Part shown: piece after piece, positions 1 through 64,000 of the stretch
Numbering within the stretch: position 1 is the stretch's first letter
Layout: each line of letters begins with the position of its first letter
From: Halorientalis litorea
GTDB taxonomy: Archaea > Halobacteriota > Halobacteria > Halobacteriales > Haloarculaceae
NCBI RefSeq assembly: GCF_023028225.1
Contig: NZ_CP095482.1
Location: forward strand, 1,302,001 to 1,366,000
Direction of reading: 5' to 3'
Length of the DNA stretch: 64,000 nucleotides
Notes under the pieces: generated by a model
The model's input: only the letters and a program-made list of their open reading frames with translations
Databases searched by the model: none
What the model was told of the DNA's origin: nothing
Position numbers and translations under genes: made by a program

Positions 1-1
1 C

Positions 2-1429
2 GACGCCCTCTCCTCGGCCGTCGGTGGGCACGTCGAAGTCGAGGAACTCGAACGCGCAGACTACGACAGCGACGGGCACGCCACCCACAGCGAACCCGTC
101 CACGAGGAGACCAGCGCGTCGGCCGCGGCCACCGGGGCCGCCGCGTCGGACGACGAGGACGCCGACGCCGAGGCGACCGAACAGGAAGCCGTCGCGGACG
201 GCGGTGCGGTGAGCGGTGCGAACCGCGCCTCGTCGGAGCCACGGTCCGACGGCGGTGCGGTGACGATGAGCGACGACGAACCGCCGGTCATCCAGGACAA
301 CCCCGGTTCGGTCAAGCCGTTCGAGGCACTGGTCGAAGTCATCAACCGGCCGAAGTACTCCGAGTTCGACCCGACAATCGTCCTCTTCCTGACGTTCCCG
401 GCGTTTTTCGGGTTCATGATCGGTGACCTCGGATACGGGCTGTTGTATCTGGGGCTCGGCTACTGGCTGTACTCCTCGTTCGAGAACGAGGTCATACAGA
501 GCCTCGGTGGCGTCGGGATGTGGGCCGGCGGCTTCACCGCGCTCTTCGGCGTGCTGTACGGCGAGTTCTTCGGTCTCCACCAGTTGGGTGAGATACTGTT
601 CAACGGGCACCCGCCCATCCACAAGGGCCTCCAGCCCCACTACCTGCAGTTCGCGCAGGCGTGGCTGACGCTGAGTCTCTTCCTCGGCTTGCTCCACGTG
701 GGCGTGGGCTACGTCTTCGACTTCGTCGAGAACCTGTCACACGGCCTCGTCGACGCCGTCACCGAGAGCGGGTCGTGGGTGCTGCTGATGTTCGGCATCT
801 GGGGCTGGGTGTTCAGCACGCAGGCAATCGCCGTCAAACCGACGTTCATGTTCACGGCCTTCGCGCGTGAAGGTGCCGTCGTCGGCGGAACGGAAGTGAC
901 CGAGGGGATGGTCGCGCTCCCCGCCGGCTTCACCGGGTTCTCGCCGACTATCGGGACTGCCGGCCTCGTCGTGGCTGGCATCGGGTTCGCCCTGCTTCTC
1001 AAGGGCGAGGGCGGTGTCGGCGCGCTCGAGAGCCTGAACGTCCTGGTGAACGTCCTGTCGTACACGCGTATCGCCGCCGTCCTGCTGGCCAAGGCCGGGA
1101 TGGCACTGGCGGTCAACCTCATCGTGTTCGGCGCGACGTTCGAGGGTGGCGAGTTCCACTTCATCACCTTCGCCTCGGACCCGCACGGCGAAGTCGTGTT
1201 CTCCGGGTTGCTGAACGCGAGCGACCCCGTGAACCTCGTCGTCGGCGGTCTGTTCGGCATCCTCATCCTCGTGCTGGGGCACGCGCTCGTGCTGGCACTC
1301 GGTATCACGAGTGCCGGCCTGCAGGCAGTGCGTCTCGAGTACGTGGAGTTCTTCGGGAAGTTCTACGAGGGCGGCGGTCGCGCGTTCGAGCCGTTCGGGT
1401 ACGAACGCGAGTACACCGCCGAGGACTGA
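2..1429 (+). CDS. atpI: A-type ATP synthase subunit I (a-subunit), 5'-truncated by the window edge
   Basis: This is the membrane stator subunit of the archaeal A1Ao ATP synthase; it forms the ion half-channels against the rotating K ring. The reading frame is already open at base 2 and the missing start lies upstream; 475 codons are visible, whereas family members are near 700. The visible part starts with an acidic, low-complexity stretch, then has about seven hydrophobic segments. The motif NVLSYTRIAA (about bases 1049-1078) carries the Arg that faces the ion-binding Glu of subunit K. Gene order I-K-E-C-F-A-B-D is that of haloarchaeal atp operons, so atpH probably lies just upstream. Confidence 0.95.
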   Translation, partial: DALSSAVGGHVEVEELERADYDSDGHATHSEPVHEETSASAAATGAAASDDEDADAEATEQEAVADGGAVSGANRASSEPRSDGGAVTMSDDEPPVIQDNPGSVKPFEALVEVINRPKYSEFDPTIVLFLTFPAFFGFMIGDLGYGLLYLGLGYWLYSSFENEVIQSLGGVGMWAGGFTALFGVLYGEFFGLHQLGEILFNGHPPIHKGLQPHYLQFAQAWLTLSLFLGLLHVGVGYVFDFVENLSHGLVDAVTESGSWVLLMFGIWGWVFSTQAIAVKPTFMFTAFAREGAVVGGTEVTEGMVALPAGFTGFSPTIGTAGLVVAGIGFALLLKGEGGVGALESLNVLVNVLSYTRIAAVLLAKAGMALAVNLIVFGATFEGGEFHFITFASDPHGEVVFSGLLNASDPVNLVVGGLFGILILVLGHALVLALGITSAGLQAVRLEYVEFFGKFYEGGGRAFEPFGYEREYTAED

Positions 1430-1534
1430 CCGCCGGTCACGGCGGCCGTCCACACGCCCGTTTCGGACGGGTAGTACCGGAACCGTGAGACTGTCTCTCA
1501 TCGGTGATTCACGCACTCACGACGGCATTTGGGA

Positions 1535-1544
1535 AGTTTTATGA
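1535..1544 (+). promoter_or_regulatory. Probable internal TATA element before atpK
   Basis: An AT-rich TTTTATGA core sits in the 166-nt gap between atpI and atpK, about 52 nt before the atpK ATG. It could give extra transcription of the proteolipid gene, whose product is needed in many copies per complex. Assigned from composition and position only. Confidence 0.4.
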
Positions 1545-1595
1545 AGCCACTGTGGCCATATCCGCCTGTTCGGAACACCCCCGATACTACAACTC

Positions 1596-1901
1596 ATGAT
1601 CGAAACCGTTGCAGCAGTTCTGACCGGCGTCGTACCGCTTCTCCAAGATCAGGTTGTCCTCGCCGCCGCAGAGGGCACAGAAGGCGCGGCCCCGGCCATC
1701 GGCCCGGCCGCCGCAGGTGCTCTCGCCGTTGGCCTCGCCGCCTTCGGCGCGGGGTACGCTGAGCGTGGTATCGGCGCCGCCGCCGTCGGTGCGGTCGCCG
1801 AGGACGACGAAATGTTCGGTCGTGGGCTCATCCTGACGGTGCTTCCGGAGACGCTCGTGATTCTCGCACTCGTCGCGCTGTTCCTGGCACCGAACCTGTA
1901 A
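1596..1901 (+). CDS. atpK: A-type ATP synthase subunit K (proteolipid, c-ring)
   Basis: This is the ring-forming proteolipid that carries ions through Ao. The 101-residue product has an N-terminal hydrophobic segment, then two membrane helices (about 36-60 and 78-99). The first helix is Gly/Ala-rich and the second contains LPETLVIL, whose Glu is the expected ion-binding carboxylate. It is a two-helix (not four-helix) version. The extra N-terminal segment (1-30) resembles a signal/leader helix as in other haloarchaeal K subunits. It lies between atpI and atpE, 20 nt before atpE. Confidence 0.93.
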   Translation: MIETVAAVLTGVVPLLQDQVVLAAAEGTEGAAPAIGPAAAGALAVGLAAFGAGYAERGIGAAAVGAVAEDDEMFGRGLILTVLPETLVILALVALFLAPNL

Positions 1902-1921
1902 CGGGACCCACCTTTCCTACA

Positions 1922-2506
1922 ATGAGCCTTGATACGGTCGTAGAGGATATTCGGGACGAAGCCCGCGCGCGTGCGGAGGAGATTCGCGCAGAGGCCGACG
2001 AGGAGGCCGAGGCAATCCTTGCCGAGGCGGAGGCCGACGCCGAGGACATCCGCGCGGAGCGTGCGGCGGAAGTTGAATCGACAATCGAGCAGGAACGAGA
2101 GCAGCAACTCTCGAGTGCCAAACTCGAAGCGAAACAGGCCCGACTGGAGGCCCGCCGGAACGTGCTCGGCGACGTCCGTAACGACGTCGAGGACGAAATC
2201 GCGGCCATCGAGGGCGACCGGCGCGAGGACCTCACCCGCGAGTTGCTCACGGCGGCCGTCGAGGAATTCGACACCGACGACGACTTGCTCGTCCACGGGC
2301 GGGCCGAGGACGAGGACCTCATCGAATCCCTGCTCGAAGAACTGGACCACGACGGGTCGTTCGGTGACGCCCGTGACTGTCTCGGCGGGGTCGTCGTCGA
2401 GAGCGACACGTCGCGGGTCCGTGTGAACAACACGTTCGACTCCATCCTCGACGACGTCTGGGAGTCGAACCTCGGCGAGATAAGCGACAGCCTGTTCGAG
2501 CAATGA
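1922..2506 (+). CDS. atpE: A-type ATP synthase subunit E (peripheral stalk)
   Basis: Subunit E pairs with H to form the peripheral stalk that keeps the A3B3 head from turning. The 194-residue product has the expected layout: a highly charged Ala/Glu/Arg helix over roughly residues 8-105 that would form a right-handed coiled coil with H, and a globular C-terminal domain that binds the head. Its stop overlaps the atpC start (ATGA), showing translational coupling in the operon. Length and position match the family. Confidence 0.93.
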   Translation: MSLDTVVEDIRDEARARAEEIRAEADEEAEAILAEAEADAEDIRAERAAEVESTIEQEREQQLSSAKLEAKQARLEARRNVLGDVRNDVEDEIAAIEGDRREDLTRELLTAAVEEFDTDDDLLVHGRAEDEDLIESLLEELDHDGSFGDARDCLGGVVVESDTSRVRVNNTFDSILDDVWESNLGEISDSLFEQ

Positions 2507-3561
2507 GCACGGAGTACACGGGCGAGAGCGGCAATTACGAGTACGTCACCGCGCGGGTCCGGTCGCGTCGAGCCTCGCTGTTCGACGACGACGACTACCG
2601 CAAACTCGTTCGGATGGGGACCGGTGAAATCGCCCGGTTCATGGAGGAGACCGAGTACGAGTCCGAGATGAACCAACTCGGCGCGCGCCACTCGGGCGTC
2701 GACCTCGTCGAGTACGCGCTGAACCGCAACGTCGCAAAGCACTTCGACGACCTGCTCCAGTGGGCGGACGGGCAACTGTACGGTTACATCGCCCGCTACC
2801 TCCGGAAGTTCGACGTGTGGAACGTCAAGACAGTCATCCGTGGACTGTACTCCGACGCGGACCGGGAAGCGGTCGAAGCGGACCTCATTCGGGCAGGCGA
2901 GTTCGAGGACGAGTTCCTCGAACAGCTCCTCTCGGCGGGAACCGTCGAGGAAGTCGTGGACCTGCTCGAACCGACACGGTTCGGTGACGGACTCGCGGAC
3001 GCTTATCCCCTCTACGAGGAGGAGGGCGTCCTCGTCCCGCTGGAGAACGCCCTCGACCGGGCGTTCTACGAGGAGCTGCTGACGGGACTGTCGGGCGAGG
3101 TGAGCGGGGCGATGGAACTGTACCGCGAGTTCCTCGCCGCCGAAGTGGACTTCAGCAACGTCCGCAACGCGCTCCGGCTCGCACGGAGCGGCGCGGACAT
3201 CGACCCCTCGGAGTACTACATCGACGGGGGCACGCTGTTCGACGAGGACGAGATTCGGCAACTGTCCCGCAACCAGGACCAGTTGGTCGAGTTCGTCCGG
3301 CAGAGCCGGTACGGCGACGACTTGGAGGCGGGGCTGGACAGCCTCGAAGCGGCCGACAGCCTCATCGAGTTCGAGCGCGCGCTGGATGCGGCCCTGCTGG
3401 AGTACGCCGACCGCCTGTCGAACCGACACCCGCTGTCGGTCTGTCCGGTGTTGGCGTACGTGCTGGCGAAGGAACGCGAAGTCGACAACGTGCGAGCCAT
3501 CGCCCGGGGCCGGGAGGCCGGTCTCTCGGAGACAGAAATCGAGGAGGAACTCGTGCTATGA
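2503..3561 (+). CDS. atpC: A-type ATP synthase subunit C (central stalk adaptor)
   Basis: Subunit C (homologous to eukaryotic V-ATPase d) links the central stalk D/F to the membrane K ring. The product has 352 residues, is all-helical by composition, and contains repeated helical hairpin segments typical of the family (for example YEYVTARVRSRRASLF near the N-terminus and FSNVRNALRLARSG near 210-225). Starts with ATG overlapping the atpE stop by 4 nt and ends overlapping the atpF ATG by 4 nt, so E-C-F are coupled. Confidence 0.93.
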   Translation: MSTEYTGESGNYEYVTARVRSRRASLFDDDDYRKLVRMGTGEIARFMEETEYESEMNQLGARHSGVDLVEYALNRNVAKHFDDLLQWADGQLYGYIARYLRKFDVWNVKTVIRGLYSDADREAVEADLIRAGEFEDEFLEQLLSAGTVEEVVDLLEPTRFGDGLADAYPLYEEEGVLVPLENALDRAFYEELLTGLSGEVSGAMELYREFLAAEVDFSNVRNALRLARSGADIDPSEYYIDGGTLFDEDEIRQLSRNQDQLVEFVRQSRYGDDLEAGLDSLEAADSLIEFERALDAALLEYADRLSNRHPLSVCPVLAYVLAKEREVDNVRAIARGREAGLSETEIEEELVL

Positions 3562-3881
3562 GCCAGGAGATAGCGGTCATCGGCAGTCCGGAGTTCACCA
3601 CCGGGTTCCGTCTCGCGGGCGTCCGCAAGTTCGCGGACGTACCCGACGACGAGAAGGCAGAGCGACTGGACGAGGCGGTCCGCGAGATGCTCGGGGACGA
3701 GGGTGTCGGCATCGTCGTGATGCACGACTCGGACCTCGAGTACCTCTCGCGGGGCGTCCGCGAGGACGTCGAGACCAGCGTCGAACCGGTGCTGGTCACG
3801 CTCGGTGGCGGCACCGGGAGCGGCGGCCTGCGCGAGCAGATCAAACGAGCTATCGGTATCGACCTCATGGAGGAAGAATAA
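3558..3881 (+). CDS. atpF: A-type ATP synthase subunit F (rotor shaft)
   Basis: Subunit F binds subunit D in the central rotor. The 107-residue product shows the small alpha/beta fold expected: [18 protein letters not shown] at the N-terminus is the family hallmark, followed by [15 protein letters not shown] and a Gly-rich loop (LGGGTGSGG) before the C-terminal helix that contacts the head. It overlaps atpC by 4 nt and stops 1 nt before the atpA ATG. Confidence 0.93.
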
Positions 3882-3882
3882 A

Positions 3883-5643
3883 ATGAGTCAAGCTACGGAA
3901 TCGGAGGTCCGCGAGGACGGACGGATAGAGAGCGTGAGCGGTCCCGTCGTGACGGCGGTCGACCTCGACGCGCGGATGAACGACGTCGTGTACGTCGGCC
4001 ACGAGGGGCTGATGGGCGAAGTCATCGAAATCGAGGGCGACATCACGACCATTCAGGTGTACGAGGAGACGTCCGGCGTGTCGCCGGGCGAACCCGTCGA
4101 GTCGACGGGCGCGCCCCTCAGCGTCGACCTCGGGCCGGGAATGCTCGACGCCATCTACGACGGCGTCCAGCGTCCGCTGGACGTCTTGGAGGAGAAGATG
4201 GGGTCGGCGTTCCTCGACCGTGGCGTCGACGCACCGGGCATCGACCTCGAGAAGACGTGGGAGTTCACACCCGAAGTCGAGGAGGGCGACGAGGTCGGTC
4301 CGACGGACATCGTCGGCATCGTCCCCGAGACGCCGAGCATCGACCACAAAGTGATGGTCCCGCCGGACTACGAGGGCGGCGAAGTCGTCGCCGTCGAGTC
4401 CGGTGACTTCACCGTCGAGGACACGGTCGTCGAACTCGACAACGGCGAGGAGATTCGGATGCGCCAGGAGTGGCCCGTCCGCACCCAACGCCCCGCCGAC
4501 GAGAAGCAGACGCCGACGACGCCGCTGGTCTCGGGCCAGCGCATCCTCGACGGTCTGTTCCCCATCGCGAAGGGCGGGACGGCCGCGATTCCGGGACCGT
4601 TCGGGTCCGGCAAGACCGTCACCCAGCACCAACTCGCCAAGTGGGCCGACGCGGACATCGTCGTCTACGTCGGCTGTGGCGAGCGTGGCAACGAGATGAC
4701 GGAGGTCATCGAGGACTTCCCGGAACTGGAGGACCCGACCACCGGCAACGCGCTGATGGACCGGACCTGCCTCATCGCCAACACGTCGAACATGCCCGTC
4801 GCGGCGCGTGAGTCCTGCGTGTACACGGGTATCACCATCGCGGAGTACTTCCGCGACATGGGCTACGACGTGGCACTGATGGCCGACTCCACCTCGCGGT
4901 GGGCCGAGGCAATGCGGGAAATCTCCTCGCGGTTGGAGGAGATGCCCGGCGAGGAAGGCTACCCCGCCTACCTCGCGGCGCGGCTCTCGGAGTTCTACGA
5001 GCGGGCCGGCTACTTCCAGAACCTCAACGGTCAGGAGGGGTCGGTGTCGGTCATCGGGGCCGTCTCCCCGCCGGGCGGTGACTTCTCGGAGCCGGTGACC
5101 CAGAACACCCTGCGCATCGTCAAGACGTTCTGGGCACTGGACGCCGACCTCGCGGAACGTCGGCACTTCCCGGCTATCAACTGGAACGAGTCGTACTCGC
5201 TGTATCGGGACCAACTCGACCCGTGGTTCGAGGACAACGTCGAGGACGACTGGTCCGAACAGCGGCAGTGGGCCATCGACACGCTGGACGAGGAGAGCGA
5301 ACTCCAAGAGATCGTCCAACTCGTCGGGAAGGACGCCCTGCCCGAGGACCAGCAGTTGACGCTCGAGGTCGCCCGGTTCCTCCGGGAGGCGTGGCTCCAG
5401 CAGGACGCCTTCCACGACACGGACACGTACTGTGAACCGGCGAAGACGTACGCGATTCTGCGTGCCATCAAGACACTCAACGACGAGGCGTTCGACGCCT
5501 TGGACGCCGGGGTGCCAATCGAGGAGATCATCGACATCGAGTCCGCACCCCGACTCAACCGCATCGGCGTTCAGGAGGACTGGGAGTCCTACGTCGAGGA
5601 ACTGGAAGACGAAATCGAGACACAGATTCGGGAGCTGTACTGA
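3883..5643 (+). CDS. atpA: A-type ATP synthase catalytic subunit A
   Basis: This is the nucleotide-hydrolysing/synthesising subunit of the A3B3 head. I chose the ATG at 3883 ([10 protein letters not shown]...), 1 nt after the atpF stop; an upstream in-frame ATG at 3805 would overlap atpF by 77 nt and adds non-conserved residues. The 586-residue protein has the N-terminal barrel, the A-specific non-homologous insert (about 110-205), the P-loop GPFGSGKT at 238-245, and the GER loop (CGERGNEM). There is no intein, although atpA is a known intein site in archaea. Confidence 0.97.
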
Positions 5644-5645
5644 CG

Positions 5646-7085
5646 ATGCAGAAAGAATACAAGACTATCACGGAGATCAGCGGACCGCTGGTGTTCGCCG
5701 AAGTGGACGAACCCGTCGGCTACGACGAAATCGTCGAGATAGAGACGCCCGACGGAAAGACACGCCGCGGACAGGTACTCGAGAGCACGAGCGACTTCGT
5801 CGCCATCCAAGTGTTCGAGGGGACGGAAGGTATCGACCGCAACGCGTCGGTGCGGTTCCTCGGCGAGACGATGCAGATGAAACTCACCGAGGACCTGCTC
5901 GGGCGCGTCCTGAGTGGGTCCGGCGAACCCATCGACGACGGGCCGGATATCGAACCGGAGGAGGAACGTCCCATCGTCGGGGAGGCCATCAACCCCTACT
6001 CGCGGGAGTACCCCGAGGAGTTCATCCAGACCGGCGTCTCCGCCATCGACGGGATGAACACCCTCGTCCGCGGCCAGAAGCTCCCCATCTTCTCTGGGTC
6101 GGGCCTGCCCCACAGCGACCTCGCGCTCCAGATCGCCCGGCAGGCGACCGTGCCGGAGGAACAGGAGGGCGAGGGCGACGAGGACGGCTCGGAGTTCGCA
6201 GTCATCTTCGGCGCGATGGGTATCACCCAAGAGGAAGCCAACGAGTTTATGGACGACTTCGAGCGCACCGGCGCGCTGGAGCGGTCGGTCGTCTTCATGA
6301 ACCTCGCGGACGACCCCGCGACCGAGCGGACACTCACGCCGCGACTGGCACTGACGACCGCCGAGTACCTCGCCTTCGAGAAGGACTACCACGTGCTGGT
6401 CATCCTGACGGACATGACCAACTACTGTGAGGCACTGCGCGAAATCGGTGCCGCACGCGAGGAGGTCCCGGGCCGCCGTGGCTACCCCGGGTACATGTAC
6501 ACGGACCTCGCCAACCTCTACGAGCGGGCCGGCCGCATCGAGGGCGAGGAGGGGTCGGTGACGCAGATTCCCATCCTCACGATGCCCGGCGACGACGACA
6601 CGCACCCGATTCCGGACCTCACGGGGTACATCACGGAGGGGCAAATCTACATCGACCGCGACCTGAACAGTCAGGGTATCGAACCGCCCATCAACGTCCT
6701 GCCGAGCCTCTCGCGGCTGATGGACGACGGTATCGGCGAGGGACTGACCCGCGCCGACCACGCCGACATCTCCGACCAGATGTACGCCGCCTACGCGGAG
6801 GGTGAGGACCTGCGTGACCTCGTGAACATCGTCGGCCGCGAGGCCCTCTCGGAGCGGGACAACAAGTACCTCGACTTCGCCGACGCCTTCGAGGAGCAGT
6901 TCGTCCAGCAGGGCTTCCGGACGAACCGTTCCATCGACGAGACGCTCGATTTGGGCTGGGACCTCATCTCGACGCTGCCGAAGACGGAACTCAACCGCAT
7001 CGACGAGGACCTCATCGAGGAACACTACGTCGAAGACGAGTCCGCCGCCGCCGAGACGGAAACCGAGGAAGCCGAAGCCGAATAA
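5646..7085 (+). CDS. atpB: A-type ATP synthase regulatory subunit B
   Basis: Non-catalytic partner of subunit A in the A3B3 hexamer. The 479-residue product begins [17 protein letters not shown] and carries the B-type degenerate P-loop ([14 protein letters not shown]) in place of GxxGxGKT, which distinguishes it from subunit A. Further family signatures are [37 protein letters not shown] and [29 protein letters not shown]. The last 20 residues are an acidic Ala/Glu tail, common in haloarchaea. It starts 2 nt after the atpA stop. Confidence 0.97.
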
Positions 7086-7135
7086 CCCGGCCGCCGTTGA
7101 CCTTCGTTTCTCGCGTTCGTTCTGTCGACGACTGA

Positions 7136-7146
7136 AAACGGTTAAC
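7136..7146 (+). promoter_or_regulatory. Possible promoter element before atpD
   Basis: The 86-nt gap between atpB and atpD holds an AT-rich patch (AACGGTTAACTGG) about 30 nt before the atpD ATG, the spacing of a haloarchaeal TATA box. atpD may therefore also be transcribed separately from the rest of the operon. Confidence 0.3.
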
Positions 7147-7171
7147 TGGCTACGCAGGTAAGGGTCCGCCA

Positions 7172-7861
7172 ATGGCCAAAGACGTTAAGCCGACTCGGAA
7201 GAACCTCATGGCGATAGAGGACAGAATCGAACTCTCCGATCGGGGCCACGACACGCTCGAGAAGAAGCGCGACGGCCTCATCATGGAGTTCATGGACATC
7301 CTCGACCAGGCACAGGACGTCCGGGCGGACCTCTCGGAGAACTACGAGCGGGCACAGGACACCATCAACAAGGCCCGTGCGATGGAGGGCGACGTGGCAG
7401 TTCGGGGCGCGGCCGCCGCGCTCAAGGAACACCCCGAACTCACCACGGAGTCGAAGAACATCATGGGCGTCGTCGTCCCCCAAATCGAGTCCTCGAAGGT
7501 ACGAAAGAGCCTCGACGAGCGCGGGTACGGTGTCCTCGGGACCAGCGCGCGCATCGACGAGGCGGCCGACGCCTACGAGGAACTCATCGAGACGGTCATC
7601 CTCGCCGCCGAGGTGGAGACGGCGATGAAGAAGATGCTCGAAGAGATCGAGACGACCAAACGCCGGGTCAACGCCTTGGAGTTCAAACTCCTCCCCGAAC
7701 TCAACGAGAACAAGGAGTACATCGAACAGAAACTGGAGGAACAGGAGCGCGAGGAGATATTCCGGATGAAGAAAATCAAGGCGAAAAAGGAAGAGGAAGA
7801 GAAAGAGGAGAAACGCGAGGCGGCGGAGCGGGACCGCGAAGAAGTCACCGCGGACGACTGA
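7172..7861 (+). CDS. atpD: A-type ATP synthase subunit D (central rotor shaft)
   Basis: Subunit D is the long coiled-coil axle inside the A3B3 head, equivalent to F-type gamma. The 229-residue product has the conserved N-terminus [37 protein letters not shown], and a second long helix (about 140-200) with [17 protein letters not shown], the classic signature. The C-terminal 40 residues are a very charged Lys/Glu helix. It is the last gene of the operon, 86 nt after atpB. Confidence 0.95.
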
Positions 7862-7923
7862 CGCGACGCGCGCGGCGAGCGACTGCGGGGTAGGTTTTTC
7901 CACCCGGCGGTACTCGAGTAAAT

Positions 7924-8319
7924 ATGGACTGTCCAGACTGTCAGACGCCGATGCTCCAGTTCCCGGTCGGCGACGAGTACCGGGAGTACGTGCCGGAGGG
8001 CGCGCCCGGGGCGGCACTCTGTCCGACGTGTCTCGTGTTAGAGCCAGACGACAACCCACCGGCGGAGCCGCCGGATTTCGGGACCGTCGGTGATGCGTTC
8101 CCGATGAGTCCCGACGCCGCCGTACCGATGGCACTCGGCATCGGCCTGCTGACCTCACTCGCGCTCTATCGGTCGGAAATCGCCGAGTTGTTCACCGCCG
8201 TCGAGGAGGCCGGGGCGGACCCGATGCTCGTTCTCGACCGACTCGCCACCACGGGAAGTGTGGACAGTCAGATAGACCTCCAAGGACGGAAACGGCAGTT
8301 GGAGCAGTTGCTGGAGTAG
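7924..8319 (+). CDS. Small haloarchaeal zinc-binding protein (DUF6276-like)
   Basis: The 131-residue product has two Cys pairs near the N-terminus (C3-x2-C6 and C33-x2-C36) that together would hold one zinc ion, like a zinc ribbon. The C-terminal half is helical with a short hydrophobic stretch (about 62-80). It resembles haloarchaeal proteins classed as DUF6276, from memory and not verified. No enzyme motif is present. It follows atpD in the same direction with its own spacing (62 nt) and converges on the aRF1 gene. Confidence 0.7.
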   Translation: MDCPDCQTPMLQFPVGDEYREYVPEGAPGAALCPTCLVLEPDDNPPAEPPDFGTVGDAFPMSPDAAVPMALGIGLLTSLALYRSEIAELFTAVEEAGADPMLVLDRLATTGSVDSQIDLQGRKRQLEQLLE

Positions 8320-8395
8320 GCGTCCGAGAGATGGGTGCGAGCGGTTCGACCCGAAGGACTACCGGAGCGAGCGCGGCGAGCGACGACTGGACCGA

Positions 8396-8408
8396 GGGTC
8401 GATTTTTG
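8396..8408 (+). terminator. Oligo-T terminator between convergent genes
   Basis: GGTCGATTTTTGCC lies downstream of the DUF6276-like gene. On the other strand CGACCTTTTTGCACC (8442-8456) ends the aRF1 gene. Two oppositely oriented T5 runs in a 138-nt convergent gap fit archaeal intrinsic termination. Confidence 0.45.
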
Positions 8409-8457
8409 CCCGAACGAGGCCGCGGAACGGCCGAGTGACGGTGCAAAAAGGTCGTCG

Positions 8458-9711
8458 TTAGACGCCAGTGTCGTAGCGCAGGATGCCCGCGATGCCGCCG
8501 AAGGCGTCGAGCAATTGTTCGCCCTTCTCGAAGTCGGTCGAGATGAACTTCGTCTCCGTGCCGCGTTGCCCGGCGATGTCCATGAGGTGGTCGATGAGGT
8601 CCTCGCGTTCGCCCGCGTCGGCGTCGACGGTCTCACTGCAGCGCGTACAGTCGTGGTCGGGCGTCTCCTCGCGGCGGTCGATGACCTCCCGTTCCTCGTG
8701 GCCGTTCTCGCAGGTGTAGGTCACCACGTCGCGGCGGAGGTCCTCGGAGATGAGCAGGCGGTCGACGGCACCCATGACGAGGTTCTCGCGGGTGGCCTCG
8801 AAACCGTAGGTTGCGAGGTTCCCGTCGTGGAGTTCCCGGAAGAACTCCTCCATCTCCGATTTGTCCTGCATCACGTCGTACTGGTCCAACACGTCCTGTG
8901 CGGCGTCGACGAGGTCGTAGAGGCCGGATTCGTCGGTGTAGGACACGTCGAACTTACCCAGCACCATGTCCTGCAGTTCGTGGTGGAGGTAGTCGCCGTC
9001 GAGGAACTCGTCTTTGGTCGGTGAGGGACCGCCGACGAGGATGCCGTCCATCTCGTGTCTGTCGTCGACGAACAGGTCGTTGGCCATCCCAGCGACCTCC
9101 TGATAGAAGTTGTCGATGGCTTCCAACCGGAGGCGGGCGAACCGCTGTGCGGACTGGCCACCCTTGCGCTGTTTGCCGGGCACCAGCGAGGAGGCGGACT
9201 TGACGGGTTCGACGCGTTTGCCCTTGAGCCACCCGACGTTGGCCTCGCGGCGGTCGAGGACGATGAGGCCGAACAGCCCCTTGTCGCCCATCATCTCCTC
9301 CAGGGGTTCGGTCAGGAAGTCCGAATCACAGTGATACCGGAACGACTGGATGGGTTCGGGCGGGGACTCCAGTACCTTCGTGACCATCTCGCTACGCCCG
9401 CCGCCGGAGTCGATAGCACCGGAGAAGATGACCATCCCGTTGTCCGGGGGATAGACGTCGTAGTAACGGAGACGGTCCTTGATGGAGGTCAAGGCGTCCT
9501 GGACGGCGGTACGGGTCTGTTTCGACTTGATGTTCGAGGCTTCGCTGTGCTCTTGGGTGACGTGTTCGACGACGGAACTCACCTGCCTGTCGTCGGGGAT
9601 GTAGATAGTGACCAGTTGCGTCCCCGAGCCCTCGTACTCCTTCAGGTCCTCGATTACCTTCTGGAACTCGTACCGCTGTTTGTCCGTCCCGTCCTCGTCC
9701 TGCGTACTCAT
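8458..9711 (-). CDS. prf1: Peptide chain release factor aRF1
   Basis: The archaeal/eukaryotic-type class I release factor recognises all three stop codons and triggers peptide release. The 417-residue product shows NIKS at about 60-63 for stop-codon decoding and the universal GGQ at about 184-186 in QRKGGQSAQRFARLR for peptidyl-tRNA hydrolysis. The C-terminal domain has a Cys-based ribbon (CENGHEE...HDCTRCSE), which contacts ABCE1/Pelota-type partners in this family. Single gene, divergent from the minD-like gene. Confidence 0.96.
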   Translation of the reverse strand: MSTQDEDGTDKQRYEFQKVIEDLKEYEGSGTQLVTIYIPDDRQVSSVVEHVTQEHSEASNIKSKQTRTAVQDALTSIKDRLRYYDVYPPDNGMVIFSGAIDSGGGRSEMVTKVLESPPEPIQSFRYHCDSDFLTEPLEEMMGDKGLFGLIVLDRREANVGWLKGKRVEPVKSASSLVPGKQRKGGQSAQRFARLRLEAIDNFYQEVAGMANDLFVDDRHEMDGILVGGPSPTKDEFLDGDYLHHELQDMVLGKFDVSYTDESGLYDLVDAAQDVLDQYDVMQDKSEMEEFFRELHDGNLATYGFEATRENLVMGAVDRLLISEDLRRDVVTYTCENGHEEREVIDRREETPDHDCTRCSETVDADAGEREDLIDHLMDIAGQRGTETKFISTDFEKGEQLLDAFGGIAGILRYDTGV

Positions 9712-9917
9712 TACCGGTTTCTAGCCCGATGAGCGGTAAGTAACTGTTGACCGGCATCGGCGGGCGGGGTTCGCCACTAGTGACAATAGGTTGATAGGGA
9801 GCGTGTAACTTTACAATGGTTGCGGGTATGTGTTGAGGTAGGTACGCCCGTGGCGCGGTCGGGTACGGAGCGCGGGCGTCGGGCGACGCGGTGAGGGTGA
9901 GACCCGGTGGGACGAAC

Positions 9918-9927
9918 GGGTTTATGT
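9918..9927 (+). promoter_or_regulatory. TATA-like element of the minD-like gene
   Basis: GGGTTTATGTTT stands about 40 nt before the ATG at 9961 in the 249-nt divergent region between prf1 and minD. This is the only clear T/A-rich TATA-like core close to the start. A second AT-rich patch (AACTTTACAATGG, about 9808-9820) lies further upstream. Confidence 0.45.
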
Positions 9928-9960
9928 TTCCCCCTCGACTGTGATACCATACCACAAAGC

Positions 9961-10824
9961 ATGACGGGATACGTCTACACTATCGCAGGTGGCAAAGGCG
10001 GCGTCGGGAAGACTACGACAGCCATCAACGTCGCCGTCGCGTTGCAGGACGCCGGGCACGACGTAGTGGTCGTCGACGCCGACCTCGGCATGGCGAACCT
10101 CGGGGCGATGCTCGACATCGAACACGACCCGAGCCTCCATCAGGTACTGGCGGGCAAGGCCGCCGTCAGCGACGCGATTACCGAGGGGCCGGGCGGCATC
10201 ACCATCGTGCCCGGCGAGCGGGACCTCGAAGCGTTCGCCGACGCGGACCCGGCCAAACTCCGGAAGGTCGTCAAGGCACTCTCGACGGCGTACGAAATCG
10301 TCCTCATCGACACGGGGGCGGGCCTGAGCCACGAGACGACGGTCCCGCTGGGACTGTCCGACGGCATCCTGCTCGTGACGACGGCCGACGACGTGGCCGT
10401 CGGCGACACTATCAAGACGGCGCAACTGGCCGAGCGCATCGAGGGCGACGTGCTCGGTGCCGTCCTGACGCGGGCCGGTGACGAGACGAACGTCTCGGAG
10501 GTCGCCGACGAACTCGACCTCGAGATGTTGGCCGTGGTCCCGGAAGACCAGGACGCGACGGAGAACGAGCCACTCCTCATCAACGACTCCGACAGTTACG
10601 CGGCCGAGGCCTACCGTCGCCTCGCCTCGACGCTCGAAGAGATATACGAGGCGAACACCGAAGGCGGCGTGAGTCCCGACGCCGAGTTCGACGTGGCGGA
10701 CGACGAGGAGGCAGACGACGAGGCGGCGGCCGACGCGGACGGCGACGAGCCAGACGACGACGAGGAAGACGACGACGACGGGGAAGACGACGACGACGGC
10801 GGTGCCTTCGGCCTGTTCAGCTGA
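9961..10824 (+). CDS. minD: MinD/ParA-family P-loop ATPase with long acidic C-terminal tail
   Basis: Deviant Walker A GGKGGVGKTTTA (about residues 10-21) with both signature lysines, Walker B-type VVVVDADLGMANLGAMLDIE and LIDTGAGLSHET identify a MinD-type ATPase. Start at 9961 is preferred because it puts the Walker A 10 residues from the N-terminus. The 287-residue protein ends in about 55 residues that are almost all Asp/Glu/Ala/Gly and finish with GAFGLFS; no amphipathic membrane-targeting helix of bacterial MinD is seen. Haloarchaea have several MinD paralogs, at least one with a C-terminal extension linked to polar positioning of motility structures; which paralog this is cannot be told here. 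Confidence 0.85.
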   Translation: MTGYVYTIAGGKGGVGKTTTAINVAVALQDAGHDVVVVDADLGMANLGAMLDIEHDPSLHQVLAGKAAVSDAITEGPGGITIVPGERDLEAFADADPAKLRKVVKALSTAYEIVLIDTGAGLSHETTVPLGLSDGILLVTTADDVAVGDTIKTAQLAERIEGDVLGAVLTRAGDETNVSEVADELDLEMLAVVPEDQDATENEPLLINDSDSYAAEAYRRLASTLEEIYEANTEGGVSPDAEFDVADDEEADDEAAADADGDEPDDDEEDDDDGEDDDDGGAFGLFS

Positions 10825-10892
10825 CGGCTCGGCCGGCCGTCGTCGCTCGGCAGAAACGGTAGTTCTAAACCGCACGTCCGTCCACGTCCACT

Positions 10893-11018
10893 ATGGAAGA
10901 CGACGAGTCGATACCGCTCAGTTGGGTGCTGATTTTCCTACTGTTAGCCCTCGGCCTCGGACTGGCCGCGGTCCAGTTCACCGGTGGCACCGTCCTCCCG
11001 GCACTCGTTCCCGTGTAG
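10893..11018 (+). CDS. 41-residue single-span membrane peptide
   Basis: A short open frame starts with ATG after a purine-poor gap 68 nt downstream of the minD-like gene, and reads MEDDESIPLSWV, then about 20 uniformly hydrophobic residues (ILIFLLLALGLGLAAV-like segment), then FTGGTVLPALVPV and stop. The layout (acidic start, one membrane helix, short polar end) is that of real haloarchaeal microproteins. A TATA-like AGTTCTAAAC lies 32 nt before the ATG. It stops 1 nt before the stop of the convergent argS gene. Function unknown. Confidence 0.6.
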   Translation: MEDDESIPLSWVLIFLLLALGLGLAAVQFTGGTVLPALVPV

Positions 11019-11019
11019 G

Positions 11020-12777
11020 TTACATCGACTCGGGTGCGGCAACCCCGAGTAGAGACAGCGCGTTGGCGACAGTGTGACGCGCCGCCACGACCAGCGCGAG
11101 CCGCGCGTCCCGCTGGTCGCCGTCGGCGGAGAGGACCGGACACTCGCGGTAGAAGGCGTTGAACTGGTCGGCGAACTCCCGGGTGTACGTCGCCACGACG
11201 TGTGGCGTGAGGTCCTCGGCCGCCGCATCGACGACTGCCGGGAAGCGGGCGATGACGCGCAAGAGGTCCCGCTCCTCGGGCGTCGCTAGCGTCGCCGGGT
11301 CGAGGTCGGCAGGGTCGGGAACCTCGTGCCCGGCCTCGCGCGCCTCTGCGACGATGCCGCACGCACGCGCGTGAACGTACTGGACGTACGGGGCGGACTG
11401 TGCCTCGAAGTCGAGTGCGCGCTCCCACTCGAAGGTGATCGCCTTCGCGGGTTGCTTCGAGACGATGTCGTAGCGGACGGCACCGATGCCGACCTGATGG
11501 GCGACACGCTCGATGTCCGCCTCGGTCAGGTCGTCGCCCCGGAGGCGGTCGTCGAGACGGTCTTCGACTTCCGCACGGGCACGGTCGATGGCCTCGTCGA
11601 GCAGGTCGTCGAGGTCGATGCCCGTGCCCTTCCGCGTACTCATCTTCCCCTCGGGGAGGTTGACGTAGGAGTACAACACCTGCTCCAACTGGCTGGTGTC
11701 GTTGTCGAGCAAGTCGAGAGTCGCCCGGACCTGCCGGGCCTGCAGTTCGTGGTCCTCGCCCAGCACCGTCACGGCGCGGTCGTAGTTCTCGAACTTCCAC
11801 TCGTGGTGGGCCAAGTCCCGCGTCGCGTAGAGACTGGTGCCGTCCGAACGGAGAAAGACGAGGTTCTTCTCGATGTCGGGGAGGTCGAGTTGCCACGCGT
11901 CCTCCTCGTAGGTCGCTTCGTCGAGGTCCTTGAGCCGACGTACCAGGTCGTCAGTGGAGCCGTCGCGCATGAACCGCGTCTCCTTGACGAACTCGTCGAA
12001 CTCCGCAGGGAGTCGGCCGAGACACTCGCGCATCCCCGAGAGAACCGCATCGACCACCTCGCTGACGCGCTCGTAGGCCTCGTCGTCGCCCGCCTCCAGC
12101 CCCTGCATGATGGACTGGATTTCGGCCTCGGCGGCCTCGACTTCGTCCTCGGGACCGGATTCGAGGAACTCGTTGCCAGCCCGGTAGTAGCGCACGAGGT
12201 CGTACTCGATTCGGTCGCGTTCGGGGTCCGGGAGGTCCGCCTCCTCGAACGTCTCGTAGGCCCACGTGAACACGGCCATCTGGCGGCCGGCGTCGTTGAC
12301 GTAGTAGTGGCGGTCCACGTCGTAGCCGGCGAAATCGAGGACGTTCGCAACCGCGTCGCCGACGATGGGATTGCGCGCGCGCCCGACGTGGACAGGGCCG
12401 GTGGGGTTCGCGCTCGTGTGTTCGACGACGACGGAGGTGTCCTTCGGGTCGAGTCGGCCGTACGCCTCGGCTTGGGCGGCCCGGAGCGTGTCGGCGAAGT
12501 AGGTGTCGCTGGGCAGGAAGTTGACGTACGGCCCCTGTGCTTGGACGCTGCCGAGGTGGTCGTAGTCGTCGGCGTCGATTTCGGCGGCCACGTCGGCGGC
12601 GACTTCGGGCGGCGGCGCGCCGACCGTACCGGCAAGCCGGAAGGCGACGCTGGATGCGAGGATGGCGTCGACGCCCTCCGGTGGTTCCTCGACACCGAGG
12701 TCGTCGGTCGGGAGGTCGAGCGATTCGAGCGCGCCCGCGAGGGCGTCCTCGACCTCCGCACGTGCAGACAGGAACAT
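11020..12777 (-). CDS. argS: Arginyl-tRNA synthetase
   Basis: Class I aminoacyl-tRNA synthetase charging tRNA-Arg. The 585-residue protein has the Arg-specific N-terminal additional domain (1-110), a HIGH-type motif in [16 protein letters not shown], and a KMSKS-type motif in [16 protein letters not shown]. The C-terminal DALR anticodon-binding domain ends with the typical region (AFYRECPVL...[28 protein letters not shown]). Length is normal. It is monocistronic, convergent with the small membrane peptide gene. Confidence 0.97.
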
Positions 12778-12828
12778 ACACGCCCGTTTTCGAGCGGCGC
12801 GTATAGACGTAACGAGTCGGACCGGCGG

Positions 12829-13332
12829 TCAGAGGTTCCGCACGTCTTCCCCGTCGGCGAGTGTTCCGAGGCAATCCTCGACGCTCTGGTGGACGCCGTC
12901 GTTCCAGCAGGGGTAAAGCCCCGCGAGGCCGTCGTCGTCACGAACCGTGAGGGAGACGACGGGGAAGATGATGATACGCTCGGTTGCAGGGCCAGAGGAG
13001 AGCAGTCCGCCGACCGACTCGCGTGTCTCGAAGAAGGGCGTCAGTCTGAGACCGGCGTCCTCGGCCGCCGCCTCGAACTCCGTGAACAACGCCGCCGCAT
13101 CGTCGGGGTGTGCGTCCTCCGCGGGGACGGACACGCGCGCGCCCCACCGCTCGACACGCAACTCGGGGACGGCCCCCTCGGCTTCGAGTTCCCGTACCCG
13201 GTCGAGAACTGTCTTCTGACGCCGCGCTGCCGCCGAGACGGGCGAGGAACGGAGGTGTACCGTCACCGTGAACTCCGGGTCTCCCTCCGCCCCGTCCTCG
13301 GTCTCCGGCCCGTCCACCGCGTTGGTAGCCAT
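12829..13332 (-). CDS. Haloarchaea-specific protein of unknown function, possibly HTH-related
   Basis: The 167-residue product starts with an acidic leader, then FTVTVHLRSSPVSAAARRQKTVLDRVRELEAEGAV, a beta-strand followed by an amphipathic helix like that of haloarchaeal proteins annotated as HTH-domain proteins. The second half has FFETRESVGGLLSSG and IIIFPVVSLTVRDDDGLAGLYPCWNDGVHQSVEDCL. No catalytic motif is recognisable. It sits 51 nt upstream of argS on the same strand, so may share its transcript; the long AT-rich region beyond its start provides a promoter. Assignment rests on remembered resemblance. Confidence 0.7.
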   Translation of the reverse strand: MATNAVDGPETEDGAEGDPEFTVTVHLRSSPVSAAARRQKTVLDRVRELEAEGAVPELRVERWGARVSVPAEDAHPDDAAALFTEFEAAAEDAGLRLTPFFETRESVGGLLSSGPATERIIIFPVVSLTVRDDDGLAGLYPCWNDGVHQSVEDCLGTLADGEDVRNL

Positions 13333-13470
13333 ACTCGTGTGTTGTTTTTCACCCTATTAGTCTTTTCTCCGCCCAAATAGATTGTTCTACATCGTATATC
13401 GAAACATTAGTTTCTATTTTCGCCGTTTTGTCTCTGTTTCCCGTATATTCTTTGGACGAGATTCGCGGGC
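13333..13470. promoter_or_regulatory. AT-rich divergent promoter region
   Basis: About 140 nt between the minus-strand unknown gene and taw1 are conspicuously AT-rich for this genome, with several T-runs (GTTGTTTTTCACC, GTCTTTTCTCC, CTATTTTCGCC). The part nearest 13333 should hold the promoter of the minus-strand gene; the remainder, to 13470, has no gene and no clear function. Confidence 0.45.
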
Positions 13471-13587
13471 GGGAGAGGCGACCAGTCCGCGACGAGGCCG
13501 ACGAGGGAGAGATGGGGGGGACGCATCGCGGTGCATCGGCCGGCACGTGCCGGCGGGACGTGGAGTGGCTTGGGGTGGACCACGAGG

Positions 13588-13594
13588 TTTTAGC
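13588..13594 (+). promoter_or_regulatory. TATA box of taw1
   Basis: GGTTTTAGCC is 30 nt before the ATG at 13618, the spacing of a leaderless haloarchaeal transcript; no Shine-Dalgarno sequence intervenes. Confidence 0.55.
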
Positions 13595-13617
13595 CGCTGG
13601 AAACCACCCACCTGACA

Positions 13618-14607
13618 ATGAGCGATTCAGAGTCCGGTGACGGGGGTCCCAAGCAGGTGTCGGACCCGAACTACCACAGCGAGAACCACACGGCCGTCCA
13701 GACCTGTGGCTGGACGAAGAACGCGCTCCGGGGCGAGGGGAAGTGCTACAAAAAAATATTCTACGGCATCGAGTCCCACCGCTGTATCCAGATGACGCCG
13801 GTGGTCAAGTGCAACGAGCGGTGTGTCTTCTGCTGGCGTGACCACGCGGGCCACGCCTACGAGATGGACGACGTGGCGTGGGACGACCCGGCGGCCGTCG
13901 CGGACGCCTCCATCGAACTCCAGACGAAACTGCTCTCGGGGTTCGGCGGCAACGAGCAAGTCCCGGACGACGTCTTCGAGGAGGCGATGGAACCGCGTCA
14001 CGTCGCCATCTCGCTGGACGGTGAGCCGTCGTTGTACCCCTACCTCCCGGAACTCATCGAGGAGTTCCACGACCGAGATATCACCACGTTCCTCGTCTCG
14101 AACGGGACCCGACCGGAGATGCTGGCCGAGTGCGACCCCACGCAACTGTACGTCAGCGTCGACGCCGCCGACCGGGGGACGTTCGACGAGACGGTCAAAG
14201 CCGTCGAGGACGACGCGTGGGACCGCCTCATAGACACGCTGGACGTGCTCGCGGCCAAGGAGGACACCCGGACGGTCCTGCGGACGACGTGCATCGAGGG
14301 GCTGAACATGCACCACCCCGAGTGGTACGCGGCGATGTTCCAGCGGGCCGACCCCGACTTCGTCGAGATGAAGGCGTACATGCACGTCGGCCACTCGCGG
14401 GGTCGCCTCGACAGGGAGTCGATGCCCGACCACGAACGGGTCGTCGAGTTCTCGGGGGCCGTACAGGAACACCTCCCCGACCACGACGTGCTCAAGCAGG
14501 TGCCCGCCTCCCGCGTCGCACTGCTGGCCCGCGAGCGGAACACGCTCGTGCCGAAGTTGCAGAAGGGAAGCGAGTTCTGGAACCGCGACCCAGTTTCGGG
14601 TGACTGA
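13618..14607 (+). CDS. taw1: 4-demethylwyosine synthase (radical SAM), Taw1/TYW1
   Basis: Radical-SAM enzyme that makes the tricyclic 4-demethylwyosine from N1-methylguanosine-37 of tRNA-Phe using pyruvate. The 329-residue protein carries the radical-SAM triad C65-x3-C69-x2-C72 (VVKCNERCVFCWRD) and further N-terminal cysteines C30, C43 and C56, which in archaeal TYW1 bind a second 4Fe-4S cluster. Downstream VAISLDGEPSLYPYLPELIEEFH and FVEMKAYMHVGHSRGRL are family signatures. Unlike eukaryotic TYW1 there is no flavodoxin domain, as expected for archaea. Confidence 0.95.
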   Translation: MSDSESGDGGPKQVSDPNYHSENHTAVQTCGWTKNALRGEGKCYKKIFYGIESHRCIQMTPVVKCNERCVFCWRDHAGHAYEMDDVAWDDPAAVADASIELQTKLLSGFGGNEQVPDDVFEEAMEPRHVAISLDGEPSLYPYLPELIEEFHDRDITTFLVSNGTRPEMLAECDPTQLYVSVDAADRGTFDETVKAVEDDAWDRLIDTLDVLAAKEDTRTVLRTTCIEGLNMHHPEWYAAMFQRADPDFVEMKAYMHVGHSRGRLDRESMPDHERVVEFSGAVQEHLPDHDVLKQVPASRVALLARERNTLVPKLQKGSEFWNRDPVSGD

Positions 14608-14610
14608 GCG

Positions 14611-14621
14611 CGGCTTTTTGT
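14611..14621 (+). terminator. Oligo-T run after taw1
   Basis: GCGCGGCTTTTTGTCC follows the taw1 stop by about 8 nt; a GC-rich stretch followed by T5 is a plausible archaeal terminator. It also lies about 28 nt before the next ATG, so it could instead serve as that gene's upstream element. Confidence 0.35.
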
Positions 14622-14643
14622 CCGTGCCCGCCGAGTGTGGGAC

Positions 14644-15243
14644 ATGGACATCGCCATCCTGCTGTACGACGGCTTCGACGAGATGGACGCCGTCGGGCCG
14701 TACGAGATATTCGAGAACGCGGCGCGCGTCGGTGCGGCGATGACGACGACGCTTCGGACCGTCGAGGACCGGGAGCGCGTCACCGCGAGTCACGGCCTCG
14801 ACGTGGGGGTGGACGGCCCGCTCTCGGCGGTGGCTCCGGACCTCCTCCTCGTGCCGGGCGGCGGATGGGCGGACCGGAGCGAGTCGGGCGCGTGGGCCGA
14901 AGCCGAACGCGGTGCCGTGCCCGACGCCATCGCCGCTCACTACGACGACGGCGGGCAGGTCGCCGGCGTCTGTACCGGCGGGATGCTGTTGGCTCGCGCG
15001 GGCGTCCTCGACGGCCGCCCGGCGGTGACACACGCGAGCGCGCTTGACGACCTGCGGGCGACGGACGCGGACGTTGTCGACGCCCGGGTCGTCGACGACG
15101 GTGACGTGGTGACCGCCGGCGGCGTCACATCGGGGCTGGACCTCGCGGTCCACGTCGTGGAACGGACCGCTGGCGCGGACGTAGCGGACGAGGTCTGCCG
15201 ACTGATGGAGTACGACCCCCGAGGCCACGTCCACCACGGCTGA
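14644..15243 (+). CDS. DJ-1/PfpI family protein (class I glutamine amidotransferase-like)
   Basis: The 199-residue product has the DJ-1/ThiJ/PfpI fold: IAILLYDGFDEMDAVGPYEIF at the N-terminus, LLLVPGGGWADR, and the nucleophile elbow QVAGVCTGGMLLARAG with C110 as probable reactive cysteine. A later segment (VTAGGVTSGLDLAVHVVE) is typical of the PfpI/AraC-amidotransferase-like subgroup. Members include glyoxalases, isonitrile hydratases and chaperone-like proteins, so the substrate is not predictable. ATG at 14644 is chosen; a GTG 9 nt upstream is possible. Confidence 0.85.
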   Translation: MDIAILLYDGFDEMDAVGPYEIFENAARVGAAMTTTLRTVEDRERVTASHGLDVGVDGPLSAVAPDLLLVPGGGWADRSESGAWAEAERGAVPDAIAAHYDDGGQVAGVCTGGMLLARAGVLDGRPAVTHASALDDLRATDADVVDARVVDDGDVVTAGGVTSGLDLAVHVVERTAGADVADEVCRLMEYDPRGHVHHG

Positions 15244-15378
15244 CCGCGGTTCGGAACGTTTAGGCGTGTGTGGCCGAACCACAAGTCGAGAAACGCGAGT
15301 TCGGTTCTCAACCGTTCCAAACGTGGGACGCATCACGCGTTCGTTACGCTTATCCGGAGCAATCCCTTACGTCGGAGT

Positions 15379-16080
15379 ATGGCAGAAGCGACGGGACGCG
15401 ACGTCGGGTACGACGAACTCGCGACGCTGAAGCTGTTGGCACTCTCGGACGCGCTCGACGGCCAAGAGAAGGTGTCGTGTTCGGTGCTAGCCGACGAGTT
15501 GGGGGCCTCGAACCAGACGGCCTCCCGACGGCTCCAGCGGCTCGACGACGCGGACTACGTCGAGCGCGAAATCGTCAGCGACGGACAGTGGGTCACGGTT
15601 ACGCCGGAGGGCGAGAGCGCGCTTCGCCGGGAGTACGCCGACTACCGGCGGATATTCGAGCGCGACGCGAGCATCGACCTGGCCGGGTTCGTGACCAGCG
15701 GTATGGGCGAGGGACGCCACTACATCTCGCTGCCGGGCTACATGGAGCAGTTCATCGAGAAGTTGGGCTACGAACCCTTCGCGGGGACGCTGAACGTGGA
15801 CCTCACCGACGAGAGCGTCCGCACCCGGGCGGGCGTGGCCGCCCTCGAACCCGTCACCATCGAAGGCTGGGAGGACGACGAGCGCACGTACGGCCCGGCG
15901 TACTGTTACCCGGCGAGCGTCGAGACGGACGACGCCATCTACGAGCCGGCACACGTCATCACACCCGAGCGAACCCACCACGACGAGGACCAACTCGAAA
16001 TCATCGCCCCCGAGCGACTGCGCGACGAGTTGGGACTGGACGACGGCGACGAACTCACCATCCATGTCACGGAGCGATAG
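15379..16080 (+). CDS. ribK: CTP-dependent riboflavin kinase with N-terminal winged helix (RbkR-type)
   Basis: Archaeal riboflavin kinase makes FMN using CTP. The 233-residue product has an N-terminal winged helix (about 15-85: [32 protein letters not shown]) fused to the kinase domain (about 95-230) with [35 protein letters not shown], the family signature. In this fused type the helix-turn-helix is known to act as a repressor of riboflavin genes (RbkR), so the protein probably regulates its own ribK-ribB operon. The start at 15379 avoids a spurious Arg/Asn-rich N-terminal extension. It ends 1 nt before the ribB ATG. Confidence 0.93.
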
Positions 16081-16081
16081 C

Positions 16082-16738
16082 ATGTCCCGAACCACGAGCA
16101 ACGTAGACGCGGCCATCAGTGCCTTCCGCGCGGGCGACCCCGTCCTGATTCACGACGCGGCCGACCGGGAGGGCGAGACAGACATCGTGTATCCCGCGGG
16201 CGGCGTCACGCCCGGGGCTGTCGCACGGATGCGCAACGACGCCGGTGGCCTCGTGTGTGTCGCACTCGGCCACGAGGTGGCGGAGGCCCTCGACCTCCCG
16301 TTCGTCCAAGAGGTCATCGACCACCCGCTGGCGGCCGACCACGACCTCGCGTACGACGAGCGGTCGTCGTTCTCCCTGACCGTCAACCACCGCGACACCT
16401 TCACCGGCATCACCGACGAGGACCGTGCCCTGACCATCACCGAGTTGGGCCACGCCGCCGCCGACCCCGACCCGACGGCGTTCACGGAGGCGTTCCGCGC
16501 ACCCGGCCACGTCCACCTGCTCAAGGCCGCGCCGAACCGCCTCTCGGACCGCCTCGGCCACACTGAACTCGCCGTGGTGTTGGCCGACGCCGCCGACCAG
16601 CCACCCGCCGCGGTGGTCTGTGAGATGCTCGACGACGAGAGCGGCGCGGCCCTGCCACCCGCCGCCGCCCGAACCTACGGCGAGCGAAACGGGATTCCGT
16701 ACGTCGAAGGGTCCGAAATCGTCGACCGCCTCGGGTAA
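16082..16738 (+). CDS. ribB: 3,4-dihydroxy-2-butanone 4-phosphate synthase
   Basis: This enzyme converts ribulose 5-phosphate to the four-carbon unit used for riboflavin. The 218-residue protein has the metal/substrate loop IHDAADREGETDIVYPAG with the acidic DREGETD cluster, the downstream HPLAADHDLAYDERSSFSLTVNHRDTFTGITDEDRALTI, and FRAPGHVHLLKA. It is the stand-alone archaeal form without a GTP cyclohydrolase II domain. ATG at 16082 follows the ribK stop by 1 nt; an in-frame ATG at 16064 would overlap ribK by 17 nt. Confidence 0.95.
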   Translation: MSRTTSNVDAAISAFRAGDPVLIHDAADREGETDIVYPAGGVTPGAVARMRNDAGGLVCVALGHEVAEALDLPFVQEVIDHPLAADHDLAYDERSSFSLTVNHRDTFTGITDEDRALTITELGHAAADPDPTAFTEAFRAPGHVHLLKAAPNRLSDRLGHTELAVVLADAADQPPAAVVCEMLDDESGAALPPAAARTYGERNGIPYVEGSEIVDRLG

Positions 16739-16772
16739 CGGCCACACGGCCGACTGCCAGCGCGCGCCGCCG

Positions 16773-16794
16773 GATAAATCTGATTTCGATATAC
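16773..16794 (+). promoter_or_regulatory. Bipartite motif, site D
   Basis: GATAAATC, six spacer bases, CGATATAC, continuing AGAAC. It differs from the best copies at one base in the left half and two in the right half, but shares the spacing and the right-hand extension. It lies 35 nt after the ribB stop. Confidence 0.4.
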
Positions 16795-17186
16795 AGAACG
16801 AGCGGACGTGCCCCAACAGTCGATACACAGAACCGGGAGAGGCGTTGCCGACCGCTGGATTCCACAGTCGAGGATGCTACGTGCATACATGCCACGGCAG
16901 AGACGGCGTTCTCGGCGCGGATACGAGGTGAGAGCAGGTCAATCACGGCGGAAGACGGCGAACGGTTCGAATCGGGTTCGCTGTGACCGGCGGGCGCGTC
17001 GCACGGATTGGGACAACGGGACTGCCGAACCGACGGTGCCGTCCCCGACGACGACACGTCCGCGGAAGTTCGGGGTACGAGGGCAGATGCGTCGTGCAAG
17101 CGACCACGGCGGCCGAGTCGGGAGTACTCGCCCGCGATATCGTCACTGTCGAGTGGTGGCGCGCCCACCGGGATATCTGAGTTTCT

Positions 17187-17208
17187 GTATCGCGGTTATT
17201 GGTTTATT
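17187..17208 (-). promoter_or_regulatory. Bipartite motif, site A
   Basis: Reading the minus strand: AATAAACC, six bases (AATAAC), CGCGATAC, continuing AGAAA. It lies 97-118 nt before the ilvE ATG. It is almost identical to site B (24670) including five of the six spacer bases. Confidence 0.55.
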
Positions 17209-17268
17209 AGATGCACGGGGTCGGGTGGAGCTACGAGGGCCGCGTTCGGCCGCACAGGCGCACGGAAA

Positions 17269-17277
17269 CTGTTAAGA
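17269..17277 (+). promoter_or_regulatory. TATA box of ilvE
   Basis: CTGTTAAGAGC lies about 32 nt before the ATG at 17305, consistent with a leaderless or near-leaderless transcript. Confidence 0.5.
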
Positions 17278-17304
17278 GCGGATTGGGCCAAGGAAACGCA
17301 CACT

Positions 17305-18234
17305 ATGGGTTTCGACGAAATGGACGTCGACACGATTTGGCTTGACGGCGAGTTCGTCGACTGGGAGGACGCGCAGGTCCACGTTCTCACCCACGGACTC
17401 CACTACGGAACCGGCGTCTTCGAGGGTGCCCGGTGCTACGACACGGAGAACGGCCCCGCCATGTTCCGGTGGGAGGAACACCTCGACCGGCTCTACCAGT
17501 CCGGCCAGCCGTACGACATCGAGATTCCCTTCGACCGCGAGGAGTTGACCGACGCAACGGTCGAACTCATCCAGCGACAGGACCTCGACTCCTGTTACAT
17601 CCGCCCCGTGGCGTTCTACGGCTACAACGAACTCGGGCTGAACCCCTCGAACTGTCCCGTGCAGGTCGCCATCGCCGTCTGGCCGTGGGGGGCCTACCTC
17701 GGCGAGGAAGCACTCGAAGAGGGCGTCGACGTGGCCGTCTCCTCGTGGCGCAAGTACAGTTCGAGCCAGATTCCGACCAACGCCAAAACTACCGGCCCGT
17801 ACGTCAACAGCGTGCTGGCGTCGCTGGAGGCCAAGGACAACGGCTACACCGAGGCCATCCTCCTCAACAAGGAGGGCAACGTCGCCGAAGGGCCGGGCGA
17901 GAACATCTTCCTCGTGCGCGACGGCGAGATCTACACGACTGGCCTCGCCGAGTCCATCCTCGACGGTATCACGCGCCAGACGGTCATCACGCTGGCCGAG
18001 GACCTCGGGTACACCGTCCACGACGGCGCGACCATCTCACGGGGCGAACTGTACACCGCCGACGAACTGTTCTTCAGCGGCACCGCCGCGGAAGTCACGC
18101 CCATCCGCACCGTCGACGACACCGAAATCGGTGCGGGCACGAAGGGGCCGGTCACCGACGAGATTCAGTCGAAGTTCTTCGAGGTCATCGACCGGCGGAC
18201 CGACGAGTACGAGGACTGGTTCCACTACGTCTGA
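17305..18234 (+). CDS. ilvE: Branched-chain amino acid aminotransferase
   Basis: Fold-type IV PLP aminotransferase for Val, Leu and Ile. The 309-residue product opens with IWLDGEFVDWEDAQVHVLTHGLHYGTGVFEGARCY, the family's active-site and substrate-carboxylate region, and has PTNAKTTGPYVNSVLASLEAKDNGYTEAILLNKEGNVAEGPGENIFLVRDG containing the PLP lysine and the conserved EGxGxNIF signature. The C-terminal ADELFFSGTAAEVTPI loop is also typical. ATG at 17305 gives the normal family length. No other ilv gene is adjacent. Confidence 0.95.
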   Translation: MGFDEMDVDTIWLDGEFVDWEDAQVHVLTHGLHYGTGVFEGARCYDTENGPAMFRWEEHLDRLYQSGQPYDIEIPFDREELTDATVELIQRQDLDSCYIRPVAFYGYNELGLNPSNCPVQVAIAVWPWGAYLGEEALEEGVDVAVSSWRKYSSSQIPTNAKTTGPYVNSVLASLEAKDNGYTEAILLNKEGNVAEGPGENIFLVRDGEIYTTGLAESILDGITRQTVITLAEDLGYTVHDGATISRGELYTADELFFSGTAAEVTPIRTVDDTEIGAGTKGPVTDEIQSKFFEVIDRRTDEYEDWFHYV

Positions 18235-18235
18235 G

Positions 18236-18892
18236 TTAGTCGTCGTCCGCCTCCGGGGCACCGGTGCCGTCCTCGGCCGTCGCGTCACCGTCGGTCTGTT
18301 CGCCGTCGCCGGTGAGTTCGTCCGTCACGTTGATGGAGATGCCGTCGTCGCTCGATTCGCCGAACCCGGCACTGAGGATGCGCGTGAGCGCGTCCTCAAC
18401 GCTCTCGTCGGTTTCGGTGTAGTCGTCGGACTCGACTTCGATGACGAACCCGGTGGTGATGTTCGGGGCGGTCGGGAGGAAAATCACGTCGCGGCCGTCC
18501 TCGGTCGTTTTGCCGGTCTTGAACGCGGTCATCCGCATCCCGTTCCACGTTTCGATTTTGACCGGCGTCTGGAGTTCTTCAGTCCCGGAAACGGCGGTTT
18601 CGACGGCCATCTTCGAAGCGTTGTAGACGACACGGAGACCGGGGAGTCGGTTCACCAAGTTGTCGAGCACTTCCTCGATGACGTCGCCGAAGGCGGTCCG
18701 CCCGAGGTAGCCGATCGAGAGGACGAGAAGGAAGAACACGACCAACGTGAGCAGCACGCGCAACGGGCGGTACTCGATGGGGACTGGCACCGCCGCGAGT
18801 TGGTTGTAGATGACGGCGACGATGTAGGCAGTTACGATGAGTGGCAGGAGAACGATGAGTCCGCTCGCGATATCCCGTTTCAGCGCGGCCAT
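18236..18892 (-). CDS. DUF502-family membrane protein
   Basis: The 218-residue product matches the DUF502 pattern: an N-terminal ALKRDIASGLIVLLPLIVTAYIVAVIY membrane helix, a second helix (VLLTLVVFFLLVLSIGYLG, about 47-66), then a soluble domain with GLRVVYNASKMAVETA and VIFLPTAPNITTGFVIEVE. The tail is about 35 acidic low-complexity residues. I set the start at 18892 (MAALKRD), which puts the first helix close to the N-terminus. Function unknown. Stops 1 nt after ilvE (convergent). Confidence 0.85.
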   Translation of the reverse strand: MAALKRDIASGLIVLLPLIVTAYIVAVIYNQLAAVPVPIEYRPLRVLLTLVVFFLLVLSIGYLGRTAFGDVIEEVLDNLVNRLPGLRVVYNASKMAVETAVSGTEELQTPVKIETWNGMRMTAFKTGKTTEDGRDVIFLPTAPNITTGFVIEVESDDYTETDESVEDALTRILSAGFGESSDDGISINVTDELTGDGEQTDGDATAEDGTGAPEADDD

Positions 18893-18924
18893 GTAGTGTC
18901 TCGGGATTTTTGTCCCACCTACGT

Positions 18925-19758
18925 TTAATTGACGATTGCCCGAACCGCGAACGCGAGGTTCTCCTTGCGTTCCGCTACCCGACGGTAGAAGTACGACAGC
19001 CACCGCGAACCGTACGGGGCGTACTGATACACGTCGAACTCGCGCGCGAGTTCGAACTGGGCGTCCTCGCGGACTCCCATCAACATCTGTATCTCGAAGT
19101 CCGTCCCGTACTCGTCGTGGAGGCCGCGTGCGTGTTCTATCATCGCCGGGTCGTGACTCCCCACGGCGACGCCGCCGTCGAACGCCCGGAACAGGTACCC
19201 GAGGTGGTCGCGGTAGGCCTCGTTGACCCGTTGGTGGTCGGTGTAGGCTATCTCGGCGGGTTCGTCGTAGGCCCCCTTGACCAGTCGCACCTTCCCCGGC
19301 AAGCCCGCGAGTCGTTCGAGGTCCGCGCGGGTCCGCCGGAGGTTCGCCTGCAGGCAGACGCCGACGGTGCCGCCGTGTCGCCGCGTCTCCGCCTCGAAGG
19401 CGTCGAGCGTCGCGTCCGTCGTCGTGTGGTCCTCCATGTCTATCCAGACGAACACGCCTGCCTCGTCGGCGCGGTCCACGACACGCGAGAGCGTGCGGCG
19501 AAAGGTGTCCGCGCCGGCGTCGAGGCCAAGTTGCGACGGTTTGACCGAGACGCAGGCGTCGAGGTCCGTCCGCCCGATGTCGCCGACCAGTCGCTCGTAG
19601 GTGTCGGCGTCCGCGCCGGCCCGCTCGGGGCGGTCGTAGTGTTCGCCCAGCAGGTTGAGAATCGCACCGACGCCCCGGTCGTTCAGCCGTCGGGCGCGTT
19701 CCAGTGCGGCGGCGTCGGACTCACCGGCGACGAACCGACTCGCTATCGGCGGGAGCAT
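18925..19758 (-). CDS. Proline dehydrogenase (monofunctional, PutA-like catalytic domain)
   Basis: FAD-dependent first step of proline breakdown (proline to pyrroline-5-carboxylate). The 277-residue protein is a compact TIM barrel of the monofunctional bacterial/archaeal type. Visible signatures are VSVKPSQLGLD, VFVWIDMEDHTTTDATL, VCLQANLRRTRADLERL, VRLVKGAYDEPAEIAY, and near the C-terminus YQYAPYGSRWLSYFYRRVAERKENL, whose double Arg binds the proline carboxylate. The long minus-strand open frame continues upstream but is non-conserved; MLPPIASRF at 19758 is the start. The P5C dehydrogenase gene is not adjacent. Confidence 0.92.
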   Translation of the reverse strand: MLPPIASRFVAGESDAAALERARRLNDRGVGAILNLLGEHYDRPERAGADADTYERLVGDIGRTDLDACVSVKPSQLGLDAGADTFRRTLSRVVDRADEAGVFVWIDMEDHTTTDATLDAFEAETRRHGGTVGVCLQANLRRTRADLERLAGLPGKVRLVKGAYDEPAEIAYTDHQRVNEAYRDHLGYLFRAFDGGVAVGSHDPAMIEHARGLHDEYGTDFEIQMLMGVREDAQFELAREFDVYQYAPYGSRWLSYFYRRVAERKENLAFAVRAIVN

Positions 19759-19839
19759 ACTGGATGTAAGTCCCCTGTCATCCTGAGTCTGTTGCCCGCA
19801 AGGCGGGGCGATTAAGGGAGCGGAACGTGACTCCCCGGC

Positions 19840-20382
19840 ATGGACATCGTCGGGGTACTCGCGGTGGCGTTCTGGGTCATGCTGCCCGCCTACGTCCCCA
19901 ACAACGCCGCCGTCCTCGTCGGCGGCGGTCCGCCCATCGACGGCGGCCGGACGTGGCACGGGCGTCGGCTGTTGGGGGACGGCAAGACGTGGCGGGGGAC
20001 CGTCGGGGGCATCGCCGCGGGTGTCGTCCTCGCGCTCGCGCTGAACGCGATTCGGACGGCCGTCGGCGGGCCGTTGGCCGGGCTTCCGGCGTTTCCGGCG
20101 GCCGCCGTCGTCGCACTCCCGACGGGGGCGTTGCTCGGTGACATCGCGGCGTCGTTTCTCAAGCGGCGAACGGGACGCGAACGCGGCGCGGCCTTCCCCG
20201 GCCTCGACCAGTTGGACCTCGTGGTCGGGTCCCTCGCCCTGACTGCCGTGGCCGCCCCGGGGTGGGTCCTCGCGACGTTCACGCCCCCGGTTCTCGTGAC
20301 CGTGCTGGTCGTGACGCCCGTCCTCCACGTCAGTACGAACCTGCTCGCGTACAAACTCTCGCTGAAGAGCGAGCCGTGGTGA
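19840..20382 (+). CDS. carS: CDP-archaeol synthase (CDP-2,3-bis-O-geranylgeranylglycerol synthase)
   Basis: CarS transfers CTP to the diether lipid precursor DGGGP, committing it to polar membrane lipid synthesis. The 180-residue integral membrane protein matches the family (formerly DUF46): MLPAYVPNNAAVLVGGGPPIDGGR, then RRLLGDGKTWRGTVGGIAAG with the conserved GDGKTWRG catalytic loop, and SFLKRRTGRERGAAFPGLDQLDLVVGSLAL with the downstream acidic pair. About five membrane helices. Short gap (80 nt) from the divergent proline dehydrogenase gene. Confidence 0.95.
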   Translation: MDIVGVLAVAFWVMLPAYVPNNAAVLVGGGPPIDGGRTWHGRRLLGDGKTWRGTVGGIAAGVVLALALNAIRTAVGGPLAGLPAFPAAAVVALPTGALLGDIAASFLKRRTGRERGAAFPGLDQLDLVVGSLALTAVAAPGWVLATFTPPVLVTVLVVTPVLHVSTNLLAYKLSLKSEPW

Positions 20383-20478
20383 GGAAGAGCGCACGGCACG
20401 GCACCGGTGGGTGACGAAGGTGCGGCCTCGCAGTGGCGAACTGGTGTGCTTTTCACCCCTGACCGACGAGGGGGAGGT

Positions 20479-21579
20479 ATGACTACTCGCGGCGGGACGC
20501 TCAGGCTGGCGACCCGGGGGTCCGACCTCGCACTCCGGCAGGCGGCGACCGTCAAGGAGGCACTCGACGGGCGGCGTCACGCGGTCGAACTCGTGGAGGT
20601 CGAGACGACGGGCGACCAGTTGCAGGACGAACTCATCCACCGGCTCGGGAAGACCGGGGCGTTCGTCCGGGCACTCGACGAGGAGGTCATCGACGGTGAC
20701 CTCGACGCGGCGGTACACTCCATGAAAGACATGCCAACCGAGATGCCGGCGGCGTTGGTCGTCGCGGGCGTTCCGGAACGCGCCACGGCCGTGGACGTGT
20801 TGGTCACGCCCGACGGGACGGCCCTGGCGGACCTGCCCGAGGGCGCGACGGTCGGCACGTCCAGCCTCCGGCGGCAGGCACAGCTGTTGGCCGAGCGGCC
20901 GGACCTCGACGTGCAACCGCTCCGGGGCAACGTCGACACGCGCATCGAGAAACTGCTCGCGCCCACACTCCAGCAGGAACACGAACGCCGCCTCGACGCC
21001 GCGGAGGGCGAGGCGGACGCGGCGACGTTCGAGCGGTCGCTCGAGGAGTGGTTCGACGGCCTCCGTGAAATCGAGCGGACTGCACTCGAACGGGAGGTTG
21101 AGACGGCGTACGACGGCATCGTCCTCGCCGAGGCGGGACTCGAACGGGCGGGCCTGCTCCACCACGTCGAGACCGAGCGACTCCCAGCCGACCAGTTCGT
21201 CCCCGCACCGGGGCAGGGCGCGCTGGCGGTGACGGCACTCGACGGCGACCTCGCGGAGTCGATACGCGGCACGCTCGACCACGCGCCGACCCGGACCGCG
21301 ACCACCGTCGAACGAACGGTCCTCGACGAACTCGGCGGCGGCTGTGTGGCTCCCATCGGCGTCAACGCCGTCGTGCAGGGGAGCGTCGTCCACACGGCCG
21401 TCCGAGTGCTGAGCCGTGACGGTGAGGAGGAAGTGCGGGCCACGCGTGACTTGCCGGTCGAACACCACCGGCGTGCGGCCCGCGACATGGCGGCCGAGCT
21501 GGCCGACGAGGGCGCGGCGGACCTCATCGCGGCGGCGAAACGTGCGGAACCGGACGAGGCCAAACGGGAGGACTCTTGA
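20479..21579 (+). CDS. hemC: Hydroxymethylbilane synthase (porphobilinogen deaminase)
   Basis: Polymerises four porphobilinogens into hydroxymethylbilane. The 366-residue protein has LRLATRGSDLALRQA at the N-terminus, the catalytic Asp region DLDAAVHSMKDMPTEMP, the Arg-rich cofactor/substrate loop GTSSLRRQAQLLAERPDLDVQPLRGNVDTR, and the dipyrromethane-cofactor cysteine in ELGGGCVAPIGVNAVV. There is an insert of roughly 40 acidic residues after LRGNVDTRIEKL compared with bacterial HemC. ATG at 20479 fits the family start. First gene of hemC-SUMT-hemD. Confidence 0.96.
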   Translation: MTTRGGTLRLATRGSDLALRQAATVKEALDGRRHAVELVEVETTGDQLQDELIHRLGKTGAFVRALDEEVIDGDLDAAVHSMKDMPTEMPAALVVAGVPERATAVDVLVTPDGTALADLPEGATVGTSSLRRQAQLLAERPDLDVQPLRGNVDTRIEKLLAPTLQQEHERRLDAAEGEADAATFERSLEEWFDGLREIERTALEREVETAYDGIVLAEAGLERAGLLHHVETERLPADQFVPAPGQGALAVTALDGDLAESIRGTLDHAPTRTATTVERTVLDELGGGCVAPIGVNAVVQGSVVHTAVRVLSRDGEEEVRATRDLPVEHHRRAARDMAAELADEGAADLIAAAKRAEPDEAKREDS

Positions 21580-21604
21580 CCCCCCGGACCCCACGCCCGC
21601 TATC

Positions 21605-22405
21605 ATGACCGACGACGCTGACATCGCACCCGGCCGCGTCTACCTCGTCGGGAGCGGCCCCGGCGACCCGGACCTCATGACGGTGAAGGCCCGCCGCTTG
21701 CTGGAGGAGGCGGACGTAGTGCTCCACGACAAACTCCCCGGCCCGGACATCATCGAGATGGTCCCCGAGGAGCGACGCGAGGACGTGGGCAAGCGCGCCC
21801 GCGGCGAGCGAACATCCCAGCAGTACACGAACGAGCGGATGGAGGAACTCGCCTACGAAGGCAAGACAGTCGCACGGCTGAAGGGCGGCGACCCGTTCGT
21901 GTTCGGGCGTGGCGGCGAGGAGATGGTGTATCTGGCCAAGCACGGTGTCCCCTTCGAGGTGGTTCCGGGCGTCACCTCGGCCATCGCGGGCCCGGGCGTC
22001 GCCGGCATCCCCGTGACACACCGGGACCACGCCTCCTCGGTGTCGTTCGTCACCGGCCACGAGGACCCCACGAAACCCGAGTCGGCGGTCGACTGGGAGG
22101 CACTGGCCGCGACGGGGGGCACCATCGTCGTCCTGATGGGTGTCGGGAAACTGCCCGACTACACCGCGGAGTTGCGGTCGGCCGGGATGGACCCCGAGAC
22201 GCCAGTCGCACTGGTCGAGCGCGGAACGTGGCCCGACCAGCGGGTCGCCACCGGCACCCTCGACACCATCGTCGACGCCCGTGACGAGGCGGGCATCGAA
22301 CCGCCGGCGGTCACCGTCATCGGCGACGTTGCACGGGAACGCCAGCGCGTTCTTACCTTCCTCGGCAACGATTACGGCTCCGAGAACGGGGAGGACGAAC
22401 AGTGA
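21605..22405 (+). CDS. cobA: Uroporphyrinogen-III C-methyltransferase (SUMT)
   Basis: SAM-dependent enzyme making precorrin-2, the branch to siroheme, cobalamin and the alternative (Ahb) heme route. The 266-residue product has [31 protein letters not shown], the first signature of the family, [19 protein letters not shown] and [34 protein letters not shown]. It is the single-domain form, without the CysG oxidase/ferrochelatase part. Its last 4 nt (GTGA) overlap the GTG start of hemD. Confidence 0.94.
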
Positions 22406-23124
22406 CCACCGTCGCCGTCTTCCGGCCCGCCGACGAGCGACTCGACGACGCAGTCGCGTTGCTCGAATCGCTGGGCGCGACGCCCGTCCCCGACCCGATG
22501 CTCGAAGTCGACCCCACCGGGGTGTGCCCCCGCGAGGACGCCGACTTCGCCGTACTGACTAGCAAGACAGGTGCGGAACTCGCAGAGGCCGAAGGCTGGG
22601 ACGCGCAGACGACGACCGTCTGTGCGATCGGTGACCCGACCGCCGACGCGCTCCGGGCGGCGGGCTACGCCGTCGACGTGGTGCCCGAGGAGTTCTCCTC
22701 CGGCGGCATCGTTTCGACCCTCGAAGGCAGAGTCGACGGTGCGCGGGTCGAAGTCGCCCGGAGCGACCACGGGAGCGACGTGTTGACCGACGGGCTGAAC
22801 GACGCCGGGGCGTACGTTCACGAGACGGTCCTCTACCGGCTCACCCGGCCGGATGGAGCCGGCGAGTCGGCGGACCGGGCCGCGGCGGGCGAACTGGACG
22901 CCGCACTCTTTACCTCCTCGATGACCGTCGAGAACTTCCTCGCGGCCGCGACAGAGCGCGGCGTCCGCGAGGACGCGCTCGCGGGTCTGAACGACGCCGC
23001 CGTCGGCACCATCGGTGACCCGACGCGGGAGACGGCGGCCGCTCACGGTATCGACGTGGACGTGGTTCCCGAGCGGGCCGACTTCGAGTCGCTTGCCCGC
23101 GCGACGCTCGCCGCCGCGGAGTAG
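22402..23124 (+). CDS. hemD: Uroporphyrinogen-III synthase
   Basis: Closes and inverts ring D of hydroxymethylbilane. The 240-residue protein is recognised by its two-domain layout and by position between SUMT and hemC partners; HemD sequences are poorly conserved, but FAVLTSKTGAELAE, VCAIGDPTADALRAAGYAVDVVPEEF and AALFTSSMTVENFLAAA are typical. It starts with GTG overlapping the cobA stop by 4 nt, so hemC-cobA-hemD is one coupled operon. Confidence 0.9.
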   Translation: MTTVAVFRPADERLDDAVALLESLGATPVPDPMLEVDPTGVCPREDADFAVLTSKTGAELAEAEGWDAQTTTVCAIGDPTADALRAAGYAVDVVPEEFSSGGIVSTLEGRVDGARVEVARSDHGSDVLTDGLNDAGAYVHETVLYRLTRPDGAGESADRAAAGELDAALFTSSMTVENFLAAATERGVREDALAGLNDAAVGTIGDPTRETAAAHGIDVDVVPERADFESLARATLAAAE

Positions 23125-23169
23125 CGCGACCGGAGGTTTAAATCTCGAACCGCGCCACGTACGAGTGAG

Positions 23170-24597
23170 ATGGCTGGGCCAGTCCCCGACTTAGACGAGA
23201 CGGCGCGAGCGTGTGCGGCACGGCTCCGGGCGGCGGAGTCCGTACTGCTCGCCTCCCACATCGACGCCGACGGACTGACCAGTGCCGCCATCGCGGCGAC
23301 CGCGCTCGAACGCGCCGACATCCCGTTCGAGACGGTGTTCAAAAAGCAGTTGGACGACGCCGAAATCGCGTCCATCGCCGCCCGCGAGTACGACACGGTG
23401 CTGTTCACGGACTTCGGGAGCGGGCAACTGGACGCGATCGCCAGCCACGAGGCGGCCGGCGATTTCACGCCGGTCATCGCAGACCACCACCAACCCGCCG
23501 AGGCCGAGACGGAGTATCACCTCAACCCGCTGTTGGTCGGCATCGACGGTGCATCGGAGCTATCGGGGGCAGGGGCGAGTTACGTCCTCGCGCGCGCTCT
23601 CGCCGAGGAACAGGACACTACCCCCGATACGGCCAACCGTGACCTCGCGGCACTCGCGGTGGTGGGTGCCGTCGGCGACATGCAGGCGACCGGCGGCGAA
23701 CTCGTCGGGACGAACGCCCGCATCGTCGCGGAGGGCGTCGAGGCCGGCGTCCTCGAAGAGGGGACGGACCTCGCGTTCTACGGGAAACAGACCCGGCCGT
23801 TGCCGAAGTTGCTCGAATACGCGAGCGAGGTCCAGATACCGGGCGTCTCGAACGACGAGTCCGGTGCGATTCAGTTTCTGGACGGATTGGGACTCGACCT
23901 GCGGGCGGAGGGCGACTGGCGACGCTGGGTCGACCTGACCGACGCGGAACGCCAGACCGTCGCCAGTGCTCTCGTACAGCGCGCGCTCGAACGGGGCGTC
24001 CCCGCCGAGAAGGTGGACGGCCTCGTCGGGACGACGTACACGCTGTTGGACGAGGAGAGCGGGACGGAACTGCGTGACGCGAGCGAGTTCTCGACCCTGC
24101 TGAACGCCACCGCCCGCTACGAACGTGCGGACGTGGGCCTCGCGGTCTGTCTCGGCGACCGAACCGACGCGCTCGAACGCGCGCGCCGCCTCCTCCAGAA
24201 CCACCGACGGAACCTCTCGGAGGGCCTCGAACGGGTCAAAGCCGAGGGCGTCACCCGCGAGGACCACCTCCAGTGGTTCGACGCTGGCGACGAGATTCGG
24301 GAAACCATCGTCGGCATCGTGGCAGGGATGGCCGTCGGAACCGAGGGCGTCGACTCGAACGTCCCCATCGTGGCCTTCGCCCGGAAGAACGACGAGGAGA
24401 CGAAGGTGTCCGCGCGCGGTACCGGCCGCCTCGTCGGGCAGGGGTTAGACCTCTCCGTCGTGATGGGCGAGGCGTCGGCGGCAGTCGGCGGTGGCGGCGG
24501 CGGCCACGACGTGGCGGCCGGAGCGACGATTCCGGCGGGCCGCGAACAGGAGTTCATCGCAGAGGCCGACGCCATCGTCGGCGAACAACTCGGATAG
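23170..24597 (+). CDS. RecJ-like DHH/DHHA1 phosphoesterase (archaeal GAN/RecJ type)
   Basis: The 475-residue product contains the DHH family motifs in order: SHIDADGLTSAAI (motif I, about 30-42), VLFTDFGSG (II), VIADHHQPAE (III, the DHH triad) and a C-terminal DHHA1 domain ending GGGGGGHDVAAGATIP. These Mn-dependent enzymes degrade single-stranded DNA or RNA; archaeal members bind GINS in the replisome (GAN) or act in repair and RNA trimming. No OB-fold is obvious. Start ATG follows AATCTCG-rich upstream sequence, 45 nt after hemD. Confidence 0.9.
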   Translation: MAGPVPDLDETARACAARLRAAESVLLASHIDADGLTSAAIAATALERADIPFETVFKKQLDDAEIASIAAREYDTVLFTDFGSGQLDAIASHEAAGDFTPVIADHHQPAEAETEYHLNPLLVGIDGASELSGAGASYVLARALAEEQDTTPDTANRDLAALAVVGAVGDMQATGGELVGTNARIVAEGVEAGVLEEGTDLAFYGKQTRPLPKLLEYASEVQIPGVSNDESGAIQFLDGLGLDLRAEGDWRRWVDLTDAERQTVASALVQRALERGVPAEKVDGLVGTTYTLLDEESGTELRDASEFSTLLNATARYERADVGLAVCLGDRTDALERARRLLQNHRRNLSEGLERVKAEGVTREDHLQWFDAGDEIRETIVGIVAGMAVGTEGVDSNVPIVAFARKNDEETKVSARGTGRLVGQGLDLSVVMGEASAAVGGGGGGHDVAAGATIPAGREQEFIAEADAIVGEQLG

Positions 24598-24669
24598 CGG
24601 CGTTTTCGACGCTTTCGGGCACGTTACTGCTTGGTTCTGATAAGGGGAATGACGCCGCTGTGTCGGTAC

Positions 24670-24691
24670 GATAAACCAATAATCGCGATAC
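24670..24691 (+). promoter_or_regulatory. Bipartite motif, site B
   Basis: GATAAACC, six bases (AATAAT), CGCGATAC, continuing GTAAT. It lies 72 nt after the recJ-like stop and 185 nt before the DUF2249 start, in a 278-nt gap with no other visible feature. Confidence 0.55.
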
Positions 24692-24875
24692 GTAATATGC
24701 CGGGTGCTGGTGAGACCGGTCGATTTCGGCAGTGCACGCCGGGCGTCAGCGACCGCGGCCCGTCGCGGGACGGCCAGCCGATAGCGACCGGTCGGTTACG
24801 CGCGGGGTCCTCGGCCCCGGGCGGGACATCTTCGGAACAACCGCTACCACCCGTCGGGGCGGACGTGACGGTGGC

Positions 24876-25109
24876 ATGGACGACGAACGACTCGACCTGC
24901 GCGAGGTCCCGCCGCCGCAACGGCATCCGAAGATATTCGACGCCTTCGAGCGGTTGGAGAGCGGCGAGGCACTGACGCTGATAAACGACCACGAACCGAC
25001 CCCGCTCTACCACCAGCTGAGCGCGGAGGTGCCCGCTTTCGACGCCGAGGGCTACACCGTCGACAGGGTCGGCCCAGAGGAGTTCATCGCGACACTGCCG
25101 AAGAAGTGA
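24876..25109 (+). CDS. DUF2249 domain protein
   Basis: The 77-residue product (LDLREVPPPQRHPKIFDAFERLESGEALTLINDHEPTPLYHQL) is a single DUF2249 domain, a TusA-like fold often found beside denitrification, cytochrome or hemerythrin genes in haloarchaea. The pattern PPQRH...F..L..G....L.NDH.P.PL is diagnostic. The TusA active-site Cys is absent. Start ATG at 24876 makes the conserved domain start at residue 4. It is followed within 70 nt by a MOSC gene on the same strand. Confidence 0.85.
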   Translation: MDDERLDLREVPPPQRHPKIFDAFERLESGEALTLINDHEPTPLYHQLSAEVPAFDAEGYTVDRVGPEEFIATLPKK

Positions 25110-25176
25110 GGTCGCCGTGCCGCACGGAAGGACTATGACGGTATCGCCACGTAGTTCGGGCCGCTTGAGAGAACCG

Positions 25177-25947
25177 ATGGCACGTCTCGAAACGCTCAGA
25201 GTGTACCCGGTGAAGGGACTCGACGGGGTAGCCGTCGACGAAGCGGCGATACTGGACGGCGGAACGCTGGCCCACGACCGGGAGTTCGCGCTCTTCGACG
25301 CGGCGGAGGAAGTAATAAACGGAAAGCGAACCCCTCGCGTCCACGACCTGAGGACGGAGTACGACCCCAGCACCCGGACGGTGACGGCCGAAACGGAGTC
25401 CGAAACCGTGAGCTTCGACTTGGAGGCGGACCGGGACGCGGCCGCGGAGTGGTTCGGCGAGTTCTTCGACGCGGAGTTGACGCTGGCCCGCGACACGTCG
25501 CTCGGCTACGTCGACCGGCGGGGGATGGGACCGTCAGTCGTCAGCACGGCGACGGTTCGGACCGTCGCGTCGTGGTTCGACGACCTGACCGTCGCGGGCG
25601 TGCGGCGACGGCTCCGGTCGAACGTCGAGGTGTCGGGCGTTCCCGCGTTCTGGGAGGACCGGTTCGTCGGCGACGACGCGCCGGCCTTCGAAATCGGCGG
25701 CGTGCGGTTCGAGGGCGTCACGCCGTGCGGGCGGTGTGTCGTCCCCCAGCGTGACCCCGATACCGGGGCGGCGACGCCGGAGTTCCGCGAGCGGTTCGTC
25801 GAGCGACGCCGGGAGACGTTCCCGGAGTGGGCCGACGAGGCGGCCTTCGACCACCACTACACGGTGACGATACTCACCTCGGTCCCGCCCGCTCATCGGG
25901 GCGAGACGCTCCGCGTCGGCGATTCGGTCTCGGTCATCGGCGAGTGA
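25177..25947 (+). CDS. MOSC-domain protein, mARC/YcbX type
   Basis: The 256-residue product has an N-terminal MOSC_N beta-barrel (ARLETLRVYPVKGLDGVAVDEAAILDGGTLAHDREFAL) and a C-terminal MOSC domain containing GVTPCGRCVVPQRDPDTGA, where the Cys of TPCGRC is the likely molybdenum ligand, as in mARC/YcbX reductases of N-hydroxylated compounds. No ferredoxin domain is fused. ATG at 25177 is chosen over 25135 because conserved sequence begins immediately after it. Confidence 0.85.
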   Translation: MARLETLRVYPVKGLDGVAVDEAAILDGGTLAHDREFALFDAAEEVINGKRTPRVHDLRTEYDPSTRTVTAETESETVSFDLEADRDAAAEWFGEFFDAELTLARDTSLGYVDRRGMGPSVVSTATVRTVASWFDDLTVAGVRRRLRSNVEVSGVPAFWEDRFVGDDAPAFEIGGVRFEGVTPCGRCVVPQRDPDTGAATPEFRERFVERRRETFPEWADEAAFDHHYTVTILTSVPPAHRGETLRVGDSVSVIGE

Positions 25948-26059
25948 GTTGCCGCCGGGCGATGCTCGGCAAACGGGCGACGACTCGCGACCCGTCGAGC
26001 CAGCGGGTCGAACATATTCGTGGCCAGGGGCTTGTCGAAGCGTCGCCCGAGTTCGAACT

Positions 26060-26365
26060 ATGACCGACCGGGAATCCGACCTCCGTGCGTTCGCCGACCG
26101 CCTCTGTGAGTGTGACGGGGTCGAGGACGCGTTCCTCGCGAAGAGCTTCACCGACCGGATTCTCGTGGTCGACGCCGAGGGCGACCTCCCGGCGTCGGTC
26201 CGGGAGCGTCTCGACGCGCGGGACGTCCGGGCTGCCGGGGAGGTGTACGGGGCCGAGGAGACTGGCGGCGCGCACTCGTTCGTCGGCGACGTCGGCGACG
26301 GGACGCGTCACCACTTCGTCGACGTGCGGACCCGCGGGGACCTCCAGTCCTACGTCGTCGAGTGA
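26060..26365 (+). CDS. Small conserved-looking haloarchaeal protein, function unknown
   Basis: A 101-residue acidic protein (MTDRESDLRAFADRLCECDGVEDAFLAKSF...). It has a predicted alpha-beta start resembling small ferredoxin-fold sensors, two Cys (C16, C18) and a C-terminal HHFVDVRTRGDLQSYVVE. I do not recognise a family. A TATA-like AACATATTCG lies about 48 nt upstream. Codon usage (G/C third positions) matches its neighbours, supporting a real gene. Confidence 0.6.
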   Translation: MTDRESDLRAFADRLCECDGVEDAFLAKSFTDRILVVDAEGDLPASVRERLDARDVRAAGEVYGAEETGGAHSFVGDVGDGTRHHFVDVRTRGDLQSYVVE

Positions 26366-26461
26366 CGGCGGTGTCGCGGACCGGGAACCACGGCGAAACA
26401 ACCGGACGGGAACCACGAGCGGTTCGAAAGCACTTATGCCGTGTTACAGAGTCGGTAGCAC

Positions 26462-27229
26462 ATGGCAGAAATACTGACCGAGCGCGACGACGAGGAACCG
26501 TTCGCTACGATAACCATCTCGAACCCCGAACGCCGGAACGCGGTCGCCCACGAGGCGATGCAGGACCTCGCGGAGGCGGTCGAGGACCTCGCTGCCGCGG
26601 ACGACGTGCGCGCACTCGTCCTGACCGGTGCCGGTGACGCCTTCTGTGCGGGTGCGGACCTCGGGTCGGCCGCGGACGTGCCGACCGCCGAGGCAATCGA
26701 CAACGGCTTTCACTCGGCGGTACAGGCCATCATGACCGCCGAGGTGCCGGTCGTCGCCAAGGTCCGCGGGCCTGCGGTCGGGGCAGGGGCGTCCATCGCC
26801 ACCGCCTGCGACCTCGTGTACGCGAGCGAAGACGCCACCATCGGGTTCCTGTTCACACGGCTCGGGTTGACCGCCGACTCCGGGGCGACGTACATCCTCC
26901 CCCGCCTCGTCGGGGCCCAGAAAGCGATGGACCTCCTGCTCTCGGCGGAGGTCCTCGGCGCCGAGGAAGCCGAAGAGTTGGGCCTGTTCACCGAAGTGAC
27001 GGGGGACCTCGATTCGCGCGTCCGCGAGCGCGCCACCGGCCTCGCCAACGGCCCGACCCGCGCGCTGGCGTCCGTTCGCCGTCTCGTCCTGCGCTCGAAC
27101 AGCAACTCGCTCGAAGAGCAACTCGACCTCGAAGCCCGCGAGCAGGAGCGGATGTTCCAGACCTCGGACGTGATGGAGGGCATCTCCGCGTTCATGGGCG
27201 ACAACGAACCCGAGTTCGAAGGGCGATAG
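26462..27229 (+). CDS. Crotonase-fold enzyme, PaaG-like isomerase rather than hydratase
   Basis: The 255-residue product has the enoyl-CoA hydratase/isomerase fold: ATITISNPERRNAV, LTGAGDAFCAGADLG (oxyanion loop) and VRGPAVGAGASIATACDLVYASEDATIGFLFTRLGLTADSGATYILPRLVG. The two catalytic Glu of true hydratases are missing (GAGASIA and FLFTRLG instead), while the Asp in GLTADSGA matches the single catalytic Asp of PaaG-type isomerases. It is therefore likely to isomerise an acyl-CoA double bond or an oxepin/epoxide. It heads a pair with the next crotonase gene. Confidence 0.85.
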   Translation: MAEILTERDDEEPFATITISNPERRNAVAHEAMQDLAEAVEDLAAADDVRALVLTGAGDAFCAGADLGSAADVPTAEAIDNGFHSAVQAIMTAEVPVVAKVRGPAVGAGASIATACDLVYASEDATIGFLFTRLGLTADSGATYILPRLVGAQKAMDLLLSAEVLGAEEAEELGLFTEVTGDLDSRVRERATGLANGPTRALASVRRLVLRSNSNSLEEQLDLEAREQERMFQTSDVMEGISAFMGDNEPEFEGR

Positions 27230-27248
27230 GAGAGCGGCAGGTAGTTCT

Positions 27249-27270
27249 GTATAGCGGTATCCGGTGTACG
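27249..27270 (-). promoter_or_regulatory. Bipartite motif, site E (degenerate)
   Basis: Minus strand: CGTACACC, six bases, CGCTATAC, continuing AGAAC. The right half matches 12 of 13 positions of the consensus CGCGATACAGAAC; the left half matches only 5 of 8. It lies between the two crotonase genes. Confidence 0.3.
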
Positions 27271-27374
27271 TTTTGCGACTCGACTTCCCACAGGACGACG
27301 TGCTGTCGTGCGGTTCCGTGGGTCAGGAGTCGTTTCTCCCGAGATACTTTCCGAGTCGGGTCAGAACGGGTGGT

Positions 27375-28127
27375 ATGGTCGAGTACGAACGGCGTGGACC
27401 GGTCGCTATCGTCACGGTGGACCGCCCGGAGCGGCGCAACGCAGTCGACCGGGAGACGGCACTCGCACTGCGCGATGCGTGGGAGCGGTTCGACGAGGAC
27501 GAGGACGCACTCGTCGGCGTCCTCACGGGCGCGGGCGGGACGTTCTCGGCGGGCGCGGACCTGAAGGCGATGGACTTGGAGGACGACCCGGAGGGGTACC
27601 TCGGCTTCTCACGGCTGTCGGTCTCGAAGCCGACAGTGGCGGCTGTCGAGGGACACTGCGTCGCCGGCGGCATCGAGATGGCACTGTGGTGTGACCTCCG
27701 GGTCGCCGCCCGGACGGCGGAGTTCGGCTGTTTCGAGCGTCGCTTCGGCGTCCCGTTGGTCGACGGCGGCACCCAGCGGCTTCCGCGGGTCGTCGGCCTC
27801 AGTCGAGCACTCGACTTGATTCTGACGGGGCGGGCACTCGACGCCGAGACGGCCAAGGAGTGGGGTCTAGTGAACCGCCTCGCACCCGAGGGCGAGGCCC
27901 TCGACACGGCCGTCGAACTGGCCGAGGTGATAGCTCAGTTCCCACAGGAGACCGTTCGCACGGACCGCGCGGCGGTGTACGACGGCCTCGGGGAGCCACT
28001 GGAGCGCGGGCTGAAAATCGAGGCGTGGCACGGGTCCCGGGCGATGGAGACGGCGAGGGAGGGGGCCGACCGCTTCGCCGGTGGCGAAGGTCGAGGCGGT
28101 ACGGGAGTGGAAGACCCAGAATCGTAG
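27375..28127 (+). CDS. Enoyl-CoA hydratase
   Basis: The 250-residue product is a crotonase with both catalytic glutamates: GHCVAGGIEMALWCDLRVA (first Glu) and FGCFERRFGVPLVDGGTQRLPRVVG (second Glu), plus the oxyanion loop LTGAGGTFSAGADLKAMD. It should hydrate trans-2-enoyl-CoA. ATG at 27375 begins MVEYERRGPVAIVTVDRPERRNAV, the normal family start. It lies 145 nt after the PaaG-like gene. Confidence 0.9.
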   Translation: MVEYERRGPVAIVTVDRPERRNAVDRETALALRDAWERFDEDEDALVGVLTGAGGTFSAGADLKAMDLEDDPEGYLGFSRLSVSKPTVAAVEGHCVAGGIEMALWCDLRVAARTAEFGCFERRFGVPLVDGGTQRLPRVVGLSRALDLILTGRALDAETAKEWGLVNRLAPEGEALDTAVELAEVIAQFPQETVRTDRAAVYDGLGEPLERGLKIEAWHGSRAMETAREGADRFAGGEGRGGTGVEDPES

Positions 28128-28185
28128 GCGACAGCCGTTCTCACGGTGTCTTTCCGTGTTCCGGGTGGCTGACTGCTCGTGTGAT

Positions 28186-28207
28186 GATAAACCGCGTCAC
28201 GCGATAC
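28186..28207 (+). promoter_or_regulatory. Bipartite motif, site C
   Basis: GATAAACC, six bases (GCGTCA), CGCGATAC, continuing GAAAC. Both halves are identical to site B while the spacer is not, showing that the conserved part is the two half-sites. It lies 65-86 nt before the DUF5783-like gene. Confidence 0.55.
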
Positions 28208-28271
28208 GAAACCGCCGCAGCGTCGGCAGGGGACCGTCCGACTTTTGTCCGCAGTGGCCAACTAATGCGTA

Positions 28272-28592
28272 ATGAGCGACTTCGACCCCGAGCAGTTCGA
28301 GGACAAGTACGCCAACTACTTCCCGGAACTCCAGCGGGCCTACAAGAGTGCCTTCGAGACGATGAACGACCGCTACGACTCCGAACTCGTCCACGCCATC
28401 GACCAGTTCGTCCTCAACGAGTCCGAACCGTTCTACGAGGGCGACGGGCAGTTCCGCGTCGAGTTGCCCGAGAACCCCTACGACCGGTTACAGGGCGTCG
28501 TCGTCGCCGAGGAGAAGTTCGAGGAACTCATGGACCGCTACGAGGACGAGTTGGAGGCGGAGTTGCAGTCGGTGTTCGGGTTCGAGGCGTGA
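28272..28592 (+). CDS. Haloarchaeal small protein (DUF5783-like)
   Basis: The 106-residue acidic protein begins MSDFDPEQFEDKYANYFPELQRAYKSAFETMNDRYDSELVHAIDQFVLNESEPFYEG and matches, from memory, a family found throughout haloarchaea (DUF5783). It is mainly helical with no Cys and no catalytic motif. It lies just upstream of the NifU-like gene in the same direction, separated by 85 nt. Confidence 0.75.
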   Translation: MSDFDPEQFEDKYANYFPELQRAYKSAFETMNDRYDSELVHAIDQFVLNESEPFYEGDGQFRVELPENPYDRLQGVVVAEEKFEELMDRYEDELEAELQSVFGFEA

Positions 28593-28642
28593 CCGGCGAC
28601 GTAACGACTGACAGTTACGCGACCCGAACTTGTGAGTCCAAA

Positions 28643-28651
28643 GGTCTAAGC
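28643..28651 (+). promoter_or_regulatory. TATA-like element of the NifU-like gene
   Basis: AGGTCTAAGCAGG lies about 31 nt before the ATG at 28678. The spacing fits a haloarchaeal TATA box; the sequence is only moderately AT-rich. Confidence 0.35.
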
Positions 28652-28677
28652 AGGACGACCACGTATCCGATAGTACC

Positions 28678-29052
28678 ATGAGCACCGAAACCGAGGACGG
28701 CGGCGACGAACTCCGCGAGCAGGTAGGCAACTTCCTGCGTCGGAACTTCCCGCAGATTGAAATGCACGGCGGCAGTGCGGCGATTCAGGACCTCGACCGC
28801 GAGACGGGCGAAGTGTCCATCCAACTGGGTGGCGCGTGTTCCGGTTGCGGCATCTCCCCGATGACCATCCAAGCCATCAAGACGCGGATGGTCGACGAGA
28901 TACCCGAAATCGAAAAGGTCCACGCCAACACGGGCGGCGACACGGGCGGCAGCGAAGGGATGTCCGGCGGCAGCATGAGTCCCTCCTTCCCCGGCCACGA
29001 AAGCAGCAGTGGCGACGCGGACGACGACGAAGGCCCCGAAGCCCCGTTCTGA
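28678..29052 (+). CDS. NifU C-terminal-domain iron-sulfur carrier (NfuA-like)
   Basis: The 124-residue product has a NifU C-terminal domain: ELREQVGNFLRRNFPQIEMHGGSAAIQDLDRETGEVSIQLGGACSGCGISPMTIQAIKTRMVDEIPEIEKV, with C54-x2-C57 that would bridge a 4Fe-4S cluster between two subunits. It probably transfers clusters to client proteins. The last 45 residues are Gly/Ser/Asp-rich and likely disordered. SufS is encoded 25 kb away in this window, not adjacent. Confidence 0.92.
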   Translation: MSTETEDGGDELREQVGNFLRRNFPQIEMHGGSAAIQDLDRETGEVSIQLGGACSGCGISPMTIQAIKTRMVDEIPEIEKVHANTGGDTGGSEGMSGGSMSPSFPGHESSSGDADDDEGPEAPF

Positions 29053-29065
29053 GGTCACCCTCTCT

Positions 29066-29076
29066 CGGTTTTTCTC
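29066..29076 (+). terminator. Oligo-T terminator after the NifU-like gene
   Basis: CTCTCGGTTTTTCTCG, T5 about 17 nt after the stop. Confidence 0.4.
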
Positions 29077-29142
29077 GCAGATGGAGTGGACACTCCCCCG
29101 AAAGCAGGGTCTTTAACCCGGTGGACTTCGGGGGGTAGCGTA

Positions 29143-30675
29143 ATGAGTACCACCGAGGCGTCGAACGTCCTGTTCGTCGTGTTGGACACGGTTCGCAAGG
29201 ACCACCTCTCGGTCTACGGGTACGACCGGGAGACGACGCCCGCGCTCGCCGACTTCGCCGCGGAGGCGACGACGTACGAGCAGGCTGTCGCGCCGGCACC
29301 GTGGACCCTCCCGGTCCACGCCTCGCTGTTCACCGGCCTCTACCCGAGCGAACACGGCGCGACACAGGAGAACCCCTATCTGGAGGGGGCGACCACCCTC
29401 GCCGAGTCGCTGTCGGCGTCGGGCTACCGGACGGCCTGTTACTCCTCGAACGCGTGGATTACCCCCTACACCCACCTCACCGACGGGTTCGACGAGCAGG
29501 ACAACTTCTTCCAGATAATGCCCGGCGACCTGCTCTCGGGGCCGCTGGCGACGGCGTGGAAGACGATGAACGACAACGACCGTCTCCGCAGCGTCGCGGA
29601 TTGGCTCGTGAAGATGGGCAACAAGGCCCACGAGTATCTGGCGTCGGGCGAGGGTGGCGACACGAAGACGCCCGCCGTCATCGACCGGACCCGGGAGTTC
29701 GTCGCCGACGCCGCCAGCGACGACGACCCTTTCTTCGCGTTCATCAACCTGATGGACGCCCACCTGCCCTACCACCCGCCCGAGGAGTACCGCGAGGAGT
29801 TCGCGCCGGGCGTCGACTCCACGGCAGTCTGTCAGAACTCCAAGGATTTCAACTGCGGCGCGCGATCGATAGACGACGAGGAGTGGGACGACATTCGGGG
29901 GCTGTACGATGCCGAGATACGGCACATGGACGACCAACTGAGTCGGCTGTTCGGCTGGCTCAAGTCCCGCGAGTTGTGGGACGACACGCTGGTCGTCGTC
30001 TGTGCCGACCACGGCGAACTCCACGGCGAACACGACCTGTACGGCCACGAGTTCTGCATCTACGACCCGCTGGTGAACGTCCCGCTCATGGTCAAACACC
30101 CCGACGTGGAGGGCGGCGCGCGCGACGAGGGGACGACGGTCGAACTGCTCGACCTCTATCACACCGTCTTGGACCACGCGGGCGTCGACGCGAGCGACGG
30201 CGGCGTCGACCTCGACCCGGCGCGGTCGTTGCTCGCCGACACCCACCGCGATTTCTCGGCCAGCGACGCGACGCTCGGCGACGACGCCATCGACCGCGGA
30301 CAGTACGGGTTCGTCGAGTACCACCAGCCGGTCGTCGAACTCCGACAGCTAGAGGGGAAAGCCAGCGACGCGGGCATCGAACTCGACACGAACTCGCGGT
30401 TCTACTCGCGGATGCGTGCGGCCCGCCGCCCCGACGCCAAGTACATCCGCAACGAACGCATCCCGGACGAGGGATATCGCCTCGACGAGGACGCCGGCGA
30501 GACTGCGAACCGAGCCGGCGACGGGGACGAGGCGGTCGAAGCGACCGAGCGGGCACTGTCGGCATTCGAGGAGGGCGTCGGCGGCGAGTGGCGCGCCGTC
30601 GACGACGAGGACGTGCTCTCGGACATGGGTGGCGAGGCGAAAGACAGGCTCCGCGACTTGGGGTACATCGACTGA
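29143..30675 (+). CDS. Sulfatase-like (alkaline phosphatase superfamily) hydrolase with Thr at the nucleophile position
   Basis: The 510-residue protein has the sulfatase/phosphatase fold: VLFVVLDTVRKDHLSVYGYDRETTPALADFA with metal-binding Asp15, and a second metal cluster in VVVCADHGELHGEHDLYGHE. At the place of the sulfatase C/S-x-P-x-R motif the sequence is PWTLPVHASLFTGLYPSEHG, so T55 replaces the formylglycine precursor and H59 the Arg. Thr is the nucleophile in phosphoethanolamine transferases, so phosphate-ester chemistry is as likely as sulfate hydrolysis. No signal peptide. It is followed 1 nt later by a flippase-like membrane protein gene. Confidence 0.88.
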   Translation: MSTTEASNVLFVVLDTVRKDHLSVYGYDRETTPALADFAAEATTYEQAVAPAPWTLPVHASLFTGLYPSEHGATQENPYLEGATTLAESLSASGYRTACYSSNAWITPYTHLTDGFDEQDNFFQIMPGDLLSGPLATAWKTMNDNDRLRSVADWLVKMGNKAHEYLASGEGGDTKTPAVIDRTREFVADAASDDDPFFAFINLMDAHLPYHPPEEYREEFAPGVDSTAVCQNSKDFNCGARSIDDEEWDDIRGLYDAEIRHMDDQLSRLFGWLKSRELWDDTLVVVCADHGELHGEHDLYGHEFCIYDPLVNVPLMVKHPDVEGGARDEGTTVELLDLYHTVLDHAGVDASDGGVDLDPARSLLADTHRDFSASDATLGDDAIDRGQYGFVEYHQPVVELRQLEGKASDAGIELDTNSRFYSRMRAARRPDAKYIRNERIPDEGYRLDEDAGETANRAGDGDEAVEATERALSAFEEGVGGEWRAVDDEDVLSDMGGEAKDRLRDLGYID

Positions 30676-30676
30676 C

Positions 30677-31705
30677 GTGACCGACACAGACCGGTCGCTG
30701 GTGGCGTTCGTGGACCGCCGGACGCTCGCCCAAATCCTCCTCGGCTTCGTCGTCGCCGGCGTCGTCCTCGTCCTCTTTGCCGTCGGTATCGGGACGGAGA
30801 ACCTCGCGGCCGTGTTCTCCGACGCCGAGTACCGCTGGCTGGTACTGGGCTGTCTCTCGACGGCCCTCTGTCTCGTGGCGTGGGGGAAGGCGTGGCACGT
30901 CGTCCTCGGCGTGGCTGGTATCGAGGAGTCGTTCCGCCGACTCGTCGGGACGTACTTCGCGGCGACGTTCGCCAACTACGTCACGCCGCTGGGACAGGCG
31001 GGGGGCGAGCCGTTCATCGCGTACGTCCTCTCGCGGGACACCGAGGCCAGTTACGAGGAGAGCCTCGCCAGCGTCGTCACGGCCGACCTGCTGAACCTCT
31101 TTCCGTTCTTCAGCTTCGCGGCCGTCGGCATGGGGTGGCTGCTCTGGGACGCCTCGCTCCCGGCGGCGGCCCGCCCGCTGGCGATGGGACTACTCGCGCT
31201 GGCCGTCGGCGTTCCCGCCGTCACGGTGGCCGGCTGGCGGTTCCGCGAGCGACTCTCGTCGGGCTTCCTCCGCGTCGTCGCGCCCGTGGTCCGCCGTCTC
31301 CCGCGAGCCACCCTCGCCGGGGTCCGGGAGCGACTCGCCGACCTCGGTAGTGCCTTCGACCGCATCGCCAGCGAACCGCGGGCACTGGTGCGGGCTCTCG
31401 CGTTCTCGTATCTCGGCTGGGTCTTCTTCGCGCTCCCGCTGTACTTCGCCGGGCAGACCATCGACCTGCCCATCGGGCTGTTGCTCGTCCTGTTCATCGT
31501 CCCGGCGAGTACCGTCGCCGGCATCGTCCCCTCGCCCGGTGGACTGGGGGGTGTCGAGGCGGCACTGGTCGCCTTGCTCGTCGCGCTGACGGCGTTCACC
31601 GCCGCCGAAGCCTACGCCGTCGCGCTGGTCTACCGCGTCGCGAGTTACTGGTTCGCCATCGCCGCGGGCGGCATCGCGACGTTGTACGTCATCCGGCGGT
31701 CGTGA
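30677..31705 (+). CDS. Flippase-like integral membrane protein (UPF0104 / LPG synthase TM region family)
   Basis: The 342-residue product has about eight membrane helices and family signatures GTYFAATFANYVTPLGQAGGEPFIAYVLSR (conserved N-x-x-x-P-x-G...GGE) and VPSPGGLGGVEAALVALLVA near the C-terminus. Members include the membrane part of lysylphosphatidylglycerol synthase and archaeal AglD, all tied to lipid-linked substrates. It starts with GTG 1 nt after the sulfatase-like stop, so the two are co-transcribed and may act on the same lipid or glycan at the membrane. Confidence 0.88.
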   Translation: MTDTDRSLVAFVDRRTLAQILLGFVVAGVVLVLFAVGIGTENLAAVFSDAEYRWLVLGCLSTALCLVAWGKAWHVVLGVAGIEESFRRLVGTYFAATFANYVTPLGQAGGEPFIAYVLSRDTEASYEESLASVVTADLLNLFPFFSFAAVGMGWLLWDASLPAAARPLAMGLLALAVGVPAVTVAGWRFRERLSSGFLRVVAPVVRRLPRATLAGVRERLADLGSAFDRIASEPRALVRALAFSYLGWVFFALPLYFAGQTIDLPIGLLLVLFIVPASTVAGIVPSPGGLGGVEAALVALLVALTAFTAAEAYAVALVYRVASYWFAIAAGGIATLYVIRRS

Positions 31706-31750
31706 GCGCGTTCCGGCGGGTATTAGTCACGCCGGACCCGGAGTCGAGAC

Positions 31751-32278
31751 ATGACCAACCAGGAACTCATCGACGCGCTCCGGGCCGCAGACGCCGTGAA
31801 GTTCGGCGAGTTCGAGCTCTCACACGGGGGCACGTCGGACTACTACGTCGACAAGTACGTCTTCGAGACGGACCCCCACTGTCTGGACCTCATCGCCGAC
31901 GCGTTCGCCGAGCGCGTCGGTGACGCGACGCTCGCCGGTGTCGCGTTGGGGGCCGTCCCGCTGGTAGCCGTCACGAGCGTCGAAACCGGCCAGCCCTACG
32001 TCATCGCCCGCAAACAGGCGAAGGAGTACGGCACCGGGAACCGCATCGAGGGCGAGTTGGTCGAGGGCGAGGAAGTCGTCGTGCTGGAGGACATCGCCAC
32101 GACCGGCCAGAGTGCCGTCGACGCCGTCGAAGCCCTGCGGGCGGCGGGCGCGACGGTGAACCGCGTGCTGGTCGTCGTGGACAGGCAGGAGGGGGCGAGC
32201 GAGCGACTGGCCGACCACGACATCGAGTTGGAATCGCTGTTGACCGCCGCGGACCTGCTGGCGGACGCCGAAGACTGA
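31751..32278 (+). CDS. pyrE: Orotate phosphoribosyltransferase
   Basis: Makes orotidine 5'-phosphate from orotate and PRPP in pyrimidine synthesis. The 175-residue protein has [61 protein letters not shown] and the PRPP-binding motif [22 protein letters not shown]. It is the short archaeal form without an OMP decarboxylase fusion. No other pyr gene is adjacent. Confidence 0.96.
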
Positions 32279-32299
32279 CCGTCCTTTGGGTAACGGAGG

Positions 32300-32320
32300 C
32301 TGTGTGACACGCGCACACAG
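32300..32320. promoter_or_regulatory. 7-bp inverted repeat between pyrE and the glutaredoxin-like gene
   Basis: CTGTGTG, seven bases, CACACAG. It lies 22 nt after the pyrE stop and 40 nt before the next ATG, so it could be a terminator stem or an operator. No T-run follows it. Confidence 0.35.
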
Positions 32321-32359
32321 TCAGAACGCTCATACCGTCGGAGAGTCTACAGCACGCCG

Positions 32360-32608
32360 ATGCCGAATCTCGAACTCTACGAGCTAGAGGGCTGTCCGTA
32401 CTGCGCGAAAGTGACGAAGAAACTCGACGAACTCGGACTCGACTACGAGTCACACATGGTGCCCCGGAGCCACAGCGAACGCACCGAGGTCGAGGCCGTC
32501 AGCGGGCAAACCGGCGTGCCCGTCCTCGTCGACCCGGACCACGACGTCGAGGGAATGCCCGAGAGCGACGACATCGTCGCCTACCTCGAAGAGACGTACG
32601 GAAACTGA
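32360..32608 (+). CDS. Glutaredoxin-like / GST N-terminal thioredoxin-fold protein
   Basis: The 82-residue protein has the thioredoxin-fold start LELYELEGCPYCAKVTKKLDELGLDYE with a dithiol C12-P-Y-C15 and the cis-Pro loop QTGVPVLVD, then ESDDIVAYLEETYG. It fits the glutaredoxin/GST-N family. Haloarchaea use gamma-glutamylcysteine rather than glutathione, so its natural partner thiol is probably different. Confidence 0.9.
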   Translation: MPNLELYELEGCPYCAKVTKKLDELGLDYESHMVPRSHSERTEVEAVSGQTGVPVLVDPDHDVEGMPESDDIVAYLEETYGN

Positions 32609-32665
32609 TTCTGCCGGCGGCGGCCCCACACAGCCACTGTTGTTAGATACAACGAAAGACCCGGC

Positions 32666-32673
32666 AAATTTAA
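32666..32673 (+). promoter_or_regulatory. TATA box of the CBS gene
   Basis: AAATTTAA lies about 28 nt before the ATG at 32698. Spacing and sequence are textbook for a haloarchaeal leaderless promoter. Confidence 0.65.
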
Positions 32674-32697
32674 CCCCCGCGGGGACCGTGTGCCGGT

Positions 32698-33126
32698 ATG
32701 ACAGAGACCCACGTATCCGACGTGATGGAGAAGGCTGTCCGGTCGGGGCCGAGTAGCGTCCCGGTCACGGCGGCAGTCACGGAGTTCACTCGTCACGATA
32801 TCGGGTCGATCGTGGCCGTCGATGAGGAGACGGGAGACTTGAAGGGTATCGTGACGAAGTCGGACATCTTCGAGGTCGTCAGCGAAGGGGCCGACCTCTC
32901 GGCGGTGGCACTGAGCGACATCATGTCGACGCCAGTCGTGACGATAGCGAGCGACGAGTCGGTCGTGACCGCAGCCGAGCGGATGAAGGCGCACTCGGTC
33001 CGACGGCTCCCGGTCGTCGAGAACGGTGACCTCGTCGGTGTCGTGACGACGAAAGACCTCACACACCACATCCCGGAACTAGTCGACGACGGACGGCCTC
33101 GACACGAGGCGCGCAACGACGGCTAG
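32698..33126 (+). CDS. CBS-domain pair protein
   Basis: The 142-residue protein consists of two CBS domains (about 8-65 and 75-135): [41 protein letters not shown] and [34 protein letters not shown]. Such pairs form a Bateman module binding adenosine nucleotides or SAM. No effector domain is attached, so it probably regulates another protein in trans. Its TAG stop shares a CTAG with the stop of the convergent HTH gene. Confidence 0.93.
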
Positions 33127-34088
33127 GCAGGGTTCGGTTCGTCGGCCCGCTCTTTGATGAGGTCCTTGAGGTCCTCGACATCGGAGACGCGCTCTATCTC
33201 CTCGCGTTCGATGATAGCGGTGCCGTCGACCGATTCGCGCGGCGCGCGGTCGACGACGTAGATGGACGTGGTCTCGGTGACGTGCCCCACCGAGGACATG
33301 ATGCGGGCGCGCTTTTCGGCCGTCTCGGTGAACTCGGAGTGGCCGGTGAGCATCCGCGACTCGCGGCGTTCGTCCTCGCTGATGGTGCGGAAGGGGGCGC
33401 GTTCGGTCGGGTGGACATCGAAACCGACGCGCGTGAGGACGGCGACGACCGGTTCGTCCTCGGGTTCGGGGTCGGGGTCCTCCGGCGTCGGTTCGTCGTC
33501 GTGGACGGCGTCGTCGTCGTCCAGTACGTCGACCGGCGCGGTCAGCGGTGCCTCGAAGAGGTCCTCGAGTTGCGCGGCGACTTCGACGGAGGCGTCCATC
33601 CCGTCCTCGTACTTCGAGACGGTACGTCGGGAGACGCCGAGTTCCTGCGCGAGGCGGCCGAGCGACCAGTCGCGGTCCTGGCGCACGTCGGCCAGTATCT
33701 CGCTGTCGATGTTGACGTACAGGCCGCCGGGCGCGGCGTAGATGAGCGGCGGCACCTCCTCGACGAACAGGTCCATCGCGGTGTCGGGCGAGAGGACCGG
33801 CACGCCGTGGCGGAAGTAGACGACGCCGGGTTTGAGTTCCTCGTCGCGGGTTCTGAGTCCCACGACCAGCGGCGTCGCCTCCAGATACTCGCCGAGGCGG
33901 CGCATCTCGGCACCCGTCGCGGCGTTGAAGGCGTCGATATTCCCGAGTATCTTCAACAGGACGGTGTCCTCGCCGCGCCGCGCGGCGACGTCGAAACTCT
34001 TGGGGCGAATCGCACACCGGTCGCTCACGAGAAACCCCGCGTCCCGCATCATCGCGGTGACGTTGCCGACCAGTGCGGATCGTGACAT
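33123..34088 (-). CDS. HTH (XRE-like) transcriptional regulator, archaeal MJ1545-type family
   Basis: The 321-residue protein has an N-terminal alpha/beta domain (1-125) resembling a restriction-endonuclease-like fold ([26 protein letters not shown]), then a Cro/XRE helix-turn-helix (about 130-185: [31 protein letters not shown]), an acidic linker and a C-terminal domain (about 225-320). This is the architecture of the conserved archaeal HTH family typified by MJ1545. Targets unknown. The start at 34088 ([10 protein letters not shown]) puts a TATA-like TTTTATACG about 27 nt upstream on the minus strand. Confidence 0.85.
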
Positions 34089-34111
34089 CAGGGAGGATAT
34101 AGCCGTTCCTC

Positions 34112-34122
34112 GTATAAAACGT
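34112..34122 (-). promoter_or_regulatory. TATA box of the HTH regulator gene
   Basis: Minus strand CGTTTTATACG lies 24-34 nt before the ATG at 34088. The opposite (plus) direction has its own AT patch GATTCATATACG (about 34178-34190) for tiaS. Confidence 0.55.
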
Positions 34123-34235
34123 TTCTGACGGCCGGGAGGGGCCACGTCGGGCGGTTTCCGGTATCGGCCGGCGGTAGATTCATATACGACGACCGGCCCG
34201 AAACGCGTTACTGGGGGGGTCGCCAACCGCCAGCC

Positions 34236-35543
34236 GTGACCATCGTCGGACTGGACGACACCGACTCCCGCACGCGAGGGATGTGTACCACCTACGCCGC
34301 CGCCCTGCTGGCAGCGCGCGTCCGCGAGGCGGGCGGGTCGGTGTCGCGCCGCCTCCTCGTTCGCCTGAACCCCGCCGTCGAACACAAGACACGGGGGAAC
34401 GCCGCGCTGGCAGTCCACTGTGACCTCCCGGCGGACCGCACCTTCGCGCTCGCCACCGACCTCGTAGAGAGGCTGGCCGAGCGCGCGGACGAGCGCACCA
34501 ACCCCGGCGTCGTCGTCACCGACGACGCGCTCGGCGACGACCCCGAGTGGGTCCGGTCGGTGTCCCGGCGCGCCGTCCGCGAGTACCTCGACCGCGAGGC
34601 TGTCCGGCAGTCCCTCGACGACGGTGGTTATCGCCACCGCGGCTGGGGGACCGGACAGGGACTCGTCGGCGCGACGGCCGCCGCCGGCGCGTGGGCAGGC
34701 ATGGGCGAACGCGCACCCCCGGACTGGCCGACCGATTGGACCTACGAGTGCATCACGTACCGCGAGCGCGACCGCTGGGGCACGACCCGCGACGTGGACC
34801 GTGATGCGGTGTTCGCCGTCGCCGAGGCGTTCTACCCAGCCATCTGGGACACCGTGGACCGGGGCGAGGGCGACGCCGTCTGCGTCCCGAACACGCCCGG
34901 CCCGGTCCTCCACGGGATTCGCGGCGACGACGCCGAGACGGTGCAGGAGGCGGCCCGCGCCATCGAGAGCGAAACCGTCGAGCGACGCGCCCTGTTCGTC
35001 ACGAACCAAGGGACCGACGCCCACCTCGGGCGCGCTCCCCCCGCGGACGTGACCGACGGCCGGGCCTACCGACTGTCCGGCGAGGTGGTCGGGCCGCCGG
35101 AGACACGCGAGGGCGGCCACGTGTTCGTGTCGCTGGGGTTCCCCGAGGCCGACCGCACCGAGTCGCTCCCGTGCGTGGCCTTCGAGCCGACCAAGCGGTT
35201 CCGCGAGCGGGTGCGCGCGCTCCGGGTCGGCGACAGAGTGACCGTCTGCGGCGAGGTGAGCGACGGAACGCTCAAGTTAGAGAAGTTCGCCGTGCGGGAG
35301 TTGCGGACGACCGAACCGGCGACGCCCGACTGCCCGGACTGTGGCCGGTCGATGGAGAGTGCGGGAGCAGACGCAGGCTATCGCTGTCGGGACTGCGGGA
35401 CGAGCGCGGACGGTAAAGTCGCGGTGCCAGTCGAACGCGAACTCGAACGTGGGTGGTACGAAGTGCCGCCCTGTGCCCGCCGCCACGTCGCCAAACCGCT
35501 CGTCAGGGGCGGGTTCGACGCGCCGACACACCCGGAACGCTGA
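34236..35543 (+). CDS. tiaS: tRNA(Ile2) 2-agmatinylcytidine synthetase TiaS
   Basis: TiaS joins agmatine to C34 of tRNA-Ile(CAU) so that it reads AUA, an essential archaeal function. The 435-residue product starts [21 protein letters not shown], the family signature with the autophosphorylated ATP-binding region, has [19 protein letters not shown] and [19 protein letters not shown], an OB-fold (about 280-350), and a C-terminal zinc ribbon (CPDCGRSM...YRCRDCG). Starts with GTG. Confidence 0.95.
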
Positions 35544-35594
35544 GGGCCGGGGCTGGTCGCTCGCGTTCGGCACGAGTGGAGGAGAGACGCGTCG

Positions 35595-37001
35595 TCAGTC
35601 GCCGAACGGGCCGCCACCGCCGCCCATGCCGCCCATTCCGCCGGGGCCGCCGGGGCCGCCACCCTGTTGCATCTTCTGCATCATCCGCTCCATGTCGGCG
35701 TCGCCCATCCCTTGGAACTGATCGAGCGTCTTCGACATCATGCGGTGCTGTTCGAGCAGTTCCCGGATGCGGTCCTCGGGTTTGCCCGAGCCTCTGGCGA
35801 TGCGTTTCATGCGACTCTGCCCGATGGAGCGGGGGTTCTCTAGCTCCTCGTCGGTCATCGAGTCCATGATGACCTCGAAGTCCCGCATCCGGTCTTTGGT
35901 CACGTCCATCGCGTTGTCGGGCAGTTGGTCCATCAGGCCGCCGCCCATCCCCGGAATCATGTCCATCACTTGGTCGAGCGGCCCCATCTTGTCCATCGCG
36001 GACATCTGGTGGCGCATGTCCCGCAGGGTGAACTGCCCCTCCATCATCTGCTCGGGGTCCCAGTCTTCCTCGTCTTCGGTCTCCTCCATCGCGCGCTCGA
36101 CGCGCTCGGTGAGCTGTTTGAGGTCGCCCATCCCGAGCAGTCGGGAGATGAAGCCCGACGGCTCGAACCGCTCGATGTCCTTGACCGTCTCGCCCGTCCC
36201 GAGGAACGCGATGGAGGACCCCGTCTCGTTGACCGCCGCGAGCGCGCCGCCACCTTTCGCCGTCCCGTCGAGTTTCGTGATGGCGACGCCATCGATACCG
36301 ATGGAGTCCTCGAACTCACGGGCCTGGTCCTTCGCGGACTGACCCATCGCGGCGTCGATGACCAGCAGGTTCCGGTCGGGGTCAACGGCGTCGTCGATGC
36401 GCTCTATCTGGTCGATGAGTTCCTCGTTGAGACCGTCACGACCGGCCGTGTCGACGATGCGCACGTCGGCGTCGGCCGTCGCCGCCAGTCCCTCCTCGGC
36501 GATGGTCACCGGGTTGTCCTCGTCCGGGTCGCCGTAGAAGTCCACCTCGGCGTTGTCGGCCATCTGCTTGGCCTGGTCGTAGGCACCGGGGCGGTCGGTG
36601 TCGGTCTGGATGACCGCCGGGCGCAGGCCCTTCTTCGAGAACCACCACGCCATCTTCGCGGCTGTGGTGGTCTTCCCGGACCCGTACAGCCCCGCGAGCA
36701 GGATAGTCTGTGGTTCCAGCGGGAGTTCCGTCGACTCGCCGATGAGACCGACTAGCTCCTCGTAGACGACGCGCAACACCCAGTCACGGGCGGACGTGCT
36801 CTCGGGCGGTTCCTCCTCTAGAGCCCGCGTCTCGATGGAGTCGGACAACTCCATCACCAGTTCCGTGTCTACGTCGGCCTGCAACAGCGACCGCTGTATC
36901 TCCTTGACGACGTTCTCGACGTCTTCCTCGTCGATGCGGGTCTTCCCCCTGAGGTCGTCCAGCGTCCCCCGAAGCGAACTCCCGAGATTGTCGAGTACCA
37001 T
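35595..37001 (-). CDS. srp54: Signal recognition particle GTPase SRP54
   Basis: Binds signal sequences and 7S RNA and docks ribosomes to FtsY. The 468-residue protein has the N domain (1-95), the G domain with GLYGSGKTT (about 104-112), DTAGRDG and [11 protein letters not shown], and a Met-rich M domain (about 300-468) with [15 protein letters not shown] and [19 protein letters not shown]; it ends in a Gly/Met-rich tail. A minus-strand TATA-like GGCTTTACC about 33 nt before the ATG suggests its own promoter in the 61-nt gap after ftsY. Confidence 0.97.
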
Positions 37002-37062
37002 AGTCAGTTACCCGAGATAGACCACGGAGGCGGTAAAGCCTTTTTCTGTGACCCGCGGCCGG

Positions 37063-38157
37063 TCACTCCTCGCCCAACAGGCGCGAGACGATGACCTCGG
37101 GGTCGAACCGCTCGATGTCGTCGTAGTCTTGCCCGGTCCCCAGGAAGAGAATCGGCTTGCCCGTGACGTGGGCGATGGAGATGGCCGCGCCGCCTTGCGG
37201 GTCGGCGTCGGCCTTCGTCAGCACCGCGCCGTCGATTGCGGCCGCGTCGTCGAACTCCTCGGCGCGGTTGACGGCGTCCTGCCCCGCGACGGCCTCGTCC
37301 ACGAACAGCGTCATATCGGGGTCGATGACGCGGTCGATTTTGGCCAGTTGGTCCATCAGGTCGTTGCTGGTGTGGAGTCGCCCGGCCGTGTCGCCCAGCA
37401 CCACGTCCACGTCGTGGGCCTCGGCGTACTCGACGGCGTCGTAGATGACCGCCGCCGGGTCCGACCCCTGCTCGTGGGAGATGAGTTTCCGGTCCAGCGC
37501 GTCGGCGTGTTGCTGGAGTTGCTCGTTGGCCCCGGCGCGGTACGTGTCGCCGTTCGCCAACACCGTCGAGTAACCTCGCTCTTCGAGGTACTGTGAGAGT
37601 TTGGCGATGGTCGTCGTCTTCCCGACGCCGTTGACGCCGGTGAAGACGATGGTAACGGGCTTGTCGGCGTCCGTGATTCGCTCCTCGAAGTCGAACTGGC
37701 CGACGCTGATGACGTCGACCAGCGCGTCGTGGAGTGCCTCTTCGACGAGTTGCCCCGCCGTCTGAACCTGCGCGCGGGTCTCCCCGACGAGGTTCTCGCG
37801 GATGCCCGTCAGTATCTCTTGAGCAACGCCCATCTCCACGTCCGAGGAGAGCAAGGCGAGTTCCAAGTCCTCGAGCGGGTCGTCGAGGTCCTCGGCCTCG
37901 ATGACGGTTTGACCCGTCGCGGCGAGTTTCGCCCGCTCCATCAACCCGCGGTCTTCATCCGCGTCGGCGTCCGCCGTGGCTGTCTCCGTCTCGTCGCCGG
38001 CGTCCGGCGCGTCCGCCACCTCCGGTTCGGGTGCCTCGGTCTCGGGTTCCGCGGCGTCTCCGTCGGCGGCTTCGCTCTCCGGTTCGCCGTCTTCAGTGGC
38101 TTCCTCCTCGACGTCGCTTTTGAAGTTGTTCAGCTTGTCTTTCAGTCCGTCGAACAT
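37063..38157 (-). CDS. ftsY: Signal recognition particle receptor FtsY
   Basis: Membrane-associated SRP receptor GTPase. The 364-residue protein has an acidic low-complexity N-terminal A region (about 12-72), the N domain, and a G domain with FTGVNGVGKTTTIAK (about 172-186), VLGDTAGRLHTSNDLM and TKADADPQGGAAIS. The N-terminal MFDGLKDKLNNFK is an amphipathic helix probably used for membrane contact. It follows pfdA by 6 nt and precedes srp54. Confidence 0.97.
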   Translation of the reverse strand: MFDGLKDKLNNFKSDVEEEATEDGEPESEAADGDAAEPETEAPEPEVADAPDAGDETETATADADADEDRGLMERAKLAATGQTVIEAEDLDDPLEDLELALLSSDVEMGVAQEILTGIRENLVGETRAQVQTAGQLVEEALHDALVDVISVGQFDFEERITDADKPVTIVFTGVNGVGKTTTIAKLSQYLEERGYSTVLANGDTYRAGANEQLQQHADALDRKLISHEQGSDPAAVIYDAVEYAEAHDVDVVLGDTAGRLHTSNDLMDQLAKIDRVIDPDMTLFVDEAVAGQDAVNRAEEFDDAAAIDGAVLTKADADPQGGAAISIAHVTGKPILFLGTGQDYDDIERFDPEVIVSRLLGEE

Positions 38158-38163
38158 GACCCC

Positions 38164-38637
38164 TTACTCTTCGTCGTCGGCCTGCTGCTGGAGCTGTCCC
38201 ATCTGCTGTTGCATCTGCTGCTGTTGCATCTGCTGGGCCTTCTGTTCGAGTTCCTCGCTCTCGGACTCGATTTCCGCAATCTCCGAGCGCAGCTCCTCGA
38301 TGCGCTCGTCGATGGTCTCTTTCTTGCGTTCGAGGGTCCCGATGGCGTCGTCCTGTTCGCGCTCGGCCGCGTACCCGCCGCCGAGGCTGACGATTATCTC
38401 GTCGATGTCCTGCACTTCCGCGCGGACGTAGGCGTCGCCGCCCAGCGGCACCTGCACGGTGTCGCCGGTGCCGAGCGTCTCGATGGCCTCGACGGCCTCG
38501 TCGATTTCGAGTTTCTCGTCCTGCAGGTCCTCGACTTCTTCCTCGATGGCTTCTTTCTCCTCTTCGAGCGCCTGAATCTCCTCGGCGAGCTGTTGGAGCT
38601 GTCCGCCGCCACCGCCACCGCCGCCACCGAGGCTCAT
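38164..38637 (-). CDS. pfdA: Prefoldin alpha subunit
   Basis: Part of the hexameric prefoldin chaperone that hands unfolded proteins to the thermosome. The 157-residue protein starts with a Gly-rich stretch, has two long coiled-coil helices (about 12-50 and 105-150) and between them the beta-hairpin region VQVPLGGDAYVRAEVQDIDEIIVSLGGGYAAE, diagnostic for the alpha type. The C-terminus is Gln/Met-rich. Its start overlaps the rpl18a stop by 4 nt. Confidence 0.94.
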   Translation of the reverse strand: MSLGGGGGGGGGQLQQLAEEIQALEEEKEAIEEEVEDLQDEKLEIDEAVEAIETLGTGDTVQVPLGGDAYVRAEVQDIDEIIVSLGGGYAAEREQDDAIGTLERKKETIDERIEELRSEIAEIESESEELEQKAQQMQQQQMQQQMGQLQQQADDEE

Positions 38638-38807
38638 GCCGCCACCTCGTCCACTTCGACCTGCGTACGCTTGAGGCCGTGTTTCGAGCCGAACTCGGCG
38701 TAGGTGTGCTCGACCGCAACGTCCTCGTTCGGTGCGTCGAGCGTCTTCTCGAAGCTCTCCCAGCCGTCGCGTGCCTGCCAGCGACCACTCACGGTAAACT
38801 CGGTCAT
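38634..38807 (-). CDS. rpl18a: Ribosomal protein L18Ae/LX
   Basis: A 57-residue archaeal large-subunit protein (MTEFTVSGRWQARDGWESFEKTLDAPNEDVAVEHTYAEFGSKHGLKRTQVEVDEV), the single-domain counterpart of eukaryotic L18a (L20). The VSGRWQ start and SKHGLKR region are typical. ATG at 38807 is chosen over upstream ATGs because it gives the family N-terminus. It heads the rpl18a-pfdA-ftsY-srp54 operon; in many archaea aIF6 lies directly upstream, but here it does not. Confidence 0.94.
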   Translation of the reverse strand: MTEFTVSGRWQARDGWESFEKTLDAPNEDVAVEHTYAEFGSKHGLKRTQVEVDEVAA

Positions 38808-38864
38808 GCCCATCAATCCGAGAGCGACGGGGAAGAACCTTGCCCATCTAAATTTTACTTCGTC

Positions 38865-38887
38865 GGGTCGCGGCTCTGCCGCGACCC
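38865..38887. repeat. Perfect hairpin, 10-bp stem with 3-nt loop
   Basis: GGGTCGCGGC, TCT, GCCGCGACCC. It lies 58 nt upstream of rpl18a, close to its probable TATA box, and belongs to the same tight-loop class as the hairpins at 49 kb and 55 kb. Confidence 0.8.
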
Positions 38888-38997
38888 CTCCTCCAAAATT
38901 TAGTACAAAACGACCTGCTGGCTCGCTGGCTCACGGCTCCGCCGTTCGCCGTCCGAGGCACTCCCTTCGGTCGCGCCTCGCTCCGCTCCCCAGCAGT

Positions 38998-39025
38998 GAA
39001 CCGCGCGCCAGCGGCGCGCGGATGC
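38998..39025. repeat. 28-nt relative of the dispersed repeat, copy at 39.0 kb
   Basis: GAACCGCG, seven variable bases, GGCGCGCGGATGC. The same two blocks with the same spacing occur at 47259-47286. Confidence 0.6.
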
Positions 39026-39162
39026 CGGCGGGACCGCATCCGCGACCGCTACCACAACCACCGCCGCGGCGACCGCGACTGCAACTGTCCTAGCTTCCTT
39101 GATGGCTCGCGTCGCTCGGCTCTCCACTTCGTGCCTCCGATGTCAGTCGTTTCTTCGTTGCG

Positions 39163-39211
39163 TCACGGCTCGCTCCGCTCGCCGCTCCGGTTCGAGGCCT
39201 CCCTGCGGTCG
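39163..39211. repeat. 49-bp direct repeat, copy 1
   Basis: Begins TCACGGCTCGCTCCGCTC and ends CCTCCCTGCGGTCG; identical over all 49 bases to copy 2, 19 bp downstream. A diverged third relative starts at 38931. Confidence 0.85.
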
Positions 39212-39230
39212 TGTCACGCACTCCATAGCT

Positions 39231-39279
39231 TCACGGCTCGCTCCGCTCGCCGCTCCGGTTCGAGGCCTCCCTGCGGTCG
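39231..39279. repeat. 49-bp direct repeat, copy 2
   Basis: Identical to copy 1 and ends 6 nt before the aminopeptidase stop codon, so both copies lie in that gene's 3' untranslated region. Confidence 0.85.
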
Positions 39280-39285
39280 GCCTCG

Positions 39286-40374
39286 CTACTCTTCGAACAC
39301 GAACACACCGTCTTCCTGCACGACTTCGCCGTCGACCTCGATGCGCGAGTCTTCGCTCATGTCGACGATCATGTCGACGTGCTGGGCACTCTGGTTCTGC
39401 TCGTTGCCCTCGCCGACCGTGTCCTCGTAGGCCCGGCCGACGGCCATGTGGACCGTATCGCCCATCTTCTCGTCGAACAGCATGTTGTAGGTGAACTGGT
39501 CGATGTCGCGGTTCATCCCGATGCCCAACTCCCCGAGGCGGCGCGCGCCGGGGTCGGTGTCGAGGATGCTCGTGAGTACCGCCTCGTTTTTCGACGCGCC
39601 GTGTTCGACCACTTCGCCGTCCTCGAAGACGAGGCGGGCGTCGATGACCTCCTTGCCGTTCCGGTAGACCGGCTTGTCGAACAGGACTTCCCCCGCCACG
39701 GAGTCGGGGACGGGCGCGGTGAACACCTCGCCGCCGGGGATGTTGTGGACGTTCGTGTCGTTGATGGCCGGGTTCCCGGCGATGGACATCGTCACGTCCG
39801 TCGTCTCGCCCGAGACGATGCGGACTTCCTCGCCCTCGTCGAGGATGTCGACCATGTGTTCCTGGAACGCGCGCTGTTCGTCCCAGTCTTTGAGGATGGC
39901 GTCGTAGACGAAGTTCTCGTAGGCCTCCGTACTCATCTCGGCGAGTTGGGCGCTGGCGGGCGTCGGGTGCTGTGTCAGCGTCCAGCGGTCGGTCAGTCGC
40001 TCGTCGAGAATGGGGCTGTGCGCCTGCTGGTAGGCCGAGTTGACCTCGCTGTCCACGTCGTCAAGTTCGGTGACGTTCTCGTCCGCTCGGATGGCGATGT
40101 GACAGTCGGCCGCCTCCACGAGTGCCTGCTCGTGTGGCGGCGTCTCGAACTCGACGTCCGCCTCGTCGGCGGCCCGGAGGTAGCCGCGGATGGCGCGGCC
40201 GCCGCGGTTGGTTCGCACCGCGAGCGGGTTGGCACCGCGGTCGCCGGCGATTTCGAAGATGGCGACGACGAGGTCGTCGGCGACCGGTTCGGACTTGACG
40301 ACGAGATTATCACCCTCGCTCAGGTCGATTGCGTCGGCGAGTACCTGCGCGTGTTCGCGAATCCGTGGGTCCAT
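39286..40374 (-). CDS. M29-family aminopeptidase (AmpS/thermophilic metalloprotease type)
   Basis: The 362-residue protein belongs to the M29 metallo-aminopeptidases: MDPRIREHAQVLADAIDLSEGDNLVV start, TDVTMSIAGNPAINDTNVHNIPGGEVFTAPVPDSVAGEV (metal-ligand Glu in the PGGEVF motif), and GELGIGMNRDIDQFTYNMLFDEKMGDTVHMAVGRAYEDT (second cluster with Glu and His). The conserved QSAQHVDMIVDMS near the end supplies further His/Asp ligands. It would release N-terminal residues from peptides in the cytosol. Confidence 0.93.
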   Translation of the reverse strand: MDPRIREHAQVLADAIDLSEGDNLVVKSEPVADDLVVAIFEIAGDRGANPLAVRTNRGGRAIRGYLRAADEADVEFETPPHEQALVEAADCHIAIRADENVTELDDVDSEVNSAYQQAHSPILDERLTDRWTLTQHPTPASAQLAEMSTEAYENFVYDAILKDWDEQRAFQEHMVDILDEGEEVRIVSGETTDVTMSIAGNPAINDTNVHNIPGGEVFTAPVPDSVAGEVLFDKPVYRNGKEVIDARLVFEDGEVVEHGASKNEAVLTSILDTDPGARRLGELGIGMNRDIDQFTYNMLFDEKMGDTVHMAVGRAYEDTVGEGNEQNQSAQHVDMIVDMSEDSRIEVDGEVVQEDGVFVFEE

Positions 40375-40434
40375 ACGGATACGTGGACTGGGGCGGGGTA
40401 ACAGTTTTCGGACGCGGCAGGGACCGGATGCGGG

Positions 40435-40566
40435 CTACTTTCTGCTGTCTTGAGCCTGCTCGACGCCCTCCTTGAACCCGGTTGCGACCCGCCGGAGGAA
40501 CAGGTAGACGGCGAAGACGAACAGGAGCATCAGAACGACGATAGACGCCATGACGGCATCGGGCAT
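40435..40566 (-). CDS. 43-residue single-span membrane protein
   Basis: The peptide reads MPDAVMASIVVLM..., one uniform membrane helix (about 6-26), then RRVATGFKEGVEQAQDSRK. Basic residues after the helix suggest an N-out, C-in orientation. Small proteins of this pattern are widespread in haloarchaea. It lies divergent from the membrane-tethered HTH gene (113 nt between starts) and downstream of nothing on its own strand. Confidence 0.6.
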   Translation of the reverse strand: MPDAVMASIVVLMLLFVFAVYLFLRRVATGFKEGVEQAQDSRK

Positions 40567-40678
40567 ACCTCCGAGTTGCCCGTGAGACGGCAAAGACGTT
40601 TCGGGGTCGGACGGGGCGCGAGGCCGTCCTATCGCAGGTGACAAAATTGATACCGCTCGCTCGTGAACGGGCCGAACG

Positions 40679-41482
40679 ATGTCGCTGTTGCCCTCCGAAC
40701 CGGACACGTCAGCGGCCGACGAGGCCGACCCGCGCGTCATCGGCGTCGACTCCGAGGCCGCCGACGACGTGCTCTCCGCCCTGACCGCCGAGACGGGTCG
40801 GGAGTTGCTGTCGGAACTCCACGACGACCCGGCCCCACCCGCGGAACTCGCCGAGCGCGTGGACACGTCGCTACAGAACGCGCAGTACCACCTGAACAAA
40901 CTCCAAGAGGCCGGTGCCATCGAGGTCATCGACACGATGTACTCCGAGAAGGGGCGCGAGATGAACGTGTACGCCCCTGCCGACCAACCGCTGGTCATCT
41001 TCGCCGGCAACGAGGAGCAGTCGACCGGCATCCGGGCCGCGCTCTCGCGGTTGCTCTCCAGTCTCGGTATCCTCGCGCTGGCGAGCGTCGCCGTTCAGGA
41101 GGTGTTCGGCGGCGGTATCGGGACGCTCATCGGCTTCGGTGCCCAGAGCGGTGCCGGCGGCGACAGCGGGGCCGCCCCCGCGGCCGCGACGGACACGCCA
41201 ACCGAGAGTCCGACGCCGACCCCGGAGGGTGGTGACGGCGGGGGCGTCGGCGCCATGGACGCCGAAACCGAGACGCCGGCGGAGACGACGGAAGCCGCCG
41301 AGGCGGCGACGGAGACGGCGAGGGAGGCACTCGCGACCGAAGTCCCGGACGCCGAGACGACGCAGATGGCGACCGAGGCCGCCACGGACACCGCGCTGTC
41401 GCTCCCGCCGGGGCTCGTGTTCTTCCTCGGCGGACTGACCGCGATGGCACTGGTCGGTGGCGTCTGGTACCTCCGTAGGTAA
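40679..41482 (+). CDS. Membrane-tethered ArsR-type winged-helix protein
   Basis: The 267-residue product has a winged helix near the N-terminus (about 28-100: ADDVLSALTAETGRELLSELHDDPAPPAELAERVDTSLQNAQYHLNKLQEAGAIEVID...YSEKGREMNVYAP), a first hydrophobic region (about 120-155), about 85 residues rich in Thr, Glu, Ala and Pro, and a final membrane helix (SLPPGLVFFLGGLTAMALVGGVWYLRR). With two spans the Thr/Glu linker would be outside and the DNA-binding domain inside. This could be a one-component membrane sensor. Confidence 0.85.
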   Translation: MSLLPSEPDTSAADEADPRVIGVDSEAADDVLSALTAETGRELLSELHDDPAPPAELAERVDTSLQNAQYHLNKLQEAGAIEVIDTMYSEKGREMNVYAPADQPLVIFAGNEEQSTGIRAALSRLLSSLGILALASVAVQEVFGGGIGTLIGFGAQSGAGGDSGAAPAAATDTPTESPTPTPEGGDGGGVGAMDAETETPAETTEAAEAATETAREALATEVPDAETTQMATEAATDTALSLPPGLVFFLGGLTAMALVGGVWYLRR

Positions 41483-41606
41483 AACGGCTGTTTGAGTCTC
41501 CGTCGACTACTTTATTCTCACCCGTGTAGGAACGAGTGCGCCCGTCTCAGGCGGGCCACTCCCGTGTCAGTTGCCTGCCCGCTTCGGCCCTCCGCGTACG
41601 GGCGCG

Positions 41607-42116
41607 CTACGTCTCCACCCGAAACCGTTCGAAGACTGTCCCCGCTGGCTCCACCAAGCGCCCGACGATTCCGTCCCCGTCGCGTTCGAGTTCTGCGTGT
41701 GCCGGTCTGTACTGCCGTGGCTGTGCGTGACTCCCCGGATTGAGGAGCGTCGGCCCGTCGGCGTCGTGGACGCCGGGTCTGTGCGAGTGCCCGAAGACGA
41801 CCACGTCCGCGTCCTCCTGTCGCCCGAGCAGCGAGAGTGCCGTCTCCGAGTGTTCGTGGCCGTGGACGACGACCAGCCGAATTCCCTCGCTCTCGACGAC
41901 GCGCTGTGCCGGAAGGCGGTCCCGGACCGCCGGCGTGTCGTTGTTTCCGGTAACGCCGGCGAACGCGCCGGCCTCGGCGAGGAAGGCGTCGAGTACCGAC
42001 TCGGTCACGAAGTCGCCCGCGTGGACGACGAACTCGGCGTCACGGACGGCGTCGAGGGTGCGCCCGGTCAGCCGGTGGCCGTCACGGCTGTGCGTATCGG
42101 AGACGACGGTGAGCAT
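41607..42116 (-). CDS. YfcE/MJ0936-type metallophosphoesterase
   Basis: The 169-residue protein has the calcineurin-like motifs in order: VVSDTHSRDG (D-x-H), VVHAGDFVTE (GD-x), VTGNNDTPAVRD (GN-x-D), VVHGHEH (H) and VVFGHSHRP (GHxH), and NPGSHAQPRQ. This small single-domain family hydrolyses phosphodiesters; the physiological substrate is unknown. ATG at 42116 gives MLTVVSDTHS, the normal start. Divergent from the cation transporter gene. Confidence 0.92.
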   Translation of the reverse strand: MLTVVSDTHSRDGHRLTGRTLDAVRDAEFVVHAGDFVTESVLDAFLAEAGAFAGVTGNNDTPAVRDRLPAQRVVESEGIRLVVVHGHEHSETALSLLGRQEDADVVVFGHSHRPGVHDADGPTLLNPGSHAQPRQYRPAHAELERDGDGIVGRLVEPAGTVFERFRVET

Positions 42117-42225
42117 GCCCGGTCGTACGTGGGCCGGGGCAAAGACCCCGTGGCTTCGGGCCGGGTGGTGCCACCAGTCGGCCGTACCCAGAACTCCTTT
42201 GTCGCTGCCGCCGGTCCGTCCGGTG

Positions 42226-43176
42226 ATGGCTGGCAACAGTACCGGTGTCGTCATCGCCGCCCTCGTCGCCAACGGCGCGATAGCTGTGTTGAAGTTCGTC
42301 GGCTTCCTGCTGACCGGAAGCCCGGCGATGCTCTCGGAGACGTACCACTCCATCTCCGACACCGGCAACCAAGTGTTCCTCTTGGTTGGCATCCGGTACG
42401 GGGGCCGGGACGCCGACCAGCGACACCCCTTCGGCTACGGGAAGGCACAGTTTTTCTACAGTTTCCTCGTGTCGGTGATGCTGTTCGGCATCGCCGGGTG
42501 GGAGGCCGCGAAACACGGCTACAACGCCATCGTTCACGGCGGTCACGGCGGGCCGCGGACGGCGACACTCCCGTTCACCGACGTCGTCTTCGACGCCGTG
42601 TTCGTCAACTACGTCGTCCTCCTCGGGGCCATCGCCTTCGAACTCTACGCGTTCAAGAAGGCCAACGACGAGATACGGCGACAGATGGACGTACACGACT
42701 GGGACGGCTACCGCGAGGCGTTCAGACACACCTCCGACGTGACGACGCTGACCGCGCTCACCGAGGACTTCATCGCCCTCTCCGGCGCGGGCATCGCCCT
42801 GTTCGGCGTCTTCCTCACTCGGACGACCGGCAACCACATCTACGACGCCGCCTCCGCGCTGATAATCGGTATCATGCTGATGGGCTTCGCCATCGCGCTG
42901 GCGTGGGAGAACAAGCGGCTCCTGCTCGGCGAGAGCCTGCCGGCTCCCGAGGAACAGAAACTCCGTGACGTGGTGGCCGAGTGGGAGGGCGTGACCGAAC
43001 TCGTCGACTTCCGGACCGTCTACTTCGGCCCGGGCCGCCTGCTGGTCACCGCCGACGTGGCCTTCGAGAAGGAACTGGCGACCGAGGCCATCGACGGCCG
43101 CATCACCGACATCGAGGCGGCACTCATCGAGACGGACGAACACGTCCGGAAGGTGTATATCGAACCCGAACTCTGA
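42226..43176 (+). CDS. Cation diffusion facilitator (CDF) transporter, SLC30A9-like
   Basis: The 316-residue membrane protein starts NSTGVVIAALVANGAIAVLKFVGFLLTGSPAMLSETYHSISDTGNQVFLLVGI, with the H-x-x-x-D metal site of the second helix. In the fifth helix the usual second HxxxD is replaced by TLTALTEDFIALSGAGIAL, carrying Glu-Asp instead of His, as in the SLC30A9 branch. A C-terminal cytosolic domain (about 235-316) has the usual ferredoxin-like pattern. It could exchange Zn, Mn or Fe for protons. Confidence 0.88.
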   Translation: MAGNSTGVVIAALVANGAIAVLKFVGFLLTGSPAMLSETYHSISDTGNQVFLLVGIRYGGRDADQRHPFGYGKAQFFYSFLVSVMLFGIAGWEAAKHGYNAIVHGGHGGPRTATLPFTDVVFDAVFVNYVVLLGAIAFELYAFKKANDEIRRQMDVHDWDGYREAFRHTSDVTTLTALTEDFIALSGAGIALFGVFLTRTTGNHIYDAASALIIGIMLMGFAIALAWENKRLLLGESLPAPEEQKLRDVVAEWEGVTELVDFRTVYFGPGRLLVTADVAFEKELATEAIDGRITDIEAALIETDEHVRKVYIEPEL

Positions 43177-43206
43177 CCGCACCCACGCGGTGTGACCCGC
43201 GTCGCT

Positions 43207-43923
43207 TCATCCGTCGGTTCCGTTCCCGGGCACCACGTATCGGAGTGGGACAACCCACGACGGCGTCGCCACCGTCGTCTCGCCGACGGCCGACAGCGTG
43301 AACGACTCGACGACTTCCACGCCGACGCCCCGCCGGTAGACGCGCTTGCTGTACGCCAGCACCCGCCCCCGCTCGTCGGCGACGACGCGGAGGTACGGTG
43401 CGGGCCCAGAACCGTTCTCGTAGGTCGCACTCGCCGTCAGGACGTACCGTGTCCCACCGTCGCGTCGGATTCGCTCGGTGACCGTCAGCGTCCGATTGGT
43501 GGCGAGCAACGACGCCCCCGTCGGCGGGTCGCGCTCCCGGGACCGGACGGCGGTCCGGGCCGTGTCGCCCGTCCGAACCCGGACGAACCGGCGGTCACCT
43601 GACCGGTAGGTCGTTCGCTCGCCGCCGCGTGTGAGCGAGCGGTTCCCCGCGACACGGACGGTCCGCGTTGTGGGGCCCCGGTCGACCGTGAGCGTGTAGT
43701 TCGTGTCCGAGAACGTGGCGGCGTGGACCGACGCCAGTCGAGTGGCGGCTATTTCGCCGTCGGCTGTCGGGCCGAACCCGGCCGCCGGCCCGTCCGCTGT
43801 CGGGGTCGGTGCGGGTGTGAGTGTCGGCGTCCCGGCGTCCGCCGTGGCCCCGAACCCGCCGAACGAACACCCCGAGAGGACGACGAGCACCGCACAACAG
43901 GCGACCGCGAGTGCCCGACGCAT
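43207..43923 (-). CDS. Secreted haloarchaeal lipoprotein (DUF7537-like)
   Basis: The 238-residue protein has a lipoprotein signal peptide: Arg-Arg at 2-3, hydrophobic 4-17, lipobox L16-S-G-C19, then a Thr/Pro/Ala-rich linker and a beta-rich domain. The RR pair is weak for Tat (no S/TRRxFLK). It resembles haloarchaeal lipoproteins related to LolA-like folds, from memory, and no enzymatic motif is seen. Convergent with the CDF gene, divergent from the helicase gene. Confidence 0.75.
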   Translation of the reverse strand: MRRALAVACCAVLVVLSGCSFGGFGATADAGTPTLTPAPTPTADGPAAGFGPTADGEIAATRLASVHAATFSDTNYTLTVDRGPTTRTVRVAGNRSLTRGGERTTYRSGDRRFVRVRTGDTARTAVRSRERDPPTGASLLATNRTLTVTERIRRDGGTRYVLTASATYENGSGPAPYLRVVADERGRVLAYSKRVYRRGVGVEVVESFTLSAVGETTVATPSWVVPLRYVVPGNGTDG

Positions 43924-44001
43924 TGTTACGTGCTAGCGAGCGAAGGTGATACGTCTGACGGACTGCGAGGATTTTTGTTCACGAGGGAAGAAGATACCGA
44001 C

Positions 44002-46230
44002 GTGGCGACACAGGACGACGGCTACATGCGGTTTTTCCCCTACGAGGAGGCGTACGACCACCAGCGCGACGCCATGTCGCGCATCTCCGACGCCCTCGGG
44101 GACGGGGCGGACGTGCTGTTCGAGGGGGCGACCGGGACCGGAAAGACGCTCGCGGCACTCGTCCCGGCACTCGAACACGCCCGCGAGACGGACAAGACCG
44201 TCGTCATCACGACGAACGTCCACCAGCAGACCCGGCAGTTCATCGAAGAGGCCCGCGCCATCACCCGACAGGAGTCCATCCGGACGGTCGTGTTCCGCGG
44301 GAAAGGGTCGATGTGCCACATCGACGTGGGCTACGAGGAGTGTCAGGCCCTCCGGGACACGACCCGTGACGTGGTCGAGGCCGAAGCCGACCGCGCCGAC
44401 CTCGAACGCCGCCAGTCGGACCTCCTGACGGAGAGTCAGGCGGGCGACGAGGAGGCTGCCGAAGCACGACAGGCGGTGATGGACGAACTCGACGCCGTCG
44501 AGGACGAACTCGAACAGCTACGCGAGGAGGGCAACACCTGCGAGTACTACTACGAGAACCTGACCGCCGACACCGACGAGTTCTACGACTGGCTGTTCGC
44601 GGACGTGCGCGACCCCGAAGACATCTACGAGTACGCCGAGATGGAGGGGTTCTGCGGCTACGAACTCCTCAAGGAAGGGATGGAGGGCGTCGACCTCGTG
44701 GTCTGTAACTACAACCACCTGCTCGACCCGGCGGTGCGCGAACACTTCTTCCGGTGGCTCGGCCGTGACCCCGAGGACATCGTCGCGGTGTTCGACGAGG
44801 CCCACAACGTCGAGGACGCGGCGCGTGACCACGCCACTCGGACGCTCACCGAGACGACGCTGGACAGCGCGCTCGACGAACTGTCCGAACAGGACGGCCC
44901 GGGTGCGGACGCGGCCGCCAACGTCGTCGACGCCTTCCGGACGGCACTGGTCGAGACGTACGACGACGCCTTCGCGTTCGGGGAGCGGGAGGCCGTCGGC
45001 GAGGACTGGTACGACCTCACAATCGCCAACGAGGAGGGGCGTGACGACCTGACACTCGCCTTCCTGCAGGCCTACACCGGCCCGGGCATCGAGCAGGACA
45101 TCGACCGCGCGCTCACGTTCGGCCGTGCCCTCGACGAGCAGTACGAGGAGGCGTACAAGGACGGCGAGACGAGCACCCGACAGGAGTGTCAGACGCTGCA
45201 GGCCGCACAGTTCCTCGCGACGTGGATGGACGAGGGGACCGACGCCGGACGCTACCCCGTCGTCGGCGTCCGCCGCAGAGGCGGTGGTAGCGACGGGCGG
45301 GGTGGCACGGGAGACGGCGAGGTGTACGGCCGCGCGGAACTGTACACCTGTATCCCCGAGCAGGTGACCCGCTCGCTGTTCGACACGCTCCACGCGTCGG
45401 TGCTGATGAGCGCGACGTTGCGGCCGTTCGACGTGACCGAGGACGTACTCGGACTGGACGACCCCGAGACGATGGCCTACGGCGCGCAGTTCCCGGAGGA
45501 GCGTCGCCGGACGTACGCCGTCGAGGCTCCCGCCCTGTTCGCCAGCGAGCGCGACGACCCCGGCGTACAGGCGACAGTCACGGGGACACTCGAAGACGCC
45601 ATCGCGTTCACGCCCGGAAACACGCTCGCCTTCTTCCCGAGTTACAGCGAGGCCGAACGCTACCACGACCGGACGGACGTGGACGCGACGTGTTTCCTCG
45701 ACGAACCCGGCGTCCGCGCCAAGGACCTGCGCGAGCGGTTCACCGACCACGACGACGCGGCACTGTTCACCTCGCTGTGGGGGACGCTGGCCGAGGGTGT
45801 CAGCTTCGACGACGACGACGCCCGGACCGTCGTGGTCGTCGGCGTTCCGTATCCGCACCTCGACGACCGGATGGAGGCCGTGCAGGCGGCCTACGACGAG
45901 AGTTTCGGCGTCGCGGACGGTGCCGACGAGCGGTCGGGCACCGCGGACGCCGGGTGGGAGTACGCCGTCGAGATTCCGACGGTGCGCAAGACTCGACAGG
46001 CACTCGGCCGCGTCGTGCGCTCCCCGACGGACTTCGGCTCCCGGATTCTCGTCGACAAACGCTACACGACGCTCGGCGAACGCGAGATGGGCGAGTACAC
46101 CGTCCGCGAGACGTTCCCCCCGGAGGAACGCCGGGAGATGATAGACATCGACCCGGAGAAACTCCGCTTCGCCATGCTCAACTTCTACACCGACATGGAC
46201 GCCTACGGCGGCGACCCGCCGACGCCCTAG
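44002..46230 (+). CDS. XPD/Rad3-type superfamily 2 DNA helicase
   Basis: The 742-residue product has Walker A EGATGTGKT (41-49), DEAH box at 265-268 (VFDEAHNVED), and motifs V/VI near the C-terminus (TLAEGVSFDDDDARTVVVVGVPYP, RQALGRVVRSPTDFG). Four cysteines (C105, C114, C180, C218) are placed to bind the XPD 4Fe-4S cluster, but a 60-residue charged coiled-coil-like insert separates the second and third. XPD unwinds DNA 5'-3' in repair. GTG 44002 is the likely start; ATG 44026 is an alternative. Its stop shares CTAG with the convergent 2H gene. Confidence 0.9.
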   Translation: MATQDDGYMRFFPYEEAYDHQRDAMSRISDALGDGADVLFEGATGTGKTLAALVPALEHARETDKTVVITTNVHQQTRQFIEEARAITRQESIRTVVFRGKGSMCHIDVGYEECQALRDTTRDVVEAEADRADLERRQSDLLTESQAGDEEAAEARQAVMDELDAVEDELEQLREEGNTCEYYYENLTADTDEFYDWLFADVRDPEDIYEYAEMEGFCGYELLKEGMEGVDLVVCNYNHLLDPAVREHFFRWLGRDPEDIVAVFDEAHNVEDAARDHATRTLTETTLDSALDELSEQDGPGADAAANVVDAFRTALVETYDDAFAFGEREAVGEDWYDLTIANEEGRDDLTLAFLQAYTGPGIEQDIDRALTFGRALDEQYEEAYKDGETSTRQECQTLQAAQFLATWMDEGTDAGRYPVVGVRRRGGGSDGRGGTGDGEVYGRAELYTCIPEQVTRSLFDTLHASVLMSATLRPFDVTEDVLGLDDPETMAYGAQFPEERRRTYAVEAPALFASERDDPGVQATVTGTLEDAIAFTPGNTLAFFPSYSEAERYHDRTDVDATCFLDEPGVRAKDLRERFTDHDDAALFTSLWGTLAEGVSFDDDDARTVVVVGVPYPHLDDRMEAVQAAYDESFGVADGADERSGTADAGWEYAVEIPTVRKTRQALGRVVRSPTDFGSRILVDKRYTTLGEREMGEYTVRETFPPEERREMIDIDPEKLRFAMLNFYTDMDAYGGDPPTP

Positions 46231-46736
46231 CTGGGGAGCGAGAGTCGGCTGACCGTCTGGCCACGCTTTGCGTCCCAGAACACCAGTTCCTCGACAGTCC
46301 ACTCGATGGGGTCGATTTCGCGGGCGGCCACCGCACGGGCAGGCTCTACGTCTCCGCCGCGCGCAACGGTGACGTGCGGCGTGTAGTCGTCCCCCTCGAT
46401 GTCGTCGACTGGGTCGAACCGCTCACAGAGGCGTTCGTGGATGGCGACGAGGGCGGGACTCTCGATGCGCAGGTAGACGATGGGTTCGGAACCGATGGGC
46501 ACGTCCTCGAAGACACCGATACCGGGCACGCGGATCGACACGGGGTCGATTCCGGTCAGCACGTCCCGAACCGCCGCCTCGTAGCGGGCGTACTCGGCGT
46601 GGTCCCCACCGCCGAGTCGTTTGACGTTGAGCGTGTGTTCGCCACGCGCTCGGACCGCCGCACCGGGCAAGTCCGTCGCGAGGTCCGCCGCGAGCGCGGC
46701 GACGGCCGAGGGAACCGGAGCGTTCAGACTGTACAC
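46227..46736 (-). CDS. 2H phosphoesterase / LigT-like protein with degenerate first motif
   Basis: The 169-residue product resembles haloarchaeal 2'-5' RNA ligase-like proteins. The second H-x-T/S-x motif is intact (TPHVTVARG), while the first reads HTLNVKRL, where Thr is at position 2 rather than 3. GTG at 46736 gives VYSLNAPVPSAV, matching the usual family start; ATG at 46763 would add nine residues. Function could be a cyclic phosphodiesterase if the first motif still works. Confidence 0.8.
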   Translation of the reverse strand: MYSLNAPVPSAVAALAADLATDLPGAAVRARGEHTLNVKRLGGGDHAEYARYEAAVRDVLTGIDPVSIRVPGIGVFEDVPIGSEPIVYLRIESPALVAIHERLCERFDPVDDIEGDDYTPHVTVARGGDVEPARAVAAREIDPIEWTVEELVFWDAKRGQTVSRLSLPS

Positions 46737-46775
46737 GTCAGTACTCGCGGCCGGGCGAGCCAAAGGGATTGTCCC

Positions 46776-46961
46776 TCAGAACTTCGAGATGAACAACAGC
46801 CCGGCCGCCACGAAGCCAAGCAGTACCAACTGGAGCGGCAACAGCGAGAGTGTTATCGAGAAGTACTGCGCTAACCCCTCGAACACCACCATCAGCCAGA
46901 ACAACCCCAACCCCAGGAAGATGAAGAGGTTCCTCACCTTCCGCTTGGTAACGTTCGCCAT
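46776..46961 (-). CDS. 61-residue two-span membrane protein
   Basis: The product MANVTKRKVRNLFIFLG... has a basic start and two hydrophobic segments (about 12-29 and 38-58) separated by AQYFSITLS, a helical hairpin with both ends inside. No family recognised. It lies 39 nt upstream of the 2H phosphoesterase gene on the same strand and may be co-transcribed with it. Codon choice is less GC-rich than neighbours, as usual for hydrophobic small proteins. Confidence 0.6.
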   Translation of the reverse strand: MANVTKRKVRNLFIFLGLGLFWLMVVFEGLAQYFSITLSLLPLQLVLLGFVAAGLLFISKF

Positions 46962-47113
46962 CCCTGCATCCACGTTACCCAGTCCCGAAAATAAAACCAC
47001 GGGTTCGAGCGGGTCTCCCGGCCGTCCACTACCATCCAGCCAACACGGCTGCTGTGTCATACGGCGAGGTGAATCCCGTCTCTTTTTGTCCGACCTGTCC
47101 AACCACGGGGTGA

Positions 47114-47188
47114 GGGCACGTAGCTCAGTCCGGACAGAGCGTCGGACTTCTAATCCGATGGCCGTGGGTTCGAATCCCATCGTGCCCG
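47114..47188 (+). tRNA. tRNA-Arg (anticodon UCU)
   Basis: The 75-nt sequence folds into a full cloverleaf: acceptor GGGCACG/CGTGCCC, D stem GCTC/GAGC, anticodon stem TCGGA/TCCGA with loop CTTCTAA (anticodon TCT reading AGA), variable TGGCC, T stem GTGGG/CCCAT with TTCGAAT loop. Discriminator base is G and no CCA is encoded. No intron. It is flanked by AT-rich DNA upstream and a T5 run (CACCTTTTTCC) immediately downstream. Confidence 0.97.
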
Positions 47189-47200
47189 TCCACCTTTTTC
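47189..47200 (+). terminator. Oligo-T terminator of tRNA-Arg
   Basis: TCCACCTTTTTCCG starts right after the discriminator base; T5 run directly downstream of a tRNA. Confidence 0.55.
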
Positions 47201-47258
47201 CGCTCGGGCGCACCTTCGGCGCACCACTCGCGAAAAAACGTGGGCGAAAAATGCGCGA

Positions 47259-47286
47259 GAACCGCGTACCGATGGCGCGCGGATGC
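47259..47286. repeat. 28-nt relative of the dispersed repeat, copy at 47.3 kb
   Basis: GAACCGCG, seven variable bases, GGCGCGCGGATGC, the same blocks as at 38998. It is preceded by TGGGCGAAAAATG (47241-47253), matching the first part of the 50-nt repeat at 49273. Confidence 0.6.
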
Positions 47287-47446
47287 TCGCACACCACGAC
47301 AGCCCGCAATTAAAACACTCCCGAAGAGTTGCGCAACTGTGGACAGCGTGAATGTCGGCACGCGTGATGCGGACGTATCTTTCCGCCGCTACGGGCCGGG
47401 AGTTGACGGGTACTGTTTTTGGGCCTCCGCCCCGTGGTGCTACGCT

Positions 47447-47932
47447 ATGACGACCGGAGACAAACGCATCGAAGGGCTCTACGTCGCACCGGAAGCGGGC
47501 GACGATATGCAGGCACGGGAGCGCGTCGAGGCCGTCGCAGGCAAGGGGTTGCGGGGTGACCGCTACTTCGACCAAGCGGGGTCGTGGAACGGCGATGACG
47601 GGCGCGGACTGCCGCCGGCAGACCGCGCGCTCACGCTCATCGAGGCCGAAGCACTCGAAGTCGTCGAACGCGACGAGGGCATCGAACTCGACCCCGGCGC
47701 GCACCGCCGGAACGTGGTGACGCGGAACGTCGCCGTCAACCACCTCCTGGACGAGCGGTTCCGACTCGGCGAGGTGGTCTGTGAGGGCGTCGAACTCTGT
47801 GAACCCTGCGCGTATCTGGAGTCGATTACCGAGGACGGCGTACTGAGCGCGCTGGTTCACCGCGGCGGGTTGAACGCCAGAATCGTCGAGACGGGGGCCG
47901 TCAGCGTCGGCGATACCGTGGAAGTCCTGTAG
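47447..47932 (+). CDS. Single-domain MOSC protein
   Basis: The 161-residue protein has a MOSC fold: IEGLYVAPEAGDDMQARERVEAVAGKGLRGDRYF, ALTLIEAEALEVVERDEGIELDPGAHRRNVVTRNVAVNHLL, and the Cys motif GVELCEPCAYLESITEDGVL with the two cysteines around the expected molybdenum/sulfur site. It is the stand-alone type (YiiM-like), unlike the two-domain MOSC protein at 25 kb. Convergent with the aIF6 gene. Confidence 0.88.
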   Translation: MTTGDKRIEGLYVAPEAGDDMQARERVEAVAGKGLRGDRYFDQAGSWNGDDGRGLPPADRALTLIEAEALEVVERDEGIELDPGAHRRNVVTRNVAVNHLLDERFRLGEVVCEGVELCEPCAYLESITEDGVLSALVHRGGLNARIVETGAVSVGDTVEVL

Positions 47933-47944
47933 GCGGACCCGGGG

Positions 47945-48610
47945 TCAGTCGATGTAGCCGAGCGCGTTCTCGATGCGTCCCAGTTCCGGCCCGGTCGTGT
48001 CCTCGCCGACGACGTAGCCGTGTTCGTTGGCGAGGAGGCCGGACCCGACCAGCGGGCCGCCGTAGTTTATCGTCCCGATGTCCGCGGGGACGCCGAGTAG
48101 CTCCTCTAGAAAGTCCAGTTCCTCGTCGGTCGATTTCGGGTGACAGAGGACGCCGCGGTTCGTCGCGACGGCGGCGGTACCGACCGTCTGGACGGTGGCG
48201 AGCGTCCCGCGTTCGACGGGAACGTCGAGGCCGTCTTCGACAGCCTCGACCGCTGCCTCGGAGAGGTCCGGGTGGACGTACGCGCCGGTGTCGTTGGCGA
48301 GGACGACGTTCCCGGCAGCGGTAATCCGGCCCGGCAGTTCGGTGACCGGGGAGTCCACGGCGTCGCTGATTCGCTCGCGTTCCCGGTCAGTCACGCGGCT
48401 ACTGACCACCAATCCGTTGCTGTTGCCGACTGCGAGCGCGCCGACTGTGCCGGACCCGCCGACGGTAGTAGCGACTGCTGGGACGCCGAGTTCCTCGGCG
48501 CAGTCCGCACGGCGGTCGGCGTCGATGTCGGGCCGGACGAGCAGGCAGTCGTCGGTAGCCCGTGCGAAGACACCGATGTACGACGACCCGGAGAAGGCGG
48601 CGCGAAGCAA
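47945..48610 (-). CDS. eif6: Translation initiation factor aIF6
   Basis: Anti-association factor that binds the 50S subunit until late maturation. The 221-residue protein shows the five-fold pentein repeat: [90 protein letters not shown] and [30 protein letters not shown]. It is coupled to rpl31e (2 nt between them) and ends the rpl39e-rpl31e-eif6 operon. Confidence 0.97.
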
Positions 48611-48612
48611 AG

Positions 48613-48888
48613 TTACGCCGTCTCGGCTTCGACGACGCTCTCGCCCTCTTCCTCGAAGCGGGCCGCACGGACCCGGAGCTTGCTCGGCGGTTTCTTGCGA
48701 CCCTGTTCCCAGATAGCCTCGTTGATAGAGGGGTCGAGTCGAACCTCGTCTTCCGAGACGCTGAAGTTCTTGGCCAAGTGCTCGCGGAGGAGCGTCATGG
48801 CCTTGTCCGCACGCTTGTGCTTTGCCTCTGCCTTCGCGTCACGGAGCGGGACGGTGATGACTCGCTCCTCGAAGTCGCTTGCGCTCAT
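48613..48888 (-). CDS. rpl31e: Ribosomal protein L31e
   Basis: A 91-residue large-subunit protein ([79 protein letters not shown]). It sits near the peptide exit tunnel in archaeal ribosomes. Its start overlaps the rpl39e stop by 1 nt. The acidic C-terminal tail is a haloarchaeal adaptation. Confidence 0.97.
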
Positions 48889-49040
48889 TATTCGTCAGTG
48901 TCGCTCCGCCGCCAGTTGCGGCGCTTGTGGTTGCGCGTCACGTCGCGGTCCGTCTTCATCATGACCCACGCGGGCATCCGCGAGTTCTGTCGGTCGAGTT
49001 TGGCGAGTCGCTTCTTCTTCGCCTTCGACTTCTTACCCAT
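48888..49040 (-). CDS. rpl39e: Ribosomal protein L39e
   Basis: A 50-residue, highly basic protein ([50 protein letters not shown]) lining the exit tunnel; too short for many gene finders. [20 protein letters not shown] is invariant in the family. First gene of rpl39e-rpl31e-eif6. Confidence 0.97.
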
Positions 49041-49065
49041 AGTGCAAGTCTCTACCTCGCCGCGG

Positions 49066-49074
49066 CTTAAATTT
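49066..49074 (-). promoter_or_regulatory. TATA box of the rpl39e operon
   Basis: Minus strand AAATTTAAG, 26 nt before the ATG at 49040. No ribosome binding site intervenes, so the operon is probably leaderless. Confidence 0.65.
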
Positions 49075-49103
49075 GTGTTCTTTCGCACCCACCTTTTTCG
49101 AGT

Positions 49104-49314
49104 CGGGGTTTCCTCGCTCACTTCGTTCGCTGCGGGAACCCCGATGACAAAAACGTCCCCAGAAATCGGAGATTTCTGGTGGGTGGTTCGAGAGACGCCG
49201 GACGGCGTCTCTCGTCATCCCGAAAGGCCTCGCCTTTCGGACGACTGCGCAAGAGCTTCGCTCTTGCGAACGTGGGCGAAAAAGGCCGCGAGCGCGCCAC
49301 TGGTGCGCTCGCGG
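49104..49314. repeat. Chain of six consecutive hairpins
   Basis: Stems in order: 49104-49143 (10-bp arms with one mismatch, 20-nt loop), 49159-49179 (CCAGAAATC/GATTTCTGG, loop GGA), 49189-49214 (12-bp CGAGAGACGCCG, loop GA), 49220-49240 (CCGAAAGGC, loop CTC), 49248-49268 (CGCAAGAGC, loop TTC), 49286-49314 (10-bp CCGCGAGCGC, 9-nt loop). Four are perfect, with centres 28-33 nt apart. They differ in sequence, so the structure rather than the bases is repeated. Confidence 0.85.
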
Positions 49315-49322
49315 GTGCTGTG
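49273..49322 (+). repeat. 50-nt dispersed repeat, copy 1
   Basis: Begins TGGGCGAAAAAGGCCGCGAG and ends GCGCTCGCGGGTGCTGTG. It matches the reverse complement of 55454-55503 at 46 of 50 positions. It contains the sixth hairpin of the chain. Confidence 0.85.
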
Positions 49323-49397
49323 CGCGTCCGCTCCCGCGCCACCCGCCCCCGCACCGCGACAGCGACCGCACTCCGTACCCGCCAGCCACCGCGCCCG

Positions 49398-50213
49398 CTA
49401 CCCGCCGAGGAACGCCAGTGGCACCATCACCACGATGCCGACGACGAGGCCGGAGACGAGTTCGCGGTAGCCGCGGCCCGGGAGTCCCGCGCCGCGGTCG
49501 AGTGCTTCGGGGATGAACTCGGTGAGGACGAGAAACACCATCGCGCCCGCGGCGAACCCGAAGCCGGCGGGCAAGAAGTCACGAGCGATGCGGACGAACG
49601 CGAAGGCCAACACCGCACCGATTGGCTGGGGGAGACTGGAGAAGACGGCCCACCAGACCATCCGCGGCGGGGAGACGCCCATCGACTGCAGCGGAATGGA
49701 GATGGCGACGCCTTCGGGGATGTTGTGGATGGAGATGGCGATAGTCATAAACAGTGCGAGGATGGGGACGACGAACGGGCCGAGCGTGAGGCCGCCGGCG
49801 AGGTTCAGTTCGGCGAAGGAGACGCCGACGGCGACACCCTCCGGGAAGCTGTGGACCGTCAGCACCCCGAGTATCAACACGAGTTTCTGGAAGTCCGCCT
49901 CCGCGTACTCCTTCGGGTCGAAGTGATGGTCGGAGATGAGGCGGTTCGCGACGACGACCAACACGACGCCCGCGAGCAACCCGCCGACCATCAACCACAC
50001 GTCGAACTGTCCGTCGGCCTCCGCCAACCCCTCCATCACCAACCCGAACACGGACGCAGAGACCATGATGCCCGACGCCAACCCCCACAGCACTACCTGC
50101 AACCGGTCGCTCACGTCCTCGATGAAGAAGAACGGGAGCGCGCCCAACCCCGTCGCCAGCGCGGTTACGAATCCGGCAACGAACACCAGCACTAGGTTGG
50201 CTAGCAAGCCCAT
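49398..50213 (-). CDS. ZIP-family metal transporter
   Basis: The 271-residue membrane protein has eight predicted spans and both ZIP metal-site helices: VLTVHSFPEGVAVGVSF (fourth span) and IAISIHNIPEGVAISIP (fifth span), with the conserved HS/HN-x-PEG. A His/Asp-containing loop (SDHHFDPKEYAEADFQ) before the fourth span may sense metal. It would import Zn or Fe. ATG at 50213 has a TATA-like TTCTTATGCC about 27 nt upstream on the minus strand, so I prefer it to the more distal start. Confidence 0.92.
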   Translation of the reverse strand: MGLLANLVLVFVAGFVTALATGLGALPFFFIEDVSDRLQVVLWGLASGIMVSASVFGLVMEGLAEADGQFDVWLMVGGLLAGVVLVVVANRLISDHHFDPKEYAEADFQKLVLILGVLTVHSFPEGVAVGVSFAELNLAGGLTLGPFVVPILALFMTIAISIHNIPEGVAISIPLQSMGVSPPRMVWWAVFSSLPQPIGAVLAFAFVRIARDFLPAGFGFAAGAMVFLVLTEFIPEALDRGAGLPGRGYRELVSGLVVGIVVMVPLAFLGG

Positions 50214-50357
50214 ATATCGACGCTGTGTGTGCGCGGGCATAAGAATCATCGCGAATCTGATTATTTCGGCTGGCCTAAACCCACGGGACCGGTGGCCGGA
50301 ACTCGGCGGCCGCGGTCCGACATTAAACGTCCTTAGTCACTGACCGCGTGTGAAGGG

Positions 50358-50370
50358 TGTTATAGTAACA
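50358..50370. promoter_or_regulatory. 13-bp palindrome in the divergent ZIP / DUF region
   Basis: TGTTA TAG TAACA, a perfect 5-bp inverted repeat with 3-nt centre, in the 209-nt AT-rich space between the ZIP gene and the 86-residue protein gene. A TATA-like ATTTATTTATTT follows at 50391-50402, near the plus-strand gene. It may be an operator. Confidence 0.4.
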
Positions 50371-50422
50371 TCACGGCCCTAGTACCTGACATTTATTTAT
50401 TTGTTCTGGATAACAGTAAGTG

Positions 50423-50683
50423 ATGTCAAAAGCAAAGTCGAGTTCTTCTGGAAGGACGTTCACCGTGACCGAGGCGATGGACGACACCGGGCGACTGACC
50501 GTTCGCGAGGCGGCCACCGGGGACACCTACGAGGTATCGCGGTTCGCCGACGAACTGCTCCGGGAGCGGCTCAAGACGCTCGCCCCCGGCAGTCGGGTCC
50601 AACTCGAACTGCGGAGCGGTGAGGTACCGACGGTCACGCGACTGCTGCCCGCCACGCCGCTCGAACCGTTCGGCGCGGACTGA
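50423..50683 (+). CDS. Small protein with possible beta-barrel fold, function unknown
   Basis: The 86-residue product (MSKAKSSSSGRTFTVTEAMDDTGRLTVREAATGDTYEVSRFADELLRERLKTLAPGSRVQLELRSGEVPTVTRLLP) has alternating strands resembling an SH3/OB-like barrel with a central helix. It lacks Cys and catalytic motifs. The start has a strong AT-rich promoter about 25-30 nt upstream. Related small haloarchaeal proteins exist as far as I recall, but I cannot name the family. Convergent with thpR (1 nt between). Confidence 0.7.
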   Translation: MSKAKSSSSGRTFTVTEAMDDTGRLTVREAATGDTYEVSRFADELLRERLKTLAPGSRVQLELRSGEVPTVTRLLPATPLEPFGAD

Positions 50684-50684
50684 C

Positions 50685-51242
50685 TCACAGGCCGACCCGG
50701 GCGAGCGTCGAGTACGTCGGACCGTCGGCGGCCAGCTGGCTCTCGGTCAGGCGAATCTCCGACACCTGCAGGTGTCCCACCGTCGGGTCGCGCTCGCGGA
50801 CCAGCGTCTGCACTCGCTCTTTTCCGCCCGCGTGGTCCATCCGTGCGAGCGTGACGTGTGGCGTGAACTCGTGTGCTTCCTCGTCGAAGCCGAGGTCGAC
50901 CAGCCGTGGCTCGATGGCCTCGTGGAGTCGCGTCAGTTCCGCGTCCCCGTCCCGGACGCCCAGCCAGACGACGCTGATGTAGTCGAGCGACGGGAACACG
51001 CCGAGGCCACCGAACTCGGCACGGAAGGGGTCGACGCCCGACGCCTCGACCGCCCGTTCGAGGGCCGCGACCACCTCGTCCGTCCGGTCGGGGTCCGTCT
51101 CCCCGAGGAACTTCAGCGTGACGTGTGCCTGCTCGGGGTCGGTGACCTTCAGACCCAGCAGGTCCCCGAACAGGTCCTGTACCGCCGCCACCTCCTCGGC
51201 CAGCCCGTCGAGGTCGACGCTGACGAACAGCCGCTTGCCCAT
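50685..51242 (-). CDS. thpR: RNA 2',3'-cyclic phosphodiesterase (2H family, LigT/ThpR)
   Basis: The 185-residue protein starts GKRLFVSVDLDGLAEEVAAVQ and has both catalytic motifs: AHVTLKFLGE (about 39-48) and TPHVTLARM (about 128-136). It would open 2',3'-cyclic phosphates on RNA ends, and in vitro members also ligate tRNA halves. Length fits the family. It is the second 2H protein in the window; the one at 46.2 kb lacks a normal first motif. Confidence 0.93.
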   Translation of the reverse strand: MGKRLFVSVDLDGLAEEVAAVQDLFGDLLGLKVTDPEQAHVTLKFLGETDPDRTDEVVAALERAVEASGVDPFRAEFGGLGVFPSLDYISVVWLGVRDGDAELTRLHEAIEPRLVDLGFDEEAHEFTPHVTLARMDHAGGKERVQTLVRERDPTVGHLQVSEIRLTESQLAADGPTYSTLARVGL

Positions 51243-51361
51243 GAGTCTCGTTCGCCCGTCGCCCGCTTGAATCCACCGCCGGGCGGCCGTCTGCGGGGTC
51301 GATTTCCGGTGCTCGTCCCGTGGACGTAGCCCTTAACCCCGTGCCCGACCAATCCGGGCGT

Positions 51362-52096
51362 ATGACAGACCGAGAGCGCGACGACCACGAGTTCTCCAGC
51401 GGGCAGGGGCTGCCCGACGAGTTCGAGGAGTTCGACCTCGACCCGCCGGAACTCGCGGTCGACCCCGACAAGGTAGACCCCGTCGACGCACGCGTCGTCA
51501 CGGACATGCTCGACGACCGGAACCTCGCCAGCGAGGAGGTCGACGCCGAACAGTTGCTCGACGTGGCGTTGAACTACATGCAGATTCACCGCTTCGAGCA
51601 GGCCGCCGACGCCTTCGAGCGGACCGCCCGCTTCGCCGAGGACGAGGGTATCGAACAGGAGGCGTGGGTCAACAAGGGCGTCGCCCACGCCGAAATCGAG
51701 GAGTACGACCTCGCAATCGGCGCGTACCGCGAGGCGTTGGACATCGACGATTCGAGCGAGTACGCCGCCACCGCCGAGACGAACCTCGCGTACGCCCTCT
51801 GGGAGTCGGGCCGCTCCGAGCAGGCACTCGAACACGCCGAACGCGCCGTCGAACTCGACGAGCGGTTCGCCCGCGCGTGGTACAACCGCGGCTTCTTCCT
51901 GCTGGAGCGGGGCCTCGCAGAGGACGCGCTGAACTCCTTCGACAACGCCATCCGCCTCGGCCACCGGAGCGTCGACATCCTCGAAGAGAAGGCGCGCGCG
52001 CTCGAAGAACTCGGGAAGCACGAACGGGCCGAAGAGGTCGCCCAAGAGGCGGAGGAGCGTCGCCAGCAGGCCGAGGAAGAACTCGTCAGCGAGTGA
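51362..52096 (+). CDS. TPR-repeat protein
   Basis: The 244-residue protein starts with an acidic leader and has about four to five tetratricopeptide repeats from about residue 65 to 235 (LLDVALNYMQIHRFEQAADAFERTARF, QEAWVNKGVAHAEIEEYDLAIGAYREALDI, AETNLAYALWESGRSEQALEHAERAVEL, ARAWYNRGFFLLERGLAEDALNSFDNAIRL). Such repeats bind partner proteins; no enzymatic domain. Its TGA stop overlaps the ATG of the DUF424 gene by 1 nt, so the two are coupled. Confidence 0.92.
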   Translation: MTDRERDDHEFSSGQGLPDEFEEFDLDPPELAVDPDKVDPVDARVVTDMLDDRNLASEEVDAEQLLDVALNYMQIHRFEQAADAFERTARFAEDEGIEQEAWVNKGVAHAEIEEYDLAIGAYREALDIDDSSEYAATAETNLAYALWESGRSEQALEHAERAVELDERFARAWYNRGFFLLERGLAEDALNSFDNAIRLGHRSVDILEEKARALEELGKHERAEEVAQEAEERRQQAEEELVSE

Positions 52097-52389
52097 TGCT
52101 CCTGAACGAACGGTCGACCGACGAGGGAACGCTCGTCTCGGTGTGTGACCCGGATGTCCTCGGGGAGACGTTCGAGGACGGCCCCGTCTCGCTGACCGTC
52201 GAGGCGGACTTCTACGACGGCGAACAGGTCGGCGAGGAGGCAGTCGTCGAGAGCCTCGCACAGTGTGCGGTCGCCAACATCGTCGGCACCGAATCGGTCG
52301 CGCTGGCGGTCGAACACGGCTTCGTCGAGGAGGAGAACGTCCTCGACATCGAGGGCACGCGCCACGCCCAGTTGCTGCGGATGGGGTGA
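52096..52389 (+). CDS. DUF424 family protein
   Basis: The 97-residue protein (MLLNERSTDEGTLVSVCDPDVLGETFEDGPVSLTVEADFYDGEQVGEEAVVESLAQCAVANIVGTESVALAVEHGFVEEENVLDIEGTRHAQLLRMG) matches archaeal DUF424, a small conserved family that elsewhere lies near aIF2-beta and other translation genes. The signature LxxExF(Y)(D/G)G..V.EE is present. A role connected with translation is only suggested by that context. Confidence 0.88.
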   Translation: MLLNERSTDEGTLVSVCDPDVLGETFEDGPVSLTVEADFYDGEQVGEEAVVESLAQCAVANIVGTESVALAVEHGFVEEENVLDIEGTRHAQLLRMG

Positions 52390-52461
52390 CCTCCCGCGGT
52401 CACTTGAGCGGCCTAACACCCCCGGCTGAACGCTTTTGTGTTCCCCGAGTGGGGTGAACGT

Positions 52462-53559
52462 ATGCAGATAACTGGTGTCACACAACACGACTTGGAGTAC
52501 GTCGCCGAGGGGAGTTTCCGGCCGACGTGGATTCCGGGCTATCCGCAGGGCACCCACGAGGTGGCCCTCTTCGAAGTCGAAACCGACGCGGGGATTACCG
52601 GCTACGGCGCGATGCCGAGTTTCGCCGGCGGCCTCGACTTCGCCGACCCGCTCTCGTATTTCTTGCTCGGCGAGGACCCGCGAGACGTGGAAGGCATCCT
52701 CCGACGACTGGAGAGTTTCCATCTCCTCGGTCCGCGGCCGTGGGGCGTCGAGATAGCACTCTGGGACATCATCGGCAAGGACGCGGGCAAACCCGTCTAC
52801 GAACTCCTCGGAGGGACGGAGAGCGAGATACCGGTGTACGCCTCCACCGGCGAGGTGAAACCCGCCGAGGAACGAATCGAGTACGTCGCCGACGCCGTAG
52901 ACGCGGGGTTCGGTGCGGTCAAACTCCGCGTGACCGACCCCGACCACATCGACATCGTGCGCGCGGTGCGCGACGCTTTCCCGGACCTGCCGCTGATGGT
53001 CGACGCCAACAAGGGGTGGGCGGTGCGTGTGATGGAGGACGAACGGCAGTGGTCGTTCCGCGAGGCACTCGACTTCGCCCGCGGACTGGAGGAGGTGGGG
53101 AACGTCCGGTGGCTGGAGGAACCGCTCCCCCGACGGGACTACGACGGCTACGCCCGTCTCCGCGAGGCCGTGGACGTGCCCATCGCCGGCGGGGAGTTCA
53201 ACGACGGCATCCATCACTTCCGGGAGTTCGTGAAACAGGGCTCGCTCGACGTGTTACAACCGGACGCCGCCCTCGCCACGGGCATCAAGCGCGCGAACGA
53301 GGTAGCGGCGATGGCCCGCCAGCACGGCCTGGAGTACGTCCCGCACACGTGGACCAACGGCGTCGGCTTCGTCGCCAACCTCCACGTCATGGCCGCCAAC
53401 GACTCGCCGTGGTGTGAGTTCCCGAACGAACCACCGTGGACGCCCGAGGTTCGTGACTTCCTGCTGACCGACACTATCGACCACGACGACGGCGTCGTCA
53501 CGCCGCCGGACGGGCCGGGCTTGGGCGTCGACATCGCCCCCGAGTATCTCGACGGGTGA
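52462..53559 (+). CDS. Mandelate racemase / muconate lactonizing enzyme family (enolase superfamily)
   Basis: The 365-residue protein has an N-terminal capping domain and a C-terminal barrel. The metal-ligand acids are at LMVDANKGWAVR (Asp), RWLEEPLPRRD (Glu) and IAGGEFNDGI (Glu); FGAVKLRVTDPDH supplies a Lys, and VPHTWTNGVGFVANLH a His, as in mandelate-racemase or sugar-acid dehydratase subgroups. Substrate unknown, possibly an aldonic acid. Monocistronic. ATG at 52462. Confidence 0.9.
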   Translation: MQITGVTQHDLEYVAEGSFRPTWIPGYPQGTHEVALFEVETDAGITGYGAMPSFAGGLDFADPLSYFLLGEDPRDVEGILRRLESFHLLGPRPWGVEIALWDIIGKDAGKPVYELLGGTESEIPVYASTGEVKPAEERIEYVADAVDAGFGAVKLRVTDPDHIDIVRAVRDAFPDLPLMVDANKGWAVRVMEDERQWSFREALDFARGLEEVGNVRWLEEPLPRRDYDGYARLREAVDVPIAGGEFNDGIHHFREFVKQGSLDVLQPDAALATGIKRANEVAAMARQHGLEYVPHTWTNGVGFVANLHVMAANDSPWCEFPNEPPWTPEVRDFLLTDTIDHDDGVVTPPDGPGLGVDIAPEYLDG

Positions 53560-53627
53560 CGCTGGCACCGAGTCTCACACCGACCCGGAATCGTAAGGGA
53601 GAGGCTCGGTGACCGTCCCCTCCCGAT

Positions 53628-54029
53628 ATGGACGAGTTCGCGTTCGTCGCCGACATGGCGGTTCGCTTCCGTGATTTGGACCCGTGGGACCACGTCAACA
53701 ACGCCGTCTACGGGACCTACCTCGAACAGGCCCGCATCGAGTACATGGACGAGGTGCTCGCCGACACCGTCGGGAGCAGGACGTTCGTCCTCGTCCATCA
53801 GGAACTCACCTACGACGCCCCCATCACTTACGGCCAAGACCTCACCGTCGCCGTCCGTGCCAGCGAGATGGGCACGTCGAGTCTCACGTTCACCTACGAG
53901 GTGCGGGCCGACGGCGAAGCCGTCGCCACCGCCGAGACGACACAAGTCTACATGGACGACGAGGAGCCGGCACCCCTGCCGGAGACGTGGCGCGAGGCTA
54001 TCCGAGACTTCGAACCCGGCCTCGCCTGA
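53628..54029 (+). CDS. 4-hydroxybenzoyl-CoA thioesterase-type acyl-CoA thioesterase (hotdog fold)
   Basis: The 133-residue protein has the 4HBT hotdog pattern: MAVRFRDLDPWDHVNNAVYGTYLEQARIEYMDEVL, where Asp of RDLDPWDHVNN is the catalytic residue, followed by RTFVLVHQELTYDAPITYGQDLTVAVRASEMGTSSLTFTYEV. It would hydrolyse acyl-CoA. No partner gene is adjacent. Confidence 0.92.
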   Translation: MDEFAFVADMAVRFRDLDPWDHVNNAVYGTYLEQARIEYMDEVLADTVGSRTFVLVHQELTYDAPITYGQDLTVAVRASEMGTSSLTFTYEVRADGEAVATAETTQVYMDDEEPAPLPETWREAIRDFEPGLA

Positions 54030-54160
54030 GTCGTCCGGTATGGGTCACCCGGTGACGTGCTGCCACGCGGTCCCGCGAGGCGACGGGAGAAACCACATTC
54101 GACTAGTTCCGGTCGCCGTAACCGAAGGAATGTTCCGTCCGTAGTCCCTCCGTGTGAGTA

Positions 54161-55402
54161 ATGGGAATCCCCGAGTCAGCACCGCTGGACACCGAACAGG
54201 TCCGCGCGGACTTCCCGATTCTACAGCGGGAGTTCGGCGGCGAGCAGTTGGTGTATCTGGACAACGCCGCGACGAGTCAGACGCCGGACCAGGTGGTCGA
54301 TAGCATCGTCGACTACTACCACAACTACAACGCGAACGTCCACCGCGGCCTCCACCAACTCTCACAGGAGGCCTCCATCGCCTACGAGGACGCCCACGAC
54401 CGGGTCGCCGAGTTCATCGGGGCCGAGGGCCGCGAGGAGATCGTCTTCAACAAGAACGCCACCGAGTCGTTGAACACCGTTGCCTACGCGTGGGGCCTCT
54501 CTGAACTCGGCCCCGGCGACGAGGTTGTGCTCACGGAGATGGAACACCACGCGTCGTTGGTGACGTGGCAACAGATCGCCAAGCGAACCGGTGCCGAGGT
54601 GAAGTACATCAGAGTCGACGACGAGGGGTACCTCGACATGGACCACGCCCGCGAGTTGGTCACCGACGATACGGAGATGCTGTCCGTGGTCCACGTCTCG
54701 AACACGCTGGGGACCGTCAACCCCATCGCGGACCTCGCCGACCTCGCCCACGACCACGACGCGTTGATATTCGCCGACGGCTGTCAGTCGGTGCCGCACA
54801 TGCCCGTCGACGTGTCGGAGTTGGACGTCGATTTCTTCGCCTTCTCCGGGCACAAGATGTGCGGTCCGACCGGTATCGGTGTCCTGTACGGGAAAGAGCA
54901 CGTCCTAGACGAGATGCAGCCGTACCTCTACGGTGGGGAGATGATTCGGAAGGTTACCTTCGAGGACGCTACGTGGAACGAGCTGCCTTGGAAGTTCGAG
55001 GCGGGTACCCCGCCGATTGCGCAGGGTATCGCCCTCGCAGAGGCGTGTGACTACCTCGACGACATCGGCATGGAGGCCGTCCACCGCCACGGGACGCGGC
55101 TGAGCGAGTACGCCTACGACCGACTCTCGGAGTTCGAGGACATCGACATCTACGGTCCGCCGGGCGACGACCGCGCGGCACTCGTCGCGTTCAACCTCGA
55201 TGTGGTCCACGCCCACGACACCTCCGAAATCCTCAACGAGTTCGCCGTCGCCGTCCGCGCCGGCGACCACTGCACGCAGCCGCTCCACGACAAACTGGGC
55301 GTCGCCGCCTCCGCCCGGGCGTCGTTCTACATCTACAACACGAGAGAAGAAGTCGACAAACTCGTGAACGCGCTGGACGAGGCACGGCAGTTGTTCGCGT
55401 GA
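54161..55402 (+). CDS. sufS: Cysteine desulfurase SufS
   Basis: PLP enzyme removing sulfur from cysteine for Fe-S clusters and tRNA thiolation. The 413-residue protein has FPILQREFGGEQLVYLDNAATSQTPDQVVD, the His stacking on PLP (TEMEHHASLVTWQQ), the PLP lysine (FFAFSGHKMCGPTGIGVLYG), and the persulfide cysteine in RAGDHCTQPLH, typical of SufS (group II). No SufU/SufE gene lies next to it, which differs from many bacteria; the nearest Fe-S gene here is the NifU-like gene at 28.7 kb. Confidence 0.96.
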   Translation: MGIPESAPLDTEQVRADFPILQREFGGEQLVYLDNAATSQTPDQVVDSIVDYYHNYNANVHRGLHQLSQEASIAYEDAHDRVAEFIGAEGREEIVFNKNATESLNTVAYAWGLSELGPGDEVVLTEMEHHASLVTWQQIAKRTGAEVKYIRVDDEGYLDMDHARELVTDDTEMLSVVHVSNTLGTVNPIADLADLAHDHDALIFADGCQSVPHMPVDVSELDVDFFAFSGHKMCGPTGIGVLYGKEHVLDEMQPYLYGGEMIRKVTFEDATWNELPWKFEAGTPPIAQGIALAEACDYLDDIGMEAVHRHGTRLSEYAYDRLSEFEDIDIYGPPGDDRAALVAFNLDVVHAHDTSEILNEFAVAVRAGDHCTQPLHDKLGVAASARASFYIYNTREEVDKLVNALDEARQLFA

Positions 55403-55453
55403 AGGGGTGCGGTTCCGCGACCCGTCGCACTGCTCGCGCGGTAGCGGTACGAG

Positions 55454-55503
55454 CACAGCACCCGCGAGCGCACCGGCGGTGCGCTCGCGGCCTTTTTCAC
55501 CCA
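55454..55503 (-). repeat. 50-nt dispersed repeat, copy 2 (opposite orientation)
   Basis: Reverse complement of the 49273-49322 element with four differences, all within or near the hairpin loop or its 5' arm. It lies 52 nt after the sufS stop. Confidence 0.85.
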
Positions 55504-55519
55504 TGGTTTTGCCGCGAGC

Positions 55520-55540
55520 GGTTCGCGCGGAGCGCGAACC
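55520..55540. repeat. Perfect hairpin, 9-bp stem with GGA loop
   Basis: GGTTCGCGC, GGA, GCGCGAACC. It lies 17 nt from copy 2 of the dispersed repeat; at 49 kb a 9-bp hairpin (49248-49268) is similarly next to copy 1. Confidence 0.8.
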
Positions 55541-55559
55541 CGAGCGGGAAAAAGATGGG

Positions 55560-55997
55560 TCAGAAGACGGAGTCGGCCGTCGCCGCGCCGACGACGCTGA
55601 AGATGGCTCCGACGGCGACGGCTCTGGCAGTCGTCAGGGCGACGCTCGTGGTGGTCGGGTCGGTGAGGATTTCGCCGTTCACCAGAAACGTCGTCGGTGC
55701 GGTGAGGGCGACGGCGAGAACGGTGACCGACCCGTACGCGACGACCATCAGCGAGATGAAACGGATGGGGATGCCACCGACCTCGGCCTCCCGGTCGATG
55801 TCGCGGGTGGCGTCGGCCTTGTACAGCGCGCCGTAGCCGATGCTGAAGACGATGGCGACGACGGCGAGCGTGTGGGCGGTACTCATCTGCGCGGCGAGGA
55901 CCCACACTTCTTCGGTGACGACGAACGGTCCCGCGAGCAGGAACCCACCGACCGTCTGCTGGGCGGTGTCGGCGACGCGGTACCGTCGTCTGCTCAT
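55560..55997 (-). CDS. Integral membrane protein (DUF2391/COG4711-like)
   Basis: The 145-residue protein has about four spans and starts MSRRRYRVADTAQQTVGGFLLAGPFVVTEEVWVLAAQMS, resembling from memory the DUF2391 membrane family. It contains FSIGYGALYKADATRDIDREAEVGGIPIRFISLMVVAYGSV between the second and third spans. Function unknown. I set the start at 55997 because the reading frame upstream is Arg/Pro-rich and non-conserved. Divergent from the methyltransferase gene. Confidence 0.8.
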   Translation of the reverse strand: MSRRRYRVADTAQQTVGGFLLAGPFVVTEEVWVLAAQMSTAHTLAVVAIVFSIGYGALYKADATRDIDREAEVGGIPIRFISLMVVAYGSVTVLAVALTAPTTFLVNGEILTDPTTTSVALTTARAVAVGAIFSVVGAATADSVF

Positions 55998-56078
55998 ACC
56001 TACTCCTGTCGGCGGCAGCACAAAACCGCCCCGGTCCGCACCGAACCCGTTTTGCCGCGGTAGCCGCTTCCCGTGGAC

Positions 56079-56759
56079 ATGGGCGCGCCAGAGGAGTTCG
56101 ACCGGTGGGCGGCAGCGGGCCGCGACAAGGGCATGGAGGAGCGGCACTGGCACACCGCAAAGCACGCGCTGGCGCGGATGCCGGTCGAACCCGGCGACAC
56201 CGTCCTCGATTTGGGTTGTGGGAGCGGCTACGCCGGCCGGGCACTCCGAGCGACCGAAGACGCGGGGCGGGTCTACGGACTGGACGCCGCGCCGGAGATG
56301 GCACGCAACGCCCGCGGCTACACCGACGACCCGCGGGTGACGTACCTCGTCGGCGACTTCGAACATCTCCCGCTCGCCACCGACAGCGTCGACCACTGCT
56401 TCTCGATGGAGGCGTTCTACTACGCTACCGACCCCCACGCCGCGCTCCGGGAACTCCGCCGCGTCCTCCGGCCGGGCGGCACGTTCTACTGCGCCGTGAA
56501 CTTCTACGAGGAGAACGTCCACTCTCACCACTGGCCCGAGATGGTCGGCGTCCCGATGACTCGCTGGAGTGCGAGCGAGTACCGCGCGGCGTTCGAGTCG
56601 GCTGGCTTGCACGTCGCCGGACAGGACCGGATACCCGACCGGGAAACGGAGATACCGCCCGCCGATGCGTTTCCAACCGAAGACTGGGAGACACGCGCTG
56701 CCATGGTGGAGCGATACCGAGAGTTCGGCACTCTCCTCACTGTTGGCGTCGTCTGTTGA
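56079..56759 (+). CDS. SAM-dependent class I methyltransferase
   Basis: The 226-residue protein has the Rossmann-type methyltransferase motifs: VLDLGCGSGYAGRAL (motif I), VYGLDAAPEMARNAR, VTYLVGDFEHLPLATDSVDHCFSMEAFYYATDPHAALRELRRVLRPGGTFYCAVNFY. It resembles small-molecule (UbiE/BioC-like) enzymes; substrate unknown. A GTG 6 nt upstream of the ATG is an alternative start. Confidence 0.9.
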   Translation: MGAPEEFDRWAAAGRDKGMEERHWHTAKHALARMPVEPGDTVLDLGCGSGYAGRALRATEDAGRVYGLDAAPEMARNARGYTDDPRVTYLVGDFEHLPLATDSVDHCFSMEAFYYATDPHAALRELRRVLRPGGTFYCAVNFYEENVHSHHWPEMVGVPMTRWSASEYRAAFESAGLHVAGQDRIPDRETEIPPADAFPTEDWETRAAMVERYREFGTLLTVGVVC

Positions 56760-56891
56760 CTTGGTTCCGACCCCCTAGTTTCGTATGCAGATGGCGGATA
56801 GTGAGAGTCGTCACCACACGACCGGAGTGGTATCGGCAGCGTGATATATCCCTCGGAAAGGGTTTTGCGTCACGGTCGAGTAGGTGGCGGT

Positions 56892-57890
56892 GTGCCACCG
56901 GACCGCCGCCGTGTGCTGCTCGTCCTGTTCAGTATCACGGCCGTCGTCGCGGCGGTCGTTCTCGCGGAAGTGATGGCGACGGTGTTCTTCGCCATCACCG
57001 TCGCGTACGTCCTCTATCCGGTGCGGCGGTGGTTGGTCACCCACGGCCGCTCCCGGCGGGTGTCGGCCGCAGTCGCGTCGCTCGTCGGCCTCGTGGCTGC
57101 GGTCGTCGCTATCGTCCCCATCTTCGGCGCGCTGTACGTGCGGCGGAGTTCGTTCCTCGAGTTCATCCGGAGTCTCCCCGCACAGGTGCCGGTGGAGGCG
57201 TTCGGGTTCGAGTACGTCGTCGACGTGAGTGACGCCTTCGTAACCATCCAGCGCGGCGTCACACAACTCGCCGTCGAACTGGCCAGTGCCGCGCCGGTGC
57301 TGGCACTGAAGGCGACGCTGTTCGTGCTGCTGGTGTACGCGCTCCTGTTACGTCCCCGTGACATCAGGCGGGCGGTGTTGGCACTCGTCCCGGCGGTGTA
57401 TCACGACGTGGTACTCGCGTTCCACGAGCGGACGCGCGCGACGCTGAACGCGCTGTACGTGTTGCAGGCGGCGACGGCCTTCGCCACCTTCTGCATCGCC
57501 TACCCCGTGTTCGCCGTCCTCGGGTACGAGTCGTCGTTGGTTCTCGCCGTCCTCGCCGGCATCCTCCAGTTCGTCCCCGTCGTCGGCCCGAGTGCCGTCG
57601 TCGTCGCGCTCGCCGCCTATCAGGTCGTCGCCGGTGACACCGCCGCGGCAATCCTCGTGTTGACGCTCGGGTTGGTCCTCGTCGGGTTCCTCCCCGACGC
57701 GCTCATCCGGCCGCGCTTGGCGTCGCTGACCGCCGGGATGCCGGGAAGTCTCTACTTCGTCGGCTTCACCGGCGGCGTTCTCACCGTCGGTCTCGTCGGT
57801 TTCATCGCGGGTCCGCTCGTCATCGCGTACCTGCTGGAGGCGGGCGCGATTCTCAACACCGAGACCGGCGGCACGCCATCGGGGGAGTGA
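56892..57890 (+). CDS. AI-2E/PerM-family permease
   Basis: The 332-residue protein has the family topology: paired N-terminal spans, an extracytoplasmic/central soluble segment (about 75-130), then five to six spans. Signatures include VYALLLRPRDIRRAVLALVP, ILQFVPVVGPSAVVVALAAYQ and GFLPDALIRPRL...GGVLTVGLVGFIAGPLVIAYLLEA. Family members include Na/Li-H antiporters and putative exporters. GTG at 56892 is chosen; the GTG at 56841 lies at a TATA-like sequence (GTGATATATCC) likely to be the promoter. Confidence 0.88.
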   Translation: MPPDRRRVLLVLFSITAVVAAVVLAEVMATVFFAITVAYVLYPVRRWLVTHGRSRRVSAAVASLVGLVAAVVAIVPIFGALYVRRSSFLEFIRSLPAQVPVEAFGFEYVVDVSDAFVTIQRGVTQLAVELASAAPVLALKATLFVLLVYALLLRPRDIRRAVLALVPAVYHDVVLAFHERTRATLNALYVLQAATAFATFCIAYPVFAVLGYESSLVLAVLAGILQFVPVVGPSAVVVALAAYQVVAGDTAAAILVLTLGLVLVGFLPDALIRPRLASLTAGMPGSLYFVGFTGGVLTVGLVGFIAGPLVIAYLLEAGAILNTETGGTPSGE

Positions 57891-57956
57891 GAGCGAGGGT
57901 CGCTGCTCGCGGGTCACTCCGTTCCCCGCTCGCTGATTCGGCCTCGTTCCCTGCGG

Positions 57957-58775
57957 TCACTCGGCCTCGCCCTCACGTACTGCCCGCCCTTCCGCCTCCC
58001 ACTCGGTCAGACTCCCCTCGTAGAAGGCGAGGTCGTCGTACCCGAGGTGCCGGAGGACGGTGTAGGTGTGGCTGATGCGGCGCGCGGTGTTGCAGTACAA
58101 CAGTACCCGTCGGTCGCGAGTGATACCGCGTGCTTCGAGGACCGACTCCAGCGTCGCACGGGACTTGAGTCCCCGCGTCTCGTCGTCGACCAGTTCCCGC
58201 CAGTCCAACTGAACCGCGCCCGGGATGTGTCCCTCCTCGTACTCCCAGCCCTCCCGGGTGTCTACGATGACGGTCCGGGCGTCCTCCCCCTCGGTCGTCA
58301 CGCGGTCGGAGACTGCCGCCACCTCGTCGGCGTCCACCAGCGGCGTGTCGGTGGTGGCCGGGTCGGACACCTCGTAGGTCGTCGGTTCGACGGCGGTGGC
58401 GTCACTCGTCGTCTCGTGTTCGAGTCGCCACGAGGAGAAGTCACCGTCCAGCAAGTGGAGCTTCGCCGGGTCGTGGCCGTACAACTCCGCGGTGACGAGA
58501 AAGCGAGCCGCGAAGACGCCGTGCATGTCGTCGTAGGCGACGACGTGGTCCTCGCGGGAGATGCCCGCCGCAGAACACAGGTCCGCGAACGCCTGCCCGC
58601 CGGGGAGCATCCCCGCCTCGGCGTCGTCGCCCGCCCGGAACTCGTCGAACGGGACGTTCACCGCCCCGGGGACGTGGCCGATGCTGTCGAACTCCCACGC
58701 GTCCCGCACGTCCACGACGGCAACCTCGTCCAACCGCTCGGCCACCCAGTCCGCCGGAACGACGACATCGCTCAT
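57957..58775 (-). CDS. Two-domain rhodanese (thiosulfate sulfurtransferase)
   Basis: The 272-residue protein has two rhodanese domains (about 1-118 and 145-265). The first is inactive (YDDMHGVF has no cysteine in the loop), the second carries the catalytic C228 in VLLYCNTARRISHTY. The typical signature EGHIPGAVQLDW precedes it. It would transfer sulfane sulfur from thiosulfate or 3-mercaptopyruvate to thiols. Divergent from a second rhodanese gene (270 nt between starts), forming a sulfur-transfer pair. Confidence 0.92.
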   Translation of the reverse strand: MSDVVVPADWVAERLDEVAVVDVRDAWEFDSIGHVPGAVNVPFDEFRAGDDAEAGMLPGGQAFADLCSAAGISREDHVVAYDDMHGVFAARFLVTAELYGHDPAKLHLLDGDFSSWRLEHETTSDATAVEPTTYEVSDPATTDTPLVDADEVAAVSDRVTTEGEDARTVIVDTREGWEYEEGHIPGAVQLDWRELVDDETRGLKSRATLESVLEARGITRDRRVLLYCNTARRISHTYTVLRHLGYDDLAFYEGSLTEWEAEGRAVREGEAE

Positions 58776-59011
58776 AGTGACCCCTACGTGGCCGTCCGTT
58801 CAAACGTTTCCGTCTCGGCCGGTCGGAGGTGGAGGCAAGTGTTGCCACATGACCGCGAGCGAACCGGTCCACCGTCGCGTCCACCGGCTACAACGGCCCA
58901 CGCAGTCTCTCCCGTGCCTGTTCCGGTCCTCGGCGACGGACCGCCGCAGAACCCGCGGCAAATTATGCCTGTATGGGGGATGAGAGGCCGAACGTGCCGC
59001 CACTCGTAGGA

Positions 59012-59020
59012 CTATATGGC
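59012..59020 (+). promoter_or_regulatory. TATA box of the TssA-like gene
   Basis: GACTATATGGC ends 26 nt before the ATG at 59046. A second AT patch GCAAATTATGCC lies about 40 nt further upstream. Confidence 0.5.
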
Positions 59021-59045
59021 TGGTCGTCGTATGGATGGACGCACT

Positions 59046-59909
59046 ATGACTGAGTACGCCAAAGACGTCCTCGTCTCACCGGAGTGGGTCGAGGACCGAC
59101 TCGACGAGTTCCAGAGCGACGACCCGGCCCACCGACTGGTCGAGGTGGACGTGGACACCGAACTGTACGACGAGAGCCACGCCCCGGGAGCCATCGGCTT
59201 CAACTGGGAGACGGACCTGCAGGACCAGACGACTCGCGACATCCTCTCGAAAGAGGAGTTCGAGGAGCGGATGGGCAGCCACGGCATCAGCGAGGATTCG
59301 AGCGTCGTCCTCTACGGTGACAACGCCAACTGGTTCGCGGCCTACACCTACTGGCAGTTCAAGTACTACGGCCACGACGACGTGAAACTGCTCGACGGCG
59401 GCCGCGAGTACTGGGTCGAGAACGACTACCCCCTCACGGACGAGGGTCCGGACTTCTCGGCCGTGGACTACGAAGCCTCCGGCCCGCGCGAGTCAATCCG
59501 CGCCTACCGCGAAGATGTCGAGAACGCTATCGAGCGCGGCGTTCCGCTCGTGGACGTTCGCTCGCCCGAGGAGTTCTCCGGCGAGATTCTCGCGCCCCCG
59601 GGCCTGCAGGAGACGGCCCAGCGCGGCGGCCACATCCCCGGCGCGCGCAACATCTCGTGGGCCGCCGTCACGAACGACGACGGCACGTTCAAGGACGCCG
59701 ACGAAATCGAGGCCCTCTACGCCGAGGAAGGCATCGACGGCGACAGCACCACCGTCGCCTACTGCCGCATCGGCGAACGCTCCTCGGTCGCCTGGTTCGC
59801 GCTCCACGAACTGCTCGGCTACGAGGACACCATCAACTACGACGGGTCCTGGACCGAGTGGGGCAATCTGGTCGGCGCGCCGATAGAGAAGGGCGAGGCC
59901 GACGACTAA
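59046..59909 (+). CDS. tssA: Two-domain rhodanese (TssA-like sulfurtransferase)
   Basis: The 287-residue protein has an N-terminal domain (1-130) without the catalytic Cys (LYGDNANWFAAYTYW) and a C-terminal domain with C240 in VAYCRIGERSSVAWF. The CRIGERSS loop is that of the haloarchaeal/bacterial thiosulfate sulfurtransferases annotated TssA/TssB. ATG at 59046 is chosen because the TATA-like ACTATATGG (59012-59020) lies about 28 nt upstream. It is divergent from the preceding rhodanese. Confidence 0.92.
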   Translation: MTEYAKDVLVSPEWVEDRLDEFQSDDPAHRLVEVDVDTELYDESHAPGAIGFNWETDLQDQTTRDILSKEEFEERMGSHGISEDSSVVLYGDNANWFAAYTYWQFKYYGHDDVKLLDGGREYWVENDYPLTDEGPDFSAVDYEASGPRESIRAYREDVENAIERGVPLVDVRSPEEFSGEILAPPGLQETAQRGGHIPGARNISWAAVTNDDGTFKDADEIEALYAEEGIDGDSTTVAYCRIGERSSVAWFALHELLGYEDTINYDGSWTEWGNLVGAPIEKGEADD

Positions 59910-60004
59910 ACGAAGTGCAGGAGGCGGCCTCGCTCCCGACCACCACCGTTTCTTTCGGAACTGGACGAACAGTCACTTCTGTCTCGGACCACGACGGTCG
60001 ACCG

Positions 60005-60517
60005 ATGGAGACGCGCGTCGCCCGGGTGACCGTTCGTGCCACGGTCCTGTTGGCCGTGACGGCGGTGGTCGCCGTCGTCACCGGCCTGCCGTTCGTCTTC
60101 CCCAGTCTCGGGCCGTCGGCGTACGCGCTCGCCACCGCACGCGAGCGGGCAGTCGTCACGCCGGACGTGGTCCTCGGCGGGCACGCCATCGTGGTCGTCG
60201 CCGGCCTGCTCGCGTATCACGCGCTGGCACCGGGACTGACCGTCACTGCGGACCTCGGGGCGTTCTCGGTGCCGACGGCTCGCCTCGGGGCCAGCGGGGT
60301 GGTGTCAGTGGGGCTGACCACCGCCGGGATGCTCGTCACCGACCGAGTCCACCCACCGGCGTGTGCGACGACGCTCATCGTCGCGCTCGGCATCCTCCCG
60401 ACGGTCCGTGAGAGCGTGGTCGTCCTCGTCGCCGTCGCCTGTCTCCTCGCGGCCGACGCCGCGACGACCGCACTCGCCGCCCGGGTGACGATGCTTACAA
60501 ACCGGATGGCGGCGTAG
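60005..60517 (+). CDS. HPP-family membrane protein
   Basis: The 170-residue protein has four to five spans and the HPP motif in ATERVHPP-like DRVHPPACATTLIVALGI, with LPFVFPSLGPSAYALAT upstream, diagnostic for the HPP family. Related plant and cyanobacterial proteins transport nitrite into plastids or cells, so anion transport is possible. It lies 95 nt after the rhodanese gene in the same direction. Confidence 0.88.
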   Translation: METRVARVTVRATVLLAVTAVVAVVTGLPFVFPSLGPSAYALATARERAVVTPDVVLGGHAIVVVAGLLAYHALAPGLTVTADLGAFSVPTARLGASGVVSVGLTTAGMLVTDRVHPPACATTLIVALGILPTVRESVVVLVAVACLLAADAATTALAARVTMLTNRMAA

Positions 60518-60525
60518 CACAGTGT

Positions 60526-61146
60526 ATGGACGCAGACGAGTTCCTCGACACCGTCCGGACCGACCGACAGACCGAACTCTCACGCCTCGGTGCCTCGAAG
60601 TCGCTGTACGCCGACACCGGCGGCGACATGGACGAGAATTCGGTGCTGGCGGCCGTGGCCGACAGTTTCCACCACGCCGCCGAGACGTTCGAGACGTGGG
60701 CCGACGAGGAGAGCGACGACGCGAGCGAGACGTTCGCGGACGCTGCCGACCTCGCGGGCGAGCAGTACGGCGTCCTCGCGGGCGAACTCGGCGACCACGA
60801 CCCCGGCGAACCGCCGGCCATCCAGACGTACCTCCGGGACCTCGATACGACCGTCGAACGCCTCGCTGGGTACGTCGGCTGGGCACTCGTCACCGAGAAG
60901 AAGGTCGGACAGGCGGTCGGCTTCTTCGTCGGACAGGCCAGCCCACAGACAGCGAGCACCCTCCGTGACGTTCGTGATACCGTCGAAGGCACACTCGACG
61001 AGGGTGCGGCGGCAGTCGCCGCCCACGCGGACGGCGAGCGTTCCGACTTGGCGACGGACGCCGGGAGCGGTGCGGTCGGGGCGGCCTACGACGAGTACTT
61101 CGAGACGCTCGAATCGCTGGGCGTGAACCCCAAGCCCGTCTGCTGA
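60526..61146 (+). CDS. Rubrerythrin-like helical protein
   Basis: The 206-residue protein is all-helical and starts MDADEFLDTVRTDRQTELSRLGASKSLYADTGGDMDENSVLAAVADSFHHAAETFETWADEE. The E...H pattern (AVADSFHHAAETFETW) and layout resemble haloarchaeal proteins annotated as rubrerythrin-related, but a full set of E-x-x-H diiron ligands is not obvious, so it may not bind iron. It starts 8 nt after the HPP gene, so the two are probably co-transcribed. Confidence 0.7.
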   Translation: MDADEFLDTVRTDRQTELSRLGASKSLYADTGGDMDENSVLAAVADSFHHAAETFETWADEESDDASETFADAADLAGEQYGVLAGELGDHDPGEPPAIQTYLRDLDTTVERLAGYVGWALVTEKKVGQAVGFFVGQASPQTASTLRDVRDTVEGTLDEGAAAVAAHADGERSDLATDAGSGAVGAAYDEYFETLESLGVNPKPVC

Positions 61147-61221
61147 GCTGTCGGCTCGGGCGGGAGCGGCACCACGCCAGCCCTGCGGCTACCGACGTGT
61201 GGCGCGGCCGTCGGACTCTGC

Positions 61222-61434
61222 TCACTCCTCGCTCGTCGTGTCGATGCCGAGCAGGGCGTTGCCGCCACAGAAACACGTCGTCGCGTTGAACCCGAACGCG
61301 AGGGCACCGACGGTGGCGAGTAGCCCCGTCGTCCGCTTCTCCTCCCGGAGCGCGCCGACTGCGACGACTGTCAGGACGACTGCGAGCAGTGCGCGGCCGA
61401 TGCGGTCGATGCCGCCGACGTTCTTCGAGACCAT
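61222..61434 (-). CDS. DUF2892 membrane protein (YgaP-like inner-membrane domain)
   Basis: The 70-residue protein starts KNVGGIDRIGRALLAVVLTVVAVGALREE, the DUF2892 signature, with two spans and a Cys pair CFCGGNALLG near residues 54-57. In bacteria this domain is often fused to rhodanese (YgaP); here it is a separate gene 1.3 kb from a rhodanese gene. Stops 75 nt after the rubrerythrin-like gene (convergent). Confidence 0.88.
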   Translation of the reverse strand: MVSKNVGGIDRIGRALLAVVLTVVAVGALREEKRTTGLLATVGALAFGFNATTCFCGGNALLGIDTTSEE

Positions 61435-61465
61435 ACGACCGTTTGGGCGCGTTCTGTCTTAGTTC

Positions 61466-62479
61466 TCAGGGCACGAGGACCGCCCGACGCTCGATGTCAC
61501 CGTGTTCGAGGCGGTCGTAGGCGTCGGCCACCTCGTCGAAGCCGACGCGCTCGATACCCGTATCGAGGCGGCCGTCGCGAGCGAGGTCCAACACGTCCCG
61601 GAGTTCGTTGATGCTCCCCCAGAAGACGTTGGTAGCGGTGAGTTCGCTCCCGAACAGCGGGTTGAACGAGAGTTCGAAGGAGCCGCCGCCGATGCCGACG
61701 ATGTAGAGGTGGCCGCCGGTCCCGAGGACGTTCCCACAGGCCTGTAGCGTCTCGTCTTTGCCAACGAAGTCGATTGCGACGGCCGCACCGCCGCCGTCGC
61801 TCTCGCTGCGGACCACGCTCGGGAGGCGTTGGGTGGTCGTGTTCACCGTCACGTCCGCGCCCAGTTCGGCCGCGAGTTCGAGTTTCCGGTCGTCCACGTC
61901 GGCGGCGATGACCGTCGCACCCGTCATCGCCGCGAACTGGACGCCGTACTGTCCGAGGCCGCCGACGCCGACGATGACGACGGTATCGGCCGGGTGGATG
62001 TGCTCGCGGGCGCGACGCACCGCCCGGTAGGGCGTGAGTGCAGCGTCGGTCAGCGGCACGGCCGCCACCGGGTCCAACTCGGGGATGGGCAGGACGTACC
62101 GCGGGTCGGGCACCAGCAGGTACTCGGCGAGGCCGCCGTCGGTACCGATGCCCTGCCACGACATGAGGTTACAGAGTTGGTCCTCGCCGCGGGTGCAGAC
62201 CCGGCAGTGGCCACAGCCCCACCCGCCGAAGACGGCGACGTCCGTCCCGGGTCCGACGTGGTCGACGCCCGCGCCCGTCTCGACCACCGTCCCGGTCGTC
62301 TCGTGGCCGAGCGTCTGTGGCGGCGTGAGTGGTAAGTCGCCGTCCATGATGTGCAGGTCGGAGTGACAGAGCCCACAGGCCGCAACCTCAACCAGCAGTT
62401 CGCCCGGCCCGGGGTCCGGGCGGGCGACCGTCTCGACCCGCAATCCCTCTCCGGGGCCGTGAAAACGAACGGCCTGCAT
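61466..62479 (-). CDS. Zinc-dependent medium-chain alcohol dehydrogenase
   Basis: The 337-residue protein has the catalytic-zinc region ACGLCHSDLHIMDGDLPLTPPQTLGHETTGTVVE (Cys and His ligands), the structural-zinc loop WGCGHCRVCTRGEDQLC, and the Rossmann motif VVIVGVGGLGQYGVQFAAMTGATVIAADVDDRKLELAAELGAD; the Asp after the third strand favours NAD over NADP. It would oxidise or reduce an alcohol/aldehyde. Monocistronic. Confidence 0.94.
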   Translation of the reverse strand: MQAVRFHGPGEGLRVETVARPDPGPGELLVEVAACGLCHSDLHIMDGDLPLTPPQTLGHETTGTVVETGAGVDHVGPGTDVAVFGGWGCGHCRVCTRGEDQLCNLMSWQGIGTDGGLAEYLLVPDPRYVLPIPELDPVAAVPLTDAALTPYRAVRRAREHIHPADTVVIVGVGGLGQYGVQFAAMTGATVIAADVDDRKLELAAELGADVTVNTTTQRLPSVVRSESDGGGAAVAIDFVGKDETLQACGNVLGTGGHLYIVGIGGGSFELSFNPLFGSELTATNVFWGSINELRDVLDLARDGRLDTGIERVGFDEVADAYDRLEHGDIERRAVLVP

Positions 62480-62609
62480 CAGCGGTTCCCTCCGAGTGGC
62501 ACCGAGTCGATAGCGAGTGACATAGCCGCGCCGTTAGGAGTGGGGCCACAATTGCCTTGCCCCGTTCTGTCGCGGTCATTTTTTGGTCCCCGGGGGCGTT
62601 GGCCCGCCA

Positions 62610-63188
62610 ATGACCGTCGGCGAGGTGGCCCGCGAGGCCTACCGGGAAGCACTCCCGGTGTTGCTGGTCAGTGCCGTTGGTGGCCTGTTCGCGGGCGTCG
62701 TCCTCGGCGGGATGGAGGCGGAACTCACCGCCGTTCCCGGTCTCCTCTTGCTCGTTCCGGCCCTGCTGGCCACGCGCGGGAACGTCTACGGGTCGCTGGG
62801 CGCGCGCCTCGGGTCGGCACTCCATCAGGGGTTGATAGAGCCACGCTTTACCGGAGGTAACGAGCGACTCCGGGGGGCAGTCGCCGCCGCGATGGCGAAC
62901 GGCGTCCTCGTCAGTCTCTTCGCGGCCGTCGCCGGGTTCACCCTCCTGTTCGTCCTCGCGCGGCCGGTCGCACCGCTCGGAACGCTCGTCGCCATCGCCG
63001 TCGTCGCCGGGTTCCTCTCGGGGTTCGTGCTGACGGCGGCCGTCGTCGGGGTGGTGTTCGTCGGGTACCGACGGGGCATCAACCCGGATACGCTGGCCGG
63101 ACCAGTCGTCACCACGACGGGCGACGTAGTGGGTATCGCCATGTTACTGCTCGCTACGCGGTTCGTCCTCCTGTTGGGTGGCGTGTAG
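62610..63188 (+). CDS. MgtE-like divalent cation transporter half 1
   Basis: The 192-residue membrane protein corresponds to the membrane domain of MgtE/SLC41 only: REALPVLLVSAVGGLFAGVVLGGME, LLLVPALLATRGNVYGSLGARLGSALHQG, and the signature GPVVTTTGDVVGIAMLLLATRFV, which carries the pore Asp. There is no N-domain and no CBS pair, which gate bacterial MgtE. Its TAG stop directly abuts the ATG of the second half. Confidence 0.88.
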   Translation: MTVGEVAREAYREALPVLLVSAVGGLFAGVVLGGMEAELTAVPGLLLLVPALLATRGNVYGSLGARLGSALHQGLIEPRFTGGNERLRGAVAAAMANGVLVSLFAAVAGFTLLFVLARPVAPLGTLVAIAVVAGFLSGFVLTAAVVGVVFVGYRRGINPDTLAGPVVTTTGDVVGIAMLLLATRFVLLLGGV

Positions 63189-63746
63189 ATGGAGTCGCGC
63201 TGGCATCCGTGGCACATCATGCGCACGATGCTCCCCGTGCTGCTGGTGCTGACCGTCATCGAGCTCGGGAGCGGCCTCGTCCTCGACAGTTTCGAGGCGA
63301 CGCTACTTCGCTACCCGTCGCTGCTGGTCCTCGTGCCGGTCACCATCGGGATGGCGGGGAACCTCGGGAGCATCCTCGCGGCCCGTCTCTCGACGGTGGT
63401 CCACCTCGGCCTGCTCTCTTTCGAACCCGACGACGAGTTGCTGGTCGGGAACGCCGTGGCGACGGTGGCGTTGGCCGTCACACTCTTTCCCGTCGTCGGG
63501 GCCGGTGCGTGGCTGATTCAGACGGTCGTGGGTGGAACGGCACTCCCGCTCCACGCCGTCGTCGCCGTCGCGCTCGCCAGCGGTGCGGTACTCGCGCTGT
63601 TGGCCGTCGTCGTGACGCTGACGGCGACGTACGCCGCCTATCGGTTCGGCTTGGACCCGGACGACGTGGTGATACCGGTGGTCACGAACGTCTGTGACGT
63701 GCTGGGCGTGGTCGTCCTCGTCCTCGTGGTCCGCCTGCTGATTTAG
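63189..63746 (+). CDS. MgtE-like divalent cation transporter half 2
   Basis: The 185-residue membrane protein is a paralog of the preceding gene product: LPVLLVLTVIELGSGLVLDSFEATLLRYPSLLVLVPVTIGMAGNLGSILAARLSTVVHLG and PVVTNVCDVLGVVVLVLVV. In the signature loop the usual Gly before Asp is Cys here. The two halves probably form a heterodimer like the two repeats of eukaryotic SLC41A. It starts at the base following the stop of half 1; its stop overlaps the stop of the convergent kinase gene by 4 nt. Confidence 0.88.
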   Translation: MESRWHPWHIMRTMLPVLLVLTVIELGSGLVLDSFEATLLRYPSLLVLVPVTIGMAGNLGSILAARLSTVVHLGLLSFEPDDELLVGNAVATVALAVTLFPVVGAGAWLIQTVVGGTALPLHAVVAVALASGAVLALLAVVVTLTATYAAYRFGLDPDDVVIPVVTNVCDVLGVVVLVLVVRLLI

Positions 63747-64000
63747 GCCGACGGGAATCGGAGGACGACTTCGCCGCCGTCGTCGCCGCCGCGGAACTGT
63801 ACGTCGCCGCCGGAAGCGGTGACGACCCAGTTGACGAGCCAGAGACCGATACCGGTCGCGTGTTGCAGTTTCGTCTCACGGCCGGCCGTCAGCACGTCCC
63901 GAACGTTGTCGGGAATGCCGGGTCCGTCGTCGGCGACGCTGAGGTAAACCCGGTCACCACCCCGGGTGACTCGGACCTTGACCGTGTCGCTGTCGGTGTG
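63743..64000 (-). CDS. Histidine kinase C-terminal fragment (5' part beyond the window)
   Basis: The last 85 codons of a minus-strand gene run off the window edge. The fragment contains the HATPase catalytic motifs: YLSVADDGPGIPDN (G1 box), HATGIGLWLVNWVVTASGGDVQFRG (G2 box) and the terminal strand GEVVLRFPSA. It is therefore the ATP-binding end of a sensor histidine kinase; input domains cannot be seen. Stop codon TAA at 63743-63745 overlaps the MgtE-like gene stop. Confidence 0.93.
   Translation of the reverse strand, partial: HTDSDTVKVRVTRGGDRVYLSVADDGPGIPDNVRDVLTAGRETKLQHATGIGLWLVNWVVTASGGDVQFRGGDDGGEVVLRFPSA

Follow-up and report, generated by a model that had tools for sequence, protein, structure and literature searches.

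The intergenic region between rpl39e and a ZIP-family transporter gene of Halorientalis litorea, located in a stretch of 64,000 nucleotides analysed here (the window), probably serves as a bidirectional transcription terminator or insulator at gene ends, with T-runs facing inward from both flanks. The six hairpins of this region are the most elaborate and expanded example in the window of a dispersed element of the form CCACS-TTTTT-[palindrome]-AAAAA-SGTGG. Comparison of copies displays a shared frame around a palindrome of varying sequence. An earlier sequence-only reading had described the hairpins as a regular array, and missed that this array is one copy of a dispersed family, in which the T5...A5 frame and not the hairpins is the constant part.

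Architecture of the array

CCACC-TTTTT and AAAAACGT bracket hairpin 1, four perfect hairpins follow after AAAAACGT, and AACGTGGGCG-AAAAA-GG then completes the double-run end of the array frame (Table 1). AAAAA at 49149-49153 is the A-run of the core frame, and CGTGGGCG-AAAAA-GG at 49271-49285 is the second A-run end of the array frame. On the minus strand, the single-T end reads AAAAAGGTGG and lies 49 nt upstream of the rpl39e start codon. A 9-bp repeat (CCTTTTTCG/CGAAAAAGG, 49092-49100/49277-49285) is predicted to close the whole array into one branched structure. Hairpin 6 may be a terminator-like hairpin for the ZIP gene, judged by its position before CC-TTTTT on the minus strand.

Table 1. 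Features of the rpl39e/ZIP region and further copies of the element in the window (positions in the window).
Feature	Position	Strand	Basis and remarks
rpl39e (50 aa)	48888..49040	-	ORF; gene downstream of the array
ZIP-family transporter gene	49398..50249	-	ORF; upstream of the array; family name as called in the sequence-only reading
TATA-like TTTAAG, putative rpl39e promoter	49067..49072	-	Sequence; ~27-32 nt ahead of ATG
Single-T frame end CCACC-TTTTT, inward-facing	49089..49098	+	Sequence; congeners carry the same end
Hairpin 1, core palindrome GGGGTTTCC...GGGAACCCC, imperfect, internal loop	49104..49143	.	Predicted fold
AAAAACGT, right end of core frame	49149..49156	+	Extra hairpins inserted after it
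Hairpin 2, perfect 9 bp, loop 3, triloop GGA	49159..49179	.	Compensatory variants in relatives
Hairpin 3, perfect 12 bp, loop 2	49189..49214	.	
Hairpin 4, perfect 9 bp, loop 3	49220..49240	.	
Hairpin 5, perfect 9 bp, loop 3, triloop TTC	49248..49268	.	Five variants, all fully paired
AACGTGGGCGAAAAAGG on +; CC-TTTTT-CGCCCACG-TT on -	49269..49285	-	First T-run of the ZIP transcript
Hairpin 6, imperfect, 14-nt arms 93% complementary	49286..49314	-	Directly upstream of CC-TTTTT on the - strand
Second window copy of the element	47190..47243	+	R1 50.5 bits, E 3e-14; starts 2 nt after tRNA-Arg(TCT) 47114-47188
Third window copy	55501..55558	-	R1 61.3 bits, E 8e-18
Fourth window copy, divergent	38848..38903	+	R1 26.1 bits, E 5e-6

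Four successive perfect stems with centres about 30 nt apart, flanked by a fifth and a sixth stem, had been reported from the letters of the region. Their coordinates were confirmed: stems of 9, 12, 9 and 9 bp with loops of 3, 2, 3 and 3 nt occupy 49159-49268 at centre-to-centre distances of 32.5, 28.5 and 28 nt, and both flanking stems (49104-49143 and 49286-49314) are imperfect. Stems of at least 9 bp with loops of 2-4 nt number four in 49089-49314, far above the mean of 0.013 and the maximum of 1 obtained from 1000 dinucleotide shuffles. Folding z-scores of the array are -8.9 (plus strand) and -8.4 (minus strand) for RNA and -9.4 for DNA.

Hairpins 3 and 4 together form a 61-bp segment that is missing from a sister copy at C1:1271319-1271479. 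Elsewhere in the own genome, and in relatives that include a member of another genus, the insertion point after AAAAACGT is occupied by hairpins 2 and 5 alone.

A dispersed family with a shared frame

With 360 bp spanning the array as query, the own genome gave 12 further matches (the longest 192 bp at 88% identity), and a search of relatives gave matches in 29 of 39 genomes. In the own genome there are 11 occurrences of the frame pattern and none of a reversed-pattern control; the pattern is present in 60 of 292 Halobacteria genomes, mostly Haloarculaceae. On one side of the element a second T-run is usual (TTTTT-CGCCCACG-TTTTT); with 47 occurrences, the octamer CGCCCACG is the spacer met most often between double T-runs. 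The double run (TTTTTCGCCCACGTTTTT) is found in 61 of 96 Haloarculaceae genomes with up to 29 copies, and its reversed control in none. A covariance model (R1) built from 26 element copies identifies 44 copies in the own genome, 35-75 in each of the seven remaining genomes of the genus, 3-65 in sampled Haloarculaceae outside the genus, and generally few elsewhere; at the array itself it gives a weak match to the core (49091-49156).

While T-run termination at gene ends is already known in archaea, the palindrome between facing T-runs appears to be undescribed. We found no description of it in the open-access literature searched. The element is widespread among, yet apparently undescribed from, salt-loving archaea. 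Some copies stand in tandem: G021:C1:2703788-2705384 holds ten head-to-tail copies of a 171-bp unit, each made of one T5...A5 element and ~110 bp of flank. The own genome (C1:1685305/1685456, C1:2268621/2268784) and others have shorter runs, with copies spaced at 148-192 bp.

Placement relative to genes

Gene context was evaluated in samples of five genomes and in fetched loci, using our own codon-based gene calls. Pairs of T5...A5 were counted over ~1.9 Mb from four genomes with the same kind of gene calls, in stretches that, two 20-kb pieces aside, were unselected. Of the inward T5...A5 pairs, 12 lie between convergent, 24 between tandem and 3 between divergent genes, divergent regions making up 35% of the bases; two of the three divergent cases have no palindrome, and the third lies directly after a tRNA-Arg. 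Perfect hairpins as a whole also track 3' ends: per kb they amount to 1.75 in convergent, 0.94 in tandem and 0.40 in divergent regions, densities that are biased by loci partly chosen for holding elements.

Elements sit at 3' ends of genes: the single-T end often lies 4-9 nt past a stop codon or 37-58 nt ahead of the next start, and other copies directly follow a tRNA or border the next promoter on its upstream side. In the sample, CCACCTTTTT occurs 73 times in intergenic and once in coding sequence, and coding sequence is nearly devoid of both CCACCTTTTT and TTTTTCGCCCACG. The framed palindrome is present at only a minority of gene ends, and it faces either way with respect to tandem genes (25 vs 13). 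Since tRNA-Arg(TCT) is followed by a complete T5...A5 element 2 nt on (47114-47243), the elements probably end tRNA transcripts as well.

Retention of the frame and replacement of hairpins

Orthologues of rpl39e are 80-84% identical in congeners, and the rpl39e promoter aligns among them. At this orthologous site, most congeners retain the T5...A5 frame with one to four hairpins of differing sequence. Among the congeners read, only G004 has no frame at the rpl39e locus, and in the other sampled Haloarculaceae genera the element is absent at rpl39e. Two other loci likewise retain the frame together with a locus-specific spacer (GCCCGAGC/GGCCGAGC), and the hairpins differ. The tRNA-linked copy at G000:C1:1583988-1584486 has an orthologue in G003 that was independently expanded to three perfect hairpins inside T6...A6.

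Differing arms with the same geometry had been taken as a sign that structure is maintained, and the relatives bear this out with compensatory changes on both arms. The lack of compensatory substitutions and the absence from close species that would have refuted that reading were not observed, as most congeners have hairpins at the same framed site. The framed element yields a covariation score of 0.305 (0.082 for shuffled and at most 0.060 for slid alignments), and three column pairs of the inner stem are 100% Watson-Crick with 38 double changes. The inserted double hairpin is 100% paired; all six variable pairs (6/6) changed on both sides, with no half-changed pair. Two irregularities are retained below the inner stem: a tandem mismatch, C.T/T.C (read as G.A/A.G on the complementary strand), which is invariant, and a bulge of one nucleotide. 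Recombination at the shared frame has probably carried hairpin cassettes from copy to copy; selection, hairpin-templated copying at the DNA level, or both would keep them perfect. The family offers a natural case of fast turnover of stem sequence with self-complementarity kept.

A probable two-sided terminator as best explanation

In reporter tests in Haloferax volcanii, termination reached 95% of transcripts with T5C and 59% with one hairpin motif (PMC7237163). U-tracts are recognised by aCPSF1 (FttA) in archaea, and a T-run alone is held to be sufficient for termination without a hairpin (PMC8716108); hence, the hairpins of the element need another reason to exist. As the T-runs face inward from both flanks, we propose that RNA polymerase would be released before crossing the palindrome from either side, and that the hairpins may act as back-up stop or pause sites for polymerase that reads through. 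The ZIP transcript (minus strand) would first encounter the G+C-rich hairpin 6 and TTTTT (49283-49279), then four further hairpins, then the second T-run (TTTTT, 49153-49149) and hairpin 1, before reaching the edge of the rpl39e promoter. Transcription in the opposite direction would meet CCACC-TTTTT first.

The sequence-only reading had offered an RNA processed from the ZIP 3' region, protein-binding cruciform DNA, and a barrier shielding the rpl39e promoter. The barrier fits best of the three because members of the family are found only at gene 3' ends and promoter edges, and because their T-runs are of a type that terminates transcription in Haloferax (PMC7237163). The architecture of the element, its dispersion, its position at 3' ends, its compensatory evolution and the exchange of hairpins inside a retained frame are seen directly in the sequences; that the T-runs terminate transcription here, with help from the hairpins, is what we infer. 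Against a terminator count the reported sufficiency of a bare T-run in archaea, the frameless locus of G004, the genera with no element at that place, and the small share of gene ends that are framed.

Archaeal T-run terminators (T5C in Haloferax volcanii, PMC7237163; U-tract/aCPSF1, PMC8716108) resemble the element in a T-run downstream of genes, often T5C, and in a hairpin near the 3' end at a fraction of sites. What sets the element apart is a pair of T-runs that face each other across a palindrome, with the fixed CGCCCACG spacer in the double run. Published accounts of archaeal termination find no required hairpin (PMC7237163, PMC8716108), and a survey of 343 genomes described archaea as mostly without terminator hairpins (11% of tail-to-tail regions; PMC1852404). 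Bidirectional intrinsic terminators of bacteria (TransTermHP, PMC1852404) likewise combine a palindrome with A- and T-runs at gene 3' ends and are densest between convergent genes. However, their order is A-run, G+C stem, T-run, whereas the present element is inside out, with a T-run before and an A-run after the stem on each strand: in convergent and tandem regions, a single outward A5...T5 pair was found vs 36 inward pairs. Bacterial hairpin-cluster terminators (PMC8355165) also line up several hairpins after a stop codon, but they belong to a bacterial polymerase, and neither a T5...A5 frame nor a dispersed family of fixed frame is reported for them.

The usual account of archaeal termination is one of bare T-runs with no hairpin; the family described here pairs T-runs and palindromes, in an order opposite to that of bacteria. 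Its distances from stop codons, tRNAs and promoters are predictable, and a role of hairpins in archaeal termination is therefore directly testable. The element also offers compact bidirectional insulators for haloarchaeal genetics.

Alternative explanations

The elements may form a distinct Haloarculaceae class of inside-out bidirectional terminator/insulator, whose cassettes are exchanged between dozens of copies within the T5...A5 frame and restored to perfect complementarity by a hairpin-templated process at the DNA level; the hairpins would then act or arise as single-stranded DNA with DNA-optimal triloops, and not as ordinary RNA terminator stems. We put this forward tentatively, as a somewhat doubtful proposition. 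Triloop dominance, the symmetry of GNA and TNC loops (28 and 28 on the sense strand) and the mixed orientation relative to genes favour a DNA-level or strand-symmetric feature.

It appears unlikely that we are dealing with a non-autonomous mobile repeat (MITE-, SMR- or REP-like) that prefers gene ends and has its hairpins as transposition structures. Copies are indeed dispersed, with 88-89% identity to the array over 162-192 bp at two other sites of the own genome; the extra hairpins occupy a single exact insertion point and have AACGT on both sides; tandem runs exist, such as the ten copies of the 171-bp unit in G021; and haloarchaea hold many transposase-free repeats (PMC3119063). However, only the frame is conserved between copies, while the stem sequences, unlike those of REPs or MITEs, are not. 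Boundaries match a stop codon, promoter edge or tRNA end within a few nt, and orthologous sites have kept the same frame, down to the locus-specific spacer variant. The lack of the element at rpl39e in some genera and the AACGT flanks may be signs of mobility; no strain-level insertion was seen. MITE, SMR and PATE elements of haloarchaea (PMC3119063) are also short and dispersed, with inverted ends or palindromes and no coding capacity. They conserve their sequence, whereas here the ends (CCACS-T5/A5-SGTGG) are conserved, the stems of the interior vary freely, and placement follows gene boundaries. REP/REPIN sequences (PMC3116915, PMC3733652) share extragenic palindromes and possible arrays, but are conserved in sequence and carry GTAG/CGTC tags; in the present element the stems differ between copies, the ends are T-runs, and an alignment of 26 copies has neither a GTAG nor a CGTC tag conserved at either end.

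Selection on an RNA fold, with the array as part of the ZIP transcript (either its 3' UTR or a small RNA processed from it), would be consistent with the strong folding (z about -8.5) and the covariation. In one-mismatch stems of tandem regions, G-T exceeds A-C by 22:9 on the sense strand (p = 0.03), which weakly favours RNA. Nevertheless, only one such case lies within framed elements, and the equal numbers of GNA and TNC loops contradict pure RNA selection. Every variable pair of the inserted hairpins changed on both sides with no G-U intermediate, hairpin number and sequence vary among congeners, and Rfam 15 covariance models give no match in 49041-49400 up to E = 5. As element orientation does not track gene direction, the processed RNA is unsupported as a general explanation, and we consider a structured RNA quite improbable.

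Palindromes extruded as cruciform or hairpin DNA, which would bind a protein or absorb supercoiling with the T-runs as AT-rich aids to extrusion, are very improbable: the density of hairpins peaks in convergent regions, where positive and not negative supercoiling is expected, and we know of no protein that binds these palindromes. The loops would suit such a role. Loops of exactly 3 nt dominate (72 of 96 in convergent and 101 of 187 in tandem regions), triloops are present at 24 of 41 hairpin+T sites, compared with 3 of 28 such sites in E. coli (p = 5e-5), GNA and TNC make up over half of them, and d(C-GNA-G) loops are unusually stable in DNA. The conserved tandem mismatch C.T/T.C and 1-nt bulge point in the same direction.

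Three further candidates were rejected. A direct-repeat or CRISPR-like array does not agree with the unrelated arms, and no direct-repeat family spans the array. A ZIP/rpl39e structure specific to this locus and conserved family-wide does not agree with the absence of the element at rpl39e in other sampled genera. Assignment of a strand from the tandem mismatch (G.A on one strand) is ruled out by the mixed orientation relative to genes.

Among intergenic hairpins of the own genome and relatives, three-base loops dominate, largely GNA or TNC closed by C-G, and the same stem is found with its loop in both orientations (GGA or TCC). A box, AGCACAGCA, is rare overall and present in few copies; in several of these (e.g. 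G000:C1:1287569-1287745) it stands on the gene strand ~31 nt ahead of the first T-run and precedes the terminator hairpin. A variant of this box is located at 49315-49345 of the window.
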